IMG/VR virus record: IMGVR_UViG_3300025921_000693
Span: 1 to 36,102 of that record
DNA from: a virus
DNA: 36,102 nucleotides
Reading direction: 5' to 3' (one strand)
Shown here: in pieces, positions 1 to 36,102 of the stretch
Layout: the number at the start of each line of letters is the position of its first letter
Position numbering within the stretch: position 1 is the first letter of the stretch
The notes under the pieces: generated by a model
Database searches by the model: none
What the model was told of the DNA's origin: nothing
Seen by the model: the letters and a program-made list of their open reading frames with translations, nothing else
Translations under genes and position numbers: made by a program

Positions 1-264
1 CTACTCTTCATACCTATAGGAAGGTACTAGTGGTTTATCCACTCTGAGGGGCTTCTCAGGTAGGAGCGATACAAATATAGTTGAACCAACACCACTTCCC
101 GCGAGGTGGTGTTTTGTATTGAAAAACGCCCTAGTGTTTAGGGCGTTCATCGGTGGAAACTGTACTTCGCACTTCTCTATTCTCTCCTTGATCTTGAGAA
201 GGCGCTCACGAATGAGATTTAACTGTGCTTTGGTCTCGGAGAAGCTCATCTCCGTCTGCTGCAT
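1..264 (-). CDS. Hypothetical 87-aa protein with N-terminal coiled coil
   Basis: I do not recognise this protein. Residues about 5-35 are rich in Glu, Lys, Arg and Leu in a heptad-like spacing and look like an amphipathic or coiled-coil helix. The rest is Pro- and Val-containing and carries no known motif. The TAG stop is at bases 1-3, so the gene is complete. The ATG at 264 is preceded by AGGAG six bases upstream, a good ribosome site that fixes the start. It lies downstream of a terminator (311-340), so it is probably transcribed separately from the lysis genes or by readthrough. Confidence 0.6.
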   Translation of the reverse strand: MQQTEMSFSETKAQLNLIRERLLKIKERIEKCEVQFPPMNALNTRAFFNTKHHLAGSGVGSTIFVSLLPEKPLRVDKPLVPSYRYEE

Positions 265-310
265 AAGCTACTCCTGTTGGCCTGCAGTAGTGATAGCATA
301 TCTTCTTTTT

Positions 311-340
311 GAATAAAAGAGCCCTGCTGTAGCAGAGCCC
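311..340 (-). terminator. Rho-independent terminator after the lysis-region genes
   Basis: On the minus strand GCTCTGC, loop TACA, GCAGGGC forms a 7-bp hairpin (one G.U pair), followed at once by TCTTTTATTC. It sits between the stop of the 378-584 gene and the start of the 1-264 gene. It is well placed to end the late lysis transcript. Confidence 0.75.
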
Positions 341-377
341 TTTAGAAAAAGATCACCTCCAAATGAGAAAATGGCCC

Positions 378-584
378 TTACGATGCCCGAGTTTCCGCTG
401 GCGGCGCTTCAATGAGCGGAATCTGGTCGGGGTCTTCCGAATCCCCCGCTGTGACATCCATCCCGCCCTCTTTCTGGGCGCGGCGGGAGCGCAGTAGGTC
501 GAGAACATTCTGGCCCTTAAGGGATGAGGGGATAAACACGAGCCCCGCGCACTTGGGGCAGACGATCAAAATGCCGTCTTTCAT
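378..584 (-). CDS. Small CxxC protein (68 aa)
   Basis: The start is taken at the internal ATG at 584, because it has a near-perfect ribosome site (AAGGAGG) and overlaps the TGA of the preceding gene in an ATGA junction. The longer open frame upstream is ignored. The N-terminus holds one CPKC motif (residues about 9-12) that could be half of a zinc ribbon. The middle is basic, and the C-terminus is acidic and Pro/Ala-rich. Function unknown. It is the last gene before the terminator at 311-340. Confidence 0.65.
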   Translation of the reverse strand: MKDGILIVCPKCAGLVFIPSSLKGQNVLDLLRSRRAQKEGGMDVTAGDSEDPDQIPLIEAPPAETRAS

Positions 585-832
585 ACCACCTCCTTTATCA
601 GCTTCCTTGTAACGGGTTTTCCCGCACACTCGGCGCAGGGAACGAGAATGGCGTGGACTTTGATCCACGGGTACTTGTACCCCCACTGGCGATATTCGTA
701 CCACGTCGGTTCGTCCCACCACGTCTCTTCGTTGATGAGAACGTAGCGGATCTTAGAGCGTAGAACGCTTCCTGTGATGTGGCGGTTGTGGTCTGGGCAC
801 ACGATGAGTACCGCCGTGCGCGGTTCGTTCAT
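581..832 (-). CDS. Hypothetical Cys/His-containing protein (83 aa)
   Basis: Unknown protein. It has an N-terminal CPDH motif (residues about 12-15), a Trp/Tyr-rich middle and a C-terminal CAEC motif, together enough ligands for one zinc site. Its TGA overlaps the ATG of the next gene, and its own ATG follows GGAGGG at 6-7 bases, a strong ribosome site. It follows a 23-aa membrane peptide and the lysis genes. A regulatory or host-takeover role is possible but not shown. Confidence 0.65.
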   Translation of the reverse strand: MNEPRTAVLIVCPDHNRHITGSVLRSKIRYVLINEETWWDEPTWYEYRQWGYKYPWIKVHAILVPCAECAGKPVTRKLIKEVV

Positions 833-833
833 A

Positions 834-905
834 CTACCCTCCGAGAAGTCTCAGTACGCCGATAGCGAATACTGCGATGAGCCAATATTTCAGGCCGTCT
901 CTCAT
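834..905 (-). CDS. 23-aa membrane micropeptide in the lysis cassette
   Basis: A very short reading frame encoding one hydrophobic helix (residues about 6-20: KYWLIAVFAIGVLRLL) after a charged N-terminus and before a Gly-Gly end. AAGGAG lies six bases before the ATG, which is better than most ribosome sites in this genome and argues that it is translated. It lies just downstream of the holin-like gene and endopeptidase, so a holin, pinholin or antiholin-like role is plausible. No family can be assigned at this length. Confidence 0.5.
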   Translation of the reverse strand: MRDGLKYWLIAVFAIGVLRLLGG

Positions 906-1006
906 GGTGATCTCCTTGAAAAGAACTAGGACACTGTTTAGCGTCCCCATTCCGCCCGCCATCGCACAAGTAATGTGTCGGCGTATGGTCTGGGCGGGGG
1001 GAGAAA

Positions 1007-1192
1007 CTAGACTACTGGCTGGGTCGTCTTGAGACGAAGACCAATAGAGGCGAAGCCTGTTGCGATGAGGGTAAAGGCCGTCTGTTGGTCTATCCAACCA
1101 GTCACAAGACCAATACCACCGAATGCGATCTGACCAAGGCCAAACCAGATTGTCCACGAACTGAATACGGGTTTTGCGATAGGGGTTTCCAT
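1007..1192 (-). CDS. Holin-like small membrane protein (61 aa)
   Basis: The protein has two likely transmembrane helices: residues about 11-32 (WTIWFGLGQIAFGGIGLVTG) and about 38-52 (AFTLIATGFASIGL). A charged tail follows. Size, topology and position directly after the M23 endopeptidase fit a class II-like holin that releases or activates the lysin. Its ATG overlaps the TAA of the endopeptidase gene (TAATG), showing translational coupling. No conserved holin signature is readable by eye, so the call rests on topology and context. Confidence 0.6.
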   Translation of the reverse strand: METPIAKPVFSSWTIWFGLGQIAFGGIGLVTGWIDQQTAFTLIATGFASIGLRLKTTQPVV

Positions 1193-1830
1193 TATTTTCT
1201 GAAATTACTAATAAACTCCCCCACCGTTTTTAAGAGGTTGAGTGCGGGAGCAATAAGCGACGGATATTGTGAGGCCTCCGTCGCCACGACCTGTGCTTCT
1301 TCGACTACAGTTTCCACTTGGGGCGGAACGTAATCGACAGCGAATTTTCCGTTAAAGAAGGGAGTAGGGTCGAAGGTGTTGTTATATGCAGGGTCTTTAT
1401 CGAGCCTATTCCCTAGTTGATTCTCGTCTGGGATGTCTTTAGCTAGGCGATATACGGACATATGAGTATGCGGGCCAGTGGAGAAGCCTGTGTTGTCTCC
1501 TATTCCGAGGAAATCTCCCACTTCACAGATTTGGCCCTTCACTACAGCCTGTTTCTCCATGTGCATAATCATGATTCCTACATAGCACTGGATTCCGAGA
1601 ACTGCGTAAGTTTGGGTAGTAATGGCCCTGATGTAGTTTCCTGCCGAAGAATTAAAACCTACGTCTGTTACTTTCATCCTTACAGGACAGTGGAGTTCGT
1701 GATCCGCTTCGAGGGCAAAATCTACGCCATTATGGTGGTTGAAACCAAACTGTTCATAGGCGGTGTTTAGTACGCCCCAGCCCTGGGTCTGAGTGAACGG
1801 TTTTGCAGGATAGTAAAGTTCAAAGTTCAT
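1192..1830 (-). CDS. M23-family peptidoglycan endopeptidase (phage lysin)
   Basis: A LytM/lysostaphin-type zinc metallopeptidase. The family ligands are visible: H33 and D37 in HNGVD, and H123 in PHTH. H90 (in IMHM) and H121 are the usual catalytic histidines. The catalytic domain fills residues about 15-145. The remaining about 65 residues form a Pro/Glu linker and a hydrophobic C-terminal helix, not a recognisable wall-binding domain. No signal peptide is seen. The start at 1830 is chosen because ATG overlaps the TGA of the XhlA-like gene. The downstream holin-like gene and upstream membrane protein complete a lysis cassette. A virion-borne role is less likely given that context. Confidence 0.85.
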   Translation of the reverse strand: MNFELYYPAKPFTQTQGWGVLNTAYEQFGFNHHNGVDFALEADHELHCPVRMKVTDVGFNSSAGNYIRAITTQTYAVLGIQCYVGIMIMHMEKQAVVKGQICEVGDFLGIGDNTGFSTGPHTHMSVYRLAKDIPDENQLGNRLDKDPAYNNTFDPTPFFNGKFAVDYVPPQVETVVEEAQVVATEASQYPSLIAPALNLLKTVGEFISNFRK

Positions 1831-2051
1831 TTGTGTTGGATTAGATATTGAGCGATTAAAGCGATTCCTGCCGATACGATTCCCGCAGCACCAGACCAGA
1901 GCCATTGTTTCTTCTCAAGGATTCTTATTCTTGACTCGTGGTCTGTAATGCTATCCTTAACTCCATCCTTAATATCCTTGATGTCGTTACGAATCCCCTT
2001 CACTTCTGAAAGGAGGGTAATTATGTGGTCGTGGTCTGTCTGCGTTTCCAT
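1827..2051 (-). CDS. XhlA-like lysis-associated membrane protein (74 aa)
   Basis: Residues about 8-48 are a charged coiled coil. They are followed by a single C-terminal transmembrane helix (about 50-70: WSGAAGIVSAGIALIAQYL) and a short basic end. This coiled-coil-plus-C-terminal-anchor plan matches the haemolysin XhlA family, which works with a holin and lysin in phage lysis. It lies immediately upstream of the M23 lysin and overlaps it by ATGA. The call rests on architecture and position. Confidence 0.65.
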   Translation of the reverse strand: METQTDHDHIITLLSEVKGIRNDIKDIKDGVKDSITDHESRIRILEKKQWLWSGAAGIVSAGIALIAQYLIQHK

Positions 2052-2065
2052 ATCGTTCTAAGTGA

Positions 2066-3718
2066 TTATTTCTTTTTCTCCAAGGCATCAACCCTCGCAG
2101 TAAGGCTGTCTATCTGCTTCTGCTGGGCCTGTATCTGGGACACAAGCGCCGAGACGATGGCCGTGGTGTCTACGCCGTATGGCTTGCCGTCCTTGTCATA
2201 GGTAGCAAAGGCGGGGTTCACTGCGGCCACCTCCTCTGAAATGAAGCCCAGATGAGTGGTCGAGCCCATGTTCATGTTTGGATTGAAGCGGTATGAGACA
2301 GGGCGCAGGTTTAAGACCCCTGTAGAGACAGTGAGAGAGGTAATGGAGTTCTTGAACCTCTGAGAGGAAGGGGTACAGATGATGTCTCCTGATGCGTTCG
2401 CTGAGAGCGTACCGGCGGTGGTACAGCCTGATTGTCTAATTGTTCCTACTACGTCGAGAGGTTGAGCGGGGTTAGTCTTGCCAATACCGACGCTGCCATT
2501 CGAATCGATGCGCATCCTCTCCGGTACGGTATTTGTTCTGCCGGAACCACCGGTAAAGAACGCGAGAGAGCCGAGCGAGGTAGATTCCATAACATTGCCG
2601 ATACCAGAGATAGAGTTGCCACTACTGCCGCCCTGGAACGCGATACCTGTAACAGTGTTCACCGTATTGCTCTGGTTCCTCAGGCTTAACCCCGCAAATG
2701 TATTATTCCAGAATGTGGTATTGCTCTCGGCCGTCGCCTGAGTGCCGTAGACATCGAGTTGAAGCTGGGGATTCGTCGTACCAATGCCGACATTTCCACT
2801 GTCTATAATTCTCATAGCTTCAGTGCCGCCATTGTTCCCTACAAGGAACTTAATGAAATCACTCGAACCTACGCCAGATGTCGATTGAAGAGTAAGGGAT
2901 GAACCTACGCCCGTACCGCCGATAAGGAGAGGATTCGTAAGGGATGTGTCCATTATGTACGCTCCCGTGCCGAATGTTCCTGCGACGACATGGGCCGCCG
3001 TAATGCCCGTGATATTCGTACCGACACCAGATGAAGGCGTGCCAAGTGCTCCCCCGTTTACCACAAAGGCCCCTGCCGTACCGGTATTCACCCCGAGAGC
3101 CGTTGCTACGCCTGTACCAAGACCAGTAATAGAACCTACCGCCGGGGTGACAGTGGTGTTAGATGTCGCCGTGATAAGGCCCTTTCCATTCACGGTGAAG
3201 GTTCCTGTCTGGGTAGCAGAGCCGAACGACCCCACATTTGTGTTAACTGTTGCGAGGGTGGCGGCTACAGAGCCGGGACCAGAAGCGGTCACATCTCCCG
3301 TAAGGGCAGTGATGTAGTTACCTGCGGCCTGCTTGCCGTTGAAGGTAGACCAGTCTGTTGAGGAAAGACACCCAGCCTGAGAACCAGAAGCAGTTTGGCA
3401 ACCAAGAGAACCGCCAGAGCCAACGTGAACGAAACTCCCCGTCAGAGGCGACGTAGCAGTGAGTGTTGATGTCGAAACGCCTGTTACCGACCCATTAGAA
3501 GCCACCATAGCTAACTGGCCAATAGCCCACGGGGAAGTTGTCGAGAGGAACCCTAGTGAAGAGGTCGATACAAGCGAGTATACTCCGCCAGAGGTTCCCA
3601 TGAGCAATTGCCCGAATGTCGGAGCGGTAGATGTTCCAGTTCCTCCTCCGTACGGGAAGAGTACTGTCGCTAGTGCGAAGCTTGGGAACAAGAGGGCGAT
3701 GAGGATAAGTTTTTTCAT
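2066..3718 (-). CDS. Secreted fibre/spike with C-terminal S74 chaperone domain
   Basis: A 550-aa protein in three parts. Residues 1-17 (MKKLILIALLFPSFALA) are a typical Sec signal peptide. The long middle is a Gly/Thr/Ser-rich beta repeat region with recurrent VGIGTT-type and GTPSSGVG-type motifs, as in trimeric phage fibres. The C-terminal about 100 residues are a peptidase S74 intramolecular chaperone (SSQRFKNSI, HLGFISEEV), ending in a coiled coil. S74 domains trimerise the fibre and then cut themselves off. The start at 3718 is preferred over the longer frame because it lies one base after the preceding stop and yields the signal peptide. A signal peptide on a fibre is unusual. Confidence 0.8.
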   Translation of the reverse strand: MKKLILIALLFPSFALATVLFPYGGGTGTSTAPTFGQLLMGTSGGVYSLVSTSSLGFLSTTSPWAIGQLAMVASNGSVTGVSTSTLTATSPLTGSFVHVGSGGSLGCQTASGSQAGCLSSTDWSTFNGKQAAGNYITALTGDVTASGPGSVAATLATVNTNVGSFGSATQTGTFTVNGKGLITATSNTTVTPAVGSITGLGTGVATALGVNTGTAGAFVVNGGALGTPSSGVGTNITGITAAHVVAGTFGTGAYIMDTSLTNPLLIGGTGVGSSLTLQSTSGVGSSDFIKFLVGNNGGTEAMRIIDSGNVGIGTTNPQLQLDVYGTQATAESNTTFWNNTFAGLSLRNQSNTVNTVTGIAFQGGSSGNSISGIGNVMESTSLGSLAFFTGGSGRTNTVPERMRIDSNGSVGIGKTNPAQPLDVVGTIRQSGCTTAGTLSANASGDIICTPSSQRFKNSITSLTVSTGVLNLRPVSYRFNPNMNMGSTTHLGFISEEVAAVNPAFATYDKDGKPYGVDTTAIVSALVSQIQAQQKQIDSLTARVDALEKKK

Positions 3719-3719
3719 G

Positions 3720-4679
3720 TTAGTAGTTGTAGTCAGCGAGTAATACCTCTCCTGTCGAAAGGGCGGCAGAAAGCGTGATTGTATTGCCAGCAATCGTATA
3801 GTCCTTCCCTATTCCCTGTTGCTGTCGTGCACCGCCACGGAACAGCCTTTCTGTCCCTGTCGTGGGAGTGTGAGCAAGGGTGAAGGTGATATGGTCACCC
3901 GAATCTGATGGAAGTTCGCTGTAAACCGAATTGATAGCGCTTGCTGCAGCCGTAATAACCACATTCATCTGATCCCCTGTTTGGGTCATACTCAGACTTG
4001 CATTGCTGCCTTCGATGAAGTTGATGTTCTTCGCCCTACCTATTACCTTGTTATTCAAAGAGAAGAAGGTAGTGGTCGACGGTAGGGCGTTAGCATTGCT
4101 CTGGGCGATGCGCTTGATGTCTGGTATCTCCTTCAGGATGTCGAGGCCCTCAATAGCCGATGCGGGGAGGCGCTCTTTATCTCTCAATGAAGTCAGTTTG
4201 TCCCGTATGCCGTGGGGAGTTTCTGCTATTAATGGCAGTTCCGCCTCGATGCCCGCTAGTCTGCCCTCAAGTACCGAGGTGTCAGTTTTTTCAGGGATCA
4301 GCGCCTCGATCCTATTGACTTCATTTATAAGATATGTCTTAAGAATATCTAAAATATCACTCGGCGGAAGTTCGCTTTGAAGCCTCTCAAGCTCAAGATC
4401 AAGGGTGGAGGCGAGGGTCTTTAGCTCCTTGTCGAGAAGAGAAACGTCATGAGAATGTGTCTTTGAAATGTCCTTTATAGCAGCGATAAAAGCCCCAAAT
4501 ATCTCGGTAATTTCCGCCCTTGTCGGGTAGTCCTCCTCTGGGAGATTAAGCGAGTCTATCTTCTCTTCGAGGTCGAATACGAACTTCGCAACAGCAAGAT
4601 TCCCGTGCTCAACTACCTGGACAATCTTTTCCAGTTTCTTTTCCTGCCCCTGGTCCAGTTGTTGTCTTTTATTGTTCAT
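3720..4679 (-). CDS. Virion/fibre-associated coiled-coil protein (319 aa)
   Basis: Residues about 1-190 are mostly helical and heptad-rich with many Leu, Glu and Lys. Residues about 200-319 are beta-rich and end with a module of the form DYTIAGNTITLSAA...GEVLLADYNY, a pattern common at the ends of phage tail and receptor-binding proteins. It is probably an adaptor or receptor-binding subunit that works with the next gene, the S74 fibre. The start overlaps the preceding stop by ATGA. Confidence 0.6.
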   Translation of the reverse strand: MNNKRQQLDQGQEKKLEKIVQVVEHGNLAVAKFVFDLEEKIDSLNLPEEDYPTRAEITEIFGAFIAAIKDISKTHSHDVSLLDKELKTLASTLDLELERLQSELPPSDILDILKTYLINEVNRIEALIPEKTDTSVLEGRLAGIEAELPLIAETPHGIRDKLTSLRDKERLPASAIEGLDILKEIPDIKRIAQSNANALPSTTTFFSLNNKVIGRAKNINFIEGSNASLSMTQTGDQMNVVITAAASAINSVYSELPSDSGDHITFTLAHTPTTGTERLFRGGARQQQGIGKDYTIAGNTITLSAALSTGEVLLADYNY

Positions 4680-6670
4680 CTTAATTTTGCTTGACCTTCT
4701 AGGACTCCCTTCTCTGGTAATTTAATGGAACCTTCAGGTAGGGCGAGCTTCTGTGTTTTAGTCATTGGAACGGTTCTCTCCAGCGTATCGGCTTGTTGAA
4801 CTGGTACCTTAGTTATTCCAGTGGATTGAACACTGTAATCAGATGTACCGCCGCCATGGAAGAATCTGTCCCAATAGTTCTTGAGCACAGGCGTCGCTTC
4901 AATGACGCCCTGTCTCTCTGTTTGACCGAGACCGTTAAGGAACTTCGCTATGCGGGTAATAGTGGCCGGTGAGTCTGCCAACTTGCTTGCACCGAGTTCT
5001 CCGAGCCCTGCTATAAAGATTGCACCCGCCTTAGACCAATCGCCAGACAGGAGACCGCTTGCCAAGGCACCCGCTGTCGTGAGGCCGAACCCGACACGTC
5101 CTGCAAGGCTGATGTAGTTGGCACGTTTAATGGCTAGCTCCCGGTGATTGATAGCAACTTTTGCGGAGGACAGATCAGCGTAGCGAGAGTTAAGGTCTTT
5201 GATCTCTGCACCTAACTTAGGATCAATCTCGCTTGCCTTAGTGTTCATGATTTCCCTTGCCGCACCATAGGCTTGTTTAGTTGCCGCATTGAGCATCTTG
5301 TCGTCCGAGGGATTACCAGTGAACCGGGTGTGATCTGATATATCAGAGAGAAACTTCACTGCTTGGCTATAGTCGAGGTTGGCTATATCCTTTTCCACAC
5401 CTGTTTGAATGATCGGGCGACCAGTCGCACTATCGGTCGCCAAACCGAGATCATGCGTGAGTGCGACCTTGACATCGTAGAGACTATTTACTAGGGTCTG
5501 ATTGTTTAATCGGGCTGCCCTCTCCATGGCACTATCTATAGGCTTGAGAGCGGGCGTCAAATCCAATGCTTTTCCTACTTGCACTCCTTCTCGGCCTGTC
5601 TGTGGTAGTCTTGCCGATGCCGCCCCTCCTAGCTGTGGCAGTCCTTCTCCTGGCGTTTTTCCTAGGGTGTCTGTGGCTTGTGTCTGTCGAGTAGTGAGTT
5701 CATCTCCTATTTCTCCAATTCTTTGCCCAATAGACTGGCGTTTTTGTGCAACCTTCTGTGCGAGGTCATCTATTGAATTAGCAGTAATCCCCTCATTTAA
5801 TATTCCCCTTATCGGGTCTTTCCCATAAGCAAAATCTTTGCCGAGAGGCTTTATAAGACCTCCTATAAGACGTTCTGCCGTCACGCCAGTGGCCTTCTGT
5901 GCTGCATTTTTTACAAAGGAAGCTCCTTCACCTGCAAGCGGAAGGGTGGCACCCAGAAGTGCGGCTGTTCCGTCTCCTTCCGTGATAGTCTGTTGGTTCT
6001 CTAGATTGTTGGCGGTGTTGAACCCTACTCCGAGTAAAGCGTTTTCTGCTACTTTCCCACCGACTCTCAGTACCTTATAGCCTGCATTAATATCAGAAGT
6101 CCCTGTTGCGAGGGGCTTAAACAACGGTGATACCTCACCAAGCAGGCTGCTTTCACCGGCTGTGGCGACCGTCAGTCCGGCATTAAGAGTAGTGCCAAGC
6201 GCCTGTCCACCAGTGGTGTCAGTGTTTTGCTTAATGTTATCTGCGGCAGAAATCGTCTGCCGTGCCTGTGCAAGCATATCCTTACCGGTTTTCATTAGGT
6301 TGACCTTTCTTACAGGATCAGCTTCGGTTTCTGCCTGTTTGATAAGTGCAAGAGCTTGGTCGCCCTGCCTTTGTGCCGTGGCGTACAGGTCTTCTGCTTG
6401 ATATTTTCCCCCAGGGCCATATTCAGATAATGCTGCGCCAATCTTTGCCGGCAGCATGCCTACACCAGCAATACCGCGAGAGCCGACCGTGTTTTGTAGG
6501 AGACTAGGGATAAAACCTTTCGCCTCGGTCGGCCCCAATATGTCCTGATTTTCAGGGGTTGTCCCCTCTGGCGTAGTTGGTGTGACGAGCTTGAGAGTCG
6601 AGAAGTCCGGCTGTGCACCGACTGGCGTAAGTGGGCCGACTGGTTTTAATGTTGCAAAATCTGGTTGCAT
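4676..6670 (-). CDS. Large virion protein, probable internal/ejection protein
   Basis: A 664-aa protein with two near-repeats at the N-terminus (QPDFATLKPV and QPDFSTLKLV). Long Ala/Gln/Lys-rich helical regions follow, then hydrophobic Gly/Ala stretches near residues 530-570 (FGLTTAGALASGLLSG and AGAIFIAGLGELGAS) that could insert in a membrane. I do not recognise the family. Length, helicity and position between connector and fibre genes suggest a protein carried inside the particle and ejected with DNA. The start at 6670 is one base after the upstream TAA. The annotated frame could extend ten codons upstream, but this would overlap the previous gene. Confidence 0.5.
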   Translation of the reverse strand: MQPDFATLKPVGPLTPVGAQPDFSTLKLVTPTTPEGTTPENQDILGPTEAKGFIPSLLQNTVGSRGIAGVGMLPAKIGAALSEYGPGGKYQAEDLYATAQRQGDQALALIKQAETEADPVRKVNLMKTGKDMLAQARQTISAADNIKQNTDTTGGQALGTTLNAGLTVATAGESSLLGEVSPLFKPLATGTSDINAGYKVLRVGGKVAENALLGVGFNTANNLENQQTITEGDGTAALLGATLPLAGEGASFVKNAAQKATGVTAERLIGGLIKPLGKDFAYGKDPIRGILNEGITANSIDDLAQKVAQKRQSIGQRIGEIGDELTTRQTQATDTLGKTPGEGLPQLGGAASARLPQTGREGVQVGKALDLTPALKPIDSAMERAARLNNQTLVNSLYDVKVALTHDLGLATDSATGRPIIQTGVEKDIANLDYSQAVKFLSDISDHTRFTGNPSDDKMLNAATKQAYGAAREIMNTKASEIDPKLGAEIKDLNSRYADLSSAKVAINHRELAIKRANYISLAGRVGFGLTTAGALASGLLSGDWSKAGAIFIAGLGELGASKLADSPATITRIAKFLNGLGQTERQGVIEATPVLKNYWDRFFHGGGTSDYSVQSTGITKVPVQQADTLERTVPMTKTQKLALPEGSIKLPEKGVLEGQAKLR

Positions 6671-6671
6671 C

Positions 6672-8519
6672 TTATTGCTTAGTCCATTTACCGTTAGCAT
6701 CTACTGTCCATTTTGCACCAGAAGAATCTTGGTAGACCTGACCAATACTATAGTTTTTGCCATCTACCGTGACTGTTCCTCCGCCCGTCTGAGGGCCACC
6801 ATTGGTGAGTTTAATAGTGTCAAGTCTCGCGTGTTGATTGGCATCGCTCACGCCTGCCTTGGCGTAGTAATCACCAAGCTTAGAACCGATACGTTCCTGG
6901 ATAGCAGAGCCGAGGTCTTGGGTAGTTCTCACATTGCCAGTAGCATCAAAGATGACGCTACCGAGCTTCGTCTTGTAGTCTGAACCAGAACCAGAGCCGA
7001 GGAGAAGACCAATATCATCTGCAGAGACTGACATGAGAGAAACGAGTTGCTGTGCAGCAGACCTTTCCTCTGGTGTAGCAAACGGATTTAGTCCATTGGC
7101 CGTAAGGCTGAGTTTAGTACTGTTAAGGGCGTTCGGTCCTTGCAGATCGAGTTTCTTCGCAAGGTCGGCGATCTGGGTGATCGTACTGATTGCCACAGGA
7201 GCGTTGGCAGTGTACTTCTGATATGTCTCGCTGTTTCTAAACTTGTAAGCCGCTTCTGCGGATGCAGCATCAAAGTTATGGCCAAACAGGGCCTGAGAAA
7301 TCTTATCTTGGGCACTATTTAAGGCAGTCTGCGCTGCCGCTCCCCTAAAGGTGGTCTGACTCGGTGCTTTAAGGCCATTCACCGAGTCCCACGCCGCACT
7401 GTAGATACCTCCAAGACTGTTTGCGGCTTGCGCCGTGACTGGTACGCCGTTCTTGAACTGTTCAGGGTTAGTCTGAGGGGTAACTACCGCATTTGGTGTT
7501 CCGCCTGCGCTCGGGGTATTGAAGCCACCGGTACTAGAACCAAACTGTCCCGTCTTGGTGTTGAAGGCGGTCTGTGCACCGGTAATCGGATTAGTGACAG
7601 CAGTGAATGCATTGGCCTGCAGATTTACCCCCTGGGAAGCGAGGAAGGCGGCAGCCGATGCCCCGTCGGAAGCATTAAGCACGCCTTGCGTTTGAGCGTC
7701 TGTGAGTTTAACCCCGTTCTTCATCGCAGTTGTAAGCAGGTCAGTCTTAGCATTCTCCTGTGATTGAATCTGGTTGAGGATATTCTGCTTATCAGCGATG
7801 ATTGCCTGTGCCTGTGCCTGCTCTGTCGCAGAGAGGTTGTCTAGATTTTTCGAAAGGAAGTCTTTGTAGTAGGAAAGTTCCGTTTGTATCGGCGCAAGTT
7901 TCTGTTCAAGAGCATATTTCGCATTTGTCTGCAGTGCTGCGATGTTTCCATTCGCAGCGGACTGCCTTATAGCAAGGTCAGCGAGAGTTCTGCCATATTT
8001 TGAATTCACATTGTCGAGAAGGCCCTGCTGTGCGGAAGACGTGATGTCTCCCCTCGCTTTTATAGCGTCCTGTTCTCCCCTGAGTTTTACGTTTTGATCC
8101 GCGATCTGACTATTTATATCTGCAAGGTCTGAGTTCGCTTTATCTAGGGCCGGTTGAGTTGTATTAGCACTTGCGGTCTGGGCGTCTGCCTGTTGCCCCA
8201 AGAGCGCTTTAACGGAATCTAACAAGCTAGACTGCTTTCCTTGTGTGGCGGTTAAGCCACTAGCGCTGTTTGCCGCTGCCTGATCCGCTTCTGCCTGCTT
8301 CTCTGCGCTGTCCTGTAGCGCCTGTCCACCTGCAATAGCGCCGGCGTATGGTGTAGTAGGGGCCGTGGTCGGGATAGTAAGGGGGCCGGAAGAATTGGCA
8401 ACTTTCGAAGCGTCCGTTACTGTATTCACGGGAGCGTTTGAGTAACCTGCTGGCAACGGTGCCTCAGGCACTTGATATGCCCCTGCTCCCATCTGATTGT
8501 TTATAATGTTTGTCGCCAT
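6672..8519 (-). CDS. Large coiled-coil virion protein (615 aa)
   Basis: Unknown protein dominated by Ala, Gln, Asn, Asp and Leu. The first 60 residues are Pro/Thr-rich, residues about 70-270 are strongly helical with coiled-coil periodicity, and a Gly/Thr-rich linker occurs around 310-350. The C-terminal 30 residues form a short beta module (VTVDGKNYSIGQVYQ). No transmembrane segment is obvious. Like its neighbour at 4676-6670 it may be an internal virion or tail-assembly protein. It starts one base after the preceding TAA. Confidence 0.5.
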   Translation of the reverse strand: MATNIINNQMGAGAYQVPEAPLPAGYSNAPVNTVTDASKVANSSGPLTIPTTAPTTPYAGAIAGGQALQDSAEKQAEADQAAANSASGLTATQGKQSSLLDSVKALLGQQADAQTASANTTQPALDKANSDLADINSQIADQNVKLRGEQDAIKARGDITSSAQQGLLDNVNSKYGRTLADLAIRQSAANGNIAALQTNAKYALEQKLAPIQTELSYYKDFLSKNLDNLSATEQAQAQAIIADKQNILNQIQSQENAKTDLLTTAMKNGVKLTDAQTQGVLNASDGASAAAFLASQGVNLQANAFTAVTNPITGAQTAFNTKTGQFGSSTGGFNTPSAGGTPNAVVTPQTNPEQFKNGVPVTAQAANSLGGIYSAAWDSVNGLKAPSQTTFRGAAAQTALNSAQDKISQALFGHNFDAASAEAAYKFRNSETYQKYTANAPVAISTITQIADLAKKLDLQGPNALNSTKLSLTANGLNPFATPEERSAAQQLVSLMSVSADDIGLLLGSGSGSDYKTKLGSVIFDATGNVRTTQDLGSAIQERIGSKLGDYYAKAGVSDANQHARLDTIKLTNGGPQTGGGTVTVDGKNYSIGQVYQDSSGAKWTVDANGKWTKQ

Positions 8520-8520
8520 G

Positions 8521-10344
8521 TTAGTTTGCTTCCTGTTGAGTCTTGCTTGTAATTGTTAGGTCGTTCAATTCCATTCCTCCCTCGTCTCGCAGTTCTGTCT
8601 TGATCTGCACACTGTTGTCATTCCTGATAATCGCAAGGATTTGGCTTGATGAATTAAGCTGTGTAATCTCTCCCATCTTTCGGTAATTGTTTACTTTTAC
8701 GAGAGCGCTTCCGCTTGGAATATTCATCGAAGAATCATCCACAATGACTGTGTATGTTCCGCCAGAAGAATTAATCTGTGTTATGTGTCCTGTGGTCGAT
8801 GCCCCCACTCCCTGTACTACCTCTACCTCATCGCCCACCGATGCATATTGCCAGTTGCTGTCCGTCGAGATGAAGGAGTTATCGTGCGTCCATGTAATAG
8901 CTGCCACGAAAGGGAGTGTGGCGCTTTTGTCAGTTCTAAACTTTCCGATGATCTTGCTCCCCGATACAAGATTCCTGAAGCGGTATATCGTCTTCTGGAA
9001 CGTGTCAGCTACTTGTGAAGAATCAATCCAAGGGATAGTCAGAATCCCCCTCCTGTTTGTAGTTGTTGTGAGGTCATCGTGGAATATCCCATTACGGGAA
9101 GTTGACCCAGAATCGGTGTAATAAGCGAATCCTGCCAGATATGTACCTGTACTTCTCTTACTGCCGAATAGTGCCCCGGCAGTAAGCAGAGATTGCTGCC
9201 CCCAGTCCCCTGTTGTCGCACAGGGGGATGACTTGTGGTAGAGACCGATAGAGGGATCATATTCCCATATGCCAGATGGCATATCTTCTACATATACCCC
9301 CGAAGAAACAAAGTTATTTACAGAAATGTTAATCTTTCCGTCTACAATGTCCATGCCTCGGTGATGAATCCAGCGGGAATTAGTTGAGGGATTATAGATA
9401 CCAGGCATCTCGATGTTCTGATTCGCTACCGGCAATCTTGCAACTTCCGTAAAACCAGTACCAGTGAATTTCTTTAATCTTCCATATGCATCAATAATGT
9501 GAGGGACATCGTCTAGAATCGTGCAGGAAAGCGCGCATGGAGCCTGTATATCGTAAATCGCCTGAGGAGCTGTTCCTGTGGTGTCCCACGCTGCTACATA
9601 GCCTCTAGTGCCATTATTCGTCACATTCGTCATGAGCCCTATCCAGAGTTGGGTAGAAGTAGAACGAATCCAAATAGGGAAATATCTATAGTTAAAATCA
9701 ATTGTTCCTACCCCGGAATTAACAGCGACGGGATTTGTCCCGGCGGATGCAGAGGGCGGAACATAAGTAATGCCATACCCATTAGTGAGATACAGATTTC
9801 CATTGAACGCAGGGCACATGTTAATAAGAGTCACTGTAGACATCGAACCTCCAACAGTTGAACTGAACCATGACCCGTCCCATGCACCCCTTAGGGAGTA
9901 GATTTGGGCTGACGGGCTTACAGTCGAGACAAGTAAGGATGGATCGGTCCTGCTACCGTAATTTCCTCCAGCCCACTCCACCATATCCGAGCGCGTAGCA
10001 CTTATAGTTGTTGGAGTGTTGGCGAGTGCGTCGTTGGCGAATGCTGAAGAGAGAGAATTGCTTGCCGATACGAGGATTTTTCCCGAACCCGTATCGTCTC
10101 CTATGCCACAAGCGGCGTAATAAAATGGGGTAGATGACGGGGAGTGTACAAGGAAAGCACAGGGAACTCCCATGTTTGATATCCCATTGTCGTTATCTTT
10201 GGTATTTACGACCAGCCTCGGAGACACCCTCATTTTTCCTGGGTTAGTCTTGAGGTCTATGTTTTGACTACGGTAGATGTTTCCAAAGATTTCTCCCTTG
10301 TTTGGTTGAGCCCATTTGCCCTTAGTTGGAATGCGACTGGTCAT
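8521..10344 (-). CDS. Large beta-rich tail/virion protein (607 aa)
   Basis: Unknown protein made largely of short beta strands with Gly, Ser, Thr and aromatic residues, and no membrane segments or signal peptide. Repeated blocks with regularly spaced Trp/Tyr suggest a propeller-like or solenoid fold. The C-terminal 120 residues (containing VGDEVEVVQGVGAS) look like a separate beta domain. Position after small head-tail proteins fits a tail or baseplate component. The start overlaps the preceding gene by ATGA. Confidence 0.5.
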   Translation of the reverse strand: MTSRIPTKGKWAQPNKGEIFGNIYRSQNIDLKTNPGKMRVSPRLVVNTKDNDNGISNMGVPCAFLVHSPSSTPFYYAACGIGDDTGSGKILVSASNSLSSAFANDALANTPTTISATRSDMVEWAGGNYGSRTDPSLLVSTVSPSAQIYSLRGAWDGSWFSSTVGGSMSTVTLINMCPAFNGNLYLTNGYGITYVPPSASAGTNPVAVNSGVGTIDFNYRYFPIWIRSTSTQLWIGLMTNVTNNGTRGYVAAWDTTGTAPQAIYDIQAPCALSCTILDDVPHIIDAYGRLKKFTGTGFTEVARLPVANQNIEMPGIYNPSTNSRWIHHRGMDIVDGKINISVNNFVSSGVYVEDMPSGIWEYDPSIGLYHKSSPCATTGDWGQQSLLTAGALFGSKRSTGTYLAGFAYYTDSGSTSRNGIFHDDLTTTTNRRGILTIPWIDSSQVADTFQKTIYRFRNLVSGSKIIGKFRTDKSATLPFVAAITWTHDNSFISTDSNWQYASVGDEVEVVQGVGASTTGHITQINSSGGTYTVIVDDSSMNIPSGSALVKVNNYRKMGEITQLNSSSQILAIIRNDNSVQIKTELRDEGGMELNDLTITSKTQQEAN

Positions 10345-10604
10345 GATGTTCTTACGCCATTAGTGAACACGATCGCTTTTGTGACTGCTCCGCCACTTGT
10401 AGCGGCAACGTATACTGTTCCAGAGATTCCGGCGATAGTGCTGAGCCCACTTGTGCCATTTGCTTGTACGACACCAGTGCCACTAACCTTTGCGAATCCC
10501 CTCGCAACTAAGGCCTTCTCAACTTCGAGGGGGATCATGGAGTAATCAGAGAGACTATCCAAGCGCCTTTTTAAGTCATCGATCTGTGCTTGCATCTCTT
10601 CCAT
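10341..10604 (-). CDS. Small virion protein with N-terminal helix (87 aa)
   Basis: Residues 1-20 (MEEMQAQIDDLKRRLDSL) form a coiled-coil segment. The C-terminal half is Gly/Thr/Val-rich and ends in AIVFTNG-type beta strands, a layout seen in small phage trimerisation or fibre-tip proteins. A GTG one codon earlier is possible, but the ATG at 10604 forms a TGATG overlap with the upstream stop and is preferred. It is translationally coupled on both sides. Confidence 0.5.
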   Translation of the reverse strand: MEEMQAQIDDLKRRLDSLSDYSMIPLEVEKALVARGFAKVSGTGVVQANGTSGLSTIAGISGTVYVAATSGGAVTKAIVFTNGVRTS

Positions 10605-11395
10605 CACGATTTTGTTTGATTATTCCAACTCTCGGAGTTCCTGCTAGGAGTCCTCCAAGTATTTCCATCCACCGTTGCAGTCTCCGATTCGACGAGCGAT
10701 ACACTGTCGCTCGCTATACCTGCTATATTTCCTAACTCACTGTCAGAGGTGGAAGTGGTATCGGAAACTGTCACAGAGGTATTGATCGGGCTCATTGCAA
10801 TAGCAAAGCCGTCAGACCACGACCCGCCGCCAGACTGTCCGTACGTCATAGTTTCAGCCTGTATGACAGATACCTTCTTATATGTACCCCTGAATTCATC
10901 AGTACCAGCGCCTCTGTTACCCGAAGCAAACGAAGTCTGAGAACCCCCAATGGTTGGTGAAGAGATGCTCGCCGCATACGCCATTGAGATAAGAAGCGAG
11001 TTCGCTACTGTTGGAGTAATGTTGATTGTCTGTGTAGACCCACCCGAGCCAGAACCAGAGGCATTTACAGGGTTAGTTGTGTCATTTCCTGTAACAGACC
11101 ATATAGCCACCTCCACGATGGTTCCTGCTCCAACATTCGTGTTCATCGTAACCGAGAAAGTCTTTGCAGAACCCGTCGTGGGATTTGTAAGCCTATATAC
11201 AGGATAAGTGTTGTAGGTGTTGAAGAGCGTGAGGGCGACAGAGTCGAAGGTGATGGCTGAGACGGTCTGAGAGCTTGTGTTCTTAATAGCAGCGTAGAGT
11301 TGTGCACCTGCGCTCAAGGTAAGCGTAACCGTACCCGATGAAGAAGGGTTGGTTATCGTTATTTGAGTACCTTGGTCGAAAGTGACGCCTGCCAT
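10604..11395 (-). CDS. Beta-rich virion protein (263 aa)
   Basis: Thr/Ser/Val-rich protein with alternating hydrophobic residues through residues 1-200, suggesting jelly-roll or Ig-like beta domains. This is followed by a Ser/Thr/Asp-rich tail with SDSVSLVES-type repeats. No catalytic motif is visible. It resembles decoration or tail-surface proteins in composition only. Its ATG lies one base after the TAG of the previous gene. Confidence 0.5.
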   Translation of the reverse strand: MAGVTFDQGTQITITNPSSSGTVTLTLSAGAQLYAAIKNTSSQTVSAITFDSVALTLFNTYNTYPVYRLTNPTTGSAKTFSVTMNTNVGAGTIVEVAIWSVTGNDTTNPVNASGSGSGGSTQTINITPTVANSLLISMAYAASISSPTIGGSQTSFASGNRGAGTDEFRGTYKKVSVIQAETMTYGQSGGGSWSDGFAIAMSPINTSVTVSDTTSTSDSELGNIAGIASDSVSLVESETATVDGNTWRTPSRNSESWNNQTKS

Positions 11396-11396
11396 G

Positions 11397-11858
11397 CTAG
11401 GAGAACTTAACCTTATAAGTCATCGTTAATGTTTCCTGATTATTTACGGTCTTCGTCGTGGTCAGAGCACGTCCTAGCATGGTGCCAGATGAAGATGCAT
11501 TAAATATCCCAATCTCCTCAATCGCTTTTGCTCCTGATGCAGACCAGGTATAGGTAAGCTGAAGGGTATCGTTTGTCTGTGTCGTAGTGACCCGTGATAC
11601 GGTTGCTGCCGCACGCGCAAGGCCTGTATCTACGATTTCCGCTACAAGCGTTGTCTGTGCTGCCGAGAACGCTGTGTTAGAGGTTCCAACAGCTAAATAT
11701 GTAAATGCTGTTACCGCACCAGTATTGCCAGCCAATCCAGCGAGAGCAGCAAAACCGGCGTTTGTAATACCATTGCGCACTTTCTTCCTCCATCTCAAAT
11801 TGCCGTTTTTGTCTCGGCATTCAAGCGTTACGAATCCCTGTACCTTAATTGCTTTCAT
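11397..11858 (-). CDS. Phage structural protein of the NAGFAALAGL type (153 aa)
   Basis: The N-terminus resembles a short beta module (GFVTLECRDKNGNLRW). It is followed by ITNAGFAALAGLAG, YLAVGTS, an ARAAATVSRVTT strand and a C-terminal LTMTYKVKFS. I recognise this arrangement from small tail-associated proteins in many tailed phages, but cannot name a verified family. It follows the connector gene with a four-base overlap, consistent with a head-tail or tail-surface role. Confidence 0.6.
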   Translation of the reverse strand: MKAIKVQGFVTLECRDKNGNLRWRKKVRNGITNAGFAALAGLAGNTGAVTAFTYLAVGTSNTAFSAAQTTLVAEIVDTGLARAAATVSRVTTTQTNDTLQLTYTWSASGAKAIEEIGIFNASSSGTMLGRALTTTKTVNNQETLTMTYKVKFS

Positions 11859-12631
11859 CTGAAGTTATATTTCTTTGTTGATAGGCGCACATGGTCGTCC
11901 TTCTCCCTTAGCGTGTAGTCATCGATAAGCCTTTGCTCCGCCTCGTCGATCATCGCCAATAGGCCAGTCTTAAAACCTCCCCTCATCACCCCACCGGCTA
12001 CAGGTAAAGAGTTTGCTAGGGCGTAGTCTTTGGCAGCTCTGAGGGCCACAAGGCGGTGGTGGAGCGAGTTGAAACCAGGCACTTTAGTCGTGTCTGAGGA
12101 TGTGAAATATGAAGGTGGGCGCTGGAACCAAACTTTTAGGCCATTGGTAGAGGTTACCGAGGTCGCCAGGGGCTTAGGATAGAGGAACACGCTGTTTGCC
12201 TGGGCATCGTAGTACATGGGCAGGCCGGCTGTTTTGAGAAAATCGGTGAGAGACTGGTCATAGATATCCGCCTGGTCAATTGGCTTAAGCTTGTTCCAGT
12301 TCCCTGCTGCATCAAGCACCTCTACTCTGAGAATCTTTAGGAAAGTGACGGGAAAACTGTAGTCCTGCTGTTCAGAACCCAGGGTCGTAACAAGGTTCGC
12401 CGTAGCAATCGGGTAGTCAGTATTGTTGTTGTCATCCCACTGCCAGCGACCATCTGTCTGCATGATGAGGGAAGCAACACTGTTGAGCGCTTCATTAAGA
12501 AGGCGAGTGAAGGTAGCGAGAAGGTTTGTGTCGCCGGATATACGTCCATACCCACTATCTCCAAAGATAATCTGCTCACATTCCTGTATTAGTCCGTTTT
12601 TTGTGCTCGTATCGCTGAATTGGAGACTCAT
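11855..12631 (-). CDS. Head-tail connector/adaptor-like protein (258 aa)
   Basis: The N-terminal half is helical with an acidic-aromatic stretch (GRWQWDDNNN). The middle holds the pattern FLKILRVEVLDAAGNW...LPMYYDAQANSVFLYPKP, which I recognise from connector or adaptor proteins that sit below the portal. The C-terminal half is helical (RLVALRAAKDYALA). The start is set at the ATG at 12631. A GTG at 12652 would add seven residues, but it lies inside the leader element shared with the portal gene. It heads the 12.6-1 kb late block and is divergent from the plus-strand gene at 12823. Confidence 0.6.
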   Translation of the reverse strand: MSLQFSDTSTKNGLIQECEQIIFGDSGYGRISGDTNLLATFTRLLNEALNSVASLIMQTDGRWQWDDNNNTDYPIATANLVTTLGSEQQDYSFPVTFLKILRVEVLDAAGNWNKLKPIDQADIYDQSLTDFLKTAGLPMYYDAQANSVFLYPKPLATSVTSTNGLKVWFQRPPSYFTSSDTTKVPGFNSLHHRLVALRAAKDYALANSLPVAGGVMRGGFKTGLLAMIDEAEQRLIDDYTLREKDDHVRLSTKKYNFR

Positions 12632-12694
12632 TACCCACAAAACTACATACACTGCACAAATCAGCGGGATCTGTTGTCACTAAAGGCTAGAAAT
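12632..12694 (-). promoter_or_regulatory. Leader element of the connector gene, shared with portal
   Basis: On the minus strand ATTTCTA (12694-12688), then 32 bases, GCAGTGTA (12655-12648), 16 bases, ATG. The copy before the portal gene has the same blocks with 31 and 16 bases. A short hairpin (12666-12662 with 12654-12650, one G.U pair) precedes the start codon. It could be a phage promoter with untranslated leader or a translational operator. No clear sigma-70 -10/-35 pair is visible. Confidence 0.45.
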
Positions 12695-12750
12695 ACCCTT
12701 ATTTATGGCCGTGCTTTATCCTTTAGGGTTGCCATCTGGGGACAGCATGC

Positions 12751-12776
12751 TTGCAATAGTTTTTAATTGGTATAGG
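12751..12776 (+). promoter_or_regulatory. Possible promoter of the plus-strand secreted-protein gene
   Basis: TTGCAA at 12751-12756 and TGGTATAGG around 12768-12776 resemble a -35 and an extended -10. The spacer is only 14 bases, so an extended -10 without a working -35 is the more realistic reading. It would place transcription start about 40 bases before the ATG at 12823. Confidence 0.3.
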
Positions 12777-12822
12777 GTCAAGGAAGGCCCTCTTGGGCTT
12801 AACCAGCAACAACTTCACATAT

Positions 12823-13452
12823 ATGAAAAAAAACCTTATTTCTGGCCTTATTTTGGGATCGGTACTCTTTCCCAGTCTGTCGATGGCCCAGACTGTAGAT
12901 ACTTCCCCCGCGACTTCGGCTCAGATTGACGATATCAAAAATACCCTTATTGCGCTTTTAACTCAGATGATCGCATCATTGCAGGCCCAGATTAACCAAA
13001 TTATTGCCCAGCAATCACCCCAGGCGGTCACTGCACCAAGCACCAATAGTATAGGTGGAGCGGATACAGTCGCTCAAAACCCGTTCACTATTTCACTCGG
13101 TGCAATTACCTGTCCGCAACCTGGAACAGAGGGTTATGATTCTGAGATAGAAATCCCGATAGTTTCTACAAGTCAGTGGAACAAATTGGATTTCTCGTTT
13201 GATGATTACCAGAGAATTGTAGTGAACGGCTCTCTGGTAATCGCAGGCCGTCCCCCAATGGTGACTCGTGTACAAACGAAGAGGAGCTATCCTTCAAAAT
13301 ACCAAGACATCTACCTAGAAAACGTACCTGGTGACTACCACATTTCCGGCACTGCCTACGATGTGAACGGCAACAATCTCGGTTCTTTCTCACAGACTGT
13401 CACTGTTGGTACAGAGTGTCCAAGCTCAGGTGTGCTCTACTCTGCTAACTAA
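12823..13452 (+). CDS. Secreted protein with coiled-coil stalk; lone plus-strand gene
   Basis: A 209-aa protein. Residues 1-23 form a Sec signal peptide ending SLSMAQ. Residues about 30-67 are an Ile/Gln/Ala-rich helix (LLTQMIASLQAQINQIIAQQ), then a short Ser/Thr linker. The C-terminal 110 residues are a beta-sandwich-like domain with two cysteines (ITCPQPG near 84 and TECPS near 199) that could form a disulfide. The ATG at 12823 is chosen because it begins the signal peptide; the longer frame starts at TTG. The style matches secreted proteins I associate with Patescibacteria, so a host-derived moron is likely. It converges on the 13445 gene with an 8-bp overlap. Confidence 0.7.
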   Translation: MKKNLISGLILGSVLFPSLSMAQTVDTSPATSAQIDDIKNTLIALLTQMIASLQAQINQIIAQQSPQAVTAPSTNSIGGADTVAQNPFTISLGAITCPQPGTEGYDSEIEIPIVSTSQWNKLDFSFDDYQRIVVNGSLVIAGRPPMVTRVQTKRSYPSKYQDIYLENVPGDYHISGTAYDVNGNNLGSFSQTVTVGTECPSSGVLYSAN

Positions 13453-14560
13453 GCACAGAGTTAAGTCTGTCATTGAACTCGTCGTCGTACTGCCAATTCT
13501 CTGTGACGTGTTTATAGGCGGCTTCGCCTAGTTCTCTACGCTTGTCTGCATTAAGTATTAGCTCTTCAAGTGCCGATTCCCATTCATCGGGGCTCACAAG
13601 CAAACCAGTTTTATCGTTGGTGATGACTTCTTTACCAAAACAAGGCACATAGTACGGGTATACCCTTGAGGCTACAGTGGGTATCTTGTACATCGAGTAT
13701 TCCATGAACTTAATGTGCGACTTCGAACGTGTGAAAGCGCTGTCTACGAGCGGAGCGACACCGATGTCCCATTTCATGCCAGCGAGGTGTTTAGGGTATT
13801 CTCTGAATGTCCATGTCGAAGGCAATAGATCGGAGCGTCTTTTGGCATCATCAGAGAAACAGCTAAATAGGGCTAGGTCTTTATTTCCTATTGCGCCCAT
13901 GCTCTCGAAATACACATGTGGGTATTTGTCCATTATCTTCGCAATATGAGGGAGTAACATCGCAAGGTCGTCTTGATGGGAGTTTGATCCCGAGTAGCCA
14001 ATCACTACTTTATCCTTATTCTTAGCCGTAGCTTTGTAGTTCCAGTCTCGTTTGTCGTTCATGTTTGGTACGACCACTATCTTTTTATCGAGCCCATGGA
14101 CTTTCTTCATATGAGCATGAAGCATCTGTTTGAGAGGTTCGGTGGATACAGTGATAACATCGGCAAATGACAGAATCGTAGAGGTGATAGCGCGATTTTT
14201 CTTCGTCTCCTTCATTACGTCGTAAAGTGGGTGTGAAGGGAGAATCGATAAGTAGTCATCATCAAGGTCTACGACCACCTTTTTCTTGTACTTGTCTCTG
14301 TGGTAAAACATGCACGACGCCTCCTCTGCATCGTAAAAGTAGGTAGTCCAAAACACATCATTCTCTTTGAATATTCTCGACCATTTCTGTTCTTGGGATT
14401 CTCCCTTTTTGCCAAGCCCTGTACCTACTACTTCTACTTCGTGACCTTTGATGAACTTCGAAGGATTTATGATGCGATAATACCCCACTCCACCATATCC
14501 ATCTTCCATTCGGCGGTTTACATTGGCGTTCCAGTCGTTTCTATAAAATAGTATTTTCAT
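13445..14560 (-). CDS. GT4-like glycosyltransferase (371 aa)
   Basis: A GT-B type family-4 transferase. The donor-binding half contains VIGYSGSNSHQDD (residues about 187-199) and the Glu-containing segment SHIKFMEYSMYKIPTVAS (about 284-301), the usual EX7E-like region. The C-terminus carries the LILNADKRRELGEAA helix. The N-terminal half begins MKILFYRND and includes YGGVGYYRI. It would move a sugar from a nucleotide donor to a glycan or protein acceptor. It is the last gene of the sugar cassette and overlaps the preceding gene by ATGA. Confidence 0.85.
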   Translation of the reverse strand: MKILFYRNDWNANVNRRMEDGYGGVGYYRIINPSKFIKGHEVEVVGTGLGKKGESQEQKWSRIFKENDVFWTTYFYDAEEASCMFYHRDKYKKKVVVDLDDDYLSILPSHPLYDVMKETKKNRAITSTILSFADVITVSTEPLKQMLHAHMKKVHGLDKKIVVVPNMNDKRDWNYKATAKNKDKVVIGYSGSNSHQDDLAMLLPHIAKIMDKYPHVYFESMGAIGNKDLALFSCFSDDAKRRSDLLPSTWTFREYPKHLAGMKWDIGVAPLVDSAFTRSKSHIKFMEYSMYKIPTVASRVYPYYVPCFGKEVITNDKTGLLVSPDEWESALEELILNADKRRELGEAAYKHVTENWQYDDEFNDRLNSVLS

Positions 14561-15198
14561 TTCTTTTCATTAAAATTACCTTCGAAGTTCTGGTGGAGGT
14601 ACATTTCCACAATATCTCCAAACCAAGCCCTCCCCTTACCATCTTCGGCCCAATAATCACGTATCTCGTTCACTACTACACCCGCTTTATCTACAGCAGG
14701 CATAAGGGATAACTGATCTCTGCGTGAGAACCTGCAAAAGTCTGCCCACCAAGCCTCGTTAAATGCCTGAGTGCGTGCATTATTCCTACGTACGATGAAT
14801 CCGCCTTGTAAAAGGCCCTTCTTCTTTCCATAGTGGTGATCTTCGTAGTATTTAGCCTGTTCGATGATAGTTTCTACATTGTCTAGGCCAAGCTTGGCGA
14901 CCTCCATTGCCTCATCATATACACAATCTCTTACTCCGTGACTAAATAAAGCCATATCGTACCCCTTCATATACCGCTTAATTATCTCCTCTGGGGAGAT
15001 AAGGAGTTTCATATTCCCATCAATGTAGATGGTATACTCATCGTCGAAGTATTTGTGAGAGAGAATCTTTTGGATGCGCGAGTTCCTGCGAGGGTCTTTG
15101 AACTTATCATAGGCGTCCTCAAACACCTTAATAGGCCAATTTTGTGCTACTGGCTTGTCTTTTCCTCCTGTAATGACTGTGTAGAGACTAATAGTCAT
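14557..15198 (-). CDS. TOD1/MUCI70-like (DUF616) glycosyltransferase
   Basis: The protein carries the family hallmarks. There is an N-terminal VITGGKDKP start, a DEYTIYIDGNMKL segment (about 53-65) that provides the DxD-like metal site, a QGGFIVRRN strand and RRDQLSLMPA near residue 160. The family is a compact GT-A type transferase often found in polysaccharide clusters and in phages. Acceptor and sugar are unknown. The start at 15198 overlaps the previous gene by 11 bases. Confidence 0.75.
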   Translation of the reverse strand: MTISLYTVITGGKDKPVAQNWPIKVFEDAYDKFKDPRRNSRIQKILSHKYFDDEYTIYIDGNMKLLISPEEIIKRYMKGYDMALFSHGVRDCVYDEAMEVAKLGLDNVETIIEQAKYYEDHHYGKKKGLLQGGFIVRRNNARTQAFNEAWWADFCRFSRRDQLSLMPAVDKAGVVVNEIRDYWAEDGKGRAWFGDIVEMYLHQNFEGNFNEKK

Positions 15199-15382
15199 AG
15201 TTTCTTTCCATACTAAAGCCTATAGCGGGTGCGTTATCTTTACTTTGTTGCTCTATCCATTTGTCATCTAGCCATGCATCATCTGGCTCAAACTTCTTAT
15301 CTAATTTGATAGCCTGTTTGGCACTTACAGCCATAATGTACTTCCTCACAATATACCTTTTCTCTAGTGGTTTTTTCTTCAT
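15188..15382 (-). CDS. Small basic/acidic hypothetical protein (64 aa)
   Basis: The N-terminus is basic (MKKKPLEKRYIVRKYIMA), followed by SAKQAIKLDKK and an acidic DDAWLDDKW segment. The pattern resembles small phage proteins of unknown function with an IVRKY...A.S..EAI core. It is embedded in the sugar cassette with overlaps on both sides, so it may serve a transferase as a partner. No catalytic residues are apparent. Confidence 0.55.
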   Translation of the reverse strand: MKKKPLEKRYIVRKYIMAVSAKQAIKLDKKFEPDDAWLDDKWIEQQSKDNAPAIGFSMERNYDY

Positions 15383-16185
15383 CTTAGTGTTGCAAGTATT
15401 TCTTTAGCCTTGTCCGCAAATATTGTTTTAGGAGAAAACCCGAACATCTCTTGAGCCTTGAAGCTATCGGCCCATGATTCTTTTATTTCATTACTAGGCA
15501 TCTCGACATATTTCTTCTCAACATCAAAGAGATTAGCCACTTCGTTAAGAGACACCGGCATCTCACTTCCGAAGTTGTAGGTGTCGTTAGTGGGTCGCTT
15601 CTCAATGACGTTGATAATTCCATCTACGAGATCGCCGACATATGTATAGCCTCGCTTTGAGTTCCCGTCTCCTCTAATCTCTATCGGCCCGACCCTAGAT
15701 TGTTCAGCCCACTTGTATATCACTTGTTCTTTCCTACCGTTTTCTCCGTAGACGTTAAATGGGCGAACTATGGTGTAAGGAATACCAGACATTTTCACGA
15801 GCATTTCGCCAGTAAGTTTTGTCATACCATAGAGCGAAGTCGGTTCGGTAGGCGTTACTTCAGAGTTTGGTGGGTTTTGATCGCCGTACACGGATGCCGA
15901 AGAGAAGAATATAAAGTGCTTAGGGCCAGTTTTGAGAAGGTTGAGCGTGCCAATGGTATTGGTCAGGATGTAGGCATCTGGGTCTTTCTGGCCTCCTCCA
16001 ACACCCGCGAGAGCTGCGAGATGCACGACAGTATCTATATCTTTAAGTTTCTCCTCGCAAGTCGCCTTATCTCGGATGTCATGGCCTTCTCGTAGGTCAA
16101 AACCCCTCCATTCTAGCCCTCTCTCATCGAGTGCCTTAGTGAGATGCTTCCCTATGAATCCTAAGTGTCCGGTTACAAGTATCAT
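15379..16185 (-). CDS. NAD(P)-dependent sugar epimerase/dehydratase (extended SDR)
   Basis: A Rossmann nucleotide-binding motif GHLGFIG lies at residues 6-12. There is a conserved HLAA near 54, and a catalytic Ser-Tyr-Lys set with FFSSASVYG (about 93-101) and YGMTK (about 118-122). The segment RPFNVYGENG follows. At 268 aa it is shorter than most UDP-glucose 4-epimerases (about 310-340) but keeps the full active site. It probably converts a nucleotide sugar for the neighbouring transferases; the exact substrate cannot be read. It is coupled to the aminotransferase gene by ATGA. Confidence 0.85.
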   Translation of the reverse strand: MILVTGHLGFIGKHLTKALDERGLEWRGFDLREGHDIRDKATCEEKLKDIDTVVHLAALAGVGGGQKDPDAYILTNTIGTLNLLKTGPKHFIFFSSASVYGDQNPPNSEVTPTEPTSLYGMTKLTGEMLVKMSGIPYTIVRPFNVYGENGRKEQVIYKWAEQSRVGPIEIRGDGNSKRGYTYVGDLVDGIINVIEKRPTNDTYNFGSEMPVSLNEVANLFDVEKKYVEMPSNEIKESWADSFKAQEMFGFSPKTIFADKAKEILATLR

Positions 16186-17024
16186 ATCCTTTTATATGTG
16201 TACTTAGAGTAATGTAGGGCTTTAGGTGACTGACATTTTCCTCCGTACATAGGAAAGGTAGAGAGCGGCTTAAAGAACTTCCTATCGCCACCATCCATCG
16301 GAAATGGCAAAACCCACACCGCATCAAGCCAATTCTTCCCGTACTCCTCCCTTTCAATTCTCCTCCGCCGGCTGTTTTCCTTTGGGTAATTCTTTAAGCT
16401 CTTGAGAGCTAATTTCGCTTGAGAGTTGGGCATCCTGTAGTTGAAGCCTATCTCCTCGTGGTAATAGTCATGCTTGGTGCCGAACGCCATGTTCTTGAGG
16501 TAATTCATTCTCTCGGCGTACTTCCTATTGTCTGTTGTGGCGATACCTCCCTCTTCGGCATGAATTATCTTGTTTTCATAGAAGGAATAGCAGGTAATGT
16601 CGGCCTTGGACTTGTACACAGCACCCTGAGCCTCACAAGCATCCTCAATGACCTTTAACCTATGTTTCTTGGCGATCCGCATTATCTCCTTCATATTGCA
16701 CAGGCGGCCGTAGATATGCACCGCCATAATAGCTTTAGTTTTAGCCGTTATTTTGGCTTCGATGAGCTTGGGATCAATACACAGAGTGTCGTCACAATCA
16801 ACAAAAACGGGAGTAGCGCCAGTATACGAAACAGCGAAGCCACACGCAGCCATTGTGAAGTCGGGTATGATGACTTCGTCTCCTGAGCCGATGCCAAGAG
16901 CCAAGAGTGCAAGGTGCAAAGCCGACGTACCAGAATTACATGACACCGCATATTTAGCGCCTGTAAACTTTGCATATTCTTTTTCTAAGAGTTTATAAGG
17001 TTCCATAGTCCCATCTGCATCCAT
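16182..17024 (-). CDS. Short DegT/DnrJ/EryC1-type PLP aminotransferase
   Basis: A sugar aminotransferase fold. CNSGTSALHLALLALGIG (about 29-46) and GDEVIIPDF form the cofactor phosphate pocket. VIEDACEAQGA holds the Asp that pairs with the pyridine ring. FYENKIIHAEEGG (about 149-161) carries the Schiff-base lysine. It would transfer an amino group to a keto-sugar nucleotide. Classical members are about 370 aa; this one lacks some 90 residues at the ends. An internal ATG at 17006 (MEPYKLL) is an alternative start. The start overlaps the preceding gene by 32 bases. Confidence 0.8.
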   Translation of the reverse strand: MDADGTMEPYKLLEKEYAKFTGAKYAVSCNSGTSALHLALLALGIGSGDEVIIPDFTMAACGFAVSYTGATPVFVDCDDTLCIDPKLIEAKITAKTKAIMAVHIYGRLCNMKEIMRIAKKHRLKVIEDACEAQGAVYKSKADITCYSFYENKIIHAEEGGIATTDNRKYAERMNYLKNMAFGTKHDYYHEEIGFNYRMPNSQAKLALKSLKNYPKENSRRRRIEREEYGKNWLDAVWVLPFPMDGGDRKFFKPLSTFPMYGGKCQSPKALHYSKYTYKRI

Positions 17025-17952
17025 TCTCGTAGTAGTAATCGATAGTCTTCTTGAGAGCTTGTTCGAGTGTGGTCTTAGGTCTTGTCTCTATGACCGAGTA
17101 GAGCTTCGCGTTGTCAGACTGCAGGTGCCATATCTCCCACGGGCGTACTCTCGCCGGGTCTACCTCAATGTCCACCTCAGTGTCCATGATGTTGCCGATC
17201 ATCTTGGCGAGTTCGTAGATGGTTACGCCATCCTCGCTTCCCATGTTGTATACTTCGCCAAACTGCCCCTTCTCTAAAAGCTCCACGGCCATCCGTACGG
17301 CATCCCCTGCATACTGAAAGTCTCTAAATGAGTTATTACCAAGTTTTATCTTTGACCCTTTAGCAAGCTGTTCGATGATGACTGGTACGACGTACTCATG
17401 TGTCTCGCGCTCACCGAGGCAATTGAACTGACGCATTGCTATAACGGGTGTTCCCGCCTCGCGCCAACGTGCTTGCACGGCGTAGTCTATAGCAGCCTTT
17501 GCCACTCCGTAGGTTGAGTGCGGGTGTACTTGGGCATCCTCGTTAATCTTTCCGTCTACATTGCCATATATCTCTGCGCTCGAAACTTGTAGGATGCCCT
17601 TTACTCCTGCATCCTGCGCGGCGTTCATCACTTTCAGTGCCCCGAAAGCGTTGATGTTAAAGACATGCAGTGGGCGCTCAAACGACACTGGGATATACGG
17701 CTCGGCGGCGTAATTAAAGACAAACTCCGTGCCATGATGTTCAAATATCTTTCTTAACTGGTCTTCTGAACCGGTAATATCAAACCATTCAAACTTAGCT
17801 TTAGGATGAACAAACTTCTTATGGCCTGAGATGAGGTTATCAAGCACCAAAACATCGCAGTTCCTATCATCTATGAGGTGGTCTACGAGATGAGAGCCGA
17901 GGAATCCAGCTCCACCTATCACACACACTTTGCTGTTTCGTATTTCTATCAT
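16993..17952 (-). CDS. NAD-dependent sugar epimerase/dehydratase (extended SDR)
   Basis: A 319-aa extended short-chain dehydrogenase/reductase. GGAGFLGSH lies at residues 13-21, NYAAE near 80, QVSSAEIYG near 120 and YGVAK near 145 (Tyr and Lys catalytic). The C-terminal helix reads TIDYYYENGCRWDYG. It resembles nucleotide-sugar 4,6-dehydratases and epimerases; the substrate is not certain. The ATG at 17952 overlaps the preceding TGA (ATGA), which sets the start three codons inside the longest frame. Together with the nucleotidyltransferase and aminotransferase it could make an amino-deoxysugar. Confidence 0.85.
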   Translation of the reverse strand: MIEIRNSKVCVIGGAGFLGSHLVDHLIDDRNCDVLVLDNLISGHKKFVHPKAKFEWFDITGSEDQLRKIFEHHGTEFVFNYAAEPYIPVSFERPLHVFNINAFGALKVMNAAQDAGVKGILQVSSAEIYGNVDGKINEDAQVHPHSTYGVAKAAIDYAVQARWREAGTPVIAMRQFNCLGERETHEYVVPVIIEQLAKGSKIKLGNNSFRDFQYAGDAVRMAVELLEKGQFGEVYNMGSEDGVTIYELAKMIGNIMDTEVDIEVDPARVRPWEIWHLQSDNAKLYSVIETRPKTTLEQALKKTIDYYYENGCRWDYGTL

Positions 17953-18425
17953 TTCGTACAAATTAAAGTAATGTCCCTATCTGGTCTGTTGTGTAAGCCG
18001 CCTTTCGAAACAACGACTCGCTTAAATCCCGCCTCCTTGAGCAACGGCTTGAGGGTTTTTGCTGTCCAAGACCACTTGTGCCCCGCAGTAGCTCCATAGC
18101 CGAACATCTGGTCTACTCGTTCTGGGTCACTGAGTATCATTTCAGCAATCCTTAAGGCGTCTGAAGTTTCAATAATTAGCTCTCCTTTAGGCTTGAGCCA
18201 TTTGTAACATCTCTTAAAGAGTTTTCGTGCCTCGCTGGGTGTCACATACATAAGAAAGTGACAGACGAGCACCTCATTGAACTGGGAGGCCTTAAAACTG
18301 ACTTTAAGCACATCAGCTTTCTTATCTACCTTTTGTCCCGGGTTCATGGAGAGATTGTCCACGTTCAAGTATCCTTTCATATACATCCTCCCAGAAGCGA
18401 GATTTACTTTAGTAGCTTTTTCCAT
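17949..18425 (-). CDS. Class I SAM-dependent methyltransferase (short, 158 aa)
   Basis: KVNLASGRMYMKGYLNVD at the N-terminus is the motif I plus acidic motif II arrangement of small Rossmann methyltransferases found in glycan clusters. LVCHFLMYVTPSEARKLF and WLKPKGELIIETSD are motif IV to post-motif strands. It may methylate a sugar or a glycosyl chain end. The ATG at 18425 is chosen for the family-like N-terminus; it overlaps the preceding gene by 22 bases. Confidence 0.75.
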   Translation of the reverse strand: MEKATKVNLASGRMYMKGYLNVDNLSMNPGQKVDKKADVLKVSFKASQFNEVLVCHFLMYVTPSEARKLFKRCYKWLKPKGELIIETSDALRIAEMILSDPERVDQMFGYGATAGHKWSWTAKTLKPLLKEAGFKRVVVSKGGLHNRPDRDITLICTK

Positions 18426-19255
18426 ATCTTTACGTGTTCCTTTGCGTACTTCTTCCACGTCCAGTCCCCTACTCTATTCTCTGAGAGCTTTCTGAAGATT
18501 TCGTTGAGCTCTTCCTGCGTGTCAAACTCATAATCAAGTCCAATATCAAGATGGAATCCTTGAGGGGTGGAGATAGTTTTCAGACCGGCATTAGTGGCAT
18601 CGAGAATGGCCATCGAACCCTCGTCCTTACCGAAATAGAGACAATAATCCGATGATTCGAGGATTCTCTGATGATTCTCGGGATCAAACTCAGCGAAATA
18701 GTCCACCTGCAAACCCTTGGCAACCAGAGGAACTAGGATGTCATGCCAGCCCGTTCCCATGATACGAAAGGCCCATTGGTTAAGGTCGAGTGTCTTCACT
18801 AGTTCGGTAAACATCTCCTCCCTTTTACACCCGTCTGGGTAGACATTCGTTAAAATAGCCACTACTTGGAATCTGCGTGGCTTTGCATCGTGTGCCGGTA
18901 GCACATAGGTGAGCTTTTTCTTGTCTATCCCCTTCTTTATGAGTTGTCTAGGAAGCTCTGAGGACATGCAGATGCCCATGTCAGCGCTCTGGTCATGGTC
19001 GCCAAGGCTCTCCTTGAGCGAATCAAGCTTATAGCCGTCCCATATGTGGGTGACCATAAGCGTGTTAATAGTCTTCGAGTGCTTATACGGAAGGTAGTTA
19101 ATGTGGTGGTTCACATCAGCACTCGGGTCGGGAACGTTGCCAATAGATACCTCTATCCCCTTGATCTTCTCAAGTTCGTCATACATCCTCCGAGCAAACT
19201 TCGAGAGTATGCCGTCGTTAAATGCCTGCTCGTAATTTACTAGGTGAACTTTCAT
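18404..19255 (-). CDS. GT4-like glycosyltransferase (283 aa)
   Basis: GT-B like protein with an N-terminal MKVHLVNYEQAFNDGIL segment similar to acceptor domains. LMVTHIWDGY lies near 67, a central AFRIMGTGWH strand near 163, and a donor-site region DYCLYFGKDEGSMAILDATNAG (about 203-224) with the Glu residues expected at the sugar-nucleotide site. Length is short for the family. Sugar and acceptor are unknown. It overlaps the nucleotidyltransferase gene by four bases, placing it in the same translation-coupled unit. Confidence 0.75.
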   Translation of the reverse strand: MKVHLVNYEQAFNDGILSKFARRMYDELEKIKGIEVSIGNVPDPSADVNHHINYLPYKHSKTINTLMVTHIWDGYKLDSLKESLGDHDQSADMGICMSSELPRQLIKKGIDKKKLTYVLPAHDAKPRRFQVVAILTNVYPDGCKREEMFTELVKTLDLNQWAFRIMGTGWHDILVPLVAKGLQVDYFAEFDPENHQRILESSDYCLYFGKDEGSMAILDATNAGLKTISTPQGFHLDIGLDYEFDTQEELNEIFRKLSENRVGDWTWKKYAKEHVKIWKKLLK

Positions 19256-19920
19256 TTTTTTATTGCCCAGTTAATCGTTTTGGCCAAAGATTCTGGTGTA
19301 CCTGCATCGGACCAAAACCCGTCATATATAGTTGTTGTGGTTTCGAGGTTCTTAAGGCACCAGTTATTCACATCAGTGATCTCTAGTTCTCCTCTTGCGG
19401 ATGGTCGAAGGCCTCTAATGAAAGTGAATATCTCAGGAGTATAGAAATACAATCCCGTAACTGCGAGGTCGGAGAGTGGTTCTGCCGGTTTCTCGATGAT
19501 GTGCGCCTCGTGATAAACACCGAATCTCGTCGCCTCGTCGGTATGCTTAAGGACTATTCCGCACTTGAAGGGAGGGGTTACCGAATACTCGAAGATGTTA
19601 TCTCCTAGGATAACGGCAAACTGGTCCTCGACAAAACCTTCGGCCAAAGCAAGCGCCTGAGCGATACCACCTGCCTCGGCCTGTACCCTGTAGGTAAGGT
19701 TGACTCCGTATTCCGAGCCATCGCCGAGCAACTCAGCGAAGCCGCCTAGATGATTTCCTCCCGTCACTATTAAGATGTCAGTGATCCCCATTTCCTTGAG
19801 CGTCGCCAATGGGTAGAGGATCATTGGCTTATTCAGAATAGGAATAAGGTGCTTATTCATCGCCCTAGTTGCGGGCAAAAGCCTTGTTCCCTTCCCCCCT
19901 GCCAGTATCACTCCTTTCAT
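19252..19920 (-). CDS. Sugar-1-phosphate nucleotidyltransferase (RmlA-like, 222 aa)
   Basis: The signature LAGGKGTRLLPAT lies at residues 6-18 and carries the nucleotide-binding loop. NKHLIPILNKPM, ILGDNIFE (metal-binding Asp), FGVYHEAHIIEKP and GELEITDVN complete the RmlA-type active site. It would activate a sugar phosphate with dTTP or UTP. Length is about 70 residues below RmlA, lacking part of the C-terminal region. The start at 19920 gives the canonical N-terminus; the much longer upstream frame runs into the previous gene. It is the first enzyme of the cassette. Confidence 0.85.
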   Translation of the reverse strand: MKGVILAGGKGTRLLPATRAMNKHLIPILNKPMILYPLATLKEMGITDILIVTGGNHLGGFAELLGDGSEYGVNLTYRVQAEAGGIAQALALAEGFVEDQFAVILGDNIFEYSVTPPFKCGIVLKHTDEATRFGVYHEAHIIEKPAEPLSDLAVTGLYFYTPEIFTFIRGLRPSARGELEITDVNNWCLKNLETTTTIYDGFWSDAGTPESLAKTINWAIKK

Positions 19921-19921
19921 T

Positions 19922-20221
19922 TTAGTAGCCATTGCGTCCAAAGAAGGCGTCTGCCCCATCCTTACTTTCGACAACACCGAGTATGTGCTTAACCATCTCC
20001 AATGCCTCTGCGCGAGATTTATGTGGAGCAAGACGGCCATTAGGAAGCTCTATTGTGTAGGTAGGATCGAAGATATCTCGTATCTCGTAGGCCGGCACAG
20101 GACAGATATCCACTCCGTCGAGCTTTATGTTTGCAAGCATCGGCCTGTTTGGGTTAGGGACAATGCGAAGGTTCGGATTGATGGCCTTCAACTCGTTCTC
20201 AAAATCAGGTATTGTTCTCAT
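19922..20221 (-). CDS. Hypothetical 99-aa protein
   Basis: Unknown, with a likely alpha/beta fold. The middle reads VPAYEIRDIFDPTYTIELPNG and the C-terminal helix ends GADAFFGRNGY. It lies between the capsid module and the sugar cassette, coupled by ATGA to the upstream gene and followed one base later by the nucleotidyltransferase. It could belong to either module. Confidence 0.5.
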   Translation of the reverse strand: MRTIPDFENELKAINPNLRIVPNPNRPMLANIKLDGVDICPVPAYEIRDIFDPTYTIELPNGRLAPHKSRAEALEMVKHILGVVESKDGADAFFGRNGY

Positions 20222-20433
20222 TTGTCTTTAGATAACTCCTTATAAGTCTCCTGTGCGTTCGTATAGAGCATAAGACAGGCAGTAGCAATGCTCAGCACAG
20301 TCCTATCAGGCAGGGTTACTTTCGTTCCGTAGGGCTTCCCGTCGAAATCGAAGGAGTAGGCTATCTTGCCGTGTTGGTAATAGAGTTCAATTTCCTGTCC
20401 GTTTGGAAGGGTTAACTGAGATACCTTGTGCAT
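20218..20433 (-). CDS. Hypothetical 71-aa protein
   Basis: Residues about 4-35 form beta strands (LTLPNGQEIELYYQHGKIAY) and the C-terminal part is a helix with a YTNAQETYKEL end. Function unknown. The longest frame would start at 20469, but that places the start inside the terminator hairpin at 20462-20477, so a downstream ATG (20433 or 20445) is preferred. Confidence 0.5.
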   Translation of the reverse strand: MHKVSQLTLPNGQEIELYYQHGKIAYSFDFDGKPYGTKVTLPDRTVLSIATACLMLYTNAQETYKELSKDK

Positions 20434-20449
20434 TACAGTGAGCATACGT

Positions 20450-20480
20450 ACATAAAGAAAACTCCGCAAGTGCGGAGCTT
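20450..20480 (-). terminator. Rho-independent terminator behind the major capsid gene
   Basis: On the minus strand CTCCGC, loop ACTT, GCGGAG (20477-20462) is followed by TTTTCTTT. It lies 25 bases after the capsid stop codon and before the next gene, so it likely ends or attenuates the head-module transcript. Confidence 0.8.
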
Positions 20481-20501
20481 CTTTTCACACAAGAACTAAG
20501 G

Positions 20502-21473
20502 TTAGAACGTTGCAGTATTCGCGCCTGCGGTCGAAGTCTTAATCTCAATGATCCAGTTGGAGTTGAGCGTCTTGACTGCGAACGGCATTTTCCATCCGAC
20601 AGTTGAGAACATGTTAAGAGGGTTCGAGGTGTCGTTCGGACCTGGGTTCTTCACGATCACCATAGGGGCCGTGATAGAGCCGAGGTTCACAACACCGTAT
20701 GCATTCTTACCGAAGATGAAGGTCGAGTAGACGTTAGCAACACCTGCGGAAGCTGCGGAGACTGGTGTACCAGAGAAGCCCGCTGAGAGGGCGACATACT
20801 GGTTGTTAGTCTCTACGAACTCCACGCCGTGAAGCTTGCCCACAACGCCACGCTCAATAGCGTCCGACGTTGTGTAGCGGTGAGCGTCGAGCCATTCCGA
20901 GTTACCGAAGAGGTCGTATGAGGATGCAGGGCCAATGATACCACGATAGAGGCCGGATTCGAACCTCTGGGCCTTGTTGAGCTTGAGGGTACGAACCGCC
21001 TTGCGGATTTCAAGACCAGTCATAACGTCCGTGAGGTGGATGTCAGTAATGGTTGCTGCACCTGCTACGATCTGTGCGGTTGCACCAGAGTGCAATTCGT
21101 TACGGATGAGCTGGTCGATAGATTCACCTGCATTCTGACCGTGCACTTCGACGTGTTCCTTGAGGTCTACGTCGATCTGCGTCATCGAGAAGAGAGAGGA
21201 AACGTTCGTCACGTTGCCGTACTCTGCGAGAGTTGCAGATACCTGAGTAGCGGTCATTGCTACTTCTGCAGGATTTGTCGCCTCTGAGAGCGCTGAGGTA
21301 ATGAGAGCGAGGGGCGAGAATCTCGTCCAACGAACCACTGCACCAGAGTTCAAAGGCACGTTCTTGACCTGTGCGCCGAAATCGTGCCTAAGCTCGATCT
21401 TTGCGCGATCCAAGAACACTTTGTCGTAATACACCTGTACCGGTGTAATAAGACCTGCTGCGCTTGATGCCAT
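20502..21473 (-). CDS. Major capsid protein, N4-gp56 family
   Basis: A 323-aa HK97-fold capsid protein. The N-terminus contains VYYDKVFLDRAKIELRHDF (residues about 14-32) and VRWTRFSPLALIT (about 47-59). Then comes TLAEYGNVTNVSSLFSMT (about 81-98), where the N4-gp56 family has its QYG-type core, and ESIDQLIRNELHSG. The P-domain and C-terminal region follow with GKLHGVEFVETN. It forms the icosahedral shell. It is preceded by a scaffold-like gene and followed by a strong terminator. Confidence 0.9.
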   Translation of the reverse strand: MASSAAGLITPVQVYYDKVFLDRAKIELRHDFGAQVKNVPLNSGAVVRWTRFSPLALITSALSEATNPAEVAMTATQVSATLAEYGNVTNVSSLFSMTQIDVDLKEHVEVHGQNAGESIDQLIRNELHSGATAQIVAGAATITDIHLTDVMTGLEIRKAVRTLKLNKAQRFESGLYRGIIGPASSYDLFGNSEWLDAHRYTTSDAIERGVVGKLHGVEFVETNNQYVALSAGFSGTPVSAASAGVANVYSTFIFGKNAYGVVNLGSITAPMVIVKNPGPNDTSNPLNMFSTVGWKMPFAVKTLNSNWIIEIKTSTAGANTATF

Positions 21474-21503
21474 GTTAATTAATTGTTAGGAACGAGAGCA
21501 GGT

Positions 21504-21983
21504 TTACTTATCAGCGTGTCCGATAAGCTGTGCCAATTCATCGGGCTTCATGTTTCTCATATCCTGCTCGGTGTACTTTCGTTCAATTTCCGAAAGTCCA
21601 GATGAGTCGCGGACAGAGTTCGCTGCGTCTTCTGCGCCACGCTGCTCTTTTGCAGCCTGTAGGCCGAGTACGAGAGGATTGGTCTTATCCTCAAGAATCT
21701 TCGCTCCGCCGTTGTGCATAATGAGGTCTATTTCAGCCTCAGTGTAGCCTTGGCGGTAAAGCTTGAACTCATCTGCCTTTAGAATGTCCGATGGTTTTGG
21801 AGCCACCTGCTCACTAATGGGTGCTTTCTCCTTGAGAGCTTTAGCTTCCGCTTCTGCTGTCTTGGCGCGGGCGAAGAGCTTTTTGTTAGCCTCTTCGAGC
21901 CTAGCCGCCTTTTCTTCTGCCGTTTCGGTGGCAGGAACCCCGACGTTTGAAGTGTCGTCGATCACATTTCCGTTCTCATCCAT
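21504..21983 (-). CDS. Capsid scaffolding-like protein (159 aa)
   Basis: A highly charged helical protein. Residues about 20-50 (EEKAARLEEANKKLFARA) are coiled coil, followed by Pro-rich and acidic segments and a charged C-terminal helix (MKPDELAQLIGHADK). This composition and its position just before the capsid gene are typical of head scaffolds. No protease is seen, so removal by exit rather than cleavage is possible. The start at 21983 has no strong ribosome site. Confidence 0.7.
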   Translation of the reverse strand: MDENGNVIDDTSNVGVPATETAEEKAARLEEANKKLFARAKTAEAEAKALKEKAPISEQVAPKPSDILKADEFKLYRQGYTEAEIDLIMHNGGAKILEDKTNPLVLGLQAAKEQRGAEDAANSVRDSSGLSEIERKYTEQDMRNMKPDELAQLIGHADK

Positions 21984-22072
21984 ATAAGCTATAGATTAGG
22001 TGGTTTAGAGTGTTTTCCTTCACATGCGCTGGCTTTTTAGAGGAGGTGGCCCTGCGCTAAGCCCTCAAGAAT

Positions 22073-22255
22073 CTACACCTTCGTCGTGTTGTTGAGCACA
22101 TTTGCAATCTCCGTGCCAATTGTTGTCGCCTGCGCCGAAGTGAAGGAGTTTCTGTTCCCCCTGTACCAGTCAATTACGATCTGCAGTATTTCCACCCCCT
22201 TGTCGTTTGCCATCGTCGGGGAATGAGGATTTGATGACTCTCTGTTATTCGACAT
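22073..22255 (-). CDS. Small hypothetical head-module protein (60 aa)
   Basis: Unknown. Residues 1-20 are polar and Asn/Ser-rich. Residues about 20-55 form one or two helices (EILQIVIDWYRGNRNSF). Its ATG overlaps the preceding TAA. Together with the next three small genes it fills the interval between portal and scaffold. Confidence 0.5.
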   Translation of the reverse strand: MSNNRESSNPHSPTMANDKGVEILQIVIDWYRGNRNSFTSAQATTIGTEIANVLNNTTKV

Positions 22256-22551
22256 TAGATAGAGCTTCCCGGCTTAGCCACCATATCCTGAGACACAGTG
22301 TCCTGACTTACATTCGGGTACTTATACTTTGCGGAAAGGTTCTCAGTTGATGCTGTAGTTTCTACCAAACCAGTTGGGCCTGATGTGCTAGCACTCTTGG
22401 TCTGACCTCCGAAGGCGTAGTCAGTACCGATCGAGGCTGCCCCGCCCTGTATAGGTGCATTCGCATCGAGGGCGGTATTCTTAATGTGGTTCACAGTAGG
22501 ATCACCCATAGTTGGGGTGCCTACCGTTATGTTTTCTCGTTCTGGGTTCAT
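22255..22551 (-). CDS. Small hypothetical head-module protein (98 aa)
   Basis: Low-complexity protein rich in Gly, Thr, Ser and Asn, without hydrophobic core, membrane segment or Cys. It contains NTALDANAPIQGGAAS and ends SQDMVAKPGSSI. It could be disordered or a minor head component. It is coupled by ATGA to the upstream gene. Confidence 0.45.
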   Translation of the reverse strand: MNPERENITVGTPTMGDPTVNHIKNTALDANAPIQGGAASIGTDYAFGGQTKSASTSGPTGLVETTASTENLSAKYKYPNVSQDTVSQDMVAKPGSSI

Positions 22552-22793
22552 TTGAATATGTTTTCTTTGTTTTCTGGTAACTTCCCCGCTCGTACCATCC
22601 CTGATGCCCTTGTGAGGCCTATAAGGGCGTCATAGGACATCTTTCTTCCTAGAATCTCTGCTTTGACGTGTTCCGCTGGCTGGGTCATATCGACTGTCGA
22701 GAGATCGAGTAGTGGATTGATGAACTCCAATACGAGCTCTTCGACCTGATACCAGTCTGGGTCTTGCAAAAATCTGGTAGGTACTTGCTTCAT
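22548..22793 (-). CDS. Small hypothetical head-module protein (81 aa)
   Basis: Mostly helical (DWYQVEELVLEFINPLLDL and KAEILGRKMSYDALIGL), ending in a basic helix. No motif is recognised. Position between portal and scaffold suggests a role in head assembly. TAATG overlap with the upstream gene. Confidence 0.5.
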   Translation of the reverse strand: MKQVPTRFLQDPDWYQVEELVLEFINPLLDLSTVDMTQPAEHVKAEILGRKMSYDALIGLTRASGMVRAGKLPENKENIFK

Positions 22794-23083
22794 TAGATTC
22801 CCTGTGATTCCTCGGTCTCATCGCCGGCACAAGACGATTCTGCTTTCTTGCTTGCGGCGTTGTCATTTGCAGTGTTCCTTGTCTCGTCTTTGTAGATAGA
22901 GACCGCACCTTCTCGGCGTGCGTACTTCACCTGCCCGAAATGATTTGCAACATTGCCGTGGTCTGTGCTCGGGGTGACAATACGTCCTTCGCCAAGTGAG
23001 GCCATTTCGGCGTCAACAACGAAGTTCCCGATCTGCGGGAATGGCTTGTCGTTGCTGCCGTTCAAGTCTTGGTTATATTTCAT
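22793..23083 (-). CDS. Small hypothetical head-module protein (96 aa)
   Basis: Polar protein with a central VDAEMASLGEGRIV segment and an acidic C-terminus. A single Cys lies near the end. No known domain is seen. It starts three bases after the portal stop and overlaps the next gene. Confidence 0.5.
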   Translation of the reverse strand: MKYNQDLNGSNDKPFPQIGNFVVDAEMASLGEGRIVTPSTDHGNVANHFGQVKYARREGAVSIYKDETRNTANDNAASKKAESSCAGDETEESQGI

Positions 23084-23086
23084 GTT

Positions 23087-24961
23087 TTATTGATTAGTTG
23101 ATAATGCTGGCTCTGGGGCCTGGGGACTTTTAGCTTGGGGCGGCCCTCCCTGGCCGGGTTGCCCCTGAGCAAGTGTCGGAAGTTGGCCGTTATTGGTCAT
23201 CTGGGTGGCCTGCTGGTCTGCGAACTCAAGCTCTGCCGGGGAGATACCGAACTGCTCGGCTGCCTGGTTGAAGAGAAGCTTGAGTCTAGGGTCTTGGAGC
23301 ACGGCCGGGTTCTGCAACAGACCGAAGAGGAACTGAATACCACCGATCATCTTGTTAGGGTCAAGAGCTTCGTTATCAATATTGAAATCAAATTCATACT
23401 CTGCGTCCTTATAGAAGGCTTCCTTAATTTTTAAGAACCTATTTCCACCGAGCTTCCTATAGGCCTTTATAGCGTCCTGCTTCACTAGCTCTTGGAACTC
23501 AAGGTCCACCCTCTGGCCGCTCAGGACTTTCTTCTTAATTACATCGTTCACATGCACTTCTGCCGCTGCCTCATCGAGCTTGTCGAGTTCCTGTGAAGAG
23601 CCCGTGAAGCGCATGATGTGCTCAGGGGTCAAATCTCTGAGCAACTGAGGCATTACAAGGTCGTTGAAGAACGAGCGAAGGAAGATAGATAGGTTCTGTC
23701 TCTTGAAGCCGTACACTGAGGTAGCTTGGGCGACGGCAATCTGCGTAGCGCCGAGCGGTGTTGAGGAAGGAGGGGTATCGCCTCTGATCGCCTCGTATGA
23801 GAAAGTAAGCTTTTCCACCTGCTGTCCGTAGCTTTCCTCCTCTTGTTCGAATGCAGGGAGGTTTCTTTCCTCGTTCGAGACCGGCTCGATACCGTTAGGG
23901 GAGAACACAATGTCTCCGTTTTCTAGGTCTGTAAGGACATTGCGTACAAGTTGCTTATCCTTTGTTTGAAATAGATGAAGCGTGGAAAGCTCCATTGAAA
24001 GGCGCTTCTGGTTCTTGAGCTCGTTTACGCGGGTCTGTACATCGAATAGGGTCTCAACGACACCCATACCAAGCCACCTGCCTTTGATCTTGGTGTAGTG
24101 AAAGTCCTTGAATGGGTATTCTCCCTTCCACTCAGACTTAAAGAGAACCACGCCCATTTCTCCTGTTACCTGCCCCTGAGCATTCCTCTGAAGGAAATCA
24201 GGCCCTGCAACAATGAACAAAGACCGCACCATTTTGGTCGAGCTGCCACCCTTGAGCCACATTTCCGGCACTTCGCCGTAACGCTTGTAGACCTTCACTT
24301 GAGGTGAAGACCGCATGACATTGAGGTTGCCCGAGTTATCCTCGAACGCCTGAGCCGCTTGAGTGTTGCCGAAGCGCGCAATAGCCACATCCACGTCCTT
24401 CCAACCTGTCTTTCTGAGCTCGTCGTCAGACATGTAATGCACCGTAGTGATGAAGCGAGAATCCTTAGCGTTATCAACAGACGGATCAAGCATTGTCCTT
24501 CTGAGGTCACAGACTCGTGCCCCATCCTTAGTCTTCTCCAAGAGCACCGATCCATATCGAGGCGCTTCCTCAGCGATTTGGTTGAGAACGCGACCCATTT
24601 CGGAGGTCTTGAGCCACATTCGCAGTTCTTTTTCGAGAAGATATGTCGGGAAATAGGACTCTGGGTTTGTGGGGATAAGCCTAATATCCTTTGTATCGAC
24701 GTTGAGCATCTTTGTCGCCACTTCCACTGCCGGTGTCACAATATTAAAGAAAAGCTTTTCTCTACCAAGGTAAAACGCGCCATTCTCATAGCGGTTAGAG
24801 AGGTACAGGAAGATACGCTTTAATGTTTGGTACTGATTGAAGGCATACCCGGGAACAGGAGAAATAAAGTTATAGAGGAACTGGTCTGTCTCATAGCGTA
24901 TCTGCGCGAAGATGGACGACGGAGGTAGTATCGGTTGCGAGTTCGGCTGTTGCGGATTCAT
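23087..24961 (-). CDS. Portal protein (624 aa)
   Basis: The dodecameric DNA-gate subunit. The call comes from its position between TerL and scaffold/capsid, its size, and its order of features. There is an N-terminal helical region (LKRIFLYLSNRYENGAFYLG), a central beta wing with SRFITTVHYMSDDELRKTGW, and a long crown helix region. The C-terminal 40 residues are Gln/Pro-rich. The ATG at 24961 follows the shared leader element; a GTG seven codons upstream would read through that element. Short-tailed-phage portals have similar length. Confidence 0.8.
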   Translation of the reverse strand: MNPQQPNSQPILPPSSIFAQIRYETDQFLYNFISPVPGYAFNQYQTLKRIFLYLSNRYENGAFYLGREKLFFNIVTPAVEVATKMLNVDTKDIRLIPTNPESYFPTYLLEKELRMWLKTSEMGRVLNQIAEEAPRYGSVLLEKTKDGARVCDLRRTMLDPSVDNAKDSRFITTVHYMSDDELRKTGWKDVDVAIARFGNTQAAQAFEDNSGNLNVMRSSPQVKVYKRYGEVPEMWLKGGSSTKMVRSLFIVAGPDFLQRNAQGQVTGEMGVVLFKSEWKGEYPFKDFHYTKIKGRWLGMGVVETLFDVQTRVNELKNQKRLSMELSTLHLFQTKDKQLVRNVLTDLENGDIVFSPNGIEPVSNEERNLPAFEQEEESYGQQVEKLTFSYEAIRGDTPPSSTPLGATQIAVAQATSVYGFKRQNLSIFLRSFFNDLVMPQLLRDLTPEHIMRFTGSSQELDKLDEAAAEVHVNDVIKKKVLSGQRVDLEFQELVKQDAIKAYRKLGGNRFLKIKEAFYKDAEYEFDFNIDNEALDPNKMIGGIQFLFGLLQNPAVLQDPRLKLLFNQAAEQFGISPAELEFADQQATQMTNNGQLPTLAQGQPGQGGPPQAKSPQAPEPALSTNQ

Positions 24962-25023
24962 TACCGCACATAGTATGTACACTGCATAAACGCAGTGGTC
25001 TATATGCCATCTATGGTAGAAAT
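24962..25023 (-). promoter_or_regulatory. Leader element of the portal gene, shared with connector
   Basis: On the minus strand ATTTCTA (25023-25017), 31 bases, GCAGTGTA (24985-24978), 16 bases, ATG. A perfect hairpin CACTGC, GTTTAT, GCAGTG occupies 24997-24980. The same blocks and nearly the same spacing lie before the connector gene at 12631. Candidate phage promoter or translational control site. Confidence 0.5.
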
Positions 25024-25031
25024 ATGGCTAA

Positions 25032-25394
25032 CTATATGATTATTCTACTGCTGGCAGTGCCACCATTTCTGAGCTGTTTAGTGAGTTCATCCATTACATA
25101 CTGTTCGTAGGCACCAAATATCTCTGAGTTCACCATCTTTGCCCCACGCTCTAAGACCGGTCTCGTAAGCATATATATCTCACTACGCTGAATCCACCTG
25201 TCCATTGACCTATAACTAAGCCTGCGTGCGTGCTTTACGAATAGATAATCGCGCAGATCCCCATTGGAGTAGTCAAGGAGCTTGTAGCGCCTCCACAACT
25301 CCTTCCATGTGCCTTGTGGCAACAGATACTCCCTGCTGAAGCGAATATCAGGGTCTACAGTAAACAACTTTGATTGAGTAAGGTCGAGAATCAT
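25032..25394 (-). CDS. Hypothetical protein between TerL and portal (120 aa)
   Basis: Unknown helical protein, rich in Arg and aromatic residues (WKELWRRYKLLDYSNGDL, YRSMDRWIQRSEIYM). No Cys cluster or membrane segment is present. It overlaps the TerL stop by four bases, so it is made with the terminase and may be a packaging or portal accessory protein. Confidence 0.55.
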   Translation of the reverse strand: MILDLTQSKLFTVDPDIRFSREYLLPQGTWKELWRRYKLLDYSNGDLRDYLFVKHARRLSYRSMDRWIQRSEIYMLTRPVLERGAKMVNSEIFGAYEQYVMDELTKQLRNGGTASSRIII

Positions 25395-26659
25395 GTATAG
25401 GTGACATTACGAGCCCTGTTCTGGTTTATCCTCGTTTGGGTGAATATATCTGGTCTAATAGGGTCTTTTACACCCCACACCGACAGGGCCAATGACATCA
25501 CTCTGTCGTCCGTCATGCCATCTGGAACAGTTACCTTTATCTTCCCTCGTTCGCTTAGTTCGTATCTAAAGGCCTCCAACTCGGCTACAAGACCCTCATC
25601 ATCAGGTATCTTTATCTTGTCCTGTTCTAAAAGGAGTGCGAGATTGTTAAGCAGGTTCTGCCTCGATGTTTCAGTGAACTTAAAGCCCTCCTGATTCTCT
25701 CCGCCGATGCGCAGCCCCCTAGCTTTTAAGTCCTCCACAACAGGATCACCCACTCCTGTGGCATCGGGCCATACCAGAGCATCATTGTGCCTGCGGGCCA
25801 TTGCCTCTATACGAGCTTTCTGTAGGTTCCAATCCACTTGGTTAAAGCGTTCCTGCGGGTATGCCACAAAGAGATTTAAGTTAAAAGGCGTAAGCACCGT
25901 CCAGTCCTGATACTTTGCAAGGTCTACACCAAGCTGATATTCCCCATCAGGTGTAAGCGGGGTGTCTTTGGGATAGGCATTCTGGCGTATTCTCCTGAAG
26001 TACTGCCCTGCTCCTTCAATAAAAGAACAAAGATATTCCTGTTCGTAGAGCGCCTGGGGGGTGTTGCGCCTTATTTCTGCAAGCTCGCTCTCTGCAAACA
26101 CACCTGTTTCCTTCGTGCTCTTAATCGTTACGAACCATTCGACGGGATTGTCCCGTGCCATTTGTATGAGCTTCCAAGAGTGGTTCTTACCTTTGGGGGT
26201 AAAGATAAAGGTGGCGGTCCCATGGTTCTCTCTCAATACAGGCTGAATGATGGCCGTCCATATCTGTTCAGGCATCTCAGAGTACTCATCAAACACCACA
26301 TCTATCGGGTTAATACCTCTATGTTTGTCTACATCCTCACACCCAGCAAAGCGCTGTATAGAGCCATTTTTATAGTAAACCGCTAGCTCTGAATCGTTAA
26401 TCTTATCTATAACCTCAAGTGGGATATGCTCTTTAATGAGAGCGTCCCATATAACCGACTTGGCTTGCCTATAGGTAGGAAGAAAGTAGTAGTAAACTCC
26501 CTTTTTATAGAGCGCCCGGCTAATCTGTTGGTTCAGTGCCGTCTTTGACTTCCCCGCCCGACGATGAATTACCGCTATCTTGAACCTCTGTGGAGCTTGT
26601 AGTATCTCCAGTTGGTATGGGCGCGGTTTGAAGCGGTATGGTATCTCCAAGCTGTCCAT
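25391..26659 (-). CDS. terL: Terminase large subunit (TerL)
   Basis: The DNA-packaging motor. The Walker A-like loop HRRAGKSKT is at residues about 32-40. Walker B with catalytic Glu is in IDVVFDEYSEM (about 114-124), followed by the coupling-type motif TFIFTPKGK. The C-terminal RNase H-like nuclease has its acidic residues in GVDLAKYQDW, DATGVGDPVVED and DDRVMSLALS. All ATPase and nuclease features are present. The ATG at 26659 lies about 140 bases inside the small-terminase-like gene in another frame. Any later start would delete the FKPRPYQ segment and Walker A, so the overlap is real. Confidence 0.95.
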   Translation of the reverse strand: MDSLEIPYRFKPRPYQLEILQAPQRFKIAVIHRRAGKSKTALNQQISRALYKKGVYYYFLPTYRQAKSVIWDALIKEHIPLEVIDKINDSELAVYYKNGSIQRFAGCEDVDKHRGINPIDVVFDEYSEMPEQIWTAIIQPVLRENHGTATFIFTPKGKNHSWKLIQMARDNPVEWFVTIKSTKETGVFAESELAEIRRNTPQALYEQEYLCSFIEGAGQYFRRIRQNAYPKDTPLTPDGEYQLGVDLAKYQDWTVLTPFNLNLFVAYPQERFNQVDWNLQKARIEAMARRHNDALVWPDATGVGDPVVEDLKARGLRIGGENQEGFKFTETSRQNLLNNLALLLEQDKIKIPDDEGLVAELEAFRYELSERGKIKVTVPDGMTDDRVMSLALSVWGVKDPIRPDIFTQTRINQNRARNVTYT

Positions 26660-26861
26660 AATTTACGAGGTTATATTTGATAGGTTCTCCGTCTTCGCCT
26701 GTATGTTCATTCAGGCGTGGCAATACTGCTCCCGCAAGTTTTAAGAGGAGCTGTTTTCTAAAGTTCTCATCATCTCCATTAAGACCGGCAATAATCTGCT
26801 CAAGAGCCAAGCTCCGAACATTTGCCGCCAAAAGTTTATTGTTCTTAGTTACACCAGCCAT
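26520..26861 (-). CDS. Small-terminase-like protein (113 aa)
   Basis: The first 60 residues are helical (NNKLLAANVRSLALEQIIAG, FRKQLLLKLAGAVLPRLNEH) and could bind DNA as a small terminase does. The rest is Thr/Ser/Gly-rich and acidic. The last 46 codons overlap TerL in a different frame. The small-terminase call comes mainly from position and size. A DNA-binding helix-turn-helix is not clear. Confidence 0.55.
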   Translation of the reverse strand: MAGVTKNNKLLAANVRSLALEQIIAGLNGDDENFRKQLLLKLAGAVLPRLNEHTGEDGEPIKYNLVNYGQLGDTIPLQTAPIPTGDTTSSTEVQDSGNSSSGGEVKDGTEPTD

Positions 26862-26919
26862 TACGAATCATTTTCGATTTATGGCTTAATAACTACGTAG
26901 ATAAACTACGGAAGTCAAT
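26862..26919 (-). promoter_or_regulatory. Possible promoter/operator of the packaging module
   Basis: TTGACT on the minus strand (26918-26913) is a good -35, but no convincing -10 lies 16-18 bases on. A perfect inverted repeat CGTAG, loop, CTACG (26910-26896) and a TACGTA palindrome overlap the spacer and could be an operator. Confidence 0.3.
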
Positions 26920-27108
26920 CTATTTTCGTATATCTGGGAAGTAAAAAGACCTGCAAATAGCGCAGATCGCCTGTGATTCCTCCCTCTTTATGAACTTTCC
27001 ACTTCCCATGCATTTTTCACTAGCGCAGATATGTATTTGTAGGTGTTTGGGATGGATGTGAAAGCTCCTGATATACCACCTATAGTCGTAATGTATTATT
27101 TCTTCCAT
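26920..27108 (-). CDS. Small zinc-finger-like protein (62 aa)
   Basis: A His/Tyr-rich N-terminal half is followed by CASEKC and CAIC (residues about 28-33 and 49-52). The spacing could make one four-cysteine zinc site. No function is assigned. It is the last gene before the packaging operon and follows the 27110 gene closely. Confidence 0.55.
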   Translation of the reverse strand: MEEIIHYDYRWYIRSFHIHPKHLQIHICASEKCMGSGKFIKREESQAICAICRSFYFPDIRK

Positions 27109-27109
27109 A

Positions 27110-27604
27110 TTATTTATCCTCTTCTAGACGGGAGGAGAGGATGTGGGTAGATAAAGCGGCAAGTTGTTTATCTAATGAAGCGCTTTGTCCTCCTAGTGCC
27201 GAAATAATGCTCATTGCCCCGCTACTATATGCTTCCCTTCTTGTCTTAGAGAGCAACGACCTTATGTAGCTCTTTATTTCCTCGTGTGCGCGGCAACTCG
27301 TCGTCCATCCATCAAAGATTTCGTATTCTTCCATGCAGCCAAGTTGGTACTTCCCATCAAACTCCTTCTCCCAATCTTCTGTCTGTAGCTCCCGAGAACG
27401 TAAGTCGTGGAGTGCTTCGTCTGTCTTTTGTTGCTCTATCATAGCTTTCCTTCCGTTATCAGCGCGCATTTGCATGTAGTTTGGCTCCTCTGTACTGTGG
27501 GCGGGGCGGTGACAGGAGCAGTCACACTGTTCTTTGTGCAGCGTCTTCATACCACTGAAATCCGGGCAGTTCTTTTCACACTTGCTCTCTTGAGAGTTAC
27601 TCAT
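27110..27604 (-). CDS. Cys-rich N-terminus plus helical domain (164 aa)
   Basis: The N-terminus carries a knuckle of the form CEKNC...C.C.CHRP (residues about 8-33). The helical remainder has more Cys (LGCMEEY, TSCRAH). A similar Cys/His cluster opens the 112-aa protein at 30406, so the two share a module. The start at 27604 is chosen over the longer frame; it overlaps the preceding stop by eight bases. Function unknown; a nucleic-acid-binding or regulatory role is plausible. Confidence 0.55.
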   Translation of the reverse strand: MSNSQESKCEKNCPDFSGMKTLHKEQCDCSCHRPAHSTEEPNYMQMRADNGRKAMIEQQKTDEALHDLRSRELQTEDWEKEFDGKYQLGCMEEYEIFDGWTTSCRAHEEIKSYIRSLLSKTRREAYSSGAMSIISALGGQSASLDKQLAALSTHILSSRLEEDK

Positions 27605-27833
27605 AGCTTTCTGTGTTAAAGAGAAAATCAAGGATGGTGTCTGCGGTTTCCCTTCCACTCCACATGCCGTCATCGTTTTCGTCTATTAATTTCTCAATTT
27701 TCTCCTTCAGCTTTGCATCTCTCTCGGCTATGAAAGAAATTATTACGTCTTCCAGCCTGGGTTCTAATAGCGGAAAATGCCGCTTATCCATATAACTTCT
27801 AAGTTCCGCTATTAGCTTCTCTTGGTCTGACAT
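27597..27833 (-). CDS. Hypothetical helical acidic protein (78 aa)
   Basis: Charged helical protein (EKLIAELRSYMDKRHF, ERDAKLKEKIEKLIDEN) without Cys or membrane segments. It has no known family and lies between the methyltransferase and the Cys-rich gene. Confidence 0.5.
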   Translation of the reverse strand: MSDQEKLIAELRSYMDKRHFPLLEPRLEDVIISFIAERDAKLKEKIEKLIDENDDGMWSGRETADTILDFLFNTESYE

Positions 27834-27834
27834 G

Positions 27835-28068
27835 TTAGTTGATTATGCTATTGATGATGGCTTTTGCTACTTTTGGCTGAACCGCATTACCGAGTTTCGC
27901 TTTCCTTATCGTAGATGGCATCCCAGCTGTCCAACCAATCGGGAAGGACTGCAAATGTTCGTATAATTCTGGCGGCACTTCTCCCAGCTTCTTGTAGGGC
28001 ACCAGCTGTAATTCGTGTCCTCTGGCTGAGGCAAGTGTATAGCGGTGGGGCTTGCTCGGCCCCTTTCC
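27835..28068 (-). pseudogene. Out-of-frame C-terminal part of the C5 methyltransferase
   Basis: In the +1 frame relative to the main open frame the sequence reads KLGEVPPELYEHLQSFPIGW and then RKAKLGNAVQP, the motif IX/X block of C5 DNA methyltransferases. This block is missing from the 27887-28567 reading frame. The frames can be joined anywhere from about 28095 to 28020. A GGAAAGGGG run at 28060-28068 is a good site for a slip or sequencing error. The region therefore completes one gene that is broken, or is joined by frameshifting. Confidence 0.6.
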
Positions 28069-28567
28069 TATCATTAGCCGTTTTGTCCCTGTGTGAAGCA
28101 TAGATAAACACTCGTGGTCTTTGCCCAGCGCCGAAATCTGTCCCGTCAAACACACCCCACTCCGTGTCATACCCCAATTCATCCAGCGTTGTGATGATTG
28201 TCTCAAAGGTATTTCCTCCGTCGTGGCTAAGGAGTCCTTTAACGTTTTCAAGCAAAACAATTTTGGGCTGTTTAGCTTTGATAATTTTCGCCACGTCGAA
28301 GAATAAGGTGCCTCTTGTATCCATAAAACCTCCTCTGTTCCCAGCGATGGAGAATGACTGGCAAGGGAACCCGCCAACAAGAATTTCAAAATTTGGGAGT
28401 GCAGATTCATCGATTTTTGTAATGTCTCCGTAGTTTTTATGATTTGGGAAGTGTTTTTCATATACTTTTATTGCGTTCGGCTCTACTTCTGAGTAACCGA
28501 CACATTCGTGATTTGCTAGAGCCAGTTCAAACCCACCTATTCCGCTAAATAATGAGAAGTACTTCAT
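27887..28567 (-). CDS. C5 cytosine DNA methyltransferase, N-terminal catalytic part
   Basis: The main frame carries motif I (FSGIGGF, residues 6-12), motif IV with the catalytic Cys (GGFPCQSFS, about 65-73), ENV of motif VI (about 106-108) and the motif VIII-like GAGQRPRVFIYAS. It then runs out of homology, while the motif IX/X block continues in another frame. Joined, the enzyme would be about 240 aa, short but complete. It would transfer methyl from SAM to cytosine C5 and could protect phage DNA from restriction. It starts with ATGA overlap behind the 28564 gene. No restriction partner is seen nearby. Confidence 0.75.
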   Translation of the reverse strand: MKYFSLFSGIGGFELALANHECVGYSEVEPNAIKVYEKHFPNHKNYGDITKIDESALPNFEILVGGFPCQSFSIAGNRGGFMDTRGTLFFDVAKIIKAKQPKIVLLENVKGLLSHDGGNTFETIITTLDELGYDTEWGVFDGTDFGAGQRPRVFIYASHRDKTANDRKGAEQAPPLYTCLSQRTRITAGALQEAGRSAARIIRTFAVLPDWLDSWDAIYDKESETR

Positions 28568-28842
28568 TTCTTCCTCTTAGATACCTTCTTCTTGGAGGGC
28601 TGGAATTGCCTTGGGTCTACTCTTGCCCCGTTTTTATCCATGAAGGCCGCCCCGAACATCATTAAGTCCAAGTCCATTAATTCCACCTCTTCTCTCATGC
28701 CGTTTTCCCACATTTTATTTACCCAGAAGTTCATCAGGGTAATCTTCTTACGGTCTTTCCACCACTTAATAGGATGCTTCCAAAAGCTATAGTTTCGCCT
28801 TACCACCAAATCCCTCTCCTTCCTTGTTTTCTTGGTAGACAT
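28564..28842 (-). CDS. Hypothetical basic protein (92 aa)
   Basis: N- and C-termini are strongly basic (MSTKKTRKERD, KKKVSKRKK). The middle is Trp/Met-rich (FWKHPIKWW, FWVNKMWENGM) and could be a short amphipathic or membrane-peripheral segment. It shares its MSTKK start with the 45-aa protein just upstream, suggesting a small duplicated pair. Function unknown. Confidence 0.5.
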   Translation of the reverse strand: MSTKKTRKERDLVVRRNYSFWKHPIKWWKDRKKITLMNFWVNKMWENGMREEVELMDLDLMMFGAAFMDKNGARVDPRQFQPSKKKVSKRKK

Positions 28843-28845
28843 AGA

Positions 28846-28983
28846 CTAGTTACATAAGCGATTAGTGAACACATTAACAAGGAAGTTAAGCCCCTCTGCG
28901 AAGCTGACTGCGGCTATTACATACAATAAAGCCACAGACAACCGCAGGGCGAAATCTTTTATCGTCTCTTTCTTGGTAGACAT
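28846..28983 (-). CDS. 45-aa membrane protein (single TM)
   Basis: A short open frame: basic start (MSTKKETIKDF), one hydrophobic helix (about residues 12-30, LRLSVALLYVIAAVSFAEG) and an aromatic/Asn tail. It ends three bases before the next ATG and begins like the protein at 28842. Likely real because the spacing is tight on both sides. Confidence 0.45.
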   Translation of the reverse strand: MSTKKETIKDFALRLSVALLYVIAAVSFAEGLNFLVNVFTNRLCN

Positions 28984-28989
28984 AGTAGG

Positions 28990-29121
28990 TTAGGAATTGG
29001 TTATTTCTTTCTTGATAATCTTCGACTCTTCAACTTCGCGGCGCATTTTACCCTCTGTATAGTAACCATGACGCTCGCCGCGCTTCACGGCCCGCTTTGA
29101 CTTAGTTCTTCTCGTTTTCAT
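28990..29121 (-). CDS. 43-aa highly basic protein
   Basis: A short frame rich in Lys and Arg (MKTRRTKSKRAVKRGERHG) with a Tyr-Tyr-Thr-Glu-Gly-Lys segment and a charged helix. It overlaps the stop region of the zinc-ribbon membrane gene by 20 bases. It may bind nucleic acid. Unassigned. Confidence 0.45.
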   Translation of the reverse strand: MKTRRTKSKRAVKRGERHGYYTEGKMRREVEESKIIKKEITNS

Positions 29122-29371
29122 GGTTATCTTTATTAATAAACCTCCTATCATATTGGAGTTTGCTTAACTCCTGATCACAGGCAATGCAAGTATTTCCAAA
29201 GCCAAAATGCCATGAAGGTTTATATGTTCGGCAGCGGGCACAGATATAGCGAATTGGTCTCTGAGTTACCTCCTCTTCTTCTTCATCTTCTTCAGAGTCC
29301 GCAAAGGCAAGCAGTACTGCTATTACCAACACTATCGCCAGCGGGATTATTAGGATAAATATGTTATTCAT
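29102..29371 (-). CDS. Membrane-anchored zinc ribbon (89 aa)
   Basis: A single transmembrane helix at residues about 4-23 (IFILIIPLAIVLVIAVLLAF), a run of Glu/Asp, then CARC and CIAC (residues about 44-47 and 62-65) as a treble-clef or zinc ribbon, with a basic tail. This places the zinc domain in the cytoplasm or at the membrane face. Its task is unknown; a sensor or membrane tether for a host or phage complex is possible. Confidence 0.6.
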   Translation of the reverse strand: MNNIFILIIPLAIVLVIAVLLAFADSEEDEEEEEVTQRPIRYICARCRTYKPSWHFGFGNTCIACDQELSKLQYDRRFINKDNHENEKN

Positions 29372-29901
29372 TGGTTTGGCTTATCTGTAGTAGAGGGGGT
29401 GGAGAGCAATTCTTCTGCAATGAGGCCAACTTGGTCTTGCCAGCCAGAGTATTGCTTCATTTCAGCGAGCCTGTCTATCCATTCAGGCATTAATCTGAGG
29501 AGCCTAACGCATCGAGCGCGATCCCATTTATCGCTTGGGGCGCGGCCAGTTACTTCGAGACCAAGCATATGCTCTACTAGGCTCATGCTTGAAAGGCCTG
29601 TGTCATCGCTTAAAAGCCATTTAATCAACTTCATATCGGCTTCCCTAGCTCTAGCGACCTCAGAGGCGAGATCAGTGCCTTCTAACATGTAGCGCACCAT
29701 TTCCTCGGCTTCTGTTGCCGTGAAGAGATTGGTACCTGTTGGCGTATGTGCCGAGGGGCCCATTGGCGATTGCTCGTTGTATACCTTGGTGAAGCTTATA
29801 CCAGCGTCAGGAGAAAAGGTGTCGGGTAGCTTCCATCCAAGGAAACGATCTGTCATCTGCTTTATAAGGGTCTCTCTTAGTTGTGATGTAGGTGTAGACA
29901 T
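29368..29901 (-). CDS. Phage protein with GWKLPDTFSPDAG motif (177 aa)
   Basis: The first 60 residues contain RFLGWKLPDTFSPDAGISF and GTNLFTATEAEEMVRYML, an arrangement I have seen in small phage-encoded proteins of unknown function. The rest is helical with an RCVRLLRLMPEW segment. It lies between a methyltransferase gene and the membrane zinc ribbon, overlapping the latter by ATGA. Confidence 0.55.
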   Translation of the reverse strand: MSTPTSQLRETLIKQMTDRFLGWKLPDTFSPDAGISFTKVYNEQSPMGPSAHTPTGTNLFTATEAEEMVRYMLEGTDLASEVARAREADMKLIKWLLSDDTGLSSMSLVEHMLGLEVTGRAPSDKWDRARCVRLLRLMPEWIDRLAEMKQYSGWQDQVGLIAEELLSTPSTTDKPNQ

Positions 29902-29903
29902 GG

Positions 29904-30404
29904 TTATGAATGAATAGTTTTAATCGGTTTAAATTTTACTCGATGGTTATAGTCTTTGAACTTTTCTAATGGAACTGAGTTATCGAATACCACCAGCGCT
30001 GAGGCGAATGGAGCAGTACTCTTCACTCCTCCAAATTTTAGACGACCGCGAATGAATCGTATTTGTGAGGCATAAGGAAATATATACTCATGCCAATAAC
30101 TTCGATCTGTGGAAGAAACGATGAGACATACCACCACGGCCCCCTTGAGACTCTCGCTCCATGCTTTCTCTATCCACTTTCCAGTATGCCCTCCATAGGG
30201 AGGGTTCATGAACACGCTGTGGCCAGACCAATCCTTGCTTAGACCATCATCTTCGAGCGTATAGTAGGTAGAACACTTTTTGTTTTCGTGTGTAGCACAT
30301 GGGTCGAGTGAGAAGTGAAATTCCTCATTAAGAGCGTCGAAGAAGTCCTGCGGAGTAGACCACTCATTTGTCTTGCTAGAAACCATTGCTTTTTGGAGGG
30401 CCAT
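29904..30404 (-). CDS. Phage Dam-type DNA adenine N6-methyltransferase
   Basis: A short Dam-family phage methyltransferase. WSTPQDFFDALNEEFHF (residues about 15-31), the DPCAT motif (about 34-38) and the catalytic NPPYGG motif (about 67-72) are all visible, with GGVKSTAPFASALVVF near 125. The 166-aa length is typical. It would methylate adenine in phage DNA, probably to avoid restriction. The ATG at 30404 has a moderate purine stretch upstream; MVSSKT at 30386 is an alternative. Confidence 0.85.
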   Translation of the reverse strand: MALQKAMVSSKTNEWSTPQDFFDALNEEFHFSLDPCATHENKKCSTYYTLEDDGLSKDWSGHSVFMNPPYGGHTGKWIEKAWSESLKGAVVVCLIVSSTDRSYWHEYIFPYASQIRFIRGRLKFGGVKSTAPFASALVVFDNSVPLEKFKDYNHRVKFKPIKTIHS

Positions 30405-30405
30405 G

Positions 30406-30744
30406 TTACTTCTTGTTATGGATAATCTCTAAGAGCACACAAAGGTTGTACAGAGCTTCTTTAGGGGTTGCACCATTGGCGCGCGGCCTGCCTAATCCCT
30501 TTCCCCGTGAGCGAGCATAGACGTACCACCCAGTTCTAGTGCGTTGCATCTCGGAAAAATGCCCCTCAAGCCTACTAAACAGACTCTCAATATCCTCTTC
30601 GGCCCAGCTCTCTTCCCTTATAGGGGAGTGGCAATCGCAAGTACAGCCATGATTGGCTGTCATTTCGCGTGCATTGCCTTTCCACATCGTGAAGCCATCA
30701 CACTTACACTTCTCACAGCACTTACTCTCTGTTGAATTGTTCAT
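30406..30744 (-). CDS. Cys-rich N-terminus plus YVYARSRGKG domain (112 aa)
   Basis: The N-terminal 43 residues hold CCEKCKC and HGCTCDCHSP, a probable zinc-binding knuckle similar to that in the protein at 27110. A short beta-alpha domain follows (TRTGWYVYARSRGKGLG, ATPKEALYNLCVLL). The second half resembles small phage domains that accompany dsDNA- or RNA-associated proteins, but this is weak. The neighbouring gene is the Dam methyltransferase. Confidence 0.55.
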   Translation of the reverse strand: MNNSTESKCCEKCKCDGFTMWKGNAREMTANHGCTCDCHSPIREESWAEEDIESLFSRLEGHFSEMQRTRTGWYVYARSRGKGLGRPRANGATPKEALYNLCVLLEIIHNKK

Positions 30745-30983
30745 GACTTCGAGTTAGGAATCTTGAGTAATCCTTTTTCACACGCTTTCTTGATACTTCT
30801 GACAATTACTGCGTATGTAGCATTGCCAGGTTCTTTGTGTCCAAAACCAAACGCCGCCTGCGTGAGCGTGATAGTTCCCTTAAGATAGGCAAACGTCACT
30901 TCGATATGATCGTCAGTTATGGATGTAATTCCACTACCACTGCGTACGGGATGATTTTGCGCGGCCTTCAGTAGTTTGTTCAT
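30741..30983 (-). CDS. Possible small helix-turn-helix protein (80 aa)
   Basis: Residues about 30-70 (FAYLKGTITLTQAAFGFG, YAVIVRSIKKACEKGLL) could form a tri-helical DNA-binding fold with a Thr-Gln recognition turn. The evidence is pattern only. It overlaps the upstream gene by ATGA. Confidence 0.5.
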   Translation of the reverse strand: MNKLLKAAQNHPVRSGSGITSITDDHIEVTFAYLKGTITLTQAAFGFGHKEPGNATYAVIVRSIKKACEKGLLKIPNSKS

Positions 30984-31315
30984 TGCAAGAGAGTGTTAAA
31001 GAATGATTCAGGGTCTTTGCCTTCTGCAAGGTGGTAAGTGAATCTAATCCACAGAGTAAGCCACTTCTCTTCACCTTCTTTTTGCCAACGATAAGTGCTT
31101 CCGTCTAGTTCTAGAGACTTACCAAGCGCCGACCAGAAGAGAGGGTCGAGAAGCGATTTGTAGATGTTCAATGTCGCTACTGAATTATCTAGACCTGGCG
31201 GAACATAGCCCCACCTTTCGAAGTCTGTCTTCACCCACTGGCCATCACCGTTGATTTCTATCGTTTTAAATGGCCTGTATCCTCCCTTAACAGCGAGTTG
31301 TATAGCGTTTTTCAT
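30980..31315 (-). CDS. Hypothetical phage protein (111 aa)
   Basis: Starts with an AIQLAVKGGYRPF segment and contains LLDPLFWSALGKSLEL and WLTLWIRFTYHLAEGKDPE. Similar layouts occur in small phage proteins where a beta hairpin precedes two helices. I cannot name a function. Confidence 0.55.
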   Translation of the reverse strand: MKNAIQLAVKGGYRPFKTIEINGDGQWVKTDFERWGYVPPGLDNSVATLNIYKSLLDPLFWSALGKSLELDGSTYRWQKEGEEKWLTLWIRFTYHLAEGKDPESFFNTLLQ

Positions 31316-31620
31316 TGTAGTTTCTTTATCTCACTAGCCTGCTCTCTGAGGTAGAAGGCCAAATCAGTGAGGGCTTCGTTATATCCTTCGCCCTGTCCGG
31401 TCAATACTTGTTTTGTCCATTGCGGTTTTATCTTCCTCCACTCACACTCCACTGCAAGTCCTTCTAAGAGGGATACCACCAGGGAGCGGCTAGAGGACTT
31501 TACGTCCAACATATAGCTTCTAATTGCTTTCCTCAGAGGAGTGTTAGCCTCCTCAACTGAAGGTATAAATTCCTTATCAAACTCCGCTTCCTGCTTCTTG
31601 TACTGTTCTAGTAGAGACAT
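31312..31620 (-). CDS. Hypothetical helical protein (102 aa)
   Basis: Mainly helical: charged N-terminus (LEQYKKQEAEFDKEF), central SSRSLVVSLLEGLAVECEW, C-terminal coiled coil. No recognised domain. Its ATG follows the preceding stop as TAGCCATG, a junction seen at three other places. Confidence 0.5.
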   Translation of the reverse strand: MSLLEQYKKQEAEFDKEFIPSVEEANTPLRKAIRSYMLDVKSSSRSLVVSLLEGLAVECEWRKIKPQWTKQVLTGQGEGYNEALTDLAFYLREQASEIKKLQ

Positions 31621-31622
31621 GG

Positions 31623-31808
31623 CTAGGAGGTTTTAACGTAAATACCTCTCTCATCATCGCGCCGCCACTCACTCAAAAGGTGCTCCTCTGAACAATAGGA
31701 ATTGTGCCCAACCTGGTTAGTACCCTCGAAATATCGCGGCCTGTCGTTTCCATTAATACGCCCTATCACTACACCGCAACCCTCTTTGTCACAAATTATG
31801 TCTTTCAT
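31623..31808 (-). CDS. Small zinc-finger-like protein (61 aa)
   Basis: Cys/His pairs are at residues about 6 and 11 (CDKEGC) and about 39-43 (CSEEH), suitable for one zinc site. The protein is otherwise charged and compact. It may act in nucleic-acid binding. Position is within a chain of overlapping small genes. Confidence 0.55.
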   Translation of the reverse strand: MKDIICDKEGCGVVIGRINGNDRPRYFEGTNQVGHNSYCSEEHLLSEWRRDDERGIYVKTS

Positions 31809-31819
31809 TTACTTTGTAT

Positions 31820-31912
31820 CTAGTCCTCGGTTGGTAAAATAATTTCCTTTTCCTCTGTCTGCTCTACCAGTACTGCCTGGCCGTTTATAATCTTGAATCT
31901 GTAGAGGTTCAT
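31820..31912 (-). CDS. 30-aa micropeptide
   Basis: A short frame starting at an ATG overlapping the previous gene's TGA (ATGA), the same coupling used by established genes here. The sequence is a short beta-like N-terminus (NLYRFKIINGQAVLV) and an acidic tail. The coupling is the main reason to believe it. It ends 11 bases before the next ATG. Confidence 0.4.
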   Translation of the reverse strand: MNLYRFKIINGQAVLVEQTEEKEIILPTED

Positions 31913-32139
31913 TTCTTCTTACAGTTAGGGCATAGCCATTTTGTCCCTCCGACGCGCCGTTTTCCTAATAATCCCCCGCATCTGTAACATCTTTGGTCTT
32001 CCCCATTGATGAAGTCCCGCCATGCCTGTGCCCTTTCAAGTTCTTCTGTGAGGTTCATGTAGTCGTCCATTAACCTCTGAATGGAGAACCTCATGTGACT
32101 CCTTTCCTCCTCTATCTGGTATATGGGTCTGTGGCTCAT
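31909..32139 (-). CDS. Coiled coil plus zinc ribbon (76 aa)
   Basis: Residues about 8-45 are a charged helix. Then CYRCGG (about 51-56) and CPNC (about 70-73) form a classical four-Cys zinc ribbon with a Lys-rich end. Such ribbons bind nucleic acids or scaffold proteins. It lies just after the PDDEXK-like gene, coupled by ATGA. Confidence 0.65.
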   Translation of the reverse strand: MSHRPIYQIEEERSHMRFSIQRLMDDYMNLTEELERAQAWRDFINGEDQRCYRCGGLLGKRRVGGTKWLCPNCKKK

Positions 32140-32513
32140 TTCAGTACTAGTTCCTCTAGCCTCTTAATCTCCCGCGCCATTTCAAGGAAAGTGTCGAGGT
32201 ATATCACTACCTTCGTCTCGCCCATAGGTTCATTTGTTTGCCTAAAGACCAAGACAGGCTCTCTCCCTAGGGACATGAGTTTTTTCGTCTGCTTCCACCA
32301 CTCGGGAATGCAGAGTTTGGCGTGGTTCTTGCACTCGAACCCTACGTTTTGGCCCAAGACCATCATGGAAGTCCATATGTCTGCCTTCTCGGTGGTGCCA
32401 TTTCCGCTGCCGTGTGCGCGGTACGCCTTGAGATCAAGACCCTTTTCTCTAATTTGAGAGGCCACGTAGTCTTCGAGCACCTTTCCTTTAGCTATTGCTG
32501 ATTTTGGCTTCAT
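32136..32513 (-). CDS. PDDEXK-like nuclease, resolvase/VRR-type (125 aa)
   Basis: The core reads KGKVLEDYVASQIREKG near 9-25, then KADIWTS (Asp about 45), then VGFECKNH (Glu and Lys about 59-61), then a VLVFRQTN strand near 88-95. This is the E-D-ExK spacing of the PDDEXK fold, seen in Holliday-junction resolvases and VRR-type nucleases. It may act in replication, recombination or packaging of branched DNA. Distinguishing resolvase from restriction-like nuclease is not possible by eye. Confidence 0.65.
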   Translation of the reverse strand: MKPKSAIAKGKVLEDYVASQIREKGLDLKAYRAHGSGNGTTEKADIWTSMMVLGQNVGFECKNHAKLCIPEWWKQTKKLMSLGREPVLVFRQTNEPMGETKVVIYLDTFLEMAREIKRLEELVLK

Positions 32514-32836
32514 ATATTTCTTGCTTCTAGCTCCTTTAACCTCAAAAGTGATGAGATAGAGGAGGTCATCTTGTCTAGTCTTTTAAGGAGCATAGTCAGT
32601 CTCATAAGCTCTATACCGTCCTCTGTACCTTCATATGCCCTATCTGCGCTCTTATCGCTCTTTACTGCCTCCCTGAGTTCATTCCACACCACAGGGCGGC
32701 GCGCCATGATGTTCTCAGCCTTCTCTGAGTAGAAGGAGTACCACCCTGCTATCTTCACTTTGTACTCTGCGAGGATATGGGGTGAGAGATTTCCCGCTTG
32801 AAGGTCTTGGGCGATCTTAGTAAGTTCTTCGTTCAT
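32510..32836 (-). CDS. Hypothetical helical protein (108 aa)
   Basis: All-helical pattern with SPHILAEYKVKIAGWYSFYS, a central NIMARRPVVWNEL and a C-terminal LSLLRLKELEARN-type coiled coil. It resembles small phage proteins near recombination genes, but no family is secured. Four-base overlap with the nuclease gene. Confidence 0.5.
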   Translation of the reverse strand: MNEELTKIAQDLQAGNLSPHILAEYKVKIAGWYSFYSEKAENIMARRPVVWNELREAVKSDKSADRAYEGTEDGIELMRLTMLLKRLDKMTSSISSLLRLKELEARNI

Positions 32837-32838
32837 GG

Positions 32839-33075
32839 CTATTTCTTTTCAGGCGCTTCTTTGTCTACCGCCTCAATAGCAGACTTGCCGTAAAACCTAC
32901 CTTCACGCTTTTCAGTAACCTTGACCTTAATATCAAGCTCAACGCCCCACATCATGTTCAGATAGTTATCTATAGCCTCTAGCTCAATAAGCTTTGAAAT
33001 CACGCCAAGCGATCCAAATGAAGATTGCTTACTTACGTTCTCAACAAACTCCTTTAATGTCATTTCCTCTTTCAT
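32839..33075 (-). CDS. Hypothetical protein (78 aa)
   Basis: Unknown small protein: a helical first half (LKEFVENVSKQSSFGSL), a beta strand (WGVELDIKVKVTEKR) and an acidic end. Its stop and the next start form TAGCCATG. Confidence 0.5.
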   Translation of the reverse strand: MKEEMTLKEFVENVSKQSSFGSLGVISKLIELEAIDNYLNMMWGVELDIKVKVTEKREGRFYGKSAIEAVDKEAPEKK

Positions 33076-33284
33076 TTCAATGTACTAGTTACTAATTTCA
33101 CCTCTGGGATAGAGCGTAGGCAGTTCTCTATCGCCTCGGCTACTGATTCCCCTATTCCTATGTGGCCGCGCCACTCTGCTGCGTACCTTATTTCGGAACA
33201 GTCAATAATCCTCCAGTCCATACCAAAGCAGCCGCCACGCTCCAATTTATGATCTATAACCTTTTTTAAGAGCTGTATCTTCAT
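33072..33284 (-). CDS. Hypothetical protein (70 aa)
   Basis: Contains GGCFGMDWRIIDCSEIRY with two Cys and EWRGHIGIGESVAEAIENCL with a third. A small alpha/beta fold is likely. Overlaps the next gene by ATGA. Function unknown. Confidence 0.5.
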   Translation of the reverse strand: MKIQLLKKVIDHKLERGGCFGMDWRIIDCSEIRYAAEWRGHIGIGESVAEAIENCLRSIPEVKLVTSTLK

Positions 33285-33598
33285 TTGAACTTTGTTATGT
33301 CGATATTGAACTTCACCCCATTCCCCTTACACACCTTTGACTTGCACCTCACCCTTGTTCTATCCCTGTTGTAGTAGATCCTGTGAGAGCAATAGGGACA
33401 AATCATTTCTCTCACCGCGCGGCCTATGTCTGGTTCAAAGAGGACAGGAAGAGCAGGAAGGAGCTTCACATCTCCCATAAGAGCCTTAAAGCGGTCCAGA
33501 GAGGATGAGAGGTGGTTTACCCTCGTTCTCCCCACTTCCATTACTCCTCCGCGGGTTTCCTCTGCTACGTCTACTACTACTGGCTTGTTAATGTTCAT
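33281..33598 (-). CDS. Zinc-ribbon protein (105 aa)
   Basis: The C-terminal third carries CPYC (residues about 68-71) and CKSKVC (about 85-90), a zinc ribbon. The N-terminal part has EVGRTRVNHLSSSLDRFKAL and VLFEPDIGRAVREM, helices that might bind protein or DNA. It is the first protein gene after the large RNA region and has no strong ribosome site. Confidence 0.55.
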   Translation of the reverse strand: MNINKPVVVDVAEETRGGVMEVGRTRVNHLSSSLDRFKALMGDVKLLPALPVLFEPDIGRAVREMICPYCSHRIYYNRDRTRVRCKSKVCKGNGVKFNIDITKFK

Positions 33599-33640
33599 AA
33601 TCTGTTGTCTTATTTCTTGTGAAGATGCTTCTCGGGCCTT

Positions 33641-34800
33641 CCGTCAAAGGGTGGGGATCTATGGAGTTCAGACTGAGTAACCTCTAGGGATGAATACTCT
33701 GTATGGTTTGATACGAGTATTTGAGCCTTTTAGATGAGAATTGATGGCGCGCCGCCCTCTCGCTTCCTCCTTTGTCTGCTCCCGTCAAAGCCCCTAGCGT
33801 TACCCTGAACTCATGCCCCGTTTGACGGCCGGGGAACACACCCGGCGGCTGAACGAGGCACAAATCCCTGAGAGGTGCTGGTTAAACGCCGATATGCAGT
33901 CGCGTCTAGCGGGTGCATTCCCGTGCTACTTTCGTAGTATTTACGTCGGCTTTTAATCAACACCCCTCGTTTACCGTTGTTTTTAGGTGGTGGTAAGATC
34001 CCAACCTGTCCGAACATTGTCTTAGAGCCTCTTTACCCAGCACCCCGCGGCACACTTTGGCTGAGTAAAACTTCCCTAAGCCAGATGAACTGGGTAAGTG
34101 ATTGCGGGAACCTATAAGGACTCTTTCAAGTTCGCGCGCCTCACGGCTAACGCCCTCCAACAATCACTTACTCAATTCACCTTTGAAGATGAGCCTGTGG
34201 TGCGGGACCTGCCGCGGCAGGCAGACGTGGTTGCGTATGCTCACGTCTCGGGTAACAAACCCGCCCCACTGACTCACCTTCAGAGAGACACCCCCCGCCA
34301 TAATCCTCACGCGCGCTCCTCGTTCGCTTTTCGCCTTACGAGGGCAGTGGCGAGACGCTGGTTGCCGACGCCCGCCTAGGCTTAGAGATTGATTGTTGGA
34401 TTATGGAGGCGATGCCCCTCTTGTAGCGGGCAGAGACCCCAGTTCCATTGGCGGGAGTGACCCGACCACAATGTAAGTTACGAACTTCTAACTGGGATTT
34501 CTGCCAACTACACTTCCTATAGATGTGCAGAGCCGTGGCCCTAACGCGATGCGCGTGCGTTAGGTAAACCAGCTACTAACTGGAACCACGGTTCTACACA
34601 CCTATTAAGAGAGGCGGGGAGTGAATGAGGCGACCAGATACTTGTATTTGTTGTCGCACCCACCTCTGGCTGGGTTTTGCACCTCATTCTTTCCCCGTCC
34701 CTCTATATGTAATGATCTGTAGAGCGTTTTGTGGTTTTTGTCGCTCGCTTAGCAGATAGGGATTGCCTACCGCCGCGTATTATCTAGCTTTGTCTATCCT
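33641..34800 (-). ncRNA. Probable giant structured RNA, about 1.1 kb
   Basis: No credible coding frame exists, yet many long inverted repeats nest without conflict. 33641-33648 pairs 33821-33828, 33664-33671 pairs 33805-33812, 33684-33689 pairs 33792-33797, 33693-33704 pairs 33711-33721, and 33874-33886 pairs 33952-33964. Further helices are 34088-34104 with 34161-34177 (15 of 17), 34298-34306 with 34398-34406, 34429-34444 with 34490-34505, 34524-34538 with 34586-34600, and 34610-34630 with 34682-34704. The minus strand is chosen because neighbours are minus, a CTAC-GAAA-GTAG tetraloop appears there, loops are A-rich, and my hand count over 33661-34704 gives about 25% A, 29% G, 25% C, 21% U, like a structural RNA. 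Not tRNA, rRNA, tmRNA or RNase P. Size and phage context recall GOLLD and ROOL RNAs, but no sequence match is claimed. Confidence 0.75.
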
Positions 34801-34826
34801 TTAGGGGCGATAGTCGTTCCATGTTT

Positions 34827-35147
34827 TCAGTTTCCTATGAGGGAAAGCTGTTTTACGTTCCTGTCGTGATTCACCTCCCTAGCGAGCGTTGTAAGCTCGT
34901 AGGACTGCTCCCTCACCACTTTCTTCTCCTCATGCCCCGCTACCTGTACATCCTTGTTCTCGTTCTGTACAAGGCGGAATACCCTGTCATACGAGAGCCA
35001 ATCGCGTGCAATATCATCTACGTTGTTCCAGTTGCATACTGAGTATTTCTCTTGGAGCATGGCTCTTATTGCGCCGTGCCTGTCTGAGCGCATCCATGTG
35101 TACCTGCGGAGGTTAGCCAGTATGTGATCGTAGATGGTGGTAGTCAT
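34827..35147 (-). CDS. Hypothetical protein (106 aa)
   Basis: Residues about 4-45 (YDHILANLRRYTWMRSD, AMLQEKYSVCNWNNVDDI) suggest a compact helical domain. The tail is charged (HEEKKVVREQSYELTTL). The ATG at 35147 forms a TAATG overlap with the preceding stop, which is why the longer frame is rejected. It ends 26 bases before the large RNA region. Function unknown. Confidence 0.55.
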   Translation of the reverse strand: MTTTIYDHILANLRRYTWMRSDRHGAIRAMLQEKYSVCNWNNVDDIARDWLSYDRVFRLVQNENKDVQVAGHEEKKVVREQSYELTTLAREVNHDRNVKQLSLIGN

Positions 35148-35653
35148 TAGAATGGGATTTCTTGGCTCTGATTGAGGAAGTATTTCCTCCACTCCTCGAT
35201 CTTGTCCTTAATTGCCCTATCAAGTTCTGGCTCTCCGAGGATAGGGTCTTCAGATAATCTCTTTGAGTAGAAGGCAATGACGATGTTTACCGCGTCTCTC
35301 TGCGCCGCCGCTTCCTTGATGTGGTTAGCCTTGTTCTCCTGCGCGGTTTCTATCTGCTCCGCCTTCCTCTCCTGTGCGGCCTTCATGCCGTAGTTAGGGC
35401 CGCGCTCAGGCTTTGGGGTTGAGGCGTAGAAGGACTTATACCCCTTAGGGTTGGTGTAGATTCGTCCTACGATCTTCGCGCCCGGCATTATGGAATCAAA
35501 GCCCGGGAACTCCTTGTTCTCCTTGTCGTACTTGTAGATGGTTACCTTGTCTGTGGTGACGCCTCCTGCACTCATCGTGCACTCAAGGGCAGGCTTGCCA
35601 AAAGCCTCTTTCTTCTCAAGCCAGTCAATCGTGTATTCTAGTGTTGGATTCAT
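35147..35653 (-). CDS. Protein with OB-like N-terminal region (168 aa)
   Basis: The first 75 residues alternate beta strands (YTIDWLEKKEAF, KVTIYKYDKENKEFPGFD, KIVGRIYTNPKGYKSFYAS), which could be an OB-type ssDNA-binding fold. Residues about 80-125 are a Gln/Glu/Lys/Ala helix. The C-terminal tail ends IPF after a helix, like the acidic or hydrophobic tips of SSB proteins, though not acidic. The start at 35653 is preferred because GGAGAGG lies nine bases before it. Role in replication is suspected, not shown. Confidence 0.5.
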   Translation of the reverse strand: MNPTLEYTIDWLEKKEAFGKPALECTMSAGGVTTDKVTIYKYDKENKEFPGFDSIMPGAKIVGRIYTNPKGYKSFYASTPKPERGPNYGMKAAQERKAEQIETAQENKANHIKEAAAQRDAVNIVIAFYSKRLSEDPILGEPELDRAIKDKIEEWRKYFLNQSQEIPF

Positions 35654-35657
35654 GTTG

Positions 35658-35762
35658 TTATTCCTCTCCCCCATTAGCTCGTAATCTGTCTCTGTCCTGT
35701 CTCTGGATACTGGCCTGTGAGTTGAAGTCCTCGCGGCGCGGGTCTGTCTGTTCGTTAGTCAT
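35658..35762 (-). CDS. 34-aa micropeptide
   Basis: A short, highly charged frame (Arg, Asp, Gln-rich; QASIQRQDRDRLRANGGEE). It sits between two genes with tight spacing: the stop of the previous gene is two bases before its ATG, and its own stop precedes the next start by four bases. Function unknown. Confidence 0.4.
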   Translation of the reverse strand: MTNEQTDPRREDFNSQASIQRQDRDRLRANGGEE

Positions 35763-35764
35763 GG

Positions 35765-35911
35765 CTAGCTGTTTAATCCCTTAAGGTATGCGTCAGTAAT
35801 TTCCATCACCTTCTTGGCGTCTACTGTGCTTAGCGCCTTTGAGATAAGGACAGCGAGCTCGCTTGCTCCAATCCTCTGCCCGATTTTCACCATGTCGTTT
35901 ATGTCAGTCAT
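35765..35911 (-). CDS. 48-aa hypothetical protein
   Basis: A short helical protein (DINDMVKIGQRIGASELAVL, DAKKVMEITDAYLKGL). Its ATG follows the TAG of the 62-aa gene as TAGCCATGACT, the same junction as its own downstream neighbour. Likely real by spacing. No function assigned. Confidence 0.45.
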   Translation of the reverse strand: MTDINDMVKIGQRIGASELAVLISKALSTVDAKKVMEITDAYLKGLNS

Positions 35912-35913
35912 GG

Positions 35914-36102
35914 CTAGTTAAATGAACAGCCGTTCTTAGCGCAGTCGTAATCGCAGGTATGGCTTGCTTCGTGTATTGCCAAGAGTTCTGCTTCTCTCTC
36001 TTGCTCGTCCATGAAGATGTCCTTAGACTTCCTGTATGGTCTAGGAGGAAGTTCCTTGCCCCAGATAATCACGTTCATGATTCTCTCAGCGATGTTGCTC
36101 AT
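35914..36102 (-). CDS. Small Cys-containing protein (62 aa)
   Basis: The reading frame begins with an ATG exactly at the window end, so a longer upstream part cannot be excluded. The C-terminus has H-T-C, DYDC, KNGC (HTCDYDCAKNGC), possibly a small zinc knuckle. The rest is basic and helical. Confidence 0.5.
   Translation of the reverse strand: MSNIAERIMNVIIWGKELPPRPYRKSKDIFMDEQEREAELLAIHEASHTCDYDCAKNGCSFN

Follow-up and report, generated by a model that had tools for sequence, protein, structure and literature searches.

Twin promoter-like elements before the portal and adaptor genes of uncultured phages and a candidate helix-turn-helix activator

Two minus-strand genes lying 12 kb apart in a 36,102-base IMG/VR virus record (the window, that is, the whole stretch of DNA analysed) carry the same leader, and this leader is part of a larger element of ~70 bp that recurs before the portal and adaptor genes of related phages. 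We read the pair as twin late promoters with a leaderless -10 that would be switched on, by class II activation, by a 120-aa helix-turn-helix (HTH) protein, and assign this joint reading a probability of about two in three. The element itself, its rigid spacing, its restriction to two genes, the sharing of a short tag within each phage and the co-occurrence with the gene of the 120-aa protein come directly from the computations. Taken as a matched pair of co-regulated late promoters, the two window leaders are well supported by their sequence as far as the promoter part is concerned. Together, the promoter element, the pair of genes it serves and the candidate activator would make a late-expression switch readable in a group of uncultured phages, most of whose early genes cannot be recognised.

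Results

The shared leader belongs to a rigid three-box element

Before ATG 24961 and ATG 12631 (both minus strand) the leader consists of ATTTCTA, 30 and 31 bases, respectively, TGCAGTGTA and 16 bases ending in GTA. The initial annotation had described this layout correctly in its blocks, its 16-base gap and its GTA-ATG junction, but not in the distance from ATTTCTA to TGCAGTGTA, since the 31 and 32 bases given there are reached only when counting to GCAGTG. ATTTCTA occurs six times across the window, and TGCAGTGTA with at most one mismatch is found seven times compared to 7.04 expected by chance, so that the non-random part is the joint arrangement of the blocks: with zero mismatch, TGCAGTGTA-N13-GTAATG matches the portal and adaptor leaders and nothing else in the window. 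TGCAGTGTA, located at -25 to -17 in both window promoters (24978..24986 and 12648..12656, minus strand), is private to the window phage and is not conserved in relatives; its role is unexplained.

The genes had been named portal and connector, and both identities hold, the "connector" being an SU10-type adaptor. The portal gene (23087..24961, minus strand), the first of the head block, has homologues matching phrog_332 (head-tail adaptor family; 14 of 17) and phrog_1216 (portal family; 9 of 17), and the adaptor gene (11855..12631, minus strand), the first of the tail block, matches Pfam PF24175 through 18 of 19 homologues. Sequence searches of solved structures with the portal, the adaptor and the 120-aa family returned nothing useful. 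Between the head and tail blocks the window also contains a glycan cassette (13445-18458, minus strand) with glycosyltransferase, epimerase-like and aminotransferase-like open reading frames (ORFs), which is kept in most of the 10 relatives compared.

Relatives were gathered via their portal, adaptor and major head proteins, which gave 85 upstream regions, or 71 after removing those more than 75% identical. Upstream of the portal and adaptor start codons these relatives carry box A (TAAGSSATATWWT), box B (TNAGTG) and box C (TGnTANNNT, an extended -10), the last mostly with a gap of 6 nt to the start codon (8 nt in the window phage). TANNNT begins exactly at -12 before 28 of the 71 starts (dinucleotide shuffles: mean 2.8, maximum 9), GTG lies exactly at -47 before 19 (mean 1.2, maximum 5), and the two are spaced by exactly 35 before 20 (mean 0.45, maximum 4). 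The additional box at about -68, box A, came from an EM alignment of 51 of the 71 regions, which covered all but 13 named distant loci and short regions; 32 of the 51 have a register of 53 between boxes A and C, and in 40 box C lies 12-14 bases before the start. Where it lies at -14, as in the window, boxes A and B shift together with it, and the spacing is therefore a property of the element, not of the start codon. The bases that separate the boxes show little conservation, and within box A the G and C runs are either CC or GG, a variation that we cannot explain.

In the portal promoter of the window (all features on the minus strand), box A (TTAGCCATATTTC, 25019..25031) directly follows the stop codon of the 120-aa gene, box B with the next 12 bases, the tag region, occupies 24996..25010 and has ATG in place of GTG, and the -10 hexamer of box C, TACTAT (24970..24975), ends 8 nt before the ATG. 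The adaptor promoter has box A (TAAGGGTATTTCT) at 12689..12701, box B, with GTG, and the tag region at 12666..12680 and the hexamer TAGTTT at 12640..12645, again ending 8 nt before the ATG. Both A boxes were placed by EM alignment and matrix scan, and ATTTCTA of the initial annotation overlaps their right half, whereas TGCAGTGTA has no conserved counterpart outside the window phage. The adaptor promoter keeps box A although a divergent plus-strand gene is located upstream. The product of that gene (12823-13452) has a signal peptide as well as a segment, LTQMIASLQAQI, that looks repeat-like; such segments are known from Patescibacteria proteins and offer a lead to the host.

The element is restricted to two genes

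A composite matrix was trained on 28 sequences (spacing 53, score above 6). The two window sites, both members of the training set, score 26.7 and 25.5, the next best site in the window scores 9.5, and the top score in ten Markov copies of the window is 11.7. Across both strands of 719 kb of related loci, which come from fragmentary genomes with mechanically called gene starts and were partly used to train the matrix, all matches of at least 14 are at portal or adaptor starts and the best match elsewhere reaches 13.6, which makes the element a two-site system. A loose pattern match at 31778-31751 was discarded; it lies within an ORF and is missed by the matrix scan. The proposal of a candidate promoter heading two late blocks is thus borne out by a rigid three-box element at a fixed distance between -10 and start in front of both genes across relatives, and the likeness of the two leaders does go beyond shared coding, because the element recurs at the same two genes with fixed spacing in many diverged phages. 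The claim that the pair is unique to this phage is wrong, as it is family-wide.

More distant relatives that lack the 120-aa gene (L069 and L070) have a different paired leader at portal and adaptor, TATAAT followed by TAAGGCGG, perhaps another twin-promoter design. In the part of the literature that was searched, no description of the three-box element or of the 120-aa protein was found.

Transcripts are predicted to be leaderless

With 6 nt between the -10 hexamer and the start codon, the transcript should begin at the codon. The portal and adaptor mRNAs are accordingly predicted from the leaders to be leaderless or nearly so, with a start at or within about 2 bases of the start codon. TGnTANNNT at -12 is also present at 12 of the remaining 613 gene starts (mean of 0.68 and maximum of 4 in shuffles), one of which, before an HNH gene, occupies the portal position. 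Hence, the -10 position is general, and it is boxes A and B that mark the two late promoters. Shine-Dalgarno-like sequences were seen before 51 of 668 starts. The leaderless starts suggest a host that begins translation on mRNAs lacking Shine-Dalgarno leaders.

The missing Shine-Dalgarno sites had suggested a Bacteroidota promoter, an idea that was rejected: box C does not match TAnnTTTG, and Bacteroidota have few leaderless mRNAs. In the accessible part of the source, the Bacteroidota sigma-AB consensus is TAnnTTTG at -7 with TTTG near -33, and about 3.7% of the 5'UTRs of B. theta are shorter than 10 nt (PMC7366714); TAnnTTTG is present five times in the 71 regions compared to 28 occurrences of TANNNT at one position. 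Caldisericia was not accepted as host either, the scan of genome contigs offering a single 4-kb contig (L072) in a metagenome-assembled genome so labelled. tRNA-like sequences around position 4814 of L085 (minus strand; record G010) may help toward the host. A peptide initiated at the GTG of box B was dismissed as well, since by eye a stop immediately follows this GTG in L006 and L014.

A second kind of leaderless-type start, without boxes A and B, is found in the window, where TATGCT lies 7 nt before ATG 20433; the region after the major head protein gene (20433-20500, minus strand) also holds a terminator-like hairpin, CTCCGC-ACTT-GCGGAG-TTTTCTTT, and relatives have the same arrangement. At L008:7577-7963 and L039:6421-6807 (record G001) an HNH-endonuclease-like ORF is inserted between the 120-aa gene and the portal gene. 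The HNH start is preceded by a leader that resembles a promoter and contains TGnTANNNT (L074, position 1777, minus strand), so that the inserted ORF lies within the late unit.

A tag after box B is shared within each phage

The 6 bp that follow box B (columns 24-29), here called the tag, are 70% identical between the two promoters of the same phage (14 pairs), while permuted pairings average about 31% and reach at most 54% in 20,000 permutations (p=5e-5). The 14 pairs represent clusters with the 120-aa gene and with A+B scores above 5 at both promoters, L006/L037 having been added in a second run; another comparison of box B and tag pairs took 12 of 17 pairs. Removing L007 and L043, one sequence cluster on two contigs, leaves 13 pairs and the result unchanged (0.705, p=5e-5). 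Counted by eye, at least four of the six tag bases agree in 10 of the 14 pairs, three in one pair and at most two in three pairs. The window pair is among these three exceptions, with two of six tag bases alike and the common TGCAGTGTA instead. Box A has no within-phage excess (0.442 versus 0.433), and identity in the columns immediately preceding GTG is close to background. Promoter duplication or gene conversion should make the entire element alike, so the confined likeness suggests a factor that reads the sequence and varies among phages. The longest tags tested (G003, G008 and G013) are found at the two promoters only in their genomes, whereas the shorter tags of other phages also occur elsewhere.

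A basic HTH protein is the candidate activator

A gene for a 120-aa protein is situated between terL and the portal gene in all 10 compared genomes and is present in 42 of 117 sequence clusters. In the window it occupies 25032..25394 (minus strand), and its end at 25032 adjoins box A of the portal promoter at 25031, as it does in relatives. The 28 aligned family members have 118-126 residues, a net charge of +1 to +12 and a pI of 7.8-10.1 (at least 9.0 in 27 of 28). An AlphaFold2 model (pLDDT 89.2) contains an HTH with helices 44-55 and 61-82, in the second of which R66, W67 and I68 are well conserved and positions 61-63, 65 and 69 are among the most variable.

Comparison of folds gave generic HTH matches only, the best being a chain of an RNA-guided transcription complex (Z 5.3), with the DNA-binding domain of the G20C/P74-26 small terminase at Z 5.1 (rmsd 1.7 over 54 residues) and sigma -35-binding domains at Z 3.9 and below. 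Foldseek returned no match at E 0.001 or better among PDB and viral models, and Pfam and PHROG gave no consistent match for the 28 members. Choosing an activator among the early genes by conservation was abandoned, because no gene upstream of terL is common to the window and at least three of the ten relatives; Pfam matched only two methylases and, weakly, a nuclease among ten early window proteins.

With a score cut of 7.8, the portal element is present in 23 of 39 clusters with the 120-aa gene and in 2 of 56 without it, in a table that partly re-uses training sequences; outside the training clusters the numbers are 7 of 20 and 2 of 56. The two exceptions without the gene score 8.3 and 8.7, barely over the cut, and among the 39 clusters with the gene there are 16 in which no portal element passes it. 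The adaptor element is found in 13 of 21 clusters with the gene compared to 1 of 46 without, a link that is unsupported outside the training set (0 of 6 versus 1 of 46). Among close portals (at least 55%), 25 of 34 clusters with the gene have the element at portal or adaptor and neither of the two without it does; in one of these (L059), terL directly precedes the portal gene. These co-occurrences are confounded by clade, and much of them is shared ancestry.

By position, fold and co-occurrence, the 120-aa protein is the best candidate for the activator of both promoters and the reader of the tag. Covariation between the tag and the recognition helix has the expected direction but falls short of significance (partial Mantel test: p 0.054-0.085 for 21 phages; p 0.09-0.10 for 29, a number at which the comparison is underpowered). 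The family may be a new one of late activators in which HTH specificity has diverged between phages, with both target promoters of each genome changing in step and mutually exclusive pairs as the result; we propose this tentatively, at somewhat less than even odds. If true, exclusive activator/tag pairs may stop co-infecting relatives from using each other's late switch, and they would provide a natural set of orthogonal, leaderless promoter/activator pairs, useful as parts. The coupled change of two promoters per genome is also a clean natural record of the co-evolution of a regulator and its sites.

The hairpin is not a shared feature

The initial annotation placed a hairpin at both copies of the leader. 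The portal copy is indeed strong (whole leader z -2.2, 23-nt core z -3.85), but at the adaptor the whole leader has z 0.03 (core z -2.1), and the hairpin is not conserved in relatives. In a survey of 35 of the 51 elements, structure was significant in 7, a share close to the 17% found among 120 sampled heads of other operons. These controls and the two window folds rule out the hairpin as a conserved or shared feature; some element hairpins are terminator-like and may close the upstream unit.

Discussion

Proposed mechanism and alternatives

In the proposed mechanism, host RNA polymerase would bind the extended -10 of box C, while the phage-encoded activator would bind box B and the tag at about -47 to -36 (centre about -41.5) and probably also box A near -62, about 21 bp or two helical turns farther up. 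The bound activator would contact the polymerase and stand in for a -35 element, so that, once the 120-aa protein has been made, the blocks that begin with portal (head) and adaptor (tail) would be switched on at the same time. In this scheme the transcription start, the binding to DNA, the activation and the role of the 120-aa protein as tag reader are predictions from sequence and fold.

The same promoter pair might have its tag read by another factor, be it an early protein that evolves fast, a regulator of the host or an RNA-guided sigma complex, with the 120-aa protein a mere neighbour. The lack of significant covariation between tag and recognition helix and the divergence of the early genes, which are too diverged to trace, are consistent with such a reader, and so is the best fold match, the RNA-guided complex chain; complexes of this kind start transcription at a fixed distance from their target. 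We nevertheless consider it unlikely, because gene and element co-occur and are lost together and the gene directly precedes the portal promoter. An RNA guide is further disfavoured by the shortness of the tested tags, those of G003, G008 and G013 having no third copy on the contig as a possible guide. The presence of the gene beside terL, together with the G20C/P74-26 domain among its best fold matches, at a Z similar to that of sigma-like domains, would also suit a small terminase (TerS) whose recognition site is box B and tag, making the elements packaging or replication signals. However, a separate TerS lies directly upstream of terL in two genomes that also have the 120-aa gene (PF03592 in G001, PF16677 in G010), so the 120-aa protein is not simply TerS, even though no separate small terminase was recognised in the window, and a pair of sites separated by 11-12 kb, each at a fixed distance from a -10 and a start codon, suits promoters; we regard this reading as very improbable.

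The initial annotation had also proposed a translational operator. On this reading, transcription would come from farther upstream, and a protein or structure at a 5'UTR hairpin would govern the translation of portal and adaptor. The stable hairpin of the window portal copy and those of some relatives (L014, L015 and L009) favour it, and box B itself could be near a transcription start. With structure about as frequent in the elements as at other operon heads, an unstable adaptor copy and no Rfam match in the window, this proposal is not supported and is improbable; moreover, the sequence and place of the hairpin vary, and fixed spacing over unconserved sequence suits DNA-bound proteins better. 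Finally, the chance-level count of TGCAGTGTA and the six copies of ATTTCTA would be expected if unrelated leaders were alike by chance or shared a coding constraint, an explanation of negligible probability that is excluded by the family-wide counts, the element recurring at the same two genes of diverged phages with fixed spacing.

Comparison with known systems

The proposed activation of twin promoters by the 120-aa protein has its closest likeness in RinA and Ltr/LtrC of staphylococcal phages and Alt of lactococcal TP901-1. As far as the accessible part of the source describes them, these are small basic proteins encoded directly upstream of the late promoter, with a bound region upstream that extends to about -32 to -42 relative to the start site and a -10 that is present while the late genes remain silent without the activator (PMC13123087). 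The small basic 120-aa protein and the place of its gene directly before the portal promoter, which it would regulate, resemble what is described there. We propose that it works like the Ltr/RinA/Alt regulators, an analogy of function and position without a family match: the 28 members have no sequence homology to the known Ltr/RinA/ArpU families in Pfam and PHROG. In the Ltr/RinA/Alt systems, again as far as the source describes them, one promoter before the packaging genes is served from repeats. Here, in contrast, the gene follows terL, two promoters (portal and adaptor) each have one box B with tag and a box A, and the transcripts are predicted to be leaderless.

Class II activation is known from CRP at -41.5, lambda cI at PRM and Mor/C of phage Mu. 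The proposed site resembles it in its centre at about -41.5, adjoining a -35 region that is weak or absent, with the difference that the geometry is deduced from the letters of the DNA, assuming a start at the start codon. In P2/P4, Ogr/Delta switch on dispersed late promoters together through a common upstream activator site. The present phages likewise have multiple dispersed late promoters with a common upstream site; Ogr sites lie near -55 and are conserved between phages, whereas each of the present phages tends to have a tag of its own, and the candidate protein has an HTH rather than a zinc finger. With leaderless promoters such as those of mycobacteria the element has in common a -10 about 6 nt before the start codon and the absence of a Shine-Dalgarno sequence, and it would differ from the known examples as a phage late promoter with added activator boxes.

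Follow-up and report, generated by a model that had tools for sequence, protein, structure and literature searches.

The window, i.e. the whole stretch of 36,102 bases analysed here, is a virus record in which nearly all likely genes lie on the minus strand, among them those of the major head protein, the terminase large subunit, an SU10-like portal protein, Dam and a C5 methylase. Its longest inter-gene gap (33599-34826, 1,228 nt) contains a candidate RNA on the same strand as the called genes. The first-pass annotation had seen no believable protein in this interval, and this holds: the open reading frames of the gap are chance-sized (no longer than 93 aa) and matched nothing in Pfam and PHROG searches, and recoding of stops as sense codons opened no long frame. 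A search for a sigma-70-like promoter and a minus-strand terminator gave no match.

Folding strength, strand and boundaries

The core of the gap (33981-34790, 810 nt) folds on the minus strand with -363.7 kcal/mol, compared to -273.9 +/- 7.0 in shuffled sequences (z -12.8), and none of the 60 shuffles matched this energy. The plus strand of the same core gave z -7.8 (60 shuffles), so that the energy is well under that of shuffles and more so on one strand, as is looked for in a structured non-coding RNA gene. For a longer minus-strand stretch (33600-34599, 1,000 nt) the values were -428.8 kcal/mol and -336.9 +/- 7.6 in shuffles. A comparison of the strands on a 1-kb stretch (z -7.1 and -7.6) used 12 shuffles, too few for a stable standard deviation, and is superseded by the 60-shuffle test on the core. 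When the whole minus strand was scanned in 239 segments, only four, spanning 34051-34800, scored below -4 (-5.6 to -9.2). The remaining long gaps of the genome are approximately shuffle-like, the largest departure being that of the second-longest gap (265-1006), whose minus strand is moderately folded (z -3.9, 14 shuffles).

The strand signal is unevenly distributed among the predicted arms, which are listed in Table 1. For H4-H7 the plus-strand stability is much lower (z -8.8 on the minus and -2.8 on the plus strand), and H4 and H7 fold better than chance on the minus strand only, whereas H1-H3 do not discriminate between strands. Shuffle-level folding in the leader (34778-34826) and in the tail (33599-33650) gives the structured unit sharp ends. 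The boundaries assigned earlier (33641-34800) proved nearly exact; by the data, one end lies at about 33650 and the other at 34777-34790. The feature is real and unusual; the earlier claim of a giant structured minus-strand RNA finds strong support in the folding energy, in the preference for one strand and in the sharp boundaries, and on the folding models the element is very probably a structured RNA.

Predicted architecture

The long inverted repeats described in the first-pass annotation are present and nest in a single architecture, with pair probabilities of 0.9-1.0 for most arms. Their strands are 20-27 nt long (34083-34109/34156-34182, 34608-34630/34682-34704, 34422-34444/34490-34512, 34519-34538/34586-34605, and others). 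The window RNA has nine arms that reach 15 bp or more, compared to 0-6 in shuffles (mean about 2.4) and 0-2 in coding controls of equal length. The anatomy was derived from pair probabilities together with the minimum-energy fold (MFE), and its base pairs are predicted ones. In this layout a 5' domain closed by P1 comprises a small A-rich hairpin and the arms H1-H7; it is followed by H8 and then by the 3' domain. Neighbouring arms of the H1-H7 series are separated by only 1-6 nt. In most arms about 18-24 bp are formed, broken by single mismatches, and the majority of heads are forked into two hairpins. Palindromic stretches are present, e.g. CCUGCCGCGGCAGG in H5 and GCCUAGGC in H4, and the hairpin with the GAAA loop noticed earlier on the minus strand was found at about 33927-33938, inside the head of H8.

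Table 1. Predicted features of the candidate RNA and its flanking genes (window coordinates; p, pair probability; z, folding energy relative to shuffles)
Feature	Position	Strand	Basis or remark
Upstream flanking gene	34827-35192	-	121 aa; no family
Candidate giant structured RNA, whole, ~1.1 kb	33650-34790	-	folding tests; flanks shuffle-like
P1, 5' strand, closing the multi-arm 5' domain	34747-34777	-	MFE; inner 14 bp mean p 0.81
Small hairpin, 5 bp, 15-nt A-rich loop	34722-34746	-	p 0.98
Arm H1	34608-34704	-	inverted repeat, pair probability; z -4.9
Arm H2, head forked	34519-34605	-	20 bp p 0.98; z -7.2
Arm H3, head forked, two 1x1 mismatches	34422-34512	-	21 bp p 0.98; z -6.0
Arm H4, head forked	34283-34420	-	22 bp p 0.99; z -2.1 minus, +0.1 plus
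Arm H5, head forked, 14-nt palindrome CCTGCCGCGGCAGG	34185-34281	-	20 bp p 0.98
Arm H6, head forked	34083-34182	-	21 bp p 0.99; z -9.0
Arm H7	34021-34080	-	7+11 bp p 0.99; z -3.3 minus, +0.3 plus
P1, 3' strand	33985-34015	-	MFE and pair probabilities
Arm H8, CTACGAAAGTAG hairpin in head	33870-33968	-	21 bp p 0.97
3' domain	33654-33868	-	p 0.87-1.0; z -4.2
3' domain, closing pair GGGATTT/AGATCCC	within 33654-33868	-	
3' domain, hairpin H9	33815-33859	-	
3' domain, interrupted 20-bp stem	33792-33812/33664-33689	-	
Downstream flanking gene	33281-33598	-	105 aa; no family above threshold

Known families, relatives and RNAs of similar build

A search of the 4,227 Rfam models revealed no family for the window RNA at the gathering threshold or at E-values up to 10, only noise from miRNA-precursor hairpins. 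The models without a match in this range include GOLLD (with its conserved 3' half), ROOL, OLE, HEARO, group I and II introns, tmRNA and rRNA; a tRNA/tmRNA search of the window was also negative. The first-pass annotation had left a choice between a divergent GOLLD or ROOL and a new class; the Rfam run gives neither GOLLD nor ROOL, and a putative new class would now be the likelier of the two. At the DNA level no relatives were found among INPHARED phages or PLSDB plasmids, all matches in 50 contigs with terminase relatives were chance-like, and four contigs with relatives of the PDDEXK-like gene contained none. Searches with the flanking proteins in IMG/VR found no relatives. Exact 17-mer scans gave six chance matches and zero matches, respectively, an 18-mer gave two matches in GTDB genomes, not above chance expectation, and covariance models of H8 and H5 recovered only the window itself. 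Since no known RNA family matched and no relative was found, the element seems to be a giant phage RNA of a new kind. Elsewhere in the window, 25 bases (32693-32717) match the RNA at 88%, antisense to the ORF 32510-32836 (E 0.07), probably by chance.

GOLLD and ROOL, two kinds of large RNA from phages with functions still unknown, assemble into cages made of RNA alone; GOLLD is universally conserved in its 3' half but poorly in its 5' half, some GOLLD linkers contain a tRNA-like piece, and ROOL is rich in pseudoknots (PMC12286853). Like GOLLD, which often exceeds 800 nt, the window RNA is giant (about 1.1 kb), ornate and phage-borne (on a contig that encodes the major head protein and a terminase), and has a GAAA loop, but it is larger, has long abutting arms, and is accompanied by neither a tRNA in the window nor an Rfam match. 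The GOLLD family is further marked by a cage that is a homo-14-mer. With ROOL the window RNA shares the character of a large phage RNA without a known protein partner, whereas the match to the Rfam model is missing and conserved pseudoknots and kissing loops are features of ROOL. With its long, nearly uninterrupted arms the window RNA looks closer to dsRNA than GOLLD and ROOL do, both of which are rich in pseudoknots. In phage ICP1 the most abundant transcript is an ORF-less RNA of about 800 nt (PMC7567579), which is likewise a large phage RNA without a family in a gap of about 1 kb between genes. In the same test, however, the ICP1 gap is weakly folded (z -2.4) and lacks the many long arms, which leaves the window RNA by far the more structured of the two. 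All Rfam scores of the ICP1 gap are sub-threshold, hence it is nothing exceptional for such an RNA to be missing from Rfam; what is exceptional in the window RNA is how strongly it folds.

Contigs for comparison were reached via the terminase and the PDDEXK-like gene and then scanned for folding, which revealed further long structured non-coding gaps. The contigs were chosen for strong folding, so that these RNAs are no independent confirmation of the window RNA. Their sequences do not resemble it beyond chance, k-mers common to eight structured phage gaps show little or no excess over shuffles, and the likeness is one of build alone. The G052 contig (IMGVR_UViG_3300037231_000079; L121 8891-9593, plus strand, which is its gene strand) carries a 0.71-kb orphan multi-arm RNA with z -11.1 for this stretch and values of -11 to -14 overall, comprising a hairpin and a four-arm ring in which neighbouring arms lie 0-2 nt apart. 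As in the window, this RNA lies between same-strand genes and has a closing stem and abutting arms with complex heads, and the contig encodes a PDDEXK-like gene with 61% identity to that of the window; on the other hand, the sequence similarity of the two RNAs is not above chance and the ring has four arms instead of seven. The G052 RNA adjoins a gene with YGDAQVYGNA-type repeats. In G051, G053 and G054 the scan found no such RNA, at a cut-off that also missed the G052 RNA, later shown by a whole-gap test.

In G024, a relative of the window phage, a stretch of about 0.7 kb (L088 18495-19185, minus strand, again the gene strand) forms several arms of 15 bp or more; z is -7.2 for this stretch, which takes in some coding ends, and -5.6 when only the gap is folded. 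Within this giant RNA (L088 18640-18720, minus strand; also in L129) we observed a circularly permuted tRNA/tmRNA-like element, in which the T-arm and the 3' acceptor strand (CGCTCCC-ACA) directly precede the matching 5' acceptor strand and the D-arm. It scores 21.7 bits against beta_tmRNA (E 6e-4, below gathering); an adjacent arm has a second T-arm-like loop, and GAGGTTGTAAyGTC is common to two arms. A tRNA-like piece in a giant RNA is a further likeness to GOLLD, by way of this relative.

Shorter structured gaps occur in G040, G048, G028 and elsewhere. A unit of about 330 nt with a 21-bp closing stem lies upstream of the terminase on the same strand in G048 (L102 15990-16400, minus), and a very stable 290-nt gap (L043 1152-1441, plus; z -7.8) separates the terminase directly from the next large gene. 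An 870-nt gap with a 41-bp arm (L105 4325-5194, G050) is better folded on the strand that does not carry the flanking genes. Several candidates were rejected. The stretch CTAGGCGGGCGT, common to the window and G028, was taken as chance because its structural contexts differ between the two. A minus-strand stretch in G026 (L090 481-1320) seemed more structured, but encodes a protein in which GIxAG-type repeats follow one another at length; in folding scans the DNA repeats of this gene pass for RNA structure. The gap pair L063/L064 contains a small Cys-rich ORF.

Proposed role and alternative explanations

The reading we favor, with a probability of just under one half (about 0.48), is that of a free-standing non-coding phage RNA of about 1.1 kb that works as a large self-folding particle similar to GOLLD and ROOL, being a member of neither. 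Provided that the element is a structured RNA, the odds for such a particle, argued from analogy, appear even. The RNA would be transcribed from the minus strand together with the surrounding genes; in the folding model, P1 would close a multi-way junction, and seven arms of about 20 bp, each abutting the next, would extend from it as a star. Like GOLLD and ROOL, it would act as RNA and not as message, possibly as a compact nuclease-resistant particle, and the forked heads and the palindromic stretches of H5 and H4 may engage in loop-loop contacts within or between copies. The particle might then hold or shield a cargo or a host factor and so serve the lytic cycle. The particle and cargo steps are drawn purely by analogy, and we infer transcription, stability, oligomer formation through the head loops and binding of cargo or host factor.

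A rather improbable alternative is an array of the dsRNA type, i.e. imperfect hairpins of about 90 nt that are cut by RNase III-like enzymes into small RNAs, or that serve as a decoy for a host defence sensing dsRNA or RNA. Eight consecutive hairpins of 60-140 nt, most of them with stems of about 20-24 bp and 1x1 mismatches, agree with this idea, and all the noise matches in Rfam are miRNA-precursor hairpins. However, P1 closes the tightly spaced arms in one domain, in the manner of a built junction rather than a string, a decoy would not need forked heads, and the genome itself offers just the single weak 25-nt antisense match. We regard as unlikely a long cis-acting leader, i.e. an untranslated mRNA part controlling the downstream genes from the 105-aa ORF onward. 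Two same-strand genes do directly flank the RNA, which ends about 50 nt before the ORF 33281-33598, but with about 1.1 kb and nine arms it far exceeds the known cis-acting leaders, and the RNAs of similar build in G052 and G024 precede other genes.

That the inverted repeats act as DNA, in a replication origin, a packaging site or a cruciform, is quite unlikely: the plus strand is also well folded, as inverted repeats always cause, and a strand-neutral count of G.U versus A.C oppositions in the repeats (11:7) shows no significant asymmetry, but H4-H7 fold far better as minus-strand RNA, and the interval has a GC content of 0.51-0.55 with no AT-rich stretch. Very unlikely is a divergent GOLLD or ROOL beyond the reach of the Rfam models, for which size, phage setting and the GAAA hairpin would speak, together with the poor conservation of the GOLLD 5' half; neither family appeared at E-values up to 10, even though the 3' half of GOLLD is universally conserved (PMC12286853). 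Functionless decayed mobile or repeat DNA is equally hard to believe, since the inverted repeats that mobile elements commonly carry contrast here with arms that differ from each other in sequence and jointly build one domain (z -12.8).

The self-folding particle, our preferred reading, bears on a class of molecules whose role in phages is unsettled. Outside the ribosome, very few RNAs of comparable size and intricacy are known. Being compact and accessible to synthesis, the window RNA lends itself to cryo-EM and to RNA-seq of infection. A 1.1-kb RNA with nine very stable arms that family models do not see, together with orphans of similar build, suggests that much of the class escapes searches by sequence. 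As a more doubtful extension, phages of this and neighbouring groups may possess a type of giant RNA whose defining trait is its architecture, a tight multi-way junction with long forked arms, and whose sequence turns over too fast for family models; the window would then hold the largest example found here, with GOLLD and ROOL as two islands in a wider, mostly invisible realm of phage RNA particles.
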